Below the pieces are notes generated by a model. That model had not been told where the DNA came from, ran no database searches, and saw only the letters and a program-made list of their open reading frames with translations. A DNA stretch of 64,000 bases from Sipunculus nudus (Eukaryota; Annelida; Sipuncula; Golfingiida; Sipunculidae). A program made the position numbers and the translations under genes. Shown piece by piece: positions 1-64,000 of this stretch; the stretch's first letter is position 1, and each line of letters starts with the position of its first letter. The stretch spans positions 28,409,729 through 28,473,728 of the forward strand of contig CM049314.1 of assembly GCA_026874595.1 (NCBI GenBank), read 5' to 3'.

Positions 1-2057
1 CATTATGTTTGATGGCCCATTCATCATTAGCGCATACATCAGGTGGTCGCTATTTACGCACGAGCACTCCATTTGTAACATAGAAACAATCTGGGTTCTG
101 TGACAGATCATCTTTTGAAACTGCCCTGGGAAACAAACCCAGGGTCCTTATGCTGTTCCGCGATAAGTTCTGACCTTGAAAATTCTGCATCCTGTACGGA
201 CGAGTCGTTAGACGAGTCACGGGTGACTCCCAGAGTAATATTATCTGGACCATTATCCTCATGTGTGTTTTTCATGGCCATAGATCTAGTTACAGCACAT
301 GAAGGATACAAACAAGGAATTTCCTGACTGTCAAGATCATTGTCCTGATCAATTGACGGCTTTTCTGTCACTATTGGTACATGCTGTACTTTGTCACCTG
401 CAACATCATTGCTTTGCAGCAACTAAATTCCCTTAAAAGGTAAAGTCGTTCTTATGCCCACAGTAATATTCTCATAAATCAATTCTGACTTAAAATGGAT
501 ACTGTGAGGCGGAACTGAAGTGTGCTTGTTGGAAAACACACCATTAACAAGTGCATGTGCACCAGTAAAAGACCTATTAGAAAATGGCAAAGTGTTTGCT
601 AACATGAGAGTCTGGCCTGAACCAGTGTCCCTCAAAATTCTTATAGGGATAGAATCTGAAAAATCACTTGAAGGTGATCCAAACCATAATGTATGAATCA
701 AATAACTCCATTTCAGAGTCAGAAATGGAATCTACTACCTCGGATTCTTCTTTGGAATCAGACGGTACGTTGGCCTCAGTAGCATCAAACTCTTTATTAG
801 AGTCAATAAAGGAGTTGTACCCCTTATTTACATGGAAAAAGCTTGGCTCTTTCACTAAGCTATGCAAAGATTTTGAAACAAAACCAGAAGGTTTGCTATT
901 TGGTTTATTCGCAAGTTTCCAGGTGTCAGCTATTAGATGACCTTCCTTCTTGTAGTAATTACAGTTTAGTTTGCAAATGACTGGTCTTTGTTGGACATAG
1001 ACACAGTGGACGAGGACTGAGGTGTAGCAATGTACTTTGCTGAACTATCAGGACTACTAGTACTAGGTGACTGAACTTTAAACTTCTTTTGACCATACTG
1101 ATTTACATTCTTGTTTGTGAATGACTGGATTGATTTGCTAGTAAAGGACATTTTGTGGGTTAATGAATAATTTTTAGCTAATTGAGCAGCAATGTCAAGT
1201 GTTTCAGGACTTTTCTCATCAAGAAAAGCTTTAACACCTGCGTTAATGCATCGTTTAATTCTTCAAGCAAAATCAAGTGGCGCAAGTTGTCATAACCTTC
1301 ATTACATTTATAGAACTACAATAGCGACCAAACAATTGCTAGTTTCTCCTAGCGAATTCTACATAGGTCTGTTCTTTGCGCTTTTCCCAATTTCTGAATT
1401 CCTGGCGGTAAGCCTCCGGAACTAACTTATAGCCTTTTAGGGTTAACCGTTTTACAAGGTCATAGTCAGCAGCAGCTTCTACTGAAAGTTCTGTATAAAT
1501 GTTCCTGGCCTTGCCAGTCAATACACTTTGTAACAGCATATTCCAGTTTTCCTTAGGCCATTTTAAATTTTCAGCTACTTTCTCAAAGTGTAAGAAATAT
1601 TTATCAACCTCTTTTTCTGGAAAAGGTGGGACAAGTCTAATGTGTTTAGCAACATCAAAACTGTGAGTTGGGGCAGCACGTAGTCTATTTTCTAGTTTAA
1701 GTCTGTCTTACTCTAGTCGTTTGAACTCAATTTCTTTTTCTTTTTTCTAGTCTTTCTCTTTCTAACCTTTCATGTTCTTTCCTCTCTTTTAATGCTAGCT
1801 CATGTTGCATTTCCAACTTTTTAAATTCTAATTGCATAGCAAGGCTGTCATTTTTTTATGTTTCCACTTCACTTTCTTCAATTAAACCTTTGCAAACTAT
1901 ATCTTGCATGATTTTAGCAATGATATCATGCTTTCTCAATTTTTTTTCACTCTTAGCCCTAAGTTTTGTCCCAAACGCAATAACTGTTCCATTGTCAACT
2001 GTTCCAGTTGATCAGGATCGGGATCGTCAACAAATATCTCAGTATGAAATCTGCCAT
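1..2057 (-). pseudogene. Gmr1-like Ty3/gypsy retrotransposon, gag-protease-integrase start (broken, cut by window edge)
   Basis: Read right to left. Gag begins at an ATG at 2055-2057 (MADF), runs through a Lys/Glu-rich coiled-coil stretch (about 1690-1860), then a SCAN/retrotransposon-gag-like domain with GKARNIYTELSVEAAADYD and LVPEAYRQEFRNWEK (1339-1680). A zinc knuckle follows near 905-970, damaged because two of its cysteines are replaced. Next is an aspartic protease whose active site DTGS has its Asp codon at 627-629. A linker with CAVTRSMA (108-422) leads to GVLVRK, a stop, then RPPD, which in this family lies just before the integrase HHCC finger. Several stops and frameshifts break the frame, so it is dead. 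Protease passing directly to integrase with no RT between fits the Gmr1 group, where integrase precedes RT; a simple RT deletion would look the same. Family assignment is from recognised motifs, not a search. Confidence 0.82.
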
Positions 2058-2224
2058 GTAAAGATGTTAAAACAATAACAAAAAACCACTGAGATAAATC
2101 CTGTAAACAATGTAATGTAAAAAATATGTAATCCTGTAAACAATGTATGATAAAACAATGTGTCCAGGTCAAGGCCTAATAAATTTTCAAAACTATTAAG
2201 CATTCCGGACGAGCCTCGAATTTT

Positions 2225-2615
2225 ATGTTAAGGAACCTAATATCAACATATCACGTAGTCATGACGAAGATAAATTTGGTGATGGAACTAAAAATAAATC
2301 AGATTCTGGAACACTAGGCAGGTTGAAATGTCTAGGGGAATGAATAAAAAAGTCAGTGGTTTTTGTTAGCAAACAATTACAATTTATTCTTAAAACAACC
2401 CTAATACGTACAGTATAACAACAGCACAACAGTAAATCAACACAAGTATATAAATAAAGTGAACAGTACCTGGATACCACCATTGTCACAGCGATAACAA
2501 GTCCTTTATAACGTACAACCCAGATAAACAGTTCACATAAATCTTCTCAGATAATAACAGTCAAGTTCATTCACAAAATCAATCCGTTGTAATACAACCT
2601 AATTGCACAACAGTG
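2225..2615 (-). repeat. probable 5' LTR of the Gmr1-like element
   Basis: This stretch lies directly upstream of gag in the minus orientation. It contains an AATAAA-type signal (minus strand, near 2378) and a TATA-like stretch (near 2450). It is followed toward gag by GAGGCTCGTCCGG near 2205-2217, a sequence type common just after the 5' LTR of retroelements. The second LTR is outside the window, so the ends are approximate. Confidence 0.45.
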
Positions 2616-2622
2616 CCACTTG

Positions 2623-3213
2623 CTTATGTACGGTGGCTTGTATAGGACATGCACAAAATTATTTTTAATCTCGTTCCCATGCGATAGTATCTCGTGGCCA
2701 CGCGATAATTATCTCGTTCCCACGCATTAGTATCACGTGTCCACGCAATAATTATTTCGTGGAGAGACATCCCCCCCCCTTAACTTTTTGAGGAGACCTT
2801 TTACGGGAATTTGTTCATTCTTCCCCTACATCTTTTTTTCCAAAATAATACTTTAGTTATGTATTTCATATTATGAAAATGTATTATGACACATATTTTA
2901 CCCGAACTAACCCCCCCCCCCCCTTCCCCTTTCCCCGCTCACTCATTCTCTGAACAAACATGGCCCATGAGTGTGGTACGAGTCCCGGTTGCATCATTTC
3001 AGGTCTCACCATATTAAGCCCGCTCGAAATTCATGCAAATAATTGACCATAGTCTTCATCCAACGTAGAGAAACATGTCTTAAGGATTTAAGATGTAGGT
3101 CTTACTGTATTGTCTATCTACATTTATCTCGTTCCCACGCGATAATTAGATAAATCGTGAGAACGAGATAAAAATAATTTTGTGCATGTACTATACGAGC
3201 CACCGTACATAAG
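2623..3213. mobile_element. 591-bp MITE-like element with about 60-bp terminal inverted repeats
   Basis: The left end CTTATGTACGGTGGCTTGTA (2623-2642) is the inverse of the right end ending CCACCGTACATAAG (3200-3213). The match runs inward about 60 bases, through TGCACAAAATTATTTTTA and an ATCTCGTTCCCA motif. The interior repeats TCTCGTTCCCACGC and TCTCGTGGCCACGCG in both directions and holds two poly(C) runs (2771-2779 and 2911-2925). There is no coding capacity. It looks like a non-autonomous DNA transposon. No clear target-site duplication was identified, so the superfamily is not named. Confidence 0.75.
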
Positions 3214-3735
3214 TAAATAAACCTGGGAATTATCGGTATCATGCATACATTCGTCTTGGAGAATCCATCAATACCAGCATGTGTCATTTACTTTCCGTAT
3301 AATGCTAAATATTAATGGAACAATCATATCGGACTTAAAAATATAAATAGCATCCTCTTGTTGTGAAAGATTAATGGAAGGTGATAAATAGATTAACAAG
3401 GACATAAAGATAAAATAAGTCCAGGTATCAAGGAAGGTCTCAGAAATAATTTATCTACTCCTTTATCTAATGGTATTTGTACTAATTTCGTTTTACATCT
3501 TTTTTGGATGGAGACTTACGTAACGCAATATTCGATATTGTAGCTGTAGGGAAGCCTCAATGCTTCTATTTACCTCTGTAGACACACTGTTATATTTAGC
3601 TTTACAAACAGAAATCTGTTCGATGAAGGAATTACACCTACTGAATAGTACCAGTCGTGCGAGTGCAAGTAAAAAAGATCTTTCAAACACTGCCACGTGG
3701 TAGGTGTCTTCACCCTTTTTATTGTTTCTTGCTTT
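3214..3735. other. non-coding interval
   Basis: AT-rich sequence between the MITE-like element and the tandem duplication. No gene, RNA or recognisable repeat seen. Confidence 0.5.
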
Positions 3736-4123
3736 TAATTTTTCTAGATTCTCAAACTTTTTTTCCAGGTGAGCAGAAGTTGATTGATTGTTAACTTAAC
3801 ATAAACATTTGAGCTGCTTTAAAAAAAAATCTTATTTTATTTTATGTGTAGAGGACAATCAATGATTCTATGCCTCATGAATACAACTTGTGCCCAGTCT
3901 GACTGCGTCGTTGCTCACAATTATATTTTTTAATTTTTCTAGATTCTTAAACTTTTTACCAGGTGAGCAGTATTTGATTGATTGTTAACTTAACATAATC
4001 ATTTGACCTGCTGTAAATAAAAAAAAATCTTATTTTATTTTATGTGTAGAGGACAATCGATGATTCTATGCCTCATGAATACAACTTGTGCCCAGTCTGA
4101 CTGATTGGTTGCTCACAATTATA
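3736..4123. repeat. two-copy tandem duplication, period about 195 bp
   Basis: Unit 1 starts with TAATTTTTCTAGATTC at 3736 and unit 2 with the same words at 3931. Both continue through GGTGAGCAG, TTGATTGATTGTTAACTTAA, GTAGAGGACAATC and TTGCTCACAATTATA. They differ only by scattered substitutions and short indels, so the duplication is fairly recent. Confidence 0.9.
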
Positions 4124-4703
4124 GTTGGCGTGTAGCTCGTAGAATTCAGGTCATCCTGATCTAATTTCAGTTTTCCGATGAAAATTGCACAGAACTATCA
4201 TGGGCATATTTAGAAGATTTTAGGACTAACGGATACCATTTGCGCCATGTCTATCTGCCTAGGTGCTTAATTGTTTGCTTTTGCCCTTTAGCTCACATAT
4301 TATAGTTCACCATGAAGAGTTTCAGGTTTCCGAGGAGATTTCCAAAAAAAATACCCATGATGTTGCGCCTAAAGGATAAAATGTGCGCTCATTTAGTTGC
4401 CCTTCCTATAACTATATAGATCACAGTGACCTTATTCTATGTTTCGGGGCATTACCACGGGTATCCCTGAATGTCACCATTTTAAGTATAACGCATTAGA
4501 TTTGTTCCTCATCTGACTGTTTAAGCACCCCATATCATGTTTTGGCCCATAAAACGATTTTATCATGGAACAGATTTTACATTAATATAGTTTTTTTTTG
4601 GTTGCTAGCTTAACATGACAGACAATAGCATTAAAGGTAGAACTGATCACAGAAACGCACGCAACTGATATGGATTATGGTATTAATAATTTCATACATT
4701 TAT

Positions 4704-4739
<36 letters not shown>

Positions 4740-5650
4740 ATGATTATCATTTTTATTATTTTTATTATTATTCAGCATGATTATATGACTGATATTATAG
4801 GTATGAAATATATATTAGATATTGATATTAAAATTTATTATATTTATTTATTTTTTATTATATTTATTTATTTTTTTTATATTTATTTATTTTTTATTAT
4901 ATTTATTCTGAATCATATATTTACTTGTATGTTTAAATTGATGGACTAAATTAAGTTATTACACAGAAGTATTAAATATATGTTATATATGTATATATAT
5001 ATATATAAATTTATACTTTATGTATAATTTTATTGAATGATATATATATATATATTATTTAATTAAATATTCTTAAATTATTCTTATCTTTTTAATATAT
5101 ATATATATTGATGTAATTTTCTTAAATTTTGTATAATTAGAATTTATATATATATATAAATATATGTAAACAAACAAATAATTATGTACATATACAATCT
5201 GTTTCATTTTTTTTTTCACATATTTATTTGAGAATAAATTGTTTCTGTCACAGTGGTTTTATAGAATTACCTTTTCCAACCCAAACTATATCATATGGAA
5301 TACAGCGGATAAACTAGGGAGCTGCCTCCAAATTATGTCAAGGGGTAATGAAATGGGGGCCGACCGACGACTGTACACATTAATCATGTGAAGTGATACG
5401 TAGAGCTGTGGTTAGTCTTCTGTCTGTGGTGTCAGTTTATATATGGTTTGTTTTTCATAACAATTGATAGAAATAGGAAATATGCTGTGGCAATTTACGT
5501 TTACGTCTCTTGGCAAACAAAAAAACGTGTTGTTTGTTTATTCGCCCTATCATAACGAGCAACCGTGTTTTCGTGTATTGTCGCCATTAATAACATGCAC
5601 GGCGGCAATCCCCAGTGACACTGCAAATTAATTACATATATTTGGACCAT
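4124..5650. other. AT-rich non-coding interval with microsatellites
   Basis: No gene seen. 4709-4735 is a (TA)n tract, and 4740-5180 is a composite of TTATTTAT and short TATA arrays. The open frame over 4677-4949 is low-complexity translation of this DNA and not a protein. Confidence 0.6.
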
Positions 5651-5735
5651 ATCAGTCCACACGCAGCTAACGCACAGAATAGTGTACAGGACTAGTTGTC
5701 GGCTTATAGAAAGTGCAGCACCACAGACGACATCG

Positions 5736-5923
5736 ATGACCCTGATGAGGCAACATATTTCCCAGCGTTATACACTTGACAGTGTGCTGTGCTTGTGCCG
5801 GGGAGGCAGCTGGAACAAATAGTGAGACTGTAGTAAATTTACAGTGTTGTTTTTTTTCAGAGTTATACAGCTCTGGCCTAGTCTGTAGGCCATAGAGCAC
5901 TTTTCAACGGAGGGTAACTCTAC

Positions 5924-5981
<58 letters not shown>

Positions 5982-5990
5982 TATATGGCG
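5736..5990 (+). repeat. diverged copy of the ribozyme/(TA)n repeat unit
   Basis: The segment from AAATTTACAGTGTTG (about 5834) through CAGAGTTATAC, CTCTGGCCTAG, TGTAGGCCATAGAGCAC and CGGAGGGTAACT to a (TA)n tract (5928-5990) matches the unit at 59907-60240 in content and order. Upstream is CTGATGAGG (5743-5751), as at the start of a hammerhead core. However, the expected GAAA is not in place and about 90 unrelated bases intervene, so the ribozyme part is degraded or coincidental. No coding sequence. Confidence 0.65.
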
Positions 5991-7660
5991 GCCATGATAT
6001 TACTTTGCTGTCAATGGAAGAGCTTGGCTTCCGCCTGATTATTTGGTGGTTGTCTGTTGGCCTCTTTCTCAGGCTCATTGCCATATCGCATTTATAAGAC
6101 TTCCCACCTATGGTTTTTCCTTGAATGTGTTTATTCAAACATAAATTTCTGAAGGCAAATGCATATAGTTGAGGATTTTGCTGGTTAGGGGAGGGATATG
6201 TTTGCAGGGTCCCATTTTTCATATGCGTATTAATTAATCTCCGAAACACATTATCTCATCCGAAGACAGAAACCAGGAAAGCAAAAAAAAAATGTAATAT
6301 TTGAATGGCCTATATATTAGCCTCCTGGTAAGTCAGGAAAACAAAACAAATTTTCGCTTTTGCAGCGAGTAGACCTGTCTAGTAATGAATTGGCCTGCCT
6401 GCGTAGACTGTGCACCTACGCTGTAACTGAAATGTCAGGCATACCGTGTTTACATTTGTTTACTTTACACACTGTTTACACGCTACGTATTCTCCCATGC
6501 TCTAGTTAAATAAAATGGACTCATAAAAAAACTATCATAGCGAAATATATGTAACCGGGTTATCATATGAATAACATTTCATTCTAAGCATGTACGCGTT
6601 ATTTTTTTATCATATATCATAATCATATATCATTACCAACACACTACACATATACACGTCGATAAGAGCGAGGTATCGTGGTTTGGTCCAATGCGATGCA
6701 TTTAACTGCAGGTGCAAATATTTAAATAAATCAAATGCAAAGCTGAGTTTACCGTCTACATCTTTTTGAATGCTTACTTGACCTAAATATGTACTAGTCC
6801 AAAAAATCATTTCAGTTTGAGACTACGTGACAGGGCGGTGCACGCTTCTGTCCCGTACTCCTTGACAAGTGCAACAGGTCCAGGATATATACCTTCATCT
6901 ATACTGGCCTTTGCATTCCATTATAGCACACATCTTCGCGTTTTCGCTTATATCCCGGCATGCGCGAAACATCGCTTTTATGATTTCTCTTTTTCATAAC
7001 TGTTATAACCCCATGTGCACGCATATATGCGCGAATTGGCAATCAACTGGGAGAGCCCACTAGATATACATGCTCGCTCTATTACAGCACATATATAAAT
7101 ATATATGTATGTGATTATATGAATGTAACATTAATATTTTGAGATATATATTTATATATTTATATATATTAGTATGTATATAGTGAGAGAGACAGAGAGA
7201 CAGTGAGAGAGACAGACATACACACAGAGGGGAGAAAGGAGGGGTTTACAGGCAAATATTCTTCTGGGTTAACTCAGTGACTTTATTATATTGTGTAGTT
7301 TTGAAAACAAAACCTGAAAGTTCGGACGCCCAAATGGCGGCCATGATTGTTACGTGGCTGTTAAAAGAATGGAATAGCTTGACCTGTTCACAGCTCTTCG
7401 GACTACTTGGTAACCTTCCGCATGCTAATTCGGTGGTTTTATGTTGTCCTCTTCTGCAGGCTCACTGAGGGTTAAGGAGCGCCACCGTATGTCTGTGTAT
7501 GAGACTGGTTTGATGGGGGTCAGTTTGTATTTGTCAGTATGTCACTGGTATTCGGTATCAAAATCACCCATGCTTGTTGTTACGGATTTCAGTAGATATT
7601 TTGGGCTCCTGCTTCTAGGACTTTTCTTTCATGTAAAAATAAAGATAACATTTTGATTTA
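5988..7660. repeat. non-coding interval with a repeated GGCGGCCATGAT segment
   Basis: A block beginning ATGGCGGCCATGATATTAC (5985-6090) recurs in diverged form at 7334-7470 (ATGGCGGCCATGATTGTTAC). The two share spaced words such as GCTGT, GAATAGCTT/GAAGAGCTTG and the CAGGCTCA end. Around 7190-7240 is a (GA)n/(CA)n stretch. Short open frames here (7277-7656) have no recognisable domain and are not called as genes. Confidence 0.4.
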
Positions 7661-8075
7661 ATGTCGTTTTCCTTTTATGTGCCTTTCCCTTTTAAGCAAT
7701 AATTGTGTTATCGTTACGTTGTCCACTGATCGTATATTTTATCGAACATTTATTATAGTTTAAAAAGCCGAAACAAATCGCGATCCCGCACTGATTTATG
7801 GAAAGAGTGTCTAAGGAACAAACATTATTTCCTTTTCCTAATATAACATATCTGATGTGGAAAGTGTCAGTAAATGGTACTTTGTATATAAGAATGTTAA
7901 TATAATGTTTCATTATCGTTTAGACCCTGAATTTATTGATGATATATTCATCTTACACCCATAAAAGTATATAACATTAAACACATTAAGATAAGTTGCA
8001 CCTAGCTGAAAGAATACATATTGAGAGAATTATGTTCAAATATAACAAGTTTAATCAGTTTGAATTGATTAATAG

Positions 8076-8126
<51 letters not shown>

Positions 8127-9870
8127 CAATATACCTAGCTTACATGTAATATGTAACACATGGTACAGATTTGTAAGTTCTTTGTGAATATGCATGTAAA
8201 TATCAGCAGCCGCCTATTTTTGATCGACCATTTATGTAGATTTTTGTTTTCTTCAAATTTGCATTTTTATATTCTCTCAGAAAAAAATACACCTCTCAAT
8301 AGAAATCAGCTTAAACTTTAATTCAAGGTAAACAGAAATAAGATCACTTTTTAGGAGTCGCATCGTTCCATACGTATGTCAAAACAGGAAGGAGTGTGAA
8401 TGACATTCTGTTCTGACAAAATAGGTCAAACCAAATCCGGGTTACGTACTTGTTTCAAACATTGTTGGCTTAAAACTAAGAAATCAAACAACCACATTCG
8501 TTCAATTTTTACTCAAGTATCTATCATAATATAACTGTTTGATTAATTTTCATGTAACTGAGATGCATAAAATTCGTTCCGTTCTTTAAAAAATATATTG
8601 GCGTTCAAAAAAGCAGATTTGGAGTACTGTTGGTATGATCATGTTTGTATGATCATGTAATTACACAAAAAAACATAAATTATTTGCTTAATTCGTTGAT
8701 AGAAATGGACCAGGAAGTCTGGTTTAGTATAATATGCAGGCATAATTCAGAAATTAGCTTTGCTATATCTTCAAATAAGCATGATATTAAGATAATTAAG
8801 GGTACACGCTATATCTGGTTTTTCTCTGGCAGAAAATCCAGCAATACAAATACATCGATGGTTATTCATAATTGATAATAAATTATAATCAAACATATTC
8901 TTATATCGGTAACCTATATCTGACCTAAATGTTAGCATGGGTATAGCATTAGCTTATATGAAATGATGCAAATAATACCTATTTTTTTTAAACGTTGCAC
9001 TGTCCATTAAAAAAAGTATTACAAACAAACCTCACATATGATATTTTTTTAAATTGAAGAGTATTTTTAATTTTGAAAAGGTGATTTTAAATTAAAAAGA
9101 AAAACACAGGAGCTCTCGTAAACACACGCATTCATGGTTATTGATACATGTACTTCCCTCTTATTATTTTAAGTCTCTACTTTATTAATACGGAGGGCTA
9201 CATATAGAAAAAAATCAATACATTAGCAACACAACATCTTTTTGGCAGTATGGTAAAACCTGTTTATTTTTACTGTTTCGTTCTGCGTTGGCTGCAAGCC
9301 ATAACTTACCCCGAATAGCATTGTCTAGCACCGTATTGTACTCCCTACGACGGTATGTGATACCCTTTCATAGGTTATAAATATGCCAAATAAGGAAGAC
9401 TCTGCGTTGATAGTGTTGTCTTGCCTGGTGTACATGTGCCGTCTTTTATACAATGTCTTTTAACCTAGCATGAGATAATAACATAAAGTGCACTTTTATA
9501 CTGATTCCAAATCGAGACTCTATACTAAACCATCATCCTCAAATACCAGAATTGTGTAAAATAGTTGAGGTTGTGTTGTATACCATGTATGTAGTCTTTA
9601 GACACGCTGCCAAATTAAAGAGAAACACAGAGCGCGTCTCCCCCGCAAAAACCTGAATCTGCACCCAGACCTAATCGACCCACATCCCACCATTCAATAT
9701 TAAATTACGTAAAAACTTTAAACACAAGGTGATATTAAATATACACATAATTCAAAACAAATGCCTGTTCCACTGAGCATCATTGGAGCATACGCCAATG
9801 ACAGAATCACTACTCAGAGGTCTTGACTGATGTTTCTGGTTTCTATTTTTTTTAATTCTCATTCATATTG
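7661..9870. other. non-coding interval
   Basis: AT-rich with a long (TA)n tract at about 8079-8122. No gene, RNA or repeated block was recognised in the rest. Confidence 0.5.
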
Positions 9871-10222
9871 CCAGGAATCTATAACTGGCGATAGCGCTTT
9901 CATGGTTACTTTTATTTTCAGCTATGGAGAGGTATTTACCGTGGTCAGCTTCTATTAGCCTCAAAAAGAATGTAATTCAAACGTCGTCCATGCGTTGACT
10001 CACGGACCATATAAGCTCAGCATATTTGTATAATTCTCGCACAGGAGCAGGATTAGAAACCACTCTACACTTAATGTAAGTGCCGTTAAAGTCAAGCTGC
10101 GGCGCAGATATGTTGCAAAACCTAATAAAACCAAACATGTCCGAAAAGAATTGAAGATTGTGTTCTTCTATAACAGGTCAATCGTTACGTCCAAGGTAAC
10201 TGAAATTTTTGTTACCCATTCG
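9871..10222 (-). pseudogene. LRR-Ig receptor fragment (Ig domain only, broken)
   Basis: The minus strand reads, in pieces, the same Ig domain as the intact gene at 17609-18916. CNISAPQLDFNGTYIKC is followed by SNPAPVRELYK (about 10030-10120), then IWSV and, after a stop codon, an ADHGKY-like remnant of the F strand (about 9910-9930). Upstream, NFSYLG and SDMFGF match the linker between the LRR C-cap and the Ig domain. In the F-strand remnant a serine stands where the Ig cysteine should be, and the frame has at least two stops. No LRR part is seen. This is a dead paralogue fragment. Confidence 0.8.
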
Positions 10223-11127
10223 TGTAATTATACGTGATCGTACATGTTCCAGATACTTGAGTGAAGTACAGTTATAGATATAGTATATTGACTATAGGCT
10301 AGGATAGACCACCTCCCCTCCCTTTGAGGGAGTAAAAACAATATCTAGTTAGCCAGAAACCTCAGCTATCAGAATCTTCTTCCTTGCCATTGATCCTGTT
10401 GTGGTTGTAGTCATATGGCCCGTTACCATGGTAACAACATAATTAAAAGAAATGTCATAATAAAAAGTAATGTATTTGTTACTAAACCAAGTAGAAACAA
10501 TATGTGTCAAAGTATATATATTTGGAATTGAAAGACGGTCGCATGGGCCAGAAAGGACACCCTCCGCTTTAGCCAATAATGGAAGCCACGTCTTCTAGTT
10601 GTCCAGGAACCTCAGCTTTCGGCATAGTCCGGTCGCCACCGGACTCAACCTTGTTTTATGGTCTTAAGTTTTTTTTTCTTTGTGGATTTTGTTTGCCCAC
10701 ATATCAGGTGTGAACTATATATTGGTTAACCCTCTGTCAGCCTTGGGCAATTTTTGCTAATTAGCGTAAACCAAAATGGCCGCCAAAATATTGCGAAAAT
10801 CGCAAAATTGCCATAATTATCCTTACATTTGACGGAGAGGGTCATCCAGTACATGAATTCCGGGGGATTATGGCCCAGAGAATTCAATTTTGGTATTTTG
10901 TTGTCATTATGACCACCATTTTCAATGTAGCTGTTCTCCTATTTGAAAAGAAATTGAACACATGATTTGGTAAGTACGTATTTTCAAAAGAAATCTGCAG
11001 ATCGAGGGTAGAAAATTAAACAAATTTAACACATAAGTATAGATGAAGATGAGATGATCGAATGTTCTGCAAATCAGCTGTTATACATTATAAAAATAAT
11101 ATGCTTCTTTATTTTTATGCTTTTTTA
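10223..11127. other. non-coding interval
   Basis: No gene recognised. The open frame at 10349-10576 (minus) shows no domain and is not called. Confidence 0.45.
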
Positions 11128-11918
11128 TCCCCCCTCCTGATTTACAACAAGGCCCAATATTTACAACTTATGCGAGATTTTACTTAGTTGAAGGGGGATT
11201 ATGTGAGCATAATTTGGTTTTGGGTTTTAAATAAAAATGGCACCTTTACGGAAATTTATCTTTATTCGTGGCAAATGTAACAGTTGTATCTGTTTGCATA
11301 TTATATTAAAGGTACTTGCATTATAAAAGATCATGTACATTTTTGTAGAGTGTATTATGTAGGGTGTACATACCAAGGACAAAGCTGTCACATGCACGGA
11401 AAACAAACTGGTCTCTCAAAAATATTTATATATGTTTATAGCGGGGTCGAAAAGCTTTGCAGACAGCTGAGTCTTACTTGAACCCCCCCCCCCCCTCGTC
11501 ACACACACACGCCATTCTCTATGACTTTTGTCAGTTTTTACATATTTTGTCAAAGGTTATCTAATGAGGACTTCCATGAGTAGCCGCTCACATTCACAGA
11601 CTTGGGATGTATATTTCTATGTTTTACTTCCCTGGTTTGTTATTTGTTTGCTCTGTATATATCATCATCTTCATCATTTTAGTTACCAATATATGGCCTT
11701 CATCGTGAAAAAATAAAAGCGAAACTGCCGTTATCCACACATTTTTTACTCTCCCCCTTGTTTCATGACGAGGCCCGATAGTTACAACTTAGACGAGAAT
11801 TTATTTAGTTTTAGGGGGTATAAATGAATATTATTTGAGTCTAATTAAATCAAAATGGCACCTTTATCAGAATTCATCTTCGTTCGATGGCAAATGTATC
11901 AGTTGTATGTGTTTGCAT
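11128..11918. repeat. pair of direct repeats about 170 bp long, about 620 bp apart
   Basis: 11128-11300 and 11750-11918 share the ordered words TCCCCC, AGGCCC, TTACAACTTA, TTTAGTT, AGGGGG, AAAATGGCACCTTTA, TTCATCTT/TTTATCTT and GCAAATGTA-CAGTTGTAT. They look like two diverged copies of one dispersed element. A poly(C) run (11483-11496) lies between them. No coding sequence. Confidence 0.7.
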
Positions 11919-12511
11919 GTACTATATATGTCAAGTCACATATATTGCAACATTCTCAGATGTACTGCTGCAATCTTCCATCGGCATCATATAGCCATTA
12001 GCATCATATTAATAAAGGTTTTCGTCTGCTATGTGATCGCCAACTATTTCGACTTGCCTATGAAAGCTGAACTATTTTTTTCACTTTCTGTAGATAAACA
12101 TTAAAAAGACTATTACTTTATATTTAATATAAAAATAAACTTTTGAGAGGAAGGTGACCCTAATTATAATAGATTTATTTGATTTTTTTTTAATGGCATT
12201 ATGGAAACATACAAATTTAGTCGATAGCAACATATTACAACTGATGTAAATGAACACACGCTTCTGAGGCCATTTCTGTTATCAAATATTTCAGGAATAC
12301 CTGAAACCTTCAGCTCCAAAAATTTTATAAAATGCCCCGCCCCCGAACAATTGAGCCGTCGGTTTTATGCATAAAAATTAGGTAAAAAAAGTTTTCTGAA
12401 ACTTTGAACTTAAGAAAATGCATGAGCGCAAATCGGCAACATATAGATGTATTCCAATTTATGCATACAGAAAACACGAATATTAAATCCAATTTATCAA
12501 ATAATAAAATG

Positions 12512-12557
<46 letters not shown>

Positions 12558-14180
12558 AACATTTTATTATGGGGCAGCTATTATCTCCATATAGTGGGCA
12601 CCTCTGTAAAGTGGGCAGTTTGGATAAGTCCCAAGGGTACCCACATTATAGAGGTTCGACTGAATACCCCTCTAGTCAGGGTCCTTCATGGAAAGCTCTC
12701 CGGAGGTTCTTTGGGGAACCCTAAGCACTCTGTATGTAACCCTGATTATGAATTCCTCTGAGAACCCTACAGGAAGGCTCTTCCTGGAACCATTTTTTCA
12801 TTAAAGTGTTCTTGCAGGGTTATATATATATATATTAGATTATTTGTAAATATATTTTTATATATATCATATTCGTTCATTTTGCATTCGTACTAATTAA
12901 CGAGAGTGTGGTTTATGAATTACCAGAAATCAGAGTATTTGTTCTTTGTTTATTTATTCGGATTTAATTTTCTACAATAAATATATAATTCGCAAAATGG
13001 TTATATTGGATAAAGTTGCTACACAATGGGAATAATGGCTGGACAGATCAGGCAAAATATCAAAGTATCTGTTTTTTGTAAGGTTAAAGTTTGAAAGCAT
13101 TTCTAACTTCATTGTATCTTGGGAATTTGAAATGAAAACTTTTTTTAAGGGAACATATTTTTATTTAGTCGTAAAGATCCATATGATCCTATGGCTTGTT
13201 TCGTTCGAATCACTGAAGCCGACTGTTAATGCATTGTCATTTTCCTTTTACAACACTGGAAGATCTCTTTCTAATTCTACATAACCGGTTTTACTATGAA
13301 AAGGTATTCCTCATGGCTGCAAAGATTTTATGCACGTATTACCTATACTGTACTAGCGTGTTTATCCCCGGCTGGAATCCATGTTTAGTTAAAGTGTTCG
13401 TAAATTTGCGGGAACAGATTTATTTACTACATTAAGTCGTTAGAAAGTTCATCTCTAGACATAACATCAACATTATTCACAAGAATTATATATAAATATA
13501 AATCTCATATTCCATACATACCTCATATTTCTTCCCTTTTCTAATATATCGGGAGACCAAATACCGGTTGTTTCACTGTTGACCTCGAAGTTCATATACA
13601 CGGCGCATGTGCAGCCAAATTTCCGAGACAGCGGGTCACAAGACGGGTTCCATCTGGAATTCTGTTATAGGTTATGATCATGGCACGAACCAGATGGACT
13701 CTTTTACTGAGAAAATGGTTATAGAAAAACATGGTTCCAGATAGAAGCAATTAGGTTCTTAAAGAAACCATCAAGAACCCTTTTTTCTTAGAGTGTGGGT
13801 GCATAATGTGATGTTATCTGGTAGAATAAAGGGATGATTCTGGGTGCTTGTATATACGTATATGCGTGAAAAAAAAGTTCATATGTTTTTGTTTCTGAGG
13901 TGTTTCCACGTGACCATCATCGTATTATCGTGTGTCGTATATGTGAGAATATCGCCACTCATTGATTCAAGGTAAAATGACGTCATTTCACCATCTTTTT
14001 GTCAAGGCCTGCTCGAGCCACTGTACACATGTATAGTTCTGCCAGCTCACACATATACTCATACACGTGCATGGAAATACACCTATTTTTCACGCATATA
14101 CGCACATACGCATATACACGCACAAGAAAACACAACTTTAGGGAAAAATGATGATGCCAGGTAGAATTGTGGATCAACTT
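11919..14180. other. non-coding interval with short repeats
   Basis: (TA)n at 12519-12552. The stretch 12580-12780 holds a low-divergence block with GTGGGCA words and GAACCCT/GGTTC words. Similar GGTTCC/GAACCC words appear near 13720-13790. No gene seen. Confidence 0.4.
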
Positions 14181-14189
14181 ACATAGTCC

Positions 14190-14530
14190 TATAGTTATGT
14201 TATATTATTAATGTCTAAAATCTATAAACATAAAACAAAATTGATGCCAAAAAGGAGGCCCTAATTGAAACATTTGTGCATTATATAATTGCCTCTGCAG
14301 ACTTAAGCAGCTTTATCAATCCATCTCTCTGTCTATTTTTGAATATTTAACAATTATGAATACTATTTTTTACCTGTAAGCACTGTTGAATTATATTCGA
14401 TATCCGTTATGTATATGCTGAGTTGTTGAAACTCCATTATCAAGCCCCCGCCATTGAGTCATTGCACCTGTGCAGTAGGAACATGAATCTTATTACAACT
14501 CCGTAAAGGTTATTAAATAAAAAAGAAAAC
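14190..14530 (+). repeat. dispersed repeat copy (GTCATTGCACCTGTGCA family)
   Basis: It shares ordered words with the copies at 15590-16080, 16080-16560 and 33370-33700: AGGAGG..CTAAT, CATCTCTCTGT, GAATATTTA, AATTATGAA, CACTGTTG, CATTGAGTC and TTGCACCTGTGCA. No open frame of note. Confidence 0.65.
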
Positions 14531-15247
14531 AATAGTATATATATATACATATAAAATTTGCCAGGTTCATTGATATAGTTGTGAATAATCAATGTTTTTT
14601 TCCACTGGGTCGAATGTTCCATTACTCATATTGCAAATGTTTCACTTTGAAAAACAAATGAATGGTATATGAATAACACTTTACAACCTGAAAATTTATT
14701 TTAAGATCTGTAGTCAATCTGTTTGATGCTGATAAGCACCTTCGGCTGTAAAACAAACAAAATTCCTTATGTATTATCATAATACACAAAAATCAATGTA
14801 GGCAAATTACTACATATGTGAACACGCATATTAAGAGAAAATGGTATTATTCTGCCATCCGTTTTTAGGGGGGGGGGAGAACGACACCCACACATAGGCC
14901 CTAGTATAAGGTTAACAACATTTACCGCCAATTCTATTATCTCGCAGTAATAGTATAATGTTATCAGTGGTGGATCTAACACCAAATTTCTGGGGCTATG
15001 TGGGACAAATGATATCAATGAATCACGACTGCTTGCCCAGTGTGCACGGGTAGAGGGAGAGGCGTGCGAGGACTGCCCCCCCCCCCTACTGCGTTGTAGA
15101 AATTATTTAATAAAAACATATGCAGCATGGAAGCAATCTCAGAACACGGAATACTATTATACTATTTCAGAAACCAACAAGAAGTAAAAATGTTTTCTTA
15201 AAAAATTCTCTAAAACCTGCATGAATTTTAAGCTAAGCTGATTACAA
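14531..15247. other. non-coding interval
   Basis: Contains poly(G) at 14868-14877 and poly(C) at 15076-15086. Nothing else recognised. Confidence 0.45.
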
Positions 15248-15435
15248 ATTAGCTGAGCTATATTTATGGTCCATAGTCAGTCGTCTGTTTGTCTCACTGG
15301 TATGTTTTGAAACCGTTAGACCTACGAATACGAAATAAAAATTCTGCACGCTGTTAAATGTCCCCAAATCTCCTATCAAACCATAAATTGGGTTATTGTG
15401 ACTTCGGCCCTTCGAGATATTAAGGAAAACCTCAG
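15248..15435 (+). repeat. end of a dispersed AGCTGAGCTAT repeat
   Basis: It shares the order AGCTGAGCTAT, GGTCCAT, GTCTGT, GTTAGACCTACGAAT, CTGTTA..TGTC, GGTTATTGTGACTTC and GATATTAAGGAAAACCTCA with the copy at 24561-24765. Related inverted ends occur at 43.7, 46.2, 47.7 and 53.2 kb. Confidence 0.65.
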
Positions 15436-15589
15436 TTGTCAATAGCATTCTATTATCACATTATTGTATGAACTGTATTTCCCCAATGGTAATGCTGTTT
15501 CCACTTCAAAATACAAAACGATTAGTGAAATAGTGATCCATATAATGCCATGTTGAGGTTATGTATCATTTTTAAAGAAATCGATTTTC

Positions 15590-16560
15590 GTTTATATATG
15601 TTCAACAAATTTAAAATATTCAAACCCATACGTAGAATTGTGAATTTTTGAAGATTTATAACTTTTAAGATATTAATTAATTTGCCAATTTATACCAGAT
15701 ATTTTTGTGGTAAAAATAAATACACTGTATGCGTAATGTTTTGTTATCTAACAGATAGTTGATGGTTCAATATTGAATTGTGAATCTACAGAAATTCAGA
15801 TATATACGTCATATTTGAAATGTATACAAACTATAAACTTAAAAAAAATATATAATAAAAATGAGGATCTAATGTAACAATTATTCATTATCCCTACCTT
15901 ATTTAAATGCATACTATTTTAACGGGTTTGTTTTGTCCTGTATGTACATGCAGAGGTGTTGCTATTCCAACGATTCCCCCCTCCCCTGTCATTGAGTCCT
16001 TGCACCGTGGACTGGCACATAAATTCAATTGCAGATGTATAAATGTGTCCAACATTAATATAAGAAAAACAAGTAGGATATAAATGAAACCTATATTCTA
16101 TCCTCAGGAGGACGGGAAATAAGGGATCAGTTTGGTCTGTCGATCTCTCTTGTTATCCTTGAATATTTATTAATTATGAACTTTTTTTGAAGGGCACGTT
16201 TGATTTTAACTATTTAAGTCTTTATTTTTGGAGAACTTATATATATTCAGATGTGTAATATTGCAAATGTAAACAATTTTTAAAATTGAAAACAATTAGA
16301 TTTAATAGAAAGATAGGATCTTATGTAATTTTTTATTCATTATTTACCTTCCAAACAGAACAGGAGACAAAGTGATAAAGAAGATATTTAAAAAAAATAT
16401 TTAGCAACTGCGCATTCAGCAATTCCTGTTAGCACTGTTTAATTTATTTTCATATCCTACATGTTTATGCAGAAATACTGTTACTTCCATCACCCCCCCC
16501 CCCCCCCCCCAATCATAACTTTGCACCTGTTCACTGGTGGCATGAAGTTATTATAGCAAC
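15590..16560 (+). repeat. two neighbouring copies of the GTCATTGAGTCCTTGCAC family
   Basis: Copy 1 (about 15590-16080) and copy 2 (about 16080-16560) each run through a TTCAGATRTRTA..ATTGCAAATG-like start, GGATCTAATGTA/GGATCTTATGTA, TATTCATTAT, a TGCAGA..TGTT word, a C-rich run (16493-16510 in copy 2) and a TTGCACC..G..CACTGG end. The unit is about 480 bp. A further copy is at 33370-33700 and a partial one at 35090-35200. Confidence 0.65.
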
Positions 16561-17563
16561 GATAAGCATTTTATAAAATTGAAAAAAAAATATTCCTTAC
16601 TTATCTATGCAAACATAGAAAATTAAACCACCATGTACTATTTTACCTTTTTGTCTCAGATATTATCTCCATTTTTTATTATTTTAGACTTTACTTTCAA
16701 GGTCAACTTCAGTTAAGAACCCTGGCCGAATGGTCCCGTGTTTCTTTAAATTTCAATCTCCTTACAATAATTGACATTAAATTACTTGTGCTCTGATTAT
16801 ATATCTTTCTACTATAACATAAATTTTAAATGTAAAAAGCACCTGATTTATTGAAAGGATTTTCTTAATTGGAAACCATCCATGCAATACTTTGTTTCAA
16901 TTTTAATGGTCGCTTGATAACACCATTTGATTTCATCCAATCTACAATGTAAAATTCATTTTTTTGTTCAAAAACATGAACTCTTTTCCTGAAGTACTGG
17001 CATTATTATTTTCCCCCAGGTTTGTCAATTAAGGTTTTTAAGTATATAAATAACCGTCCACTGCAGCCGGGTATCATACATTTTATTGTATCGTGGATAC
17101 ATATGACTGAATAGTATAAACATTACACACATTACTGCAGGGGTTTTGTTTAAGCACATTCAGTTTTTAATAGTCAACTAGTCCACTAGTGCATTTAGGT
17201 TTCCGAGGCAATTACACTGATTTAAGCAACAAATTTATTCCAACAAGAATTTGGTATTTTCATTAGTAAGCACCTTGACTAATTTATCTTGAGCCCAGTT
17301 CTGATTTTCTGGTTGTGAATATGATTTTTATTTTTATAATTCCATTAAAAGAGGAAAGAAAGGCTATATATTTCTCATAGAAATAATCATTAATCTCGAA
17401 GCTTTCAATGGCTTTGCAACCATGGTTGAACAACGAGAATGCACTCCAAGATATTAATATTTTTCCTGATCGTAGATGTACGATCAGTTCTGAAAATCAC
17501 ACTGTAATACAGTCGTTAATGCAAGTGTTTCTTAGAATGTTTCTAATTCTGCAGTGGCTTTAC
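16561..17563. other. non-coding interval downstream of the LRR-Ig gene
   Basis: No gene recognised. The small open frame at 17408-17620 (plus) is antisense to the 3' end of the LRR-Ig gene and is not called. Confidence 0.5.
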
Positions 17564-17569
17564 TTTATT
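17564..17569 (-). terminator. polyadenylation signal AATAAA of the LRR-Ig gene
   Basis: TTTATT on the plus strand reads AATAAA on the minus strand, about 40 bases after the stop codon of the gene ending at 17609. Spacing fits a compact 3' UTR. Confidence 0.5.
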
Positions 17570-17608
17570 TATGATTCTCGAAGGATCCCCAGATGGAAGC
17601 CCATCCAA

Positions 17609-18916
17609 CTATGCGTTTGAACAAAGGTTACAACTGAGAATCAGGGCGGCCGAAGCAAAAAACAGTAAAAATACACCGGATGGACAAAACACAATATCCT
17701 GAATGGTGACTCTGGTTTCCTCAGTACTGCTCCTTGTACTCTCATTCTCGTGACCAGAAACCAAAAGAGTGACATTGAGCTCTTCCTTTGTTATATTATT
17801 CCGAGATACGCACGTGTAATTGCCGTGAGCAGATTCTTCAAATCTTGACAAATAGGTGAACCCAGATTCATCCACATCTGGATTTACGGACCATTCTTTC
17901 TTTCCAGATTTGTGTAATTCCAGAACAGGAGCAGGGTTAGCGAATCCCCAACAGTTAATGTGAGTGCCGTTATAGTCAAGATGTGGAGCAGAGATATTGC
18001 AAAAGCCAAAAATATCAATCAAGTCCAAGGGCATTGGCAGGTTGTTTTCCTCTACACTGGATGTATCAATCACAGTTAGATTTTTACACCCATAGTAACT
18101 GTAACTGATGTTCACGTCTGGTATTAACTGTCCGAGGTGGGTGGGAGAAGAACATTTAAACTGCATCCTACAATTATCCGAGTTATAAAAGGTGTTGTTT
18201 GTAACTAAACAACCACAATGAATGTCATTTTCCATTAAGGTTATGGTCGCATTACATGACTGAAAATAGGGGAGATCATCCAGTTTGTTCGCTGTGAGAT
18301 CAAGCCAATCAAGAGTTTCCGGTAAGATGGCGTTCCTTTCTATCTTCATTATATGATTATGTGAGAGACGCAGTGTGACTAGTCTTGAGATAACGGTGAA
18401 ACGATCTGACATGAAAGCACTTATATGATTGTGACTCAGATCTAAATACTGCAGATTTACCAATCCTGTGAATGTATGAATCTGTAGGTTTGCGAGATTA
18501 TTGTGGCTCAAGGTCAGAATTCTCAAGATTGACAGATTTAGGAAAGCCTCGGTCCCGATATCTGCAATTTTGTTATTATCTATGTACAATTCCTCAAGTT
18601 CACCCAGGTTTAAAAAATGATGCTTAGTAATTCTCGCGATGTAGTTGTATGACATGTACAAGTATCTCGCCGCCATATCCTCAGGAAAGGCACTGATCCC
18701 AAGTGAGCGCACATTACACTCTGACAGGTTTAATGTCTTCATGACAGTCAAATCCTCAAGTATTTCAGAATGAAGTGTCCCGGTCCATGAACTCGATTTA
18801 TTTAAAATGCAATATCCAACAGGTTTACATGCATTTGAGTTACCAAAATGTAGAAAATGTTGTAAAATAAAACATACAGTGGAAAGCACTTTGTGAATGA
18901 TCTTCCTTGTTTCCAT
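17609..18916 (-). CDS. LRR-Ig cell-surface protein, single exon, intact
   Basis: 435 aa and unbroken. A hydrophobic signal peptide occupies about residues 1-29, then an LRR N-cap (C30, C36). About six to seven leucine-rich repeats run from 55 to 216, for example YLDLSHNHIS and TLRLSHNHIM. The LRR C-cap has cysteines at 234, 236, 249 and 255. One Ig domain (about 303-385) pairs C322 with C369 in GNYTCVSRNN. About ten Asn-X-Ser/Thr sites follow the pattern of a heavily glycosylated ectodomain. The C-terminus is hydrophobic (412-428) with only a few residues after it, so it is either a transmembrane segment with almost no cytoplasmic tail or a GPI-anchor signal. The start sits in a strong Kozak context (GCCATGG). 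Proteins of this build in invertebrates act in adhesion, signalling or immunity; which applies here is unknown. Three broken relatives lie in this window. Confidence 0.92.
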   Translation of the reverse strand: METRKIIHKVLSTVCFILQHFLHFGNSNACKPVGYCILNKSSSWTGTLHSEILEDLTVMKTLNLSECNVRSLGISAFPEDMAARYLYMSYNYIARITKHHFLNLGELEELYIDNNKIADIGTEAFLNLSILRILTLSHNNLANLQIHTFTGLVNLQYLDLSHNHISAFMSDRFTVISRLVTLRLSHNHIMKIERNAILPETLDWLDLTANKLDDLPYFQSCNATITLMENDIHCGCLVTNNTFYNSDNCRMQFKCSSPTHLGQLIPDVNISYSYYGCKNLTVIDTSSVEENNLPMPLDLIDIFGFCNISAPHLDYNGTHINCWGFANPAPVLELHKSGKKEWSVNPDVDESGFTYLSRFEESAHGNYTCVSRNNITKEELNVTLLVSGHENESTRSSTEETRVTIQDIVFCPSGVFLLFFASAALILSCNLCSNA

Positions 18917-20817
18917 GGCGAGCTGTTATGAATCAACTGGCAAAAATATCAGGCCGCCAAGTGTACTGGATGTTTACCGCTTGTTTAGGACCGCATCTAT
19001 TTCAGATATAGCCGCAAAACCAGGAAGTGTTGGTATATATTTAGCCCGTTGGTGTATATTGCAAACTCTCTGTCGATATTTATGCAATTTACCTTGTAGT
19101 TGTTCTGTGTTTTATTTAGGTCAGCTGACAGAAAGTGATTGCGCTCACTCTTTGTCCATAGTATCTATGGCTTTCTGTCTGTTCGGCAGTCCCTTAACAA
19201 GGCACCATTTGAGTTACTGAGAACACATCCTGTACATATATTGCATACTGAGTACATCACTACGACATATATTCCTTGAGTTAAAGAAAACTTAGGTTAC
19301 AGCATCTCATAATTTGAGAATCTTGTTAATAAAAATATTCACAAAAGTACTCTGGAGCAAAGGACAGATTGGAGACTAATCGAAAAAAAAATATTTAAAA
19401 CTGAAATGAATTCGAATATTTGGAGGTTGATTTTGTTCAACATGGAACCCATGACATTTTAAATCTTGTATATTTGTTCCTCTCATTTGATATACCAGTT
19501 GTGTCAATGGTTCCCTAGAGAAGTAACATTCGTGCGCTTTGAAAAATAAGTTCTAATCATATTTATGCACAATCTGAACAAAATTGGTACAACCAGTTCT
19601 TGAAACATGTTTATGGTCTCGTGTACTGTAAAAACGAGCATTTAAAGTGATCAATAGGATTCAGATAGGATCTACAAAAATAACCTTTTTCTATAGGCTA
19701 AACCCTGTCAAATTTGGTTAAAGAAGGTAAAAGATAAAGGTAATTTTTGCGTGGTCCCTAGTGTGTCACATTGACATACATAAAATAGGAACTATCAGGT
19801 CCTGATTCAAAATTCCCCGCACGAGCAACAAGAACTAAGACGACTCCACAACTCGTTTACCAGCAGGATGATAACACAGGTAAAAAAGCATGTACGAAAA
19901 AAAACTGAAAGAAGCAGGAACACAAAACCGGGTAACCGGAAACTGGTTTTTCCTCCACATCCTTCCTTTTTTTAAGTAGAGACATTACTGCTTAAATAAA
20001 TCAACTAAATTACTTTGACGTAATCAAAAGATAATTTAGCTAACCTTAGAAAACAAAGCTGGTTGAATCTTCGCTGTGACCACTAGACTCGCAGTGATCA
20101 GAGTCCAGTGTACGCACATTACAGTCTAGGTGATTCCGAGTAATGTAACAAATACAGATGTATATCAAATAAGATACCCTCTTTGATATCAGACTTACAC
20201 AATAATTTTCATGTGTTAGTTATATGGCAATTCAAACGGCTGCAAGACTTGAAGGTTGATTTGCGGCGTCACCATCAGGTGTCGCTGGTTGTGCAATAGA
20301 TCTTTTCGGTTCCACTCTGAGAAGTAAAATATCGTGTTCTCACAATGGAACACCTTAAGGCCCTTGTGTACGCGATGGCGGCGGTATTAACCATCGTTCT
20401 GGTCTTCAATGCGGTGTAATTACTATCAAACCACTTTCCTAGTATCAATCTCTTCCCACTTAGAAGTTAAATATATGGTCTGACCGGAACACAATTTTGG
20501 CAAAATTCTTGACCTTTTATCATAATACATCTTCACACTAGCCTTATGCTTTGCCCGTTTAACATTTGCATTGTCGTTTTGTGTATGTTTCTATTGCAGC
20601 ATTAGAATGAGCCATCGGGTTGGTTCATTGTCTTATCAAAGGGAGTTTCTCAGTTCAAGCAGTGCTTCTGCTTCCTCTTTGCCATCAGCTATGGTTTTAA
20701 CATAATGTGCTTCACTACCTTAACACCTACCTAATCATTTCCATTGGCACAGTGATGTTCTTGCGATGGCATCCCATGTGATGATTCCTTATTTGTTCAC
20801 GAACTGCTATAATTCAT
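18917..20817. other. non-coding interval, includes upstream region of the LRR-Ig gene
   Basis: The promoter of the minus-strand LRR-Ig gene must lie at the left of this interval, but no TATA box at a convincing distance was identified. The open frame 18897-19220 (plus) overlaps the gene start in antisense and has no domain. Nothing else recognised. Confidence 0.45.
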
Positions 20818-22394
20818 TGTAACCCCTAGACAAAGTCGAGATACTATGATTTCATGACGGACCCGCCGCCGCAGAAAAATCTTGTGAGCAAGATAACTAA
20901 AAAATTATTTCATGGATCTTTATCAAACTTTACATGTGTATATATATAGATAAGAGGACGAAGCATATTTAGAATAGGGTCATGACCTTTCCTAGGAGAG
21001 CGACTTTGAATAGGTCCATTTTTGCTGAAAATCACACTTATTCTAACATATCTCAAGAACGCCTAATGGATTGGTCGAAAAATTCAAGCTGACCGATATC
21101 TTGGATAGCCTTGTGATGTGCCGGAAACTGAAGGCCCCACCTATAATCCTTTCCTTATTTTCTCGCCTTTAATACCCCCATACTTGCCCCCTTAAGTAAA
21201 AAACTAATTGACACATTTCTTTTATATTATGAACATGTAGAGAGAGGGTTATGGGATGAGGTCTATTTAAATTTTGGTCATGACCTTTACCAAGAGAGTG
21301 GCCTTGACCTTGAATATTCCATATTTGGTGAAAATCACACAGCTCTTATGATATCTCTAGTGTTGATACCCATATTGATTTCAAACGCGACTTATATATG
21401 GCCCAAAATTAAATTAAGAATCCAAAAGGTTCTACGGTCATAAGTGCAAAGTTCAAGGTGATAGGACACATCTTTAAAGATATTTTGGATGCATTTTAGG
21501 CCAAACTTTTCATCCCAGATCTTTCTTCTTGAACATATAGCTCACCTGCCAATAGTGGATGATCCATACCAATTTTCAGGTCACCAGGTCAAAGGTGAAG
21601 GTCACAGGAGCCATCTGTAAAAAAATAGTTTCTCCAAAATAATTCCAACTTTTATTGAAGTATGGATTTCAAACTTGACATAAATGTCCCATTAAGAAAA
21701 CAAGATCCCAATTAATATGGGGTCATGAGGTCAAAGGTCAAGGTCACAGGACAAATCTTTAAAAGGAGTGTGGATGCATTGAAAGCCAAACTTTTCATCC
21801 CAGTACTTTCACATATAGCTAACCTACCAATAAAGATGGCTCCATACCAATTTTGGGGTTACAAGGCCAAAGGTGAAGGTCACAGGAGCCATCTGTCCAA
21901 AAATTTATTCTCTGATGATAACTCCAGCTAGGATTGATACATGGGTTTCAAACTTGACTTATATATAGCCCGTCGATAAAGCAAGAATCCTATTGATTTT
22001 GGAGTCATTAGGTCAATGATCAAGGTTACAAAACCCACATATATTAAAGATTATGGATTCATTTTCAACAAAACGTCATCTCAGGCCTTCCCCCTTGCAA
22101 ATAGAGTTCACCTGCCAATGGGCGAAGATTCCTATCACTTTCGGTGTAACAAGGTCAAAGGTCAATCTGACACAGGATATTGGTCAGCCCCATAATTTTG
22201 AAGGACTGCATCTGTTTCCTTCAAATTTGACACAACAATCTCCACCAAGCTGTCGACAAGTTCAAACATTTCGGACATTGCTACTGCTATGTGTCAATGT
22301 ATACTTCAGAAGAATGAGTGCCTATTTTAAAAGGGGGAATGCTTTATTTGTCTGGGGATACTACGGCATCATCAATGCCAGAAATTTCTAGGTT
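20818..22394 (+). mobile_element. 1.5-kb dispersed element with CCCCAGACAA-type ends, copy 1
   Basis: The left end TGTAACCCCTAGACAAAGTC (20818-20837) matches copy 2 at 25651. The right end TTGTCTGGGGATAC (22348-22361) is its near inverse and is followed by a tail ending GAAATTTCTAG. The first half repeats a module of about 300 bp containing GACCTT..CTAGGAGAG..GACTTTGA and GTGATGTGCCGGAAACT. The second half (about 21400-22190) is an array of about six 140-147-bp units. No protein is encoded. It may be a non-autonomous DNA element, but the tail beyond the inverted ends means the true termini are uncertain. Confidence 0.75.
21400..22190 (+). repeat. array of about six 144-bp units carrying AGGTCA-type words
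   Basis: Units are marked by AGTTCAAGGTGATAGGACA (21445), AGGTCAAAGGTGAAGGTCAC (21587), AGGTCAAAGGTCAAGGTCAC (21729), AGGCCAAAGGTGAAGGTCAC (21868), AGGTCAATGATCAAGGT (22011) and AGGTCAAAGGTCAATCTGAC (22152). Alternate units resemble each other more (CACAGGAGCCATCTGT versus CACAGGACAAATCTTT), giving a higher-order period of about 285 bp. Confidence 0.75.
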
Positions 22395-22884
22395 GAAGTA
22401 AAATGTGAGCCTTGATCGCTCACAACACAAATACGAATATGGAATACAAATCACACAAATTGCTTCTTAAGTACATCCTTGACTGCAAATACTGTTGAGG
22501 ATGGCATGAAATCCACTTTTATGAAATTTGAGTTGAAGTCAGCTGTAAGGCCAAAAAAATAAATAAAAGGTATGGTTCTCAGGCACCGCCCGCATCAAAT
22601 TTGACAACCCCCCCCCCCCCCACATAGAACATTTTTATTTTGATTTTCAACTTTCACGGAGAAAAAAATCAATTTTGTTTAGATTTCCTTTGTTATGTAG
22701 TGCTTTTACCTGTTTAGCAAAAACAAAAACCTGTCATTTCTTGCTTTTTGCCGGTCATATGACATTTATCGAAACATGCGAAAAAATGTCAAAAAAAAAA
22801 TCCCGCCCGCCCGCAGTGATTTCTGAGAAAATGCCTGAGAACCATACCTTTATATTTTTTTTGACCTTACAAGGTAAGTACGAC
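22395..22884. other. non-coding interval
   Basis: Contains a poly(C) run at 22609-22620. Two GAGAACCATACCTTT-type words (22566-22580 inverted, 22837-22852) bracket it and may be inverted ends of a small element of about 290 bp. No gene. Confidence 0.35.
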
Positions 22885-23935
22885 CTTTGATCTAAAAAGA
22901 ATAGAAGCGGCGATATTGTCTCATTGACCCTTCCCCATCGTGTAGAGGGGTATCTTTCTGCTTAGTTGGTCTTAATTGTTCACACGGCTTACAATACTTG
23001 ACTAACCTCTTTATTTCCTGAATTTCCCCTTCCAGAAAATTACTCCTCTTGCTCTTCGCACCATACCATAGTAACAAAGGTGTGTTAAATGAGGACTTTT
23101 TTTCATCTCACCACTATGAAATTTAGGAACTAGAATAGCATGTCCTTTTAGGATTATACCATCTTTACAGCTCACAGTGTCTCTCAGATCACAATTTGGC
23201 CTCACCTGGAGCATCATCTTTACAGCGAGGCCATCTTTTCATGATCAAAGATAGCAACGTTCGGAGACACTCATCTCTGCTTGTTGCATCCTTCACTGCT
23301 TGCAGTCTAACATCTGGCATGAATTCAAATATGTTGATGTTAATAATCCGGGGCCTCCTTGGTTACCTGGATAGGTTTTGCTTAAAGTATCTGTATTACA
23401 AGTTTGGACCCTAGCGATATATTCTCATCATCAATGACCAGCCATAGAGATTTCTTGGTGATTCACGCTAACAGTTTGTGTTCATTTTGTACAAAGACTC
23501 TGCGACCTTATGGGTATTGGTCAAATCTCTCTAAACCAAACACCACCGCAAGAAACTCCTTCATCTCTGCCCAGTTTTGTTCAACGAAGTGAGTGTACGT
23601 GGGACATATTGCACAGGCCTTACATTCTGTACATTCTTGGTTTAGCGGTTGTGGGTCCATACATATAAAAAAAGTCCAGTCGGTTTGGGTACGACTGCCG
23701 TCTGGCTGACCCAGCTGGTCAGCTATGTGACTGGGACAATTATGCCACGTTGAACATCCATATCCAACACCATATCGACTCTGACCTGTTCTCGACGAGA
23801 TCTTGTCAGCAAAAATGTTGTCATCCGCATAACCCCATATCGATTCTGATCTGTTTTTGACGAGATCTTGTCAGCAAAATGTTGTTATCCGCATGATCCC
23901 ATATCGATTCTGACTTGTTTTCAACGAGATCACCC
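22885..23935 (-). pseudogene. Ty3/gypsy pol fragment: RT piece, RNase H, integrase zinc finger (broken)
   Basis: Read right to left. A tandem-repeat-bearing stretch (23770-23930) leads to RGIIVPVT and WVSQTAVVPKPTG (about 23680-23750), which match the start of the RT palm. The DP-PLNQ word follows about 30 bases later in another frame. Directly after comes RNase H, EMKEFLAVVFGLERFDQYP (about 23510-23560) with GRR-F-Q-EHK. The central RT including its catalytic motif is missing. After about 250 more bases come DGIILKGHAILVPK and MVRRARGVIFWKG (23011-23217) and VKYCKPCEQLRP (22892-23077), the HHCC zinc finger region of integrase. Stops and frameshifts occur throughout. It is a dead internal-deletion copy, different in sequence from the element at the left edge. 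Confidence 0.8.
23770..23930. repeat. 64-65-bp tandem repeat, 2.5 copies, inside the gypsy fragment
   Basis: CCATATCGA starts at 23770, 23835 and 23899. Each is followed by CTCTGAC/TTCTGAT, CGACGAGATCTTGTCAGCAA and TGTTGTTATCCGCAT-like words, and the third copy is cut short. It lies at the upstream border of the RT piece. Confidence 0.85.
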
Positions 23936-24350
23936 TAGGTACTACAATAAACTTAAGAAGTGTTGGTCCGAGTATTGAACCTTGTTGTAAGGAATATTCA
24001 ATAACAACTAAGGGTGAATGTTATCATTTATCTGAATGGTAAACTTCCTATTATTTTGATATGTTGATAACTGAAGGAGTAAATTTTGCACATGGGTCAA
24101 ATATTGTCGTAATTCTTTCAATTGTGTCATAGAAAAATATTGCAAAATGAGACGGCGATTTCTTAAACTTCTCCTTTAGGCCTCGAAGTATCCCTAGATG
24201 TCCCAGTTAATTTGTCAAGAGTGGAGAACAGATATTACATATTTGAATCTGGGTTTAAAATTAGCCTTCACTGGAAACATAACACCTGATATTGTAAAAG
24301 CATATACGTAATTATAATATATATATATGATGTGTCATACAGACAATAAA
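23936..24350. other. non-coding interval
   Basis: No gene or repeat recognised. Confidence 0.4.
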
Positions 24351-24359
24351 TGGTATATA

Positions 24360-24540
24360 TCATTCTTTCCTTCCTTCTTTCACTCATTCTTTCACTCTTT
24401 CTTTCATTATTTCACTCTTTCCTTCATCCTTTATTTCTCACTCTTTCTTTCCCTCTTTCTTTCTCACATTTTTTTTTCTCTATTTTATTTCCTCCTCACT
24501 CTCACTGCCTCACTCTTATACTCTCTCTCTCTCCTTCTGG
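24360..24540 (+). repeat. polypyrimidine microsatellite (CTTT/CTTC-rich)
   Basis: Long run of TTTC, TTCC and CTCT words on the plus strand. The two overlapping open frames here are translations of this low-complexity DNA. Confidence 0.9.
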
Positions 24541-24560
24541 CCGTCTTCTTCGTCCATTTT

Positions 24561-24765
24561 TAGCTCAGATGACTATACGTCATCTGAGCTATAGTCATGG
24601 TCCTTTGTCCGTCGTCCATCCGTCCGTTAACAGGGCACACTTTGAAAACGTTGGACCTACGAATCCAAAATTTTGCATACTGTTAGGTGTCTTCTTCCAT
24701 ACCGGAAATTGAGTCACTGGGACTTCATTCCTTCATGATATAGAAAACCTCAATTTTCCATTAAA
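24561..24765 (+). repeat. dispersed repeat end beginning with a 13-bp inverted repeat
   Basis: TAGCTCAGATGAC (24561-24573) and GTCATCTGAGCTA (24579-24591) are exact inverses around a 5-bp loop. They are followed by ATGGTCCTTTGTCCGTCGTC, GTTGGACCTACGAATC and GGGACTTCATTC, as in the copy at 15248-15435. Confidence 0.75.
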
Positions 24766-25650
24766 AACCCACTGTTAAACTTCAAGGCTGCTTAATATAA
24801 AAACCACTCATCTGTTTTTTATCTAATTTCATATACATATTTCTCTAAATATTTCCTATATGCATACAAGAAATTATGTCAGTATTGCGTAATTGTTTTA
24901 AGTTATGGGCCGAACGTAGTGCACTTTGTAAAAAAAAAACAAGAAATATATTTACTCCTTTTACATGAGAATTGATGAAGCTTGAGATTTTTTTTGGTCA
25001 GGAATACAACAATATTCAATCAAGATTCAATTGTAAACCCAGAAGTAGTTCTGATTTTTTCAAATTTTATAAATTATTAGCATTAATAAAAAATCAGTGC
25101 CCAGCTTTGACCATGGCACGTCTGTGTCCTTTAAGGACTGTTGATATAATATCCATATCATGCACACATAAGGAGTTCAGTTTGTTACTTTTGAAAGCTG
25201 ATAGAACTTGCCAAAAATCTGTAGCATTTATTAAAGTTTTTATGAAACCATATCCGATCCAGGCTCTACCCAGCCTCTCTTCAATCACCTGTATGTCACC
25301 TTGATGACCTTTTAGGCATATTATGCATGCTTGAGGTGGGGCCATACTTGGTAGCCAGGCAGCTAATTGCTGGCCACAGTGTATCCAGGTGTCCAACCCA
25401 ACCCATCTGGTAGTTGTTTTGCCCATCAGCATAACAATAAACAATAAATCAATAAATTTTTATTGGTTTTTAATAAAAATTCAGAAAAATTAATAGAAAA
25501 GGAAATTGAAAGTTGATGAGTTACTGAAAAATTACCTTGCAATTATTGACGTGGTAGGAATCTTGTATGGATGGATGAAAATGTATTCCAAATAACACCA
25601 TGCAGTCACCAATAGTATTTTTCATTTCAATTTTAATGATAGAAAATAAT
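24766..25650 (-). other. non-coding interval with one unassigned open frame (25094-25444)
   Basis: The minus strand is open for 116 codons (25094-25444) with a non-repetitive composition and short cysteine- and tryptophan-bearing words such as ATDFWQVLSAFKSN. No domain was recognised. The ATG is followed by no obvious signal peptide. It could be a fragment of a transposon-derived protein or chance; the opposite strand is also open over part of it. Left as unassigned. Confidence 0.3.
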
Positions 25651-27118
25651 TGTATCCCCAGACAAAGTCGGGATACAATGGTTTAAACACGGTCGCGCCG
25701 CCACCGCCGCCACAGAGATTTGTTTGGACGCGATAACTTAAAAGATCTAACGGATCTTCACCAATCTTGACATGTGCATAGATATGGGTGAGAGGACGAA
25801 GCTTATTTAAAATGGGGTCATGACCTTTTCTAGGAGAGTGACCTTGACCTTGAATTTGGGGGAAATCATATAATTTTTTAAATATCTCAAGAAATATTTC
25901 ATGGATTGATTAATCAAAGATCTTTGATAGCCTTGTGATGTACCGGAAACTTGTGGCGCCACTTGTTATCCCTTTTTTGTTTTCTTGCCGTTTAATACCC
26001 CAGTCATTGCCACTTAACAGTACTGAGAGCATTAAAAGTAAAAAACTAAAGGACAGATTTCTTTCATATTATGCATATACATGGACATGAGTTATGGGAT
26101 GATGTATATTTAAATGGGGGTCATGATCTTTCCTGTGAGAGTGGCCTTGACCTTGAATATTGTCATATATGGTGAAAACCACACACAATCATAAATATCT
26201 CAATAAGAGATGCATGGATTGGTTTAAAAATCAAAGTGACAAAAGATCTTCGATGGCTTTGTCTTCTGCGTAATACAGGTGATGCCACCTTCTGCCCTTT
26301 CCTTGTTTTCGCACCTAATAATATCGCATTATTGCCACTTGACAGTACTGTGAGCATTATCAGTCTAAAACTTGTGGACAGATTTGGCTGAAAGTTTGCA
26401 TGTTAATTGATCTCGGATACCTCCATCCCATACTCAAGACTGGTGGCGCTATCTTTAATTATTATTGCGTGGCGTCCATCCGTACGTTTGCTTTCAGTGA
26501 AAATTGCTCATATCTCCGGAAAAGTTCGAGGTATTGGTCTGAAATGTGGCATGTCCATCCATCTTTGAATGTTTTTTTTTTCGTAAAACAGACAGGTGGC
26601 GCCATCTACCTTCCCTTTTTTGTAGAATAGATTAATGCCCTTTTCTCAGAAGTGATTTCCCCCATGTTGACCTAAAATTGTGCATATCCATCGATCGTGG
26701 ACTCCTCCCTCTTGTACTTAAGACTGTTGGCGTCATCTGCAATCGTTTTGCCATAGCGTCCATCTGTACGTGTGTTTAAGATGAAAATTGCTCATATCTC
26801 CGGAGTGGTTCAATGAGTTGGTCTCTAATTGGCATACACATCCATCATGGAGAGTTTTCTCGTCTACCATACAGGTGGCACCACCCACCCCACCAATTTT
26901 ATAGTATAAATTAATACCCTATCCTCAAGAGTGATTTCCCATATTGGCCCCCATATTTGGTGAAAAATTGCTTTTTATTTTGATAGATGGAAGAAACCAT
27001 AGTCGCTTGCCAATTGTCAGTATATGCTGCTGAAGATTGGGGGAGGGTATTCTTAAAAGGAGGGGGGGGGGGTTAATTGTCTGGGGACACTCTGGCACCA
27101 GCCGTGCCAAGAAATATC
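25651..27118 (+). mobile_element. 1.5-kb dispersed element with CCCCAGACAA-type ends, copy 2
   Basis: It starts TGTATCCCCAGACAAAGTCG (25651-25670) and ends TTGTCTGGGGACAC (27077-27090) plus a GAAATATCTAG tail, the same ends as copy 1. The left half shares the GTCATGACCTTTTCTAGGAG and GTGATGTACCGGAAACTTG module, present twice about 300 bp apart. The right half differs from copy 1: it holds two 284-bp units each with GAAAATTGCTCATATCTCCG (26499, 26783) and a CAGGTGGCGCCA/CAGGTGGCACCA word. No coding sequence. Confidence 0.75.
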
Positions 27119-28885
27119 TAGTTATATTATATTATTCATTACTAATTATTGGGCGTCATTTGAAGGAAATTAATGATAGACAAAGATGCAGTTGATAATA
27201 TTAATCTAAATTACAGGTCTCTTCCAAGTGTTTTAGCTAGTTAATTTATATTCATTGCATAATTTGAAAAAAAGTCAAAATTTAAAAATTTTCACTGACA
27301 AGTACTGATTAAAGATGTCAGTATGTTTTACTAATGATATTAAGACTTATGGCTGTATCAGCTGTCACAAGACTATGTAAATTATAAAAATTTATATTTG
27401 TTAATAGACTGGTTCCTTTGTTTCAGTTAATAAACATAAACATCCCCGTCTCTAGTTTGACCCTTCTATGATTTATAGTGTGTTCTTTTCCTTAGGTTAT
27501 TTTTACACATATTACGGTTTCATAGCTGAGACTACTTTTAATTTTTTCAGATACATTATTTTTTAAATATTTGAAAATGATAAAAAAATAGATCTAAGAG
27601 AAGTTCTCATTATGACTTTTTAATGTTAATAATTGTCATACGATTCTTACTGTGTCTAGTGTGTAGATTATTGTGAACGTCGTCCAAAGTGAATATATTA
27701 GTTTTTATTTTTATTTTAACACTATAAATCAAAGCTGGAGAACCAGGTACCTGTGATCATTAAATTTCTGAATTTTGTAAATTCTGGATTTTCAACATCT
27801 TTGTCTGGCTGAAAATGACTAAACACCAGACATGGTGCGAATACTTTGCAAATGTATTTGAATACGAATATGAATATGTACTCCATAATTTAATGCATAA
27901 TAATAGCAATACAGGTAATGTGTTTTAATACAAATACGAATGCATATACTTTCAAAATGTATTCATGAATGCATTTAATGAATATATTCTAAAATATTAT
28001 TTTAATAATTATTTATTTCAGTTATATTATTAAAAAGATTCATATGAGTCTGTTATTATTTTTAATTAAAATTAGATTCGGCACAGTATTTGTTATTAAA
28101 TTTTAATAAATTGTTAAACTCTTATATTATATGTGCTGGTGCTACTTTTGGGCAAGGATAACCTGTAATTATTTAATAACACTTAAATAAATAAATAATA
28201 GTTAACACTAATGTAAAAAGCATAATTAACATGACTGATAATGGACAGTTTCGTTTCAAATATTTCTACTGCAATGTAGAATAATTTATACGGCAAGATC
28301 AAAACAATTGTGACAATAGCACTCCATTTGTAAATAATATAAATGGCATCAGTCCTCTTCGCTGTCTCCAAGGATACTATCAAAATCTTACATATCTTGA
28401 GTTAAACACCCACAGCTCATAATACAGCTTATATTACCACAAAAAAACAGCATGTGCCCCATTTTCCAAATCATATTTAGTGATGATATATAACAGCTGA
28501 GCGCTGTGGCGAATGGGTCCCTTGTTTCTTTTCTTTTTTTTTCCTTTCTCTCTTATTTATCTTTTTTTTTCTTTCATTCTTTCTGTCTTTCTTCCCATCT
28601 GAATTTATATTGACTTTGTAGTTGCTTGATAATGAATCTACCAATAAGAGTGTTCCTGGAGTCAATATGCAACATTTCTTGTTCTGACAGCACTGATCAC
28701 ATTCTAAGCGGCGGGCTTACAAAGACGCCAATTAATCGTTGTTGAAAACCAAGGAACCGTCGATTTCTTAATTTAGTTTTATCAGACATTACAACGATTA
28801 CTCCTGTCTGTGTGTAATAAATATTGTCCCATTCAATACACATACACACACACACTCACACCCACATAGTTATATATATACATTG

Positions 28886-28923
<38 letters not shown>

Positions 28924-29971
28924 AACACTGGTTTAATTTTGTCCCTTACAGTTATTGTTTAGTATATTTTGTGGTCCGTTAGGAAAACTGCATACCACCA
29001 AGAGATAATGCCATCATGGAAATAGACATATATTCAACCAGTTATAAATTTCAATAATTGACTAAAGTTGTTTCATGACTGATTTGTTCCTGTTATTCTG
29101 AACAATATGCAGTTAAACTTGGGCTGCGGACACCCTTTCTGGGGCGGACACCCCGTGTAACGGACAGCAGTTTAGACGAAAAATTGACATATTGTGGTCC
29201 ACCTAACAATTAAATATCATAGATCAAAGGCGATAAAATATATCAGCACGTTATGATGAGCTCATATCTTCTCGGTTGCTGTTGACGTGCTAATTATATC
29301 CTTGGAATAATATTTTTCCTGTCTGGATGATAAAACAATGGCCCTAACAAGAACCAATCACCGAAAAATAAAAGACATCACGTTACTACGAGTAACATGG
29401 ACTAATCACAAAGGGGACAGACTATCACATCTGTATTCATCTTCAATTAATCGACTTTAAGTGTGCGATCGAGTCGGATGTTAAAAGCAATGAAAAAAAA
29501 AGAAATAAAAAGAGATGACATAAGTAGTCAACATTTTGAAAAAGAGTGAGTCATTATGAATTGTGATTAAAATATAGGAAAAGTGGCGAGATAACACACA
29601 GCGTAAATACGTCTAAGTCCTGCCGATACAAGTTAATGTTGAAAATTCTATATATTCTGCAGCAAATAATGAAGTTAAAGACCCCAATACAATTCACGAA
29701 GCAACATAATAAATTTACAAAAAGAAATAATAAAAACAAAGTGTTAACAAAATTAATTCACATGTATATATACTTTGAGGTTAGCGATAAAAAATCACGG
29801 ATGACCTCCCCTCTTTGGCGAACACCTGGCTATAACGGGCGAATCTTCTGGTCCCGATACTCTCCGTTCTGGTCCCACTAACAGGCCAGGATTGTTATAC
29901 TTTTGTGTGTTTTATAAACCACGGGCCAGTCACAAATGTATGTCAGTAATGCATGTGTTTTACCGTTTTAA
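27119..29971. other. AT-rich non-coding interval
   Basis: Polypyrimidine run at 28518-28615 and (CA)n/(TA)n at 28840-28923. The words GCGGACACCC and GGCGGACACCCC at 29127-29153 are short and unassigned. No gene recognised over this 2.8 kb. Confidence 0.45.
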
Positions 29972-30617
29972 GATGTCTACCACACGGCCTATCATTCCCT
30001 CTAAAGTGCCGACTCCATCGCTAGATGACAGTACTATGCCGCTCACCAATCAAAATAATCTTCTCTTCATTCTAAAAAAAAATAATAGAAGATGTCAAAG
30101 CTGACCCTGCCTGGGCTTCAGCATTTACTATCGCTTTGAAAAGGCCAGTTTATGTCGAAGCAGAAGTGAATCGTTTAAAACAGATAATTGAGACCACATT
30201 GAACATTCTTAACAATTCAAACATGGAGAGATGGTAATGGTCATTACAAAAATGGTATCAAAACACATGGACAGCACAAACAGTGTGATGTCGTCCCTAC
30301 AAGATGCCATCACTATGCAGAAACAGGCTCTAGGTGGTGAGGAATCCATTAATAAGGCAACGAAACAAACACAAGCTGATGTAAAGTAAAATACTGAAAT
30401 TATTATGAAGGACCATTTGGAATTAAAGCGTGAAAGTACAAGATTGGAAGGGCTTTTGAAGTCTACTAGTAGAGATCTGCTGAATACATCAGATGACCAA
30501 ATTCCATCTCCGTCTAGTAGTGTCACCTTCCTGTGCTCTGAAGTTCAGCTTCCTGTTAAAAACTCCTCAAACCAATTTCGAACGTGTGTACACGCCCTGA
30601 GCGGTATTCCGTCTTAG
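29972..30617 (+). pseudogene. decayed open frame, possibly LINE ORF1-like
   Basis: Begins ATGTCTACCACACG at 29972. The first frame stops soon after an A-rich run (30075-30083). A second frame continues with VKADPAWASAFTIALKRP and EAEVNRLKQIIETTL, then a third with KMVSKHMDSTNSVMSSLQ and EESINKATKQTQADVK, and 30405-30617 carries ELKRESTRLEGLLKST. The heptad-like hydrophobic pattern suggests a coiled coil, as in ORF1 proteins of LINEs. It lies about 1.4 kb upstream of an RT fragment on the same strand. Three or more frame breaks make it dead. The link to the RT is an inference. Confidence 0.4.
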
Positions 30618-31989
30618 GAATCTCTGCCAGCTCGCATACATCGTAATGGAACAGGATTCAACACAACTAAAGGTCACGATGATGTTGATAGACAGAAAAC
30701 TTATGGAAATGAACCTACATGCGCGGAAAAGTCATCCACAAAACATCGGAAGCAAAAAGACTCTGATGACGATGTATCCTGAACTTTATGATGGCAATAT
30801 TGATTATCGTGTTATTGTCAATTGACCTTTGATTACATGAAGCGGAGAAATTCCAGTATAGTTGACATGATTATATTTTCAAGTATGAGGTCAGGGTACA
30901 AAGGTTGCTATTTGGAATTGCCTACGAAAAGCTGTCAAAACCTGCTGACAGGGCAATTTTGCCCGGGGAGTTTATGATAGAAAAATGGCACACAGGGTAA
31001 AATCTTGAATTGGTTGTAAGGGAGAATACGTCAGGAACATTTGCGTTTACTTTTACACTAAATTGCAAATATGCAAAGTGTAAAAGATAAACAAGAGGGA
31101 CACTCCTGATACGGAAAATTAACGATCGGTTGCTATAATGCAAGAAGAGTGTTCAGTTCAAGTGTCTTTAACTCTGATTTATTGAATATATGCAACATAG
31201 ATATACTATGCCCGTCGGAGCACCGGTTATTTCACAATAATTTGAACTTCCTTTGATCTTTAGATTGTGGTTATTTTGCCTTTGCTAAAAATGATTCCAC
31301 ACTAGATCCAATGTACCATTTCGCAGCTTTACGGCAGGTGTTGTCATTCTCTGTAAGTGGAGTTTAAAGTGTGTTGTTTCCTTGCTTGGTGATATAGAAA
31401 GTGATCGTTTCATTGGGATCCGTTTAAGAATATGAAAGGAAGAACTCCATTTCATGTTATTTGCGTGTACCTCCCTAGTTCACACTATGATTAAAATCAG
31501 TACTCACCGTGTATTTATTTACTTTATGACCTTAGTGGGCCAAGTTCTCTGGAAACTCACCCGCAAACGACAGTTATTGCAAAATCTATTCATGAAACTT
31601 TATATGAAATCATTGTACATCCAGAAAATCTGTAAAGGATCTTTGATTTCTGTTGACACGTACCAACATCGCGAAATAAGGGTTCTTTTAGACTATATAA
31701 TAGTCCAACATGAGCTGTTACCGGATGTTCTACTTGTAAGGTCATAGTTGAGCCCGGCAATGTTTTAGATCATCCCCCAGCTCTTCTGTGCTTAAATCTC
31801 ACCACGTGTCCTTTCATTTCTAGGTCGCCTTCTCAGATGGAACATTACTGGGAAAAACTTATATGCCAGGTGTCGCCTGTTTTACTTTTAAATAATATGA
31901 TTACACATAACTCACTTTAAGTTAACGAAAAATCAAATCGATTCTGTGATGATAAATTGTAATTTTAGGTCGACTGTTAGTATTTCAAA
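30618..31989. other. non-coding interval between two retroelement pieces
   Basis: The open frame 31454-31747 (97 aa, plus) has no recognisable domain. Nothing else seen. Confidence 0.4.
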
Positions 31990-32735
31990 AATACGCCTGT
32001 TGTCGTAAATACAAACCCTGTATAAGACCTAACTGGAAGAACGTTTTGGTACACTCCATAAAAAGATGTTACAAGCGAAAAAACTATGGATTGGGGGACA
32101 CAGGCCGAGAGTTAAGAATCTGATACGCATGTTGCTTTAAAGAAGCGCCAAACGAGAATTCATGAGACAGAATTAGAGGATATCACTTTCCCAGATAGAG
32201 AGAGTTCTTCATGGAAATAGATAATCGATTTTTACAAATTTTAGTCCATATTCCGTCATTGTGGCCCAAATGAAAGTTAAAATATCGATAATAATTTCAA
32301 TGAAAAAGTTACTAATGATCCGAATACGAAGTCTGAAGAATGGGCGAAAACTTTTCGAGTTGTTCTCTTGTTCCCGAATTAATATAAGCATTTCAAAAGA
32401 GTAATTGATGACAGGATGAGCGTTTACATTCATGATTCATATGACTCCACGCGTAACATATTTAACTTTTCTTTCTCTATGAAAGAAGTTGGGAAGGCTA
32501 TAAGGAGCATTATAAGAAGTAAAACTTGCGGTTAAGATAATATTTTAAACGAACATTTTAAATATGCTGGGAAAGCATTAGCTGAGCATATAAATTTTTT
32601 TTTCAATCTAGTTCTCGATCCTAGAAAGGTACCTACAGAAATTAAAAAAGGATTAGTTGTGACTCTTATTAAAAATCACAGGGAAAGTCATTTGAGAATT
32701 CTCAATTATTGAGGGATTACTTTGCTATCTAAACT
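31990..32735 (+). pseudogene. LINE reverse transcriptase fragment, N-terminal part (broken)
   Basis: About 32030-32230 reads with breaks KKMLQAKKLWIGGHRPRV and AKREF, a pattern seen between the endonuclease and RT of LINE ORF2. From 32452 it reads NIFNFSFSMKEVGKAIRS, then a stop, then ILNEHFKYAGKALAEHI, VPTEIKKGLVVTLIKN and, after another stop, GITLLSK. These match the first RT motifs, with the expected order of EH-KY, VP-E-K-G and the NYRGITLLS block. Everything downstream of this motif is missing. Multiple stops show it is dead. Confidence 0.7.
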
Positions 32736-33369
32736 CTGGCATTTGAGAATGAAAGGTAAAAAATTGGCTAGTTATTGTTTTTTACCCGCATTGTCAATCT
32801 CCAGGCAGTTCATTTCTGGTCACTGTAAGTTATTAAGTACAACTCCGCCTGCTTACCTCATTTGTAATACATCACTGGGAGAGCTGCCCTGCTGTTACCG
32901 GTGTACAGTTATTCTTATGTCATCTCAACCCCCTGCCCCCCCCCACCCAGCACACACACACACACACACTTGGGTCTATGGTAATAACTGTTTGAATTGT
33001 GTTTCCGTAATTATAAAGCTGTTTCCATTTCAATGTACAATACTTTTCAAATAGTAATTGAATTTCCTTTTAAAATGTTAGCAAAATAAAACCATTAAAT
33101 CCATCAGTATGCATAATTCGGTAAAAAAGTAGCAAAATTATGGATAAATAAATTTGCGCTTTTAGAATTAATAATTGTGATTAATTTCTGATTGAACTAA
33201 CATTTTCAGATATTTCATGTTTTGCAAATGTATAAAATAAAAATGTTCATGCTAATAAAACGTTTTCAGCTTTATGCATAATGTGATGTTATCTGACAAA
33301 ATTAGGGATATATGATGCGATTTAGAATCGTTAAGCAAATTCTATATCCAGGTATTTATGTATATTGTA
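32736..33369. other. non-coding interval
   Basis: (CA)n at 32950-32970. No gene recognised. The segment from 33276 shares the TGCATAATGTGATGTTATCTG word with 13800, next to a copy of the same repeat family. Confidence 0.4.
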
Positions 33370-33700
33370 AATATATCAAATTTCGAAACATGACACAAAT
33401 TCGTTGTAATAGAAAGGAGGATCTAATGCAACCCTGTGCATTATTTTTCTGCATCAGCAGAATGGGAAATAAAATAATCAGCTTTGTTTGTCCATCTCTC
33501 TGTTTATATTGAATATTTTATTATTATGAAAAAATATTTTCTCATGTAAACAGTGTTGGAATTAATTTCATGCCCCTTGCGCACATGCAGAGGTATTGTA
33601 ACACCTACGATCCAACCCCGGCCATTGAGTCCTTGCACCTGTGCACTGGGGACTATTTTATTGTAGCTGTATACAGTTTATGAAATAAAAAATAGCATAA
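33370..33700 (+). repeat. dispersed repeat copy (GTCCTTGCACCTGTGCACTGG family)
   Basis: Shares GGAGGATCTAATG, CATCTCTCTGT, GAATATTT, ATTATGAA, ACATGCAGAGGTATTG and CCATTGAGTCCTTGCACC with the copies at 14190, 15590 and 16080. Related words again at 35090-35200. Confidence 0.65.
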
Positions 33701-36514
33701 TAAAGAATTAGGAGCTAATTGAAACAACATATATTATATTCTTTCCTCAGCAGAATATGACAAAGTGGTAAACACCGTGTGTCAACATTTCAGTTTTTCA
33801 TGAAATCTAATACTTATAAAAGGAATTCGGTTCACGTTTGTTCGCAGTGTTCTCTATAACCGCGCTGTGTACAATATTGTGCCATACATCATATTAAAGG
33901 TTATTATCCCCTCAGTGACATAGGCGATATGAAAATAAATAATTTTTAATATACATATAATTTTGAGTGATTTTTCCGTTTTTTTACCGAGCGCAGCCGA
34001 ACTGCCTTCGCAATCACCGGAATGCGTGCATCGGGGTCACTTAACCTCTAACACTAAGGACTATTGTTCATATGAATAACGCTTGCTTTCAATGAGGGAT
34101 TTGACCCACGTGCGTGGTCAGTAAAAAAGAAAAACACATGTTTCTTGCTTTATGAAATGGAGAGTTCAACCCAGGAGGGTTAATGACAAAACCTAATTCA
34201 AGGTCCCAGTTTCTGGAACAGGGCTAGGGTGGTGTCGGGGGTTTCAGGCCTCAAAATTTGTCTGATACAATGAAACAAATATTTCGGCGAATGAAAATGA
34301 ATACGGACCCTCTGCATGGAGTCCCGTTGGATCCACTTCTGCTACTTACGAGGTATGCATATTTCTGTTTCTTTCTTCAGGAACAGTTTCCTTGCAACGT
34401 ACATTTAATAAGTCTTTCATGTGTTCCTCACATCAACCTATAATCTTTGTACGTCCACCGATAGAATCCAGTCAAATATCATCGAAAACCTGGATGCCCC
34501 CGCGTCTCATTCCGGTTCGCAATTACAAATCCATCACTGGCCAGGTCATCTAGGTAAACATACCGGGCTATAAATTTCTTGCCACAAGGACAGAACCACA
34601 GAATAAATGTTAAAAATATTGGAGCGACTGCAGGATCACTCACGCACTGTCTCCACCAGGTTATGATTTTTTCCGGACAGACGGTATGATGTTAAGGATT
34701 CATGTAATTTAAAAGTAAGTGGCAAAATTAAGATACAAGCAGCTGTACCTAGAAACGTTTTCTGTTCACAGAAGTGTTGTGCCTGAGAGAGGTGCGTGAG
34801 TTATTCTGCAGTCGTGCCAAAATGTTTATACAACTCTTAGGAGACAGTTTCCCACTGAAAACCTATATTTTCTGTTAACTTTTAGAATAAAAAAAATGAG
34901 CCAACATTTCACATCTCAGTTGATAAATCTCCCTAACCCCGGTAATAAGCCCGGTATACCGGGTCTATCAGCTAGTATGTAATAAGTATGAATCAACTTG
35001 AGTACTATTCAATAAATATCTATATGCTAAATGTATATTGATTTCACCTGTTAAGTCTGAAAACTGAAAGCAACTTACATATTCAGATATATATGTAATA
35101 TTGCAAATATATACAATTTATAAACGTAAAAATTTGATATGATAAAAAATGAAAAACTAATGCAAACATTTTTTCATTATTTTCCTGTCCAGCTGATCGG
35201 GAGATCACCTTTGTTTGTTTATTTTCTGTGTCCACTTACAAATACTCAGTACTCGCTTCGGTCATCCTCCGTCGGTCGAATTCGTGTCAGTTAAAATTAT
35301 GTAGTGCATTGACACCTATTTGCACCCACACCAGGGCAATTATTATGTGTTAAACTAAGATGGCCATACTTTTGACATATACCATGAATTTATTGTGTTT
35401 TAGCCATACATATATTTCTGTAAGCCTACAAAGTTTGATCAAACTGAGAGAGAAGTTTTTCACATATTTAACTAGGAATAGTGAATATCAGCCCATCAGG
35501 TCACAAGCCACACCTGCTAGCTGAGCCTGATGAATTATGGGTCACTTCTTTTGCCCTTAAAATTACCCACATACATGTGCATCGGCCCGACGGAATTTCC
35601 TTCGAGGAGAGAGTATATGCATTGACAAAGAAAGTACATATTATTTCATCTCAGTTAAATTAATCTTATTGTCGGAACGAATTTTCTTTTAATATTTAAG
35701 CAGATAACACGGTAAACATTATGGAACGAGGGCTCCTGCTGTTTGATTTAATATTCCCAAAAGGATCCACATATTTCGATCGTTGTTACCACGACTAACG
35801 TTAAGATAAAATTAGTTATAGCGATGTACCTTAGCGATTGTCAGCACATCATAACCATTCAACCTACAAACCCCAAACTTGAGACACCGGGATGTCCTGT
35901 GTAAATTGCCATTTAAATATCGAAATATGCCACAGTGAAATATTGTTTGCTAGATGCGCATGAAACATGACTTCTCTAGATGTTTGAAGTATTGAATAGT
36001 TGATTTCCTTCAAAATGGAAGTTTGTTTCATCCGATAACCTTGAGAAGTTAAAAACTTGCCAATTGAACTGGCAAATATGCAGAAAAATAGTCTTTTTTT
36101 TATAAAACTGTAACTTTTGAAGTACTACTGATTTTCTTTCTCATACTTGATACAGGTATTATTAAATAAAATTCCCCGATTTTCAAGGCCACAGCTAACA
36201 GTAAACAAGATTTTAGAAAAACTGTTTTCAACCCAGATGCACTTTTCCCATAGTTGCCCATGTATCTTGTTTACATATTACGCAAATTTTACTCCCTATT
36301 TTACTCAAAATGGTAACAAGACTCGATGTGCTGATAGTGCTACTTAGTATCCTTCTCATACTAAACGGTAGGTATTAAGAAGTGCTTTATTCTGATGGTT
36401 TAGTTTAAAATGAAAGTTACATCTACTATTTCAGACATTGCTTATACTGAAGGAAGGTAACGAAAATTAATTGTTTACATTTCCTGGGTTTTTTTTCTTT
36501 ATTTTTTGTAATTT
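33701..36514. other. non-coding interval
   Basis: No gene recognised. Small open frames at 34258, 35481 and 36147 have no domain or supporting context. A partial copy of the TTCAGATATATATGTAATATTG repeat family lies near 35090-35200. 34941-34973 has a short CCGGTAT/ATACCGG inverted word. Confidence 0.4.
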
Positions 36515-36728
36515 TTCGCCTCAGAGTAAAATCTCAATATATAATCGGATCGAATTAAGTCTTTTCGTCATCGGCGAACTTTAATAATAAGGATAATTAT
36601 AGTAGTAAAAATAATCCAACAGCACTTAATACATTTATATACTGTAAGTCATATAAGCTATAACATTTACATATACATAACCAAGCTGCCATGGGTTTTT
36701 TAACCTTGTATTCGTACATTAACACACA
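36515..36728 (-). repeat. 3' UTR of the L1-like LINE, copy shared with the window right edge
   Basis: Matches 63786-64000 nearly base for base (TCTCAATATATAATCGGATC, CATCGGCGAACTTTAATA, AACAGCACTTAATACATT and so on). In minus orientation each copy ends in GAGGCGAAAA and then an A-rich tail. Confidence 0.9.
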
Positions 36729-39700
36729 AATTTATGCAGTATACATATATCCATATCTAGAGGCAATAAACATCAAATGGTGAAACTTACAATTCATAGA
36801 AAGCTGACATTGTTACTTTTATCTATATATGTTCCCAACATTTCGAGGACAGATGGATATAAAGATCCTTCCATCTCTCCTCGTATAAGGTAGCAAGACC
36901 TTTATTTCTAAGCAGTAATTTTTTTAAACTTAGTTCTTCAAGGACACTTTCAATGAATTCTTGAATTAAAATATTTTATTTCAAGGATTTTTGCCTGTGT
37001 ATAAAATATTTCGCATAAATTAATAAATAGTTTAAATATTCGTCGTATTTCTTCTCCATATTCCCATAGTCGCCAAACATAACGACTTTACATGTTATTA
37101 AATAGTCTGTATCATTTACCAGTGGGATCCACATTTTACGAAATTTTCTCCAGAACAACTGTAGGCACTTATATGAGAAAAATCTATGTTCCATTGTATC
37201 AATTTCAACTTTGCAATAATCACAATGTGGATTATCCTCAAGTTTCATGCGGTAAAGTCTGGCTTTGAAAGGAATCACTCTATGTAAAAAAAATGAAATT
37301 GAAGTCCTGCAGCTTAACAGATTCTATAAACTGTTTTGGAAAACATAAAGAGGAATTGAATTCCTGTTCTCTAATTAGCTGACTCTTATTCCAGACCCTT
37401 AATGCTGTCGTTTCTTCGTATTTTAGTTTAATTAAATTGTCATAATATGATTTACATTTACATTTAGAGTATAATAGATGCCCGGAGTATGGTAATGTTA
37501 TCGCGATATCTATTTCATTTAATGTACTTTGCAAGACATCAACATCGGTTGCAACAACGTTTTCCAGTTTTTTGGTATAAGACAGATGATAGAATGGTAT
37601 TCAATGAAATTTGTATTTAAATTATATCTTAACTTCAGCTGATGCATAGATCAGATTTGTCCTTTATTATCATAAAGATCATATAAAAACGTATTCCTTT
37701 TATATATCAATGTGAATAAAATATAGGTTTTCCCTTTGGTGACACAGAGATGTAGGGGTTATACCAGATAATTTAACGAATTATGTCTTCAGTACCTGTG
37801 AGAGCAGTTCGTATTTTAAGGTCTTTTAGAGCAATAAGAATGTCATTTTGTCTTTATAAAACAGCGGGAGAAGAGGTGGTACTTTGAAGGAACATCTGAT
37901 TAAAATTATATCTTTTAAGGACATCATAACTTTTCCTTAGTATGCATTTACAAACATTTCTAATGTAGGGGCCGAATTTGCCATAATACGATTTATCCAA
38001 CTTAGTTGTAACGCCTTATCGTGTGTCTGTAAATCAATCATTTTCATGCCTCCATCTTTAATTTTCTTAATCATTACATTATATTTTATCAGTGGTGGTT
38101 TTCCACACCAAATAAAGTCATTTATTAATTTTTGTGCCTGGACAATGTATTTTTCTGGTATCTGGAACAAAGACATGCAATAAAGCAACTGTGAGAGCCC
38201 TAGTGTTTTAACAATAAGATTTCTTTCAATAAGTGTAAGATTCCCTTTTTCCCATGATATGAACATTGATTTCATTTTCTTAATTCTTTCTTTTTTGTTG
38301 TGTTCAGAAGTGTCGTTTTCTGTCTGGTAAAATGAAATTCCTAATGTTTTGAATTTCATTTGGGTCCATCTCACTGGCAGGTCACCATCCTCTTTACCTG
38401 ACAGATCTTCCCAAAAACATAAATAAAAACCTGACGTAAAGCCATCTAGTTCTGGACTTTTACCAGATTTGAACTGTTTTAGTGCTTTAAAGCATTCTGT
38501 AACTGTAAGTGGGATTGACAATTTAAGGGCTTCCGTATCGCAGAGTTTAGTAACATTTGGGTGATTTAAGAAAGGGCATTTTGTATGATCATGTATGGAC
38601 ATATTTCTAGATTTGCATAACTGACCGCATGATTGGCTGTATTAATTAAGTATTTTGTTTTCATAATATATCTCCTCTTCATTTACTTCTTAGCAAACAA
38701 TTTGTTTATTGATCGCATTACGTTTCTCTTATTGAAAAAAAGTATTTGGTGTTTTTCTCTCCATACTCATACCAGCAAAGTTCTGATCTCAACATTGCGC
38801 CTTTCGTTTTTAAATTGTATATATTATCTAATTTTTCTTTAACTTTGGTAATTTTTTCTTTTAAATCAAAATCTTCATGATCCTCATTTGTTCTCTCACT
38901 TAATATTTTAAAATCCTCTGTAAGTTTTTTTTTTCTTTATTCATTTTGTTTTGCTTGACGTTTTGAATATTGTATCGTATGGCCTCTTATCTCGCATTTA
39001 ACTGTATCCCAAAAAAAATATTTTTATTATCTACATTTTCATATTTTTTTCTCAATTCAGCAAACAATTGTTTTGTTTGTGTTAGGTACTCGTTATCTTT
39101 TAGCAGATCGTTATTCAACTTCCAGTAACCTGGTCCTCTAGCGTTAGCATAGCTACTTTTAAATACTACTGTAATTATGCGATGGTCCGAAAACGTACAC
39201 GGTATAATTTCTGTAGAAGCGACGAATGGCGTTGTCGCATTTGCTACCAACCAATAATCCAGACGTGATGAGACTCTGGGGTTGATTTGAATTCTACTAT
39301 ACATTTTATTCCAGGGGTTAAAGATCTACATATATCGACGAGCGAAAAAGATTCATTAAAGAACTCGCTGCCTTGCTAACTGGTTCTCGCCGCACCCTAG
39401 CTCTTTCAAGTTCTGGGTTTAAAACTATGTTAAAGTCTCCTCCAATAATAATATTACCTGGTTCATAAAGATTAAGATGACATCGTAATTTCTCTATAAA
39501 TGATAACTGGTCTTTTGGATGATCCTTTGTAGGAAAATATAGATTAATCAATATAAATGGAACCTCGTCAATTGTGCACGTTATTATCAAAATTCGACCT
39601 TGGGAATCTTTTTCACTCTTTAAAACATTGATATTAAGTTCATTTGTCAATAAAATTGCAACCCCCTGCTACTATTCTGTCCATGAGAATACAGTACTTC

Positions 39701-40033
39701 TGTACCCCAATCATATGGCCATTCATTTTCGTCTATTACTTTTCTATGTGTTTCTTGTAGAAACGTTATACAATTTGTGTATTTTCTAATCCATGTAAAA
39801 GTTTTCCTTCTTTTAAATGTGTTCTGTAAACCTCTAACGTTGAAACTATTTATTCTGAAATTGAATGTTATTTGAATAAATGTTTTGATGAGATGACACA
39901 TTACAGTCCGTAATTCAGCCTTGATGTTTGATTGCATTTGTTTTTTTTTAATCTGTGTGTGATCTTTTTTTGCAAGTTTTTGTACATGAGAGTGGTATTC
40001 CCGACGCTTCAAGAAATAGGTGTTCATTTCCAA
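36515..40033 (-). pseudogene. L1/Tx1-like LINE, ORF2 endonuclease plus RT ends, internal deletion (broken)
   Basis: Read right to left. The APE-type endonuclease starts near 39870 (INSFNVRGLQNTF, FLQETHRK, NSSRGLQF) and continues after a frameshift with LINLYFPTKDHPKDQ, IIIGGDFNIVLNPE (39318-39650), SRLDYWLV and TFSDHRIITV (38987-39304). The RT begins with ALKQFKSGKSPELDGFTS (about 38440-38490) but then jumps to the thumb-like part (KTLGISFYQ), so the palm with the YADD-type motif is deleted. The C-terminal tail has HCDYCKVEIDTMEHRFFSY followed by KC (36976-37278), the CCHC knuckle of L1-like ORF2. Downstream 36515-36728 is a 3' UTR followed by an A-rich tail on the minus strand. Stops and frameshifts throughout; dead. 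Confidence 0.85.
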
Positions 40034-40545
40034 ATATGCTCGAATTTTTTAGTTCAGAGTGTATGTCACAAACCAATACCAAATAGTAACATAGAACAAT
40101 AGAATCGATCCATACCTATGGTACTTAATAATGAAACAGAGAAAATCCATGACCTAATTTATTTTTTGATAAGAAAACGGTGGGAGCATAGTTTGATCGG
40201 CTCCGCTGTCATAACGCAAATCGCAATTTCTAACAACTGAACCGTTCCTTCACTACAGCGACATATTTTGGCCCTAACCGATACAACGAAAATAACTCTA
40301 ACAAATATCATTTAGTGGATTCACAATTAAAGACATATCTACATTTAACAACAGTATTTAAGGAATAGAAAAAAAACTGAGTTTTTTTAGCCTTGCGTAG
40401 TTCCATGAAAACATAATGTAAAGAAAACGGTTGATTGAGAGAATGTTTGGGACTGGTGTGTGCGTACGTATGTACGTCCGTCCGTGTATTTGTGTGAGAT
40501 GTACCCACTGTTAACTCGTTTTCTACGAATGTATTGGTGTGGATG
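40034..40545. other. non-coding interval between ORF2 and the ORF1-like fragment
   Basis: No protein motif seen. The only open frame (40308-40508 minus) is unremarkable. Confidence 0.4.
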
Positions 40546-40896
40546 TTACAAAATGCCGCTTCGCCATGGAAGCGTAAGGGCCAGGTGGATTTTCCCCGAG
40601 GTTGTTACCCCAGAATAGAAAACTTGAGATTTTGTAAATGTATGAACCTTGGTTTTGAAATCTCTAATTATGATGTTCCTGTCTGCCGTCCAGCAGTCGT
40701 TGATGAGACTTCGTTTCAGTTCCCTAGAAATTTTGAACATTTCCTGGCGGGTCTTTGTAAGATCTTCATTGATAAATGTCTTGCTATTTTCATCCCCGGC
40801 CACTTTCAGTTTATTTTTTGCTCTGTAAATGTTTGCTTTTGTACGATAAGATACAAATTTCACTAGGGTGGGTCTTGGTTTGCTAGAAGTCGAGAT
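40546..40896 (-). pseudogene. LINE ORF1-like RNA-binding protein fragment
   Basis: The minus strand is open from about 40896. It reads KPRPTLVKFVSYRTKANIYR, AKNKLK, TFINEDLTKTRQEMFKISRE, LKRSLINDCWTADRNIIIRD and FKTKVHTF. This matches the RRM-plus-C-terminal region of ORF1 proteins found with L1/jockey-type LINEs in marine invertebrates (pattern recalled, not searched). In orientation it lies upstream of the minus-strand L1-like ORF2 and could be its ORF1. Its upstream end abuts the oppositely oriented RT at about 40870-40900, so it was cut there. No start codon of its own can be assigned. Confidence 0.6.
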
Positions 40897-42690
40897 AGAG
40901 ACTTATGGACCGAAGTAAAGAAGATGAAGTCAGGTGGCCCTTCACAGACCAGGACTGTTGATAATAAATTTACTAGTACAGAAATTGCAAATCACTTCGG
41001 GGAAAAATACAGACACGTATATAATAGCCTTCCAGATAAAGCGGAAAAACTTAATATTATTGTTAATCAGGCAATCAAAAACATATCACCAAAGAATACT
41101 CTCAAGATTAGTGTATCCGACGTTAGGATGGCTGTAAATCATTTTAAAATTGGTAAATCTGACGGAAGATCGATTCTACAGTCTGACAATATCATTAGTG
41201 GAACACACCGTTGGTTTGTATATATATATATATCAATTTTATTTCATTTTATAATTTTACATGGACATGTCCCAGCAGATATGAATACTTACGTAATTAT
41301 ACCTATACCGAAAGACCCAAGAGGTGACCTTACCTGCAATGATAACTACAGGGGTATTTCATTGACAAGTTGTTTCAGCAAACTACTTGATAGTGTTATT
41401 ATTAAGAAAAATGTAGATAAACTTGGCTCTTCTCCACTGCAATATGCTTTTAAGAAGGGGCATTCGACTAACATGTGCACAGTACTGCTGAAGGAGGTTA
41501 TTTCACATTACATATGGAACGGGTCATCAGTTTACAGTTGTTTTGTTGATGCGTCACGCGCTTTTGACAGAATTAATATTCCAAAGTTGTTTCATTTACT
41601 CATGAAACGCAATGTTTCACCTACTGTCATTAGAATACTAGCAGATATCTACCAGAGACCTGTTATTAAGACAAAATGGAATGATGTTGAATCTGAACAG
41701 TTTGGTGCTAATAATGATGTACGCAAAAGGGGGTGTATTATCCCCTCTTCTGTTTAATATTTATATGGACGAGCTTTTAAAACGTCTGACAAATAAGGAA
41801 ATAGGATGTTATATTGGAAATTATTTTGCTGGTGCTGTTGGCTATGCGGACGATCTTACGCTCATATGTCCGACTCGGACGGGGCTTTAACAGATTGTTA
41901 AAGAAAATGAAATGTTTGCTGAAGAATTTGATATGTTATATAACGCAAAGAAAACAAAATGTGTTAATTTTAACAGGGTGTATCCAGCTAGATCAGATAA
42001 AATCGTTTTAAATGGTGTAGCCCTAGAATGGCAGGATTCTGTACAGTACTTGGGAATACAGTTAATCGGAACTTGTCAGATAACAATGACGTCTTCGGTA
42101 AAAGAGTCAAATTTATTGCAAGCTTTAACACCTTAACGGCGCATTTCGGATGTCTGTCTAGCAAGGTTAAGAACGGGCTATTTCACTCTTATTGTTGTTC
42201 CTTTTACGGCAGTCAAATCATGTTATTAAAGCATAAGTCAATTGATCGATTAAGTACATCATATAATAAGGCTTTGCGTCACCTATGGCACTTGCCATAT
42301 AACTCGCACAAGAATATTGTACATGGATTGGCGGGCTCTCCGGCTCTGATAAATATAATCAGCTCACGCTTTATAAATTTATTTCTGAACATGCAGGATG
42401 TTGCAAATGACTTTTCTGACAAAGAGAGCTCATTATACATCAATCGGTGTACTTGGAGGCAACTTACGATATCTGAAAGTCAGATGCACAACCATGGGAT
42501 ACAACGCGACATTAGAAATATAAAGATACTTAAGAGAAAGTTGATGATGGTATCAACATCCATTAACATAGATTTAATGTCAGAATTGATAGAATGCAAA
42601 GATGGGATATGTACCTCGCATTTGACCTCCCATGAGGTTAAAACGCTAATTGATTTATTATCATCCGATTTTGTAATAGGTACGGACTGA
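40866..42690 (+). pseudogene. LINE reverse transcriptase, 5'-truncated, second family (broken)
   Basis: It starts in mid-protein (DRDLWTEVKKM) without endonuclease. RT motifs appear in order: NHFKIGKSDG, IIPIPKDPRGD with NYRGISLTSCFSKLLD, QYAFKKGHST, SCFVDASRAFDRIN (palm motif A, about 41542-41574), GGVLSPLLFNIYMDEL (41731-41780) and the catalytic YADD at 41843-41854. The C-terminal part has VNRNLSDNNDVFGKRV, SYCCSFYGSQ and LRHLWHLPYNSHK and ends at a stop at 42688-42690. A frameshift lies in the A/G run at 41721-41734, a TAA at 41888-41890 and another frame change near 42060-42090. The family resembles Jockey/I-group LINEs; the exact clade is not decided. AATAAA (42781-42786) is followed at once by (TA)n, so the 3' end is probably complete. 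Confidence 0.85.
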
Positions 42691-42785
42691 ACTTTGATTT
42701 TCCCTTCCTTCCTCCTGTATATCTTTCATTTATTTCATATTTCTTTTCATTGCATAGAATGTACTGTACTTCCTTGTACGAATAA

Positions 42786-42786
<1 letters not shown>

Positions 42787-42840
<54 letters not shown>
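42787..42840 (+). repeat. (TA)n tract at the 3' end of the LINE
   Basis: About 26 uninterrupted TA units begin directly after AATAAA of the LINE 3' region. Confidence 0.95.
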
Positions 42841-42845
<5 letters not shown>

Positions 42846-43479
42846 TGTGATATGCTCATATACGTGCAGCACACATCGAAACCTAAGTTATTTCAGTAAC
42901 AGTTGGATAACAGTAGGTTACCAGGAGTAAATAATCACTCACTAGTGATATTTCCTAATCTGCTGCTTTAGGCAGGGGGTACAGTTGCTAATCAAAGGTT
43001 TCTGCATTACCTTTCAATATAATGATGAAACGATTAACTAATGATTGGAAATTGATTATTGCCTGTTTGTTGCCATTGTTGCAGGTACAAAATTACAACT
43101 CAAAATGAAATTTGACAGTCAGAAAGTATAGAGGAATATGCGACAAAGAAAGGAAAAAAATACTGGTGAGGCCAGTCCACAAGAATGATAAAAGTGCTTA
43201 CGATAGTTAAATATATGAGCTTTATGACACTACATGAAACCACAGGTGGGAAGCGTGACGTCACCTTGCTGTGGTCGAAAATATTGCAAAAGCTGCATGA
43301 AAAATATTAACAATACATGAGACGCCACCATTGTTTTTGTGGTGACGAAACTTTTAATGATCAATATTCAATGCATGATTCATTGTTATACACATTTGAA
43401 TTAATCTGGGGTGACGTAACATGCCCAATTTTTCAAGGATGGGCCTCCCTGCATTTTAATTAAGAAGTTTCTAGAACTA
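42841..43479. other. non-coding interval
   Basis: No gene. The words AATGATCAATATTCAA and GATTCAT near 43358-43382 recur near 58510-58535, suggesting another low-copy repeat. Confidence 0.4.
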
Positions 43480-43765
43480 AGGGTCACGATTTATGCCCTT
43501 TAAAAGGACGGATTCCTGCAATGATCATGCTTAAAGATAAGATTTTTTCATGTATAACTTATTGAGATATATGTGGTTTGTGTCATTTTTCAAATTATTC
43601 TGGGTCACCGGAACAAATATTTTGAATTTCAAAGAGGTTTTAAAGTATAAAGTCTCCGGGTCCAAGGTTCATGATTTGTGTTCGGTTAGCGGACGATCAC
43701 ACAAGCAAGAAATGGGGTGATTGCTATGGCTCATATTACCTAGAGTCATCTGAGATAAAAATCAA
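43480..43765 (-). repeat. inverted end of the AGCTCAGATGA dispersed family
   Basis: Reads toward GGGGTGATTGCTATGGCTCA, the diverged inverse of the left ends at 15248 and 24561. It is preceded by AGTCTCCGGGTCCAAGGTTC, the same block as TTTCTGGGTCCAGCGGTTAC in the copy ending at 47730. Confidence 0.6.
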
Positions 43766-43984
43766 ATATTACACGAAAGAGAATTTTTAAGGAGATTACA
43801 TGATTTGAATAAATTACTGTATTTTGCTTTCACGAGTCCATTTTATTATAGGAAATTTTTTTTTGTCTCAGTAATTTACATGGCTTTCACATTGCTGCCA
43901 GTTTTGATCCAAGTGTTACCTTTGATATTAATTTGGATGTATTTTCGGTCATGCCGAAGGCTCATACCAATCTGAATTCTGAAT

Positions 43985-44140
43985 AGTTTTTGGTCATCTG
44001 ATTTTTACTCTTTGTCCATCCTTCCGTCTGTATGTCTGTCCGCCAATTAACAAATCGTAACCGCAAGACCTTGAACTTCTTACCGTAAACCCATTATGAT
44101 ATATCCTTCGAGCTATGGGGCTCGAAATACCCCGCGTATA
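43985..44140 (+). repeat. left end of the AGCTCAGATGA dispersed family
   Basis: TGGTCATCTGA, CTCTTTGTCCATCCTTCCGT, CCTTGAACTTC and TATCCTTCGAGCTATGGGGC follow the order seen in the other left ends. Confidence 0.55.
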
Positions 44141-45028
44141 ATTAAAAATTTGATACAAAAGCTCCATTTTTCCCATTAATTTATGGATTGCTTTCCATGA
44201 TTCTTCCCTTCCATATTGATCAAATATTGTTTTTATAAATTTCTGGAGACTGGTAGCGACATGTTTATTTTACGCATTTTGTATATATTTTTCGACCTTC
44301 AAATATAGCAGTCCTGACGATAACAGGCCGAAACCGTAACTGTTCGACCGAATAACTTTTAATATACTGCCAGTGCGGATCAGGGCAAATCGCTGCGGAA
44401 ACATGAAATCAGGTTGGTTCAGGGCAAATTCTCTCAGAAACCTTAACCTAGGTCTTGAGGACCTATATTCTGCGAGTTACTGGTCTATAATACCCCGAGT
44501 GTCAGACCAGGCACAACCTGTATTCATTTGGCATACAATCTTCTGGTGTTATATTAAGGGGCGTCCTGGGTAAATATAATTGGAAATATGACATTATGTA
44601 ACTGTGACATGTACTTTTGAGCAATAGGAATAAACATGATTTGAGCACCCTCGAAGTCACATGTGCAATAACGAACTCCGCTGACCCTATGTGTAATATC
44701 CAGGGAAATTGTGGGCAAAGTCTCTTGGTAACCGGTCACGGATGACCTTTATTCTGTGAGTTAAATGAAACAATAACATTACCGCATAAGTCATATGGAA
44801 ACAAGACGTTGCAGTATGACATATAAATTTTAATCTTTACATTTGGGGAGTTTCTATTAAAAATTTTCCTATACCTATCATGTAAGAACTAATCGTTAAT
44901 AACATAATATGTTCACTCTGGAAGTGATTCTACTCATTGTTTAAGGTTCCGTTACAAATATGTTTTTAACAGAGCATAATATAAATAATTAATTCATAAC
45001 CTGTATAAATGCCAAATTAAGGTGAGCG
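44141..45028. other. non-coding interval downstream of the lectin exon
   Basis: GATCAGGGCAAAT and TTCAGGGCAAAT (44385-44430), with CCTATATTCTG..GAGTTA recurring near 44745-44762, indicate short internal repetition. No gene. Confidence 0.4.
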
Positions 45029-45423
45029 TCATGACTCATTGGTCAGTTGTTTTTTATACCTAACACACTGTTTAAACGGACTGCTCACACCAATAGAATA
45101 TGCGGTATCACTCAGGACGGTAGAGTGTAGTGATGATTTACAGTCTATTGTATTGTTATCGATTATATCTCTCTCTATATATATACCTTTGTTATTTTCT
45201 TCGTCTCGAATATTCACCCAGAACTCTGTTCCTTGAAATCTGCCATTCACCCAGGACAGATATTTTTGTGACACTGGCACATTTGCCATCTGAAGGCGAC
45301 GGGAGTCGCAAATCGTTTTAGCTTGGTACCAAGTTAAGGATTTCTTGAAAAACACCAGGCATCTTCCGTTTATTTCCTGACAAGATTTTTCGAAGGGGCC
45401 CATAGAATGGCACTCTGTACATC
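45029..45423 (-). CDS. C-type lectin-like domain exon (terminal exon, partial gene)
   Basis: The minus strand is open from a good splice acceptor (polypyrimidine then AAG, exon starting at 45423) to a TGA stop at 45029-45031. In the acceptor-compatible frame it encodes about 131 residues. They include [35 protein letters not shown] (C-type lectin signature LTW..A...C), [20 protein letters not shown] (V....G..FWV) and a late cysteine in SPFKQC. The WND-type calcium-binding motif is not seen, so calcium-dependent sugar binding is doubtful. No signal peptide is in this exon; upstream exons should lie at higher coordinates but were not found in the window. (TA)n tracts fill the adjoining intron. 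It is a plausible secreted or surface lectin-like protein, possibly a fragment. Confidence 0.6.
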
Positions 45424-45447
45424 CTTAAACGAAAAGAAAAATATATA

Positions 45448-45449
<2 letters not shown>

Positions 45450-45486
<37 letters not shown>

Positions 45487-45521
45487 CAGTGAACCAGCAT
45501 GGCTATTCATACATCTATATA

Positions 45522-45563
<42 letters not shown>

Positions 45564-45570
45564 GGCAAAC
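45450..45570. repeat. (TA)n tracts in the intron beside the lectin exon
   Basis: Two TA runs (about 45450-45482 and 45519-45562) separated by a short unique piece. Confidence 0.9.
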
Positions 45571-45879
45571 CTTTTGTAAATTAGTCCAGGAATTGACCAA
45601 TATGTCTTCTTAATGCATTAGGGAAAACCAAGAATTTATGAAAAAACCCTATATATTTCTCACAAAACACCATAGCACATAATCTAAGTGAGTAAAACTG
45701 TGTTCTTAAAGTTTCAAAAGCTTCTTTTTCTTCGACTAAAAACAAGCGTCTGTGATCTGATGCAGCTAGTGACAGTACATATAAATCATACATCTTGGTG
45801 CTTTCCCGCACGAAGCATCAATGACGCCACTTATTTCACATTTTACAAGATTAAATAATTATGTATATATGCTGTGAAA
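45571..45879. other. non-coding or intronic interval
   Basis: The minus strand is open over 45581-45811 (76 codons), but no domain is recognised and the ends do not look like a clear exon. Confidence 0.35.
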
Positions 45880-47140
45880 ATAAATGTCCCAAGGTCAAGG
45901 TTCAAAATATGAGGCATTGATATCACGTTAATGCTTATAACGTAAATAAATTACAAAGTTCTGATATAATTTTTAGCATACAATTATATGTATATCAAAT
46001 AAAAAAATGCTTGAAAAAGCCTACTAGCTTCAGAAGTTACTATGTAAAAAGGTAAATATCTTTCCTAATATTTTGATGATATGCATTATGTTTGGGCCCA
46101 TTACTCTTACAAATTACGAAATTAGAACTATTTTCTAGGCAGTACATAAGAAACATTCAATGGAATAATTATGTCACATATAAACAAAGGAACACCTAAT
46201 TTTTTCTTGAATAGGCGGACGGACGACGGAAAAAGGGCAATTGCTATAGCTCAGATGACCTTATAATCAGCTGAGCTAAGAAAAAGGGTTATTGTTAGAA
46301 CATTCATTGATTAATCACATTTAGTATCCCGCCTTTGTGCCTTTTGCAAACTGTGTGTCTCTGGGTGGCAACTTGTGTGGCTCTCTAGTAAACACAGAGC
46401 CTCAGGTCACTGTATTAATTTATATGTGCATGTGTTAGATCATCAATGTTATCCTGGTATACTCACCTGCAATTTTATACATGCACCTCGCAAACAAAAA
46501 CAATCCCGTGAGTAGCCGGTGGTCACTCAGTGATGTAAACAGCAGTTATTTATATAACATGTTCTTCTAAAATCGTTGTAAAAGCTATAATTGTTCATCC
46601 ATTGCTTTCAATTTTTAGAATGTAGAAGGTTAAACTCTTATATGTAAAGTATGTAAAAATTGTACCATGGTCAAATTTTGGTAAAATTTAAGGTATTGAT
46701 ATTATAGTTATATAATAAATTTAAAACACTACAAAATTTCAATTTGATTTCTGTTATACACCTAAACCTTGATTATGTAAAGTTACATGTTTGAAAAGAA
46801 ACGCTTTAGCTTCAACAATTACTATGAAAGGGAGAAAAATTCCTAATGGTACATAATGTTCTTTATGGTCCTTAACTTTTACAAATTACATAATATTGAC
46901 ATAATTTCGGGCAATTATAGGACACATATACAGCATATTTATGATTAAGAGAAATAAAACAGCTCTTGAAATTGTTATAGGGACATCTTAGGGACATCTA
47001 ACTGTATCTTAATTTTGGATAAGCAGTTCCAATCTGTTTCAAAACATGGCCTGTTAACAGGCGGAAGAACGAATGGCTGGACGAACGATGCAGAAACCGT
47101 CATTGTAGCACAGATGACCTATATTCAGCTAACTCCCTGG
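45880..47140. repeat. two direct copies of a repeat ending in CTATAGCTCAGATGACC-type sequence
   Basis: Copy A (about 45880-46290) and copy B (about 46655-47140) share ATATTGAT/ATTGATAT, AAGTTACTATG/CAATTACTATG, AAAAGGTAAATATC-like words, TTACAAATTAC and a GGCGGA.GAACGA/GGCGGACGGACGACG tail. Each ends with the inverse of the family left end (GCTATAGCTCAGATGACC at 46240-46257; GTAGCACAGATGACC at 47106-47120). Confidence 0.6.
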
Positions 47141-47149
47141 GTCTTGGCG

Positions 47150-47735
47150 CTCAGTTGATTTTTTCTATAAGGATATCTTTATCAGATTTTTCGAAATGTT
47201 GGTCCTACGACATAAAATTATGAGATTATGCTATCCTTGAACTTATACCATTTTGATATTTATAACGATCTTTTACCAAAACAACGGGTCCAGTGACCAT
47301 GACGTCTGACAAGAACAAAAACAAAAATTTGTTCCACATTTGGCAGGTAAGCCATATGTGAAACATGGAAGGTTAAAGATAAAAAAGTGTAATTTCAATG
47401 CATTCACAATAAAACTGATTATCAAAAAGCACGGAAAGAATCAATGCAATCAATGAATTAGTTATTCAAATACTGGAGCTTTCGTATCAAATTTTCAATT
47501 ATTCTTTGGGTACTTACGAGCCTCATAGCTCGGAGGATATAGGTTGTAGTAACCAATGCCGGGTTTCCCAAGATATATTTTATGGACTCCCAAGGGTTTT
47601 CAGTTAGAAGTTTCTGGGTCCAGCGGTTACGATTTATGTCCTGTTACTGGACAGCCTTGCCAACTTAGGAGGACACAAGAGTGACCGCTATAGCTCAGAT
47701 GATTTTCAGTCAGCTTGGCTTAAAATATGGCACAC
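47150..47735. repeat. probable full copy of the AGCTCAGATGA dispersed family
   Basis: The left part has TTTTTCGAAATGTTGGTCC and TACGAC (47186-47210), as in the left ends. The right part ends GACCGCTATAGCTCAGATGA (47684-47703). About 0.58 kb, no open frame. Confidence 0.5.
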
Positions 47736-48091
47736 GTGTTTACATGATCAATCGGGTATTGTATTTACAAACATATAAAAATATGTACTGTGTTTTTATG
47801 TTTCCTCCAGATTCCGCTTATCTTGTTAAAGGTAGTACAAACATATTCATCCAATGAATTTAAACGAACGTACTGTGCTGGTAAAATCTTTATTAAAGCG
47901 ATCCATGTTATGTGTCAGCTTCATGCTGTACCATTAAGTAACCACGAATATCCTCTGGTCTATTTATATCGCAACTTCCTGGTTTTCAAGCCCTGTGATA
48001 TACTGAATGCTGCTCGCTTGTCCGCATATCCTAGAGTGGATCAGCTGCACAAACCTTTCCCAACATGACATGGTCTTTGTAATATATAATC

Positions 48092-49401
48092 ATGGATAAG
48101 TGGAAGTTGCTCTGTACAGTGTATTTCAAATTTTTGCTAGTATTCAACCATTTTTCAGAAGTCACTAACCGGTATGCGTGTGAAAGTAAAGATAGCTGCC
48201 TTTTAAACAGTATGCCAGGATGGATTTGAGTACTAAATGTTGAGCTTTTGGAACCCCTGGCGGTGCTGACAACACTGAACCTGTCGAACTGTAGTGTGTT
48301 CTCACTTGGAACAAATGCGTTTTCGGAGGAGGTATCGGTAAAATACATGCATCTGTCTTCAAATTATATTGAAAAAATCGCCAAAGGACAACTGCTTAAA
48401 CTTAGTACACTTCATGAGTTGTATATGGACAGGAATAAAATAAAGAATATCGAGCTGGGAGCATTTCAAAAGCTGACAGTATTATCAATTTTGGATCTGA
48501 GTCACAACAATCTAACGGTCTTGTTACATGAGATATTTAATGGATTGATAAATCTGCTGTACCTAAATCTGGGTCATAATTATTTGACTTATTTTACATC
48601 TGATTATTTCAACGTATTGCCAAAACTGGCCACGCTTCGTCTCTCATATAACAATATAATGGAGGTAGAAACTGGCAGCTTACCGGACACTCTTGATTTG
48701 CTTGATCTCACAGCGAACAAACTGCGTGATCTCCCCTATTTTCAGAATGTAATGTGACCCTCACCCTGATGGATAATAATATTCGCTGTGATTGTTTAGT
48801 TCCAAACAGCATTTTTCATAACTCGGATCCATGTAGGATGCAGTTTAAATGTTCTTCGCCCATGCATCTAGGACAGGTAATACCAGTCGTGAATATCACT
48901 TACAATTACTACGGGTGTAAGAATACATGTATGATTAATGCATCTAGTGTAGAGGTAAACGACCTTCTAACGACCTCGGACTTGATTAATTATATTGGTT
49001 TCTGCAACATCTCTGCTCCACACCTTGACTTCAATGGCACTCACATTAAGTGTTGGGGATTTGCTAACCCGGCTTCTGAATTGAAACTGTACAAATCTGG
49101 AAAGCTGGAATGGTCTGAAGCTCCAAGTATTGATGCACCCGGTGTCATGTATTTGTCAAGTTTGACAAATTCTGTCCAGGGTAACTATACTTGTGTAGCC
49201 AGTAATAATATCACCTTGGTGGCATTAAGTGTCACAATTGCCATCAGAAAGGACACCGTATACATCATGATAAATGATACGAACCAGTCTGTTACTAGCA
49301 CTGTACATTCAGTTATTATCATGGGAACTATGTGTGTAATTGGGACGAGTAACCTCTGTTTAAAATCACTTGTCCATTTTATTAAATATATTGAATTGTG
49401 A
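48092..49401 (+). pseudogene. LRR-Ig receptor, nearly full length, one stop and one frameshift
   Basis: ATG at 48092 (MDKWKLLCTVYFKF) starts a signal peptide like that of the intact gene at 17609-18916. The LRR N-cap cysteines follow, then a TGA at 48227-48229 (codon 46). The same frame continues with about six LRRs (LSILDLSHNNLTVLL, NLLYLNLGHNYLTYF, TLRLSYNNI) to LDLTANKLRDLPYFQ. At about 48747 one base is missing relative to the intact paralogue. The next frame gives the LRR C-cap (IRCDCL and CRMQFKCSSP), the Ig domain (CNISAPHLDFNGTHIKC, GNYTCVASNN) and a C-terminal hydrophobic segment ending at 49401. AATAAA follows at 49462-49467. Domain order and length match the intact gene. With only two lesions it is either a recent pseudogene or has sequence errors. 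Confidence 0.9.
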
Positions 49402-49461
49402 AGACACATTGATACTGCAGTCTCCTTTTTTTGTAGTTTCACACATAACCAGCACTCAGGA

Positions 49462-49467
49462 TAATAA
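49462..49467 (+). terminator. polyadenylation signal AATAAA of the LRR-Ig pseudogene
   Basis: AATAAA 61 bases after the final stop. Confidence 0.45.
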
Positions 49468-50899
49468 AGTATGAAATCTAGCGTGGTAACTTAGTTTTAT
49501 AATTACAACATTGTAAAGGTGCTAATTGTACATACTTACACTCTATTCCTTCAATGTCAGGATTGCGACTAAATTTAAACTGTATTTGATGGTTTATATC
49601 TTGTATAGTATATTAATATTTGATATACAAGCCACCTCCCGAAATATAATTTAAAAATGAATCACAGTATTCTGAAATATCCACAATCAGATTGGTTATC
49701 AAGTTAGCTTTGATTTTGTCATGATAAGTAGAGTAACATGTTAGCTCTATTTACAGAGTTGCCTAAACACAAGCGAAACGTAAACGTTAATTCCTAATGT
49801 GTAAGGCATGGCACATTCTGATAAAAAATTGTATATTTCATGGTGATTCATGTGACTGTGGTACATAATCTTGACCTGACTGTTGAGCAAAGTGAAACTT
49901 ATAACAGACGAATGGACGCTGACAAAGAACTTCTTAAGTGATATTAGTAAATCAGATAGGTAATCTATTACCAGTAAACTAAATTGAATATAGACATTGC
50001 ATGTGTCGATGCCTGTAGATGCTACCAGGTATCAAAGTACAATGATAAAGATTAAATTCATTTCTGTAAGTGAATCGTGAAGTTGAAAATAGTCCACAGA
50101 CGGAATAGTCTTATTGCAAGAGAGATTTGCCTTTGGAGTATATGACAAATATCTGTTTGTGTGTTGTTACAGCATCAACATATCATATGACAAGAATCTA
50201 AGGTAAATGTATATTATTTTAAACTATACAAAATGCACGGTAGATAATTATCGTTTTTATGTCCTTTTTTCCTTGTTGCATTAAGTTTCAATTGTTTACT
50301 GTCGCATGTTATTTAATTGTGTATATAACGTTTTGTGATTAACATCCTTTCAAAATAAACATGTGCAAACAAATGACAATGAATCACATTCCTTAACTCA
50401 TATAAAGGTTTGCAAGCTCTCTGTGTATAATGGTGTATCTATCAAGTGACGTTTTCACGTAAGTTGAGTGACTGTTATTTACAATTGCTTACTAAGTTAA
50501 AATAAAATCTCTTCTACAGTAAAAAATGGATGATACCACTCAGATGTGACAACGAACTATGTTTTAGTAGCCCAAGTGTACGTCCGCAAAAATAGGGTAA
50601 CGGTTTTTCTGAATCTAAATGAAGTTACGTCAGTTGCACATATAGTTTTATGTATATATATAATATAAATTATCTCATAATTTCTATTTCTCCCTTTAAA
50701 ACCTGGCCGCAAATTTCTATTTGACCAGGCTGAGTATTTCACACATTTGAATTATTCCAAAATGGGCCAATCTTCTTTATATCACGCGAATATAAGAAGG
50801 TGGGTAACATTAGTAGTATATAATACAGTATGCTTGTCAATAAGGCTGTCATCCATGATAAAAAAATAGACAAATGACTATATATTCCAGGGCGAAGAC
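49468..50899. other. non-coding interval
   Basis: The words AAAATGGGCCAATCTTCTTT (50758-50777) recur near 51164 as AAAATTGGCCAATCTTC, marking the edge of the repeat cluster at 50.7-52.3 kb. No gene. Confidence 0.4.
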
Positions 50900-52340
50900 G
50901 CTGTGTCAAACTAAAAGTGTTCGAAAATTAAATAAGCACTGCCGTTTGACGTACCGTTTCCCGTATTCTATTGAAACCCATGCTACCTTTATACGTGCTG
51001 CACAGTTATTGGAAGAGCCATCCTGTCTTCAGATGAAATAATGTTACCAATTACACACTGTTCACAATAAGCCAACAACAGCCACGTGAAACACTGAGGT
51101 ACCTTGTGCAACTTGAAATTTTGTTTTTTTTAATATTTTACCACATTTGAAGGACATGTATTCCAAAATTGGCCAATCTTCTTTATATTTCAGGAAAATA
51201 AGGAGGATAAGGATAAACCTTGTAGAATATAATACAGGATTCCTTTGCTTCAGGCTTTCATCCTCTCTTAATACAAATAACAAATGTCACATTCTCAAAA
51301 TCATATTTCGTAGCAAACAAAACCTATCCATACAGATCAAATATATAGTCACTGCAAAAAATGAGTACAAATGCGGTCTATTTGTCACGTGTCAGATGTT
51401 TGCCCTAGTGTACTTTAAGTTGTAGGTTATGGCGAAATTGAACCCCAGGTTCTTATCAAAGAACCATTCGCCAAATACCTAATATACAATAAAGAGAGGT
51501 AGGTAGGTCATTTTATTTCTTAGATCGTGCACTAACTCTTCTCCATACCTGTCATATAAATAAGCATACACATCATTTTTAGTGGCCTGTGTAATTTATG
51601 TCTCAGAAAAATTAATAGCGACCATAAATAGACGCCGGTCCTGTGCAGGAGGCGGCCACCAGAATATTTTACATTTTTTCTCCAGATGCCTTCCCCCTCT
51701 CAATTCATGTGGGCTTTTCAGGGGTCAAATTGACCGGATATTTTTTATGAATTTTCGTCTGTATGTGTTTTGATAACATGATTAATTCCTTTGCAATTTA
51801 TTTTTACAGACCGCGCCTATTTTCTTTTGACCATTGGTCCATTTTGATTAAAGCCGATCATCAATCCCAGTGAAACTACACAGCAACAATATCAGTACTG
51901 AGAAGTGTAATACTCAGACAAACGTTATATCTGCTGTCAAGCCAATCTCACCCTTTTGAAGCGCTTTTAGTAATAGAAATTCCTTCTTTTCGACGTCTAA
52001 TACGTCCGGTGGAACATTACCGGTGCTATTCCGGTAAATATCACCTTCCTATAAATACCAGGGGAGGAAGCTTGAATACGCTGAAAGTGTCAGGAAAGGG
52101 AATTAAGCACTGCAGCTTAGGTACCAACCCCATATTCTGATAGAACCGATGCTGTTTTGTTAAACAAGATGACATTTATTGAAAGAGCCACCCCGTCTTC
52201 AGATTTGACAATGCTACCAATTTCACACGGTTAACAATGGCCGTAACCGCCTTATGGAACACTGCGGTACCTGGAGTATCTTGAGATTTTGCTTTTTGAA
52301 GAATTTAAATCACAAACATTTTACATGTTTAAAGGGACAT
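50900..52340. repeat. two direct copies of a 260-bp segment about 1.2 kb apart
   Basis: 50900-51160 and 52078-52340 share AATTAAATAAGCACTGC/AATTAAGCACTGC, GATGCTGT/CATGCTACC, AAGAGCCA.CC.GTCTTCAGAT, TGTTACCAATT/TGCTACCAATT, CACACTGTTCACAAT/CACACGGTTAACAAT, GGAACACTG.GGTACC and TTTACATG/TTTGAAGGACATG. No open frame of note lies between them. Confidence 0.65.
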
Positions 52341-53219
52341 TTTTTTTAATGGTGGGATAATGAAATCTTGGGAAAACGCTGTAGCGCCTATAGTTTTATT
52401 ATATAGTAAAAATTTTTACGAGGAATAATGTGACTCCAAGTAGAGTGAAACATTTTAAAAGATGAAATTGAGAAAACTCTGTTTATACAATGTAATATTA
52501 CCTGAAAAAAATGTTAACCAAAAATCAATTTATGATATATATCTCCCCAAAGATGCTTTAAAATAATTTATGATGTAAATGTAAACAGATCCAGCGCTAG
52601 AATCAACAATTTTATTAGAAAGAACACATAGGAAAATCAGATTTCAAAAATATGCAAATTATACAACTAGTTTTAAAGAAAATAAGTTTAACGTCATATA
52701 TGATTCCAGTTTACAAAAGGACAGGGGTGAGCACAAAGATAAATGATAAAGCTAATGATATTTCTAAATCTGTTGGACAAATATTTTACAATATGGGCAA
52801 AGTAATCTGTTTCCACAGATTAACTGAGGATAGAAAATGCCAATATGTCATTAATATGACTTCACCATGTCATGACAATTTATACTGATGTTAAAATACT
52901 GAACATATCAATCTATGTCAAGGTGTTCAACTCACAAATAACTGTAAATTTACAAGCCAATTCAGAATTATAAATTATGAGGTCCCAGTACTTCATTTTT
53001 TATAGAGTTTACTATTGACTCAAAATCGGCAGATCCCGCTTGGCATGACATGTTATGACTGGAAATAATAATTTTAACATTGTGAAGAATCAGTTGTTAT
53101 TCTTATGACACCTATACAAATGTCTGATTAAAACACATTATTGGATTGTCCCCTATACAACCTTATTGATTATGGTTGAACTGAAAATAAGTAATACTAA
53201 AAGATAATATTAAGCACCC
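52341..53219. other. non-coding interval
   Basis: No gene or repeat recognised apart from the approach to the dispersed repeat end below. Confidence 0.35.
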
Positions 53220-53295
53220 TGAAACGGTAAAACAGGGACGAACAAAGAAACTTCGCTATAGCTCAGATGACTCTTTGTCAGCTGAAACTTTAAGA
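53220..53295 (-). repeat. inverted end of the AGCTCAGATGA dispersed family
   Basis: AAACTTCGCTATAGCTCAGATGACT, quoted here only in part (GCTATAGCTCAGATGAC at 53254-53270), then TCAGCTGA, as in the other right ends. Confidence 0.6.
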
Positions 53296-53865
53296 GCACA
53301 AGAAACCCAATATAAATATTGCGCATGTAAACAAAATATCTTTTGTGTCCGGTAGTAACGAGAGCGAGATATTAAGTTCTCTGTGTGGCCTTCAAACAGC
53401 AGTCGAAGGTATATTTTTGCAGTACAGTTTACTACCTGCCCGATAGTCAATTTAATCACGTTCAACTCAATACATCTGCAATCTAAGTATGCATCCACTA
53501 ATTGAAAATAATCTAGAAAAGCCTAGAAAATGGAGCATATTATTTTTATTTTACCCGTTATGAATTTGGAAAATTTGGAAAAAGTATGAATATAAGAAAC
53601 ATATTTTTTCATTAGGGGCCAATTAATAATTTTCTAACTGCGCATAAGCACATTTTATTTGGTCTTTCCTGACAGGTACACCTGACAGCTTCATGAATTT
53701 AAAAGCAGGATATGAGTTAGTTGCTGTTATTCAATTTTCATAAATTGATCTTAATATTATAACAGGCTAAAACATTGTACGCATCTACCAGTAAAGCTGA
53801 ATGTATTATACACAATACCAGAAAGTGGAATGGGTCTCTGAGTGCTTCACTAACGCAGGATTTTA
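53296..53865. other. non-coding interval
   Basis: The open frame 53256-53498 (minus) overlaps the repeat end and has no domain. Nothing else seen. Confidence 0.35.
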
Positions 53866-54691
53866 CAATCTTGTTAACACTGAACCTGTCGACGTGAAAT
53901 GTGCTCCACCTCGGGAACAATGCGTTTACTGGAGAAAAAGTGGTTACATATCTGTGACTATCATCAAACTGTATTGATAAAATCAACAAGAACAAAGCAA
54001 TCTTAACAAAATACGTGAATTGTACCAAGACCAAAATGACATTTAGCTTGTCCAGGTAGGTGGTTTCCATGATATGGTGAATTTGAACATTCTAGATCTG
54101 AGCTATAATGATCTCACTGACCTAGAGACCGGCATATGTTAAGGTTTAATCAGCCTATAATGCCTGGAGCTTAGTCACAATCCTGTGAGCTATTTAGTAT
54201 CATAATAATGCAGGAATGTCCCAGAATAAGGCACTTCGATGATGACATTCACTGAAAGTTTTTAATTTCAAAATAGCATCATTCTTTAGTCCAAAAAAAA
54301 GTAGATTTAATTTTAAATATTCTTCACTCAGATGTCCGTGGCCTGAATGAATGGCGTAAACATAAGTTGCAGTGTTTACGGGTGTAAAAAAAATATGTCG
54401 ACTACAGAGGCAAAAGACCCTCCAGCACTCTCGGACCTGATTGATAACATTGTCTTTGCAACATATCTGCACCACAACTCATTAACTTACATTAACTGTC
54501 GGAGTTTTTCAAACCCGGCTCCTGTTTTGGCATTGTATACATCTCGGGGAATGGAATGGTCAGAGAGTCCAAGCAGTGACGAAACTAGTGTCATGTGTCT
54601 CTCCAGAATCACAAAATCTTTCCAAGATAACCTTACTTGTGTAGCTACCAATAAAAGCACCTTTGTGGAACTTAACGTCACAATAGTGTAG
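53866..54691 (+). pseudogene. LRR-Ig receptor, badly decayed third copy
   Basis: Reading with breaks, 53876-54000 gives TLNLS, LGNNAFTGEKVVTYL and LSSNCIDKINKNKAILT. 54060-54200 gives NLNILDLSYNDLTDLE, GLISL and LELSHNPVSYL. Near 54315 comes FKYSSLRCPW, a C-cap remnant. 54347-54691 is an open Ig-region frame (VNISCSVYGCKKN, INCRSFSNPAPVLALYT, NLTCVATNKSTF, ELNVTIV). It carries several stops and missing segments. It is more diverged than the copy at 48092 and truncated after the Ig domain. Same strand and order as the 48-kb copy, 4.5 kb downstream of it. Confidence 0.82.
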
Positions 54692-54838
54692 GTAACTTAA
54701 CTGACTTCAACTCGACAAATCACACAACAATTCATTAATAGCACCAATAAAAGCACCTTTGTGGAACTTAACGTCACAATAGTGTAAGTAACTTAACTGA
54801 CTTCAACTCGACAAATCACACAACAATTCATTAATAGC
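54647..54838 (+). repeat. 96-bp tandem duplication spanning the end of the Ig frame
   Basis: ACCAATAAAAGCACCTTTGT starts at 54647 and again at 54743. The two units appear identical except for one base (GTAGG versus GTAAG). The unit includes the last codons and the stop of the Ig frame. Confidence 0.95.
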
Positions 54839-55152
54839 ACTGTGTTCATTCTCTGGGACTGATTGTTTTTGCGATGACTTGCATCTGTTAACTACCACAC
54901 GGCCCTTAAATATACAATGTATTTGATTGTAAACAGGGATACCGGGATCTCTCAATATATATATATATATGCAGCATCAAATAAGAACACAATATATCAA
55001 GCAAAATAAATGAATATGGAAACTATTAAAAAACAAAATAATAGGGTTGCTATGGCAACTGATGAAATGCAGCAAACACAACATTGGTATTTTTATTCAG
55101 GAAACAAAGCGACATTGACACAGCACTTTCATTCTGACATATATCTCATATA

Positions 55153-55205
<53 letters not shown>

Positions 55206-55755
55206 AGTATGCTCTCGTTTAATTACCCACCCGCTTATTTTCCAAACACGCCTTCAGCCAACAATTCACAAATTCCCGATCTTCCTTCTTTACATTTAAC
55301 AGATGATGCCGACACCCTCGATTATCCTTCACCCTCGCTTATCGCCAACATTTTACTCGATCCCGAATCGGCGAATAAATGGGAGTAGACTTCTTATCTG
55401 TTTTAACATAATTTGGAAATAAATCCTGTACTCAAAGATTACACTTGTACAAAAGTCCATTCGTTTTCTTGCGCATGGATATAACGAACAGCCTACGTAC
55501 TCTGGCAGCATCTCCATTTAAAGATAACCGATGTCCAATAGTTCCTGACTCTAAGTTGCATTAGATGTACAGGTGATGGATGTATTCATTATTAATGTTA
55601 TAACCTTAAAACATATTTCTTAAGGATTTTTTAACATTTGGTAGAATAACTTCCGAGGTACACTAAATTTAATTTTTCTATAGTCTTTAGAACATTCAAC
55701 TGAGCTAAAAATATTTTTGACCCCAGTACAAGCACCAATTATACTAATGAAATAC
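54839..55755. other. non-coding interval with (TA)n
   Basis: (TA)n at about 55157-55203. No gene recognised. Confidence 0.4.
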
Positions 55756-56280
55756 GGAAATGGATGGACACAACACAAAAATGATTGAAAGTGGCGCAAT
55801 TAGTCATGTTAAGATGTATAGACAATTGAACATGCACAATTTCCGGCATATACTTCAAACCCCTTTTTAGCTATGGGCATAGATGTATGAAACACAATTT
55901 CAGGTTGGCATGTCAAATCACTCCTGAAAAAAAAGCACGGACATATACGATGTAAAAATATATTGAAGGTAGCACCATCGATTTTGTGTAGACAGAGCTA
56001 TCCGAGATGTATAGATATGGACAATTTCAGGTTGATATATAAAATCCATCCTGAGAAATAAGCAGGGACATGGTCTGTGCAAAAAAAATTGTAGATTGCG
56101 CAACCAGTCTTGTTTATGACGAAGCTAGATGTTATGTATAGACATGCACAATTCAGGCTGGTATATCAAATCCCTCCTGAGAAAAAGCAAGGATATACAC
56201 TGTGCTCAAATGATCGTGGTGGCCAGGCGAGTTTTGTGTACGAAAACGTTATCAAAGATACATGAGCTTTCTTTGTTCCC
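55756..56280 (+). repeat. tandem array, period about 126 bp, about four units
   Basis: The word CAATTTCAGGTTG and its variants fall at 55895, 56022 and 56148 (spacing 127 and 126). Each is followed by TATATCAAAT/CATGTCAAAT, CCTCCTGAGAAA, a GGACATATAC-like word and a GTGG-GC/GTAGCACCA word. Related to the array at 62590-63250. Confidence 0.7.
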
Positions 56281-56629
56281 AGTCTGTTTTTCACTTTATT
56301 ATGAATTTGTACAAAGTTATCATCTCAATTGAAGCTGATGAAGCAAGTTAATAAGCTTAGCGTCATCTCGTCCTTGAAAAAACAAAGATACCCCACAAAA
56401 GCCTAGTGGGAGCTGACACTATGAAACCATGACCCAACAGGAAGTTGTTACATATATACCAGTCACACTGTAGCCAATTGCTTTTTTATATGATTAGTAC
56501 ATGAGCCCTATGCCTCTTGGATCATGTACCTCCCGAGGCCTTGGTCATTAAGGAAATCTATTTGAAATCATTTGTATCACTCTACAGAAATCCAACATGC
56601 ATCTAGGTTTTTTACATTATTTTTTCAAA
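56281..56629. other. non-coding interval
   Basis: Nothing recognised. Confidence 0.35.
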
Positions 56630-56880
56630 GGTGTAAAAAACCTGTTTTACATGACATTAGTTCATTAGTATATTTATGAATTAATTTTTGAACTCATGGG
56701 TATCACTGTTTTTCAACAGGTTTTTACACATAAGTGTAGAAAACGTGTTTTTTTTATGACATTAGTACATTAGATCATGATTAAATAAGGTTTAATTATT
56801 GGACCCATGGGTATCAATAAAGAGAATTTCAACATAAATCGAGGATTTTTTAACTTTATTTATATATGGTTTGTAAACTG
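56630..56880 (+). repeat. short tandem repeat, period about 105 bp
   Basis: TGACATTAGTTCATTAG (56652) recurs as TGACATTAGTACATTAG (56757). GGTATCA..(C/A)(T/A) and ACTCATGGGTATCA/ACCCATGGGTATCA also recur with the same spacing. Confidence 0.5.
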
Positions 56881-58679
56881 TGTAAAAAACTAGCCAACCC
56901 TGATTAAAAATGCAACCTTTCAGGATGATACATCAAACTTCTCAGTCAGGTTACCCAGATGAACAAGTTAAACTGCACTTGCACTCAAATTAACCGAAAC
57001 TAATTTGCAGGGGGCAGCTGCTGCACTGAGTGAACTTTTGATTTGCACCCGGAGGCACTGACTGAACACTTGACCTGTTGCCTAGTCTGATACAGTTGGC
57101 AGTCTGCCAAAGCTATAAATAGGTTAGGACTCAGATTTGGCCTGTTGTAAAATCGAAAACAGTTACAATGTGAGCAGCTACTTATAGGTACAGACTAAAT
57201 CATGATCTATTGCCAAATCTTTTCACACATACTTAAAGACTTGGGATACAATGCTTTTTCCATTCTCACATACTCATTAGACTTTTATTAAAACGTTTAA
57301 GGTTGATAACAGATGCCTTTAAAAAACAAAAACAGAATACAGTGTTTTTTATTCATTGGTTAAACGTAAACATAAATTCGATATGGACCACAATTATCTA
57401 TATTACCTGTACAGCTCTGCTACCACAACAAATTTACTAGTTTGTTTACCAAAGTATCTCACAGTCCTTTCATCGTTAAAGATCCGATTATCCTGCTAAA
57501 AATCATTTAAGTAAACATGATTAAAGGTAACCTAAGAATAATATTTGTGCAATGTTACAGAATATGAAACAATTTTGCAGAAAAAGGCTATTGCGGCTCT
57601 CAGTTTGTTATAGGAATTCTTGGTCAAAGGACAAACTTCAGCTTTACATGACTCTACTAATATGTATTCTTATACAATTGAGACAACCCTACTCTTTGAT
57701 AATGCTTGTGAAAAACAAAACCATTCAGCTTGACATTGACAGTTTTAATATAGAAACTGAAAGGAACTAACATTGCGATGTACGTGGCTTGTTTCAGATC
57801 GATGTAGATGGCTCAGTTTAGAATATAAGTCGTGTAAACAACATTTGCACAAAACTTGGTGATGCTAGCTCCTGTCTTTTATTCGGTTGTTAGGTTAGCA
57901 TATGCCTTCTTCGCCAAATGACCAAGATCAAATTCCTGTGACCAAAATAGATCGAATCCAAACCATTTCAACAACCTTGAGAGAGCTTACCTCTGGAATC
58001 ATTGCTGTGAAATATTGAATAATTTGGCTGAATAATTTCAGAGAAAAAGATTGTCAAGGTTTTTTAGCTATTCCCGGTAAAATGTAATTTGATGAAGGTG
58101 GTCTCTCCAATTCCACACCATTTGACATTTGACTAATTTTTCCTACAATTTTAGGGAAACTAGCTCCTGCTATTCCAGAGAAATGAGGGGGTATTGCACT
58201 GATGGCAGATGACCCCCGTATAAAAAAAGGTCGGTGCAGTTGGCGCCACTCAATTTTAAATTTGACTCATGTGACCAATATTTCCATTAAATTGGTGATG
58301 ATGGCTCCAGCCGTTTCTGATATTGTATTTTAAGTATTTTTTAAATGCTCAAGATCAATAAACATAAAAAGTTTAAGGACGTCAAATGAATCCAGAGTTG
58401 AGAAACTGACACCTTTCTGTACTTTGACATATAAAAATATAGAAAAAAAATGTGTGAGCATAAAATACAGGTGGCAGCACCACCTTTTCGACAGTGATGC
58501 AACAATTCATGATCAATATTCAAGGCAAGATTCATGGCAACCCAGGCATTTAGCATTAAGATGCAGCAGGTTTTGTGTCCACTTTTAATTTGTTCTAGGG
58601 TGCCGTCAAACGCCCCATATATAAACACACATTTTTAAATACGTATATGCCTCACTACAGGCAAATACGCTCCATACAA
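56881..58679. other. non-coding interval
   Basis: No gene seen. The open frames 57552-57770 and 58341-58628 have no recognisable domain. The RT that should precede the Penelope-like endonuclease is not found here, so that element is 5'-truncated. Confidence 0.4.
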
Positions 58680-59590
58680 CTAACCCAACAAAAGCCAAAC
58701 ATACGTGAACCTCAAATCCAGCCACCCACCAGGAATAGTCAGGAACATACCAGAATCGATAAACAACAGACTCTTCGAAATTGTGTGTGACGAGGAAAAC
58801 TTCACCAAAGCTTTATACCAAAAGTCTCTCAGAAGAAGTGGATTTAAATGCCAACTGCAATTTAAAGTCAATTCAGATCACCAAAATCAACGAAAGAGAA
58901 AACGACGCATAAACATTACCTGGTACAACCCACCCTTCTGCAAAAATGTCGCCACCAAGAAAGGACAATCCTTCTTAAAAATCCTGGACGAAGAATTTCC
59001 TAAAAAAAACATGTTTTCCACAAAATTTTCAATTGTAATACAGTCAAAAGAAGCTATATTTGTATGCCCAACCTGAAACAACACCTAGAAGGCCATAACA
59101 AACGTATCATCTCCAGGAAAAGTACAGTGCCATCTACCGGATGTAATTGCAGGAATCCCCGTGAATGACCAACACCTGGACAATGCCTTACAAAATTTGT
59201 CATAATTAAATCAAGCCACAGTCAGTACAGAAAACGGAAAAGCGGATGAAAGGTACAGCGGTCTCACGGAAAACTCCTTCAAAACAAGATACAACAACCA
59301 TAAAACATCTTTCAGACACCCGAAACAAAGGAAACGTACGGAACTCAGCAAATACATTTGGGAGCTAAAACATAACAACGTCAAATTTGAAATACAGTGG
59401 AAAATACTCAGAAAAGCCAAAGCCACCCCTGAAACTATCAGATGTAATGTATGCCCGTGGGAGAAATATTTCACTTTGTGTAAACAAAACATGGCCACGC
59501 TTAACCAAAGCGATGAACTTGTAACAAGTTGTAGACACGCTAACAAATTCCTCGTACGTAAACTCAACACAAAGAGTAATCCAGATTAGG
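58680..59590 (+). pseudogene. Penelope-like element, 3' coding part with GIY-YIG endonuclease (broken)
   Basis: An open stretch (58705-59076) reads SSHPPGIVRNIPESINNRLF, ITWYNPPFCKNVATKKGQSF and LKILDEEFPKKN, a segment known between the RT and endonuclease of Penelope-like elements. After a frame change come SYICMPNLKQHLEGHNKR and the cysteine-rich linker (CNCRNP, a stop, then GQCLTKFV; about 59050-59200). A second frame change gives the GIY-YIG domain: ERYSGLTENSFKTRYNNHKT, then TELSKYIWELK, WKILRKAKA, CNVCPWEKYFTLC and ELVTSCRHANKFL (about 59240-59560). The YIG strand is YSG here. RT is absent. One stop and at least two frameshifts show it cannot act. The (TA)n and hammerhead-bearing region follows within 200 bp. 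Confidence 0.88.
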
Positions 59591-59753
59591 CACGTTGTAC
59601 AAATCCACGTTGTAATAATCACAAACACGCTCTAGTGAACAACAAGTTGTTAAATTACAACCCCTCCAGTCATACTGTTCTGAAGAGTGCCGTAAAAACG
59701 GTACAAAACTAATAAGTCAACACGATGTTTACAATCGTTTGATTCCTTAAACA

Positions 59754-59754
<1 letters not shown>
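59591..59754 (+). other. 3' non-coding region of the Penelope-like element
   Basis: Joins the endonuclease stop (TAG at 59587-59589) to the first (TA)n tract. A TGTTCTGAAGAGTGCCGTAA word is unassigned. No gene. Confidence 0.5.
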
Positions 59755-59791
<37 letters not shown>

Positions 59792-59867
59792 ATACGCTCT
59801 CGTTATACCATAGAGCACTTTGCCATCAGTGCATTGCCAACAGCCTAGAAAGAACAAGTGTAAATAC

Positions 59868-59909
<42 letters not shown>

Positions 59910-59966
59910 GGTAGTGTTACCCTCCGATGTAAAGTGCTCTATGGCCTACAAGCTAGGCCAGAGCGG

Positions 59967-60092
59967 TATAACTCTGAATAAAAACCACACTGTTAATTCA
60001 CAACAGACTGTTTCACGGGATGCGACCCGATGATCGGGTCGCATCCCGTGAAACAGTCTGTTGTGAATTAACAGTGTTGTTTTTCTTCAGAG

Positions 60093-60097
<5 letters not shown>
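59967..60097. repeat. 131-bp near-perfect palindrome
   Basis: Centred on the single base 60032. The inner arms 59989-60031 and 60033-60075 are exact inverses (43 bp). The outer arms extend to 59967 and 60097 with only two mismatches in 66 bp. Each arm holds the GAAAC-AGTCTGTTGTGAAT half of the hammerhead unit, reading outward. Confidence 0.97.
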
Positions 60098-60154
<57 letters not shown>

Positions 60155-60226
60155 GTAAAGTTACCTTCCGTTGTTAATTGCTCTATGGGCTACAGACTCC
60201 GCCAGAGAGATATAACACTGAAATAA

Positions 60227-60293
60227 AACAACACTGTAAATTCACGACAGAATGTTTCAGGGGATGCAACCCGATCATCAGGTGAATGTTGTT
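60227..60293 (-). ncRNA. hammerhead ribozyme (type I, short stem III)
   Basis: On the minus strand, stem I strand AUUCAC (60287-60282) is followed by the invariant CUGAUGA (60281-60275), a 16-nt stem-loop II (60274-60259, GGG/CCC with two mispaired positions next to the core), GAAA (60258-60255) and stem III ACA-UUC-UGU (60255-60247). The cleavage triplet GUC is at 60248-60246 and the other stem I strand GUGAAU at 60245-60240. Stem I pairs all six bases, then after a 7-nt bulge a second 6-bp helix forms (60232-60227 with 60288-60293). All core bases expected for self-cleavage after C60246 are present. In the neighbouring palindrome copies stem II is repaired to CGGG/CCCG, so the pairing is supported by variation. 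Activity is not shown; the weak base of stem II may lower it. Confidence 0.85.
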
Positions 60294-60295
60294 AG

Positions 60296-61074
60296 AATGA
60301 AGTGTAGACTCCAAACACGAGTACTTTTCGTATGCAATAACGGTTTATTGTTTTCTGAAGCATGTTTCTCTTAAGCTACCAAGCACATGCGGCCTTAAGA
60401 AAATGGCATTGCATGGCTGCATCTCTTGCATTATATACCTCGAGCAACGAAGAAAGCAATAAGTGGTAGATACATTCTGAAGGTCATGTAAATATTTAGT
60501 GTCGTATTCTCTTGGTGCTAGCTGGTATTTATCTACCGCGGGAAATGGTAAAGCCAATCAATGTAAACTTCAAGCGTCTGGCTAATTTAACATGACCCTG
60601 AATCAGGTACCTCCAGGAATGGCTGGTCAACGCAGAATATACAGGTGTTGTTGTCGTGGGTTGGGTGTATTACCAATTTTGTTTGGCCGGACGTTACAGT
60701 AAAACAGGCAAATATCGTACTTCCAGTGGAAATCAAACATAATACACGATCTGTTGTCCAAGTAAATAAATTACAGTTGAATTGTTGCTTAAACATTGAA
60801 ATTGTCTTACCTGGTTTCCTAAACACTACACTGCCACGTCATGATTCCACGTCAGCTCTTGGCTGCCTGGATCTTAATGTCCAATAAGATAACGTATTTA
60901 CGAAGTGATCGCCACGTGTTAAGTCTGTGTCATATTGTTGAACAAACAAACCTCGCTTGTTGGGCATTGACCCACGTAAATGTGACAGTAGCTTTGTGTT
61001 ATACAAAAATACTTCATCAACATATTTTTAATACCATTTTATTTTCTAATTAATACACCATGCAGATAAATTTG

Positions 61075-61077
<3 letters not shown>
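60296..61077. other. non-coding interval
   Basis: No gene recognised. The open frames 60587-60887 on both strands carry no domain. Confidence 0.4.
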
Positions 61078-61134
<57 letters not shown>

Positions 61135-61190
61135 ATGTATTGGTTTCCTGCAATGAACAACTGCTAAAGTGCTCTATCCTATGGCATTTT
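61078..61190. repeat. (TA)n tract with a remnant of the Penelope-associated unit
   Basis: (TA)n at 61078-61131 is followed by AAAGTGCTCTATCCTATGGC (61167-61186), a trace of the TGCTCTATGGCCTA word of the unit at 59.9 kb. Confidence 0.6.
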
Positions 61191-62014
61191 TAGAAAATTT
61201 AAGAACCTTTAACAGTATTCTTTTTTGTCGGGATAGATACATGTATTTTATGTTACGACGTCAGATTCGACGGGTCATCTGGTGCAAGTGAAAAGTCTGC
61301 TTATTTGTTGAGTCTATTCAATGGAAAAGATATCCGTTTACGCAGTTCAGACCATGTATATAGATTTGTATATCTATGTGTGTATATATTTGTGTATATA
61401 TGCATGCGTGTTTTATGTCTGTGTGTATATATGTATATGCATATGCGCATGTGTGTTTATATATACCTATATACGTATAGGTATCTGTTTCTATATTTTA
61501 ATGTATTTTCGTGTGTATGCATATGAGATGTCTGTATATTGACCCACGCTAGAGGTTTGCATTTTTCACACAAACATTTCACTGCATGTATATGAACCAT
61601 GAGTCTGCAATAAACATTATCTATATATAAAGCCTATATAAGTTTGAAACAAAATTGAATGGGGTATGTTAACGTAGGTGGAGTTATTTTTCTATAAACT
61701 CAGAAAATGAAACACATGAACTTAAATCCGTGTACCATAGTATATCATTCAGTATGACTTTCAGACTTATAAGCATCCTGGCCCTGTACCAGCAGATGGA
61801 TTTCGTTCCAAAGCAATTAGGCCATCAAGGAGAAGTTGGGACAACTATGGTTCTATTGAACTATAATTTGTCTATGAAATAATGAATTTAACACTTTTTA
61901 AGGGGGGGGGGGGGATAAATGACATTTATTTTTGTTTACAGGCTATGACCTTTTTGTATGGGGTTGTATGGAGTTTCCTCGGGTTGTGATATCAAAATTG
62001 TATATATAATATTA

Positions 62015-62066
<52 letters not shown>

Positions 62067-62589
62067 CACTATTTAAAAACTTCGAATTCAAGTCCTTATT
62101 CTTAGATAAATGTCAGGTCCAGTTCAATAAACGCTTATTTTATTCATAAAAAAGATCAATTATAATGCATTATTTTTTCATTGCAAACAGATATTAAGAT
62201 ATCCCGTGTGGTGATACTTAAAAGTCATTAAGAGAGATAAAGCAGCATTTCATTTCTGCTCACCATGTTCCATGTGACACACATTATTAGTAATGGGCCT
62301 GCGGTAAACATTGTGTGTTTCCTAACTTTATTTATTACTACAAACCTGTCTAATTGCTATGCACACGGAAACAATAAGAATATTTACACATATAAGATAC
62401 TCTAAATATACATTTTACATGTGTACTGTGACATTCATGATTTAGGGTGGGCATAAAAATACTGACTTCCATGAGCGGTTTGGAGAACCTAAAGAACTGA
62501 ACATGTTAGTGTACGATAAAGATGTTGGGATAAGACACAAAAGTGTTATGGAAGACAGCGCCGAGTCTAGAATGTATGCCTACAGACAG
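61191..62589. other. non-coding interval with (TG)n/(TA)n and poly(G)
   Basis: 61365-61520 is a TGTGTATATA-type microsatellite, 61903-61914 poly(G), 62019-62058 (TA)n. The open frames 61305-61542 are translations of the microsatellite. No gene. Confidence 0.5.
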
Positions 62590-63250
62590 GGTAACATGGC
62601 AAGGGGTCATGTGACAACAAAATTAAGGGTGATATGTCAAACTATTCTTGAAATAGATACATAAACGTATTTTACGAATGCATGATTGTAGATGGTGCAA
62701 GCTGTCTTGTGTATAAAAAGCTATCCAAGATGAACATGCAAAATTCAGACGGATATATCTAACCACTCCCCTAGATAAATACCTGATGGTATTCTATAAA
62801 TTAGAAACTGTAGGTAGTGCCACCTCTCTGGTGTTTATAAGACTGATAAACGTGCATCAGGTTGATCCGGCCGTACACACCTGAGATATATGCAATTTAC
62901 ACCATACAGATTTACAAATGGACGATACGTGGAAATGTGGAGGTATCCAAGCTCTATTGACATGCAAAATGTCAGGCTGATAAATCAAACCAAAACTGAG
63001 TAAAGGGTATCGATGTTTTTTTTATACAAAAAGGAAGGTATGTGGTGCCACCTATATATGGACAAGGCCTGCAAAATACATCCATCCAATCCTTAGATAT
63101 GTGCAATTCTTTAAAAAAAAATTATGAATGGACCCGACGTGATAACGATTTTGGGTGGCGCTACCAGGCTTGTGTATAAGGTGGATGTATCCATTTTCTA
63201 TGTACGTGCAAAAACTGGAAGGTGTGTCATGCAGTGGGCAATGAAGCATA
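62590..63250 (+). repeat. diverged tandem array related to the 55.8-56.3 kb array
   Basis: Repeated words in order: GATATGTCAAAC/GATATATCTAACC/TGATAAATCAAACC, a GTAGATGGTGC/GTAGGTAGTGCCACC/ATGTGGTGCCACC/GGTGGCGCTACC word and TGTGTATAA. Their spacing is about 120-130 bp with gaps. The same set of words marks the 126-bp array at 55756-56280. Confidence 0.6.
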
Positions 63251-63785
63251 CATCAAAAACTCAATAAGGCTTTGTGGAATAGCACGTATATTCTATAACC
63301 TGTAGAAATAATTTTCCGTGATACATTTCATTGTATATATTGTTATTTATCAGAGTAAACATAATCCAATTATTCCACACACACAAAAAAACTGAAAGGA
63401 CCATTTATCGTATGCATAACAGAAACATAATTTTGTAAAGACAAACTGAAAACTAATGTCCGAAAATATTTGGAGCCTAACCAAATAAACGTCAGCATCA
63501 TTTTAGTGTCAACTATTTTTATTCACATTTTCTCGGTCATCAAGACCCTATATAAAGAAACAATGATTTTGTAAGCTTCTAAGAACTTTTTCTATCTGTT
63601 AAGATCACCAAATCAAGCAAAATGCAGGGTAAGTTTTCCAGACAATCCATGCATAAAAGGGTGCTTTAAAATGTATATATTCATAATAGTCCAATTTTAG
63701 TGAAAGTTTGTAAATGTCCGTCATTTTTCATGAAGAAATGTTCTTGGAAAGCATGGATATCCAGTTTTTTTCTTACCTTTTCTTT
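63251..63785. other. non-coding interval
   Basis: No gene recognised. The last bases before 63786 are the A-rich tail (read on the minus strand) of the LINE copy at the right edge. Confidence 0.45.
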
Positions 63786-64000
63786 TTCGCCTCAAAATAA
63801 AATCTCAATGTATAATCGGATCGAATTAGGTGTTTTCATCATCGGCGAACTTTAATAGTAATGATAATTATAGTAGTAACAAATAATACAACAGCACTTA
63901 ATACATTAATATACTGTAAGTCATAAAGTCATATAAGATATAACATTTACATAAACCTAGCTGCCATTGGATTTTAACCTTGTATTTGTATATTAACACA
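63786..64000 (-). mobile_element. L1-like LINE 3' end, second copy, cut by window edge
   Basis: Nearly identical to the 3' UTR at 36515-36728 over about 215 bases, with the same orientation and an A-rich tail at its 3' end. The coding part, if any, lies beyond the window. Confidence 0.9.

Follow-up and report, generated by a model that had tools for sequence, protein, structure and literature searches.

The hammerhead-like motif at 60227-60293 on the minus strand of the analysed window, a stretch of 64,000 nucleotides from the genome of Sipunculus nudus, is probably a decayed ribozyme from the leader of an autonomous Penelope-like retroelement (family H in the following) with two-strand priming on capped, mostly uncut RNA. 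The copy in the window is itself ordinary; its value lies in the footprints of its family, since about 1,000 exact copies of a leader segment with ends readable to the base constitute a record of the element's insertion. The ends of the copies suggest that most templates were capped and uncut, and that two start sites were used, one per DNA strand.

Structure of the hammerhead-like motif

The minus strand of 60227-60293 reads AACAACATTCACCTGATGATCGGGTTGCATCCCCTGAAACATTCTGTCGTGAATTTACAGTGTTGTT and has the layout AACAAC-ATTCAC-CTGATGA-TCGGGTTGCATCCCCT-GAA-ACATTCTGT-C^GTGAAT-TTACAGT-GTTGTT (cut at ^); 60293-60275 on this strand is AACAACATTCACCTGATGA. A preliminary description of this DNA, made from its letters, had placed CUGAUGA, GAAA and a GUC cleavage triplet in the correct order on the minus strand with cleavage after the base at 60246, and had proposed a fully paired 6-bp stem I, a 3-bp stem III and a 6-bp outer helix. 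The core elements were found in place (CUGAUGA from 60281; H17 is 60246), both stems (stem I as ATTCAC/GTGAAT) were recovered by the structural descriptor and by segment pairing, and the outer helix (AACAAC/GTTGTT) beyond a one-sided 7-nt bulge can be read directly from the sequence. Assessed as a type I hammerhead, the window copy possesses the core CUGANGA and GAA, the pair 15.1-16.1, an H17 other than G, and pairing in stem I (6 bp) and stem III (3 bp). Stem II is not paired from its base: U.U at 10.1-11.1 and C.C at 10.2-11.2 precede the 3 bp GGG/CCC that alone are kept. Stem II is absent from the preliminary description, and the term "structurally complete" used there had to be dropped because of these two mismatches and of the missing match to a covariance model.

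At the gathering threshold, the Rfam search of the whole window gave no match; among the 53 Rfam matches at E<=10 in the 801 bases of 59700-60500, there was no hammerhead. The same applied to four family H copies at E<=10 and, at the gathering threshold, to four loci of three other, better-paired families. The sub-threshold matches comprised hairpin and (TA)n models only, and when the motif and related copies were folded by free energy, the hammerhead stems were recovered only in part. The window copy is, as judged from these data, a decayed relative of the hammerhead and is not classed as a working one.

Genomic context

Rightward from approximately 59867, the (TA)19 tract, a family H head-to-head pair (59908-60093), the (TA)29 tract and the motif's copy follow one another (Table 1), an order that we read as a stack of insertions with (TA)n in common. 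The tracts correspond to the (TA)n reported beside the motif in the preliminary description. At a distance of about 570 kb there is a locus nearly identical to the motif's copy, with 98% identity across 700 bp of upstream sequence.

Table 1. Features of the insertion cluster around the hammerhead-like motif (positions in the window).
Feature	Position	Strand	Remark
Family W Penelope-like remnant	58684..59867	+	broken ORF, leader, tail
Second hammerhead remnant, family W, sense to coding remnant	59662..59735	+	G12 -> A
(TA)19 tract, outer side of left arm	59869..59906		
Left arm of family H pair (L041), with tail	59908..60032	-	ends at (TA)19
Right arm of family H head-to-head pair (L041), without tail	60033..60093	+	ends at (TA)n; incomplete hammerhead, breaking off at GATCGGG
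(TA)29 between motif's copy and inverted pair	60094..60151		
Family H leader copy holding the motif, with tail	60152..60298	-	family match along length; 5' limit approximate; ends in (TA)n
Hammerhead-like motif, family H	60227..60293	-	core intact, stem II base mismatched

The nearby GIY-YIG coding remnant was found as described, ending at 59586-59589; its ORF pieces cover 58684-59073 and 59206-59586, with leader and tail reaching approximately 59867. This remnant represents another Penelope family (family W): its best non-self matches are 75-81% identical, compared with 38% for the family H ORF, several of its best relatives stand in tandem arrays with a period of 2,427 bp, and the window's family W copy is identical to locus L140 at 365 of 413 aligned positions. 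The interpretation as a Penelope-type hammerhead relic in a copy separate from the coding remnant is supported. For the opposite orientation, the preliminary description had considered a separate inverted copy or a non-autonomous relative; the latter is not required, since insertions of the element's own leader explain the short copies. Because the intact family H units carry the ribozyme in sense, its antisense placement beside the coding remnant is coincidental. The hammerhead remnant of family W, which had been missed in the preliminary description, is presumably dead through the change of G12 to A.

Elsewhere in the window, leucine-rich repeats and immunoglobulin-like domains mark two probable genes of the host (17609-18925, minus strand; 48230-49401, plus strand), and a reverse transcriptase fragment of another retroelement (40867-41757, plus strand; RVT_1, E 3.7e-10) was observed.

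The parent element

Genome-wide, about 1,000 exact copies of the 35-mer just after the cut site were counted (1,019 in 1.43 Gb); the first family searches had given 1,236 and 2,045 candidates, of which 40 of each were scored. Intact family H units are approximately 2,924 bp long and contain a 713-aa ORF preceded by the hammerhead in sense; the array at C1:55954000-55967100 comprises four full units with identical 713-aa ORFs and the hammerhead in sense before each, and at L061 the motif is preceded, on its own strand, by a fragment of a GIY-YIG-type ORF. In the 713-aa ORF, RVT_1 was matched over a part of the frame with an E of 0.0032, under the cut-off; Pfam, NCBIfam and PDB sequence searches returned nothing above the curated cut-off and no GIY-YIG match, while YRDD and VY..YIG motifs were seen by eye. 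Membership in the Penelope-like elements is indicated by the tandem and head-to-head repeats with an optional tail and by the AT-rich targets ((TA)n or AT-rich flanks) with a short target duplication; non-TA duplications of 12-13 bp were recognized only at L071 and L044, as the simple sequence of most flanks leaves no way to judge.

Ends of the copies

Family H copies terminate at one of two exact 3' points: q89 lies ahead of a conserved stem-loop, the tail, and q149 behind it; beyond either end follows (TA)n or other AT-rich DNA. The 40 scored matches to a query starting at the cut site were all identical and consisted of 11 internal units, nine 3' ends of longer copies and 20 short copies. 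Of the latter, about 14 have their first base at position 2, 3 or 4, and not one starts at the cut; these starts were read by eye (in L070 and L054, the script values are distorted by a deletion and tolerated mismatches). The 96 arms of the 48 readable head-to-head pairs start at position 1 in 19 cases (many extend upstream), at positions 2-4 in 33, at 5-50 in 41 and at 51, 54 (L016) and 58 in one case each; with 41 of 96 arms at positions 5-50, not every copy starts at A+1.

In the genome as a whole, 857 copies with the exact leader start have the element's own C in front of it, and 267 have A, G or T. G accounts for 150 of these 267; among them are pairs, in which this base is not independent, as well as copies that merely carry a substitution. 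The ribozyme cut is crossed by 955 of 1,019 copies. Five exceptions occurred among the 100 matches listed: L165 starts exactly at the cut, and two others are a 1-nt deletion and a substitution; a small duplication is present in L135 and L139. Cut RNA may have served as an occasional template, as in L165 and in the L016 arm at position 54. L135 and L139 (C1:80559465 and C1:98766817), situated 18 Mb apart, have a GGTAAG junction and a TGTTGT duplication in common; their likeness might reflect a copied inverted pair or, alternatively, a regional duplication.

In 24 single insertions (without L153, whose flank is an element remnant), most of which were found by a search pattern that excluded C, 12 have a T before A+1, each time at a (TA)n edge, while 10 have a G and two an A. 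The G share of 10/24 exceeds the background of 0.21 (p 0.018), and reaches 10/12 (p 7e-6) if the T cases at (TA)n edges are removed post hoc. Reverse transcriptases add an extra G opposite the cap. Based on this extra G and the few starts at the cut, the templates look to have been capped and mostly uncut.

Tandem arrays

Among the four units of the C1 array there is one substitution, besides differences of a single C in length, whereas the C3 unit differs from one C1 unit by 11 substitutions. Where units continue into the element body, C stands before A+1 in 125 and T in one. It is possible, if rather doubtful, that the ribozyme splits the RNA between two fates: capped, uncut linear molecules would give leader-only insertions, each DNA strand being served by a separate reverse transcriptase with a start site of its own on the RNA, and unit-length molecules, released by dimeric hammerheads and circularized, would be converted into the long tandem arrays by rolling-circle reverse transcription. 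Such a division would account for the low divergence within arrays (1 versus 11 substitutions), for arrays of at least 27 units and for the C before A+1 (125 versus 1). However, unequal crossing-over of DNA or the 5' truncation of long copies might equally account for these observations.

Several family H arrays deserve mention in their own right. The array at C17:42720108-42796325 holds at least 27 units of about 2.9 kb, and at C12:49442345-49510635 at least nine units on the minus strand face at least 14 on the plus strand. At C1:31948138-31953964 the unit spacing is 2,874 and 2,867 bp, about 50 bp under that elsewhere, and the fetched units L095 and L096 have a private base change in common, as if the units had multiplied from one variant unit.

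Head-to-head pairs and the proposed mechanism

Among 61 head-to-head neighbours, 48 had readable 3' ends on both arms and were counted, three flagged as having two tailed arms were set aside, and 10 were unreadable (one end beyond the sequence retrieved, or a different end point). Every one of the 48 readable pairs carries the tail on exactly one arm, a count in which tail-less pairs would be under-seen, most pair loci having been found with the tail in the query; three further insertions, pieced together from separate loci, are also one-tailed. As for the pairs set aside, ARR1 consists of inner units, the outer ends of which follow the one-tail rule; L027 combines 97% and 84% copies of different ages; in L034 the first arm continues into the element body and the second is a 49-nt fragment. 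A tail-free search gave nine pairs with both ends read (L109, L117, L105/L086, L119/L120, ARR1, L089, L084, L055 and L052), all nine of which obey the rule (p 0.002 if tails were random); at least one more pair in that list, C1:26472555/26474009, was read on one side only.

The single tail per pair suggests priming from both strands: one tailed arm is what would result from priming on two strands at two start sites. According to the mechanism proposed here, transcription would begin at the A of TC-ATTCT, so that the ribozyme would lie within the first 75 nt of the capped RNA. The element's protein would cut both strands of AT-rich DNA, in this genome mostly (TA)n, and each of the broken strands would prime reverse transcription inside the RNA, one before and the other after the tail, and the two cDNAs would be joined head to head. 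With the RNA ending at the nearby cap, only the leader of approximately 88 or 148 nt would be inserted, giving the many mini-copies, and most templates would escape ribozyme cutting. The role of the ribozyme is likely the protein-assisted or dimeric cleavage of tandem-array transcripts.

Self-priming, in which one cDNA folds back and copies itself and which the available part of PMC3846280 proposes for rotifer Penelope elements, is an unlikely origin of the inverted pairs. In its favour are the frequent palindromic junctions and the long C1 insertion, the two arms of which start at nearly one template point. It should, however, leave a tail on both arms or on neither, which is contradicted by all 48 readable pairs, and the arms of L055 (51/1), L058 (37/5) and L059 (40/7) start from clearly different points.

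Two-strand priming on the element's own leader also has to be set against the view of the short copies as retrozymes, i.e. non-autonomous units spread via small hammerhead-made RNA circles. According to the available part of PMC7229834, animal retrozymes are short, numerous and hammerhead-bearing and occur beside autonomous Penelope elements, and the copies in S. nudus are likewise short, numerous and hammerhead-bearing in a genome with such elements. Nevertheless, this origin is most improbable: the short copies examined are single or inverted and not arranged as short direct tandem repeats, their sequence equals the leader of the autonomous element, and instead of direct tandem repeats of ~170-400 bp with a hammerhead and no ORF, the tandem units measure 2.9 kb and contain an ORF.

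The hammerhead lineage across families

In the 67 family H copies spanning the motif (among 103 match rows), the core positions are nearly invariant. H17 is A in 33, T in 27, C in five and G in two; the other variable sites are one stem III loop, one stem I loop and one outer-helix base. Three further families (W, F50 and F42) have, in the corresponding position before the ORF and before a stem-loop, CUGAYGA and GAA cores with different stems (W: GTGCCGT/ACGGTAC; F50: GTGCA/TGCAC; F42: GTGC/GCAC, in L146). Assessed as type I hammerheads, all three show the core and stems I, II and III, with G-C at 10.1-11.1 in contrast to the U.U at the stem II base of family H; their pairing is a script count on hand-cut segments without a calibrated score, and the stems were compared segment by segment because MAFFT misplaced GAAA between families. 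In two further Penelope families (L144 and L148), no hammerhead core was found within 601 bases each. At approximately 320-500 of L146 (C9:1516537-1517137), a decayed family H leader lies inside the (TA)n of the F42 leader, a case of nested Penelope insertions.

The stem III segment is self-complementary at 8/9 positions in family H and at 10/10 each in the other three families (with a chance of about 0.001 if only the loops are considered), which fits with cleavage as dimers; dimer cleavage of hammerheads is named in the title of Lunse et al. 2017. The cutting as a dimer foreseen for the motif is, in consequence, plausible for the families, whereas the window copy retains only 6/9.

The type I descriptor gave one match in the window on both strands, the site 60227-60293, and one match in total in 200 first-order Markov shuffles; as many as two mismatches were allowed at the base of stem II, a setting loosened post hoc without which this site fails. 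A chance resemblance in AT-rich repetitive DNA, without ribozyme ancestry, would agree with the damaged stem II and the failure of the Rfam hammerhead models, but is barely credible in view of this single match in 200 shuffles, of the core in sense before intact ORFs and of three other families with different stems. The motif is consequently regarded as real and beyond chance.

Comparison with known systems

Hammerheads, tails, inverted pairs and AT-rich targets are already known from Penelope elements. For a strict one-tail rule and for capped, uncut templates no paper was found among the literature surveyed. As far as the minimal type I Penelope hammerheads are characterized in the partial accounts at hand (Cervera and de la Pena 2014; Lunse et al. 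2017), the family H motif resembles them in its type I form with a very short helix III capable of dimer formation, in the unit arrays and in the repeats adjoining a Penelope-type ORF; it differs from them in the U.U at the stem II base, to which the window copy adds a second mismatch, and this base also separates family H from W, F50 and F42 with their G-C.

Axolotl HHR_Amex2, as described in the available part of PMC7229834, likewise combines a short helix III with a U.U mismatch at the helix II base; that hammerhead, however, is located in tandem repeats of ~350 bp (retrozyme) and not in the leader of an autonomous element. The Penelope families of Adineta vaga, according to the sections of PMC3846280 at hand, share with family H the head-to-head arrangement of inverted repeats, one of which bears a short tail, as well as AT-rich target sites with short duplications; in contrast, the tail is there called optional and self-priming is proposed, and those sections make no mention of a hammerhead.

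PAc, the Poseidon element of Anolis (PMC11167929, compared in part), is similar to family H in that the hammerhead is situated just upstream, two internal reverse transcription start sites bound the tail, targets are AT-rich and both strands are used. In PAc, however, the hammerhead contains the beginning of the ORF, and both reverse transcription start sites are inside that ORF, whereas the 713-aa frame of family H opens after the tail and its two sites go one per arm; the portion of the Anolis study considered here reports no strand difference in start site. Within the same portion, the Anolis protein is described to cut and extend both strands and to start at two adjacent internal sites, and two-strand priming at two start sites, as suggested for family H, agrees with this behaviour.
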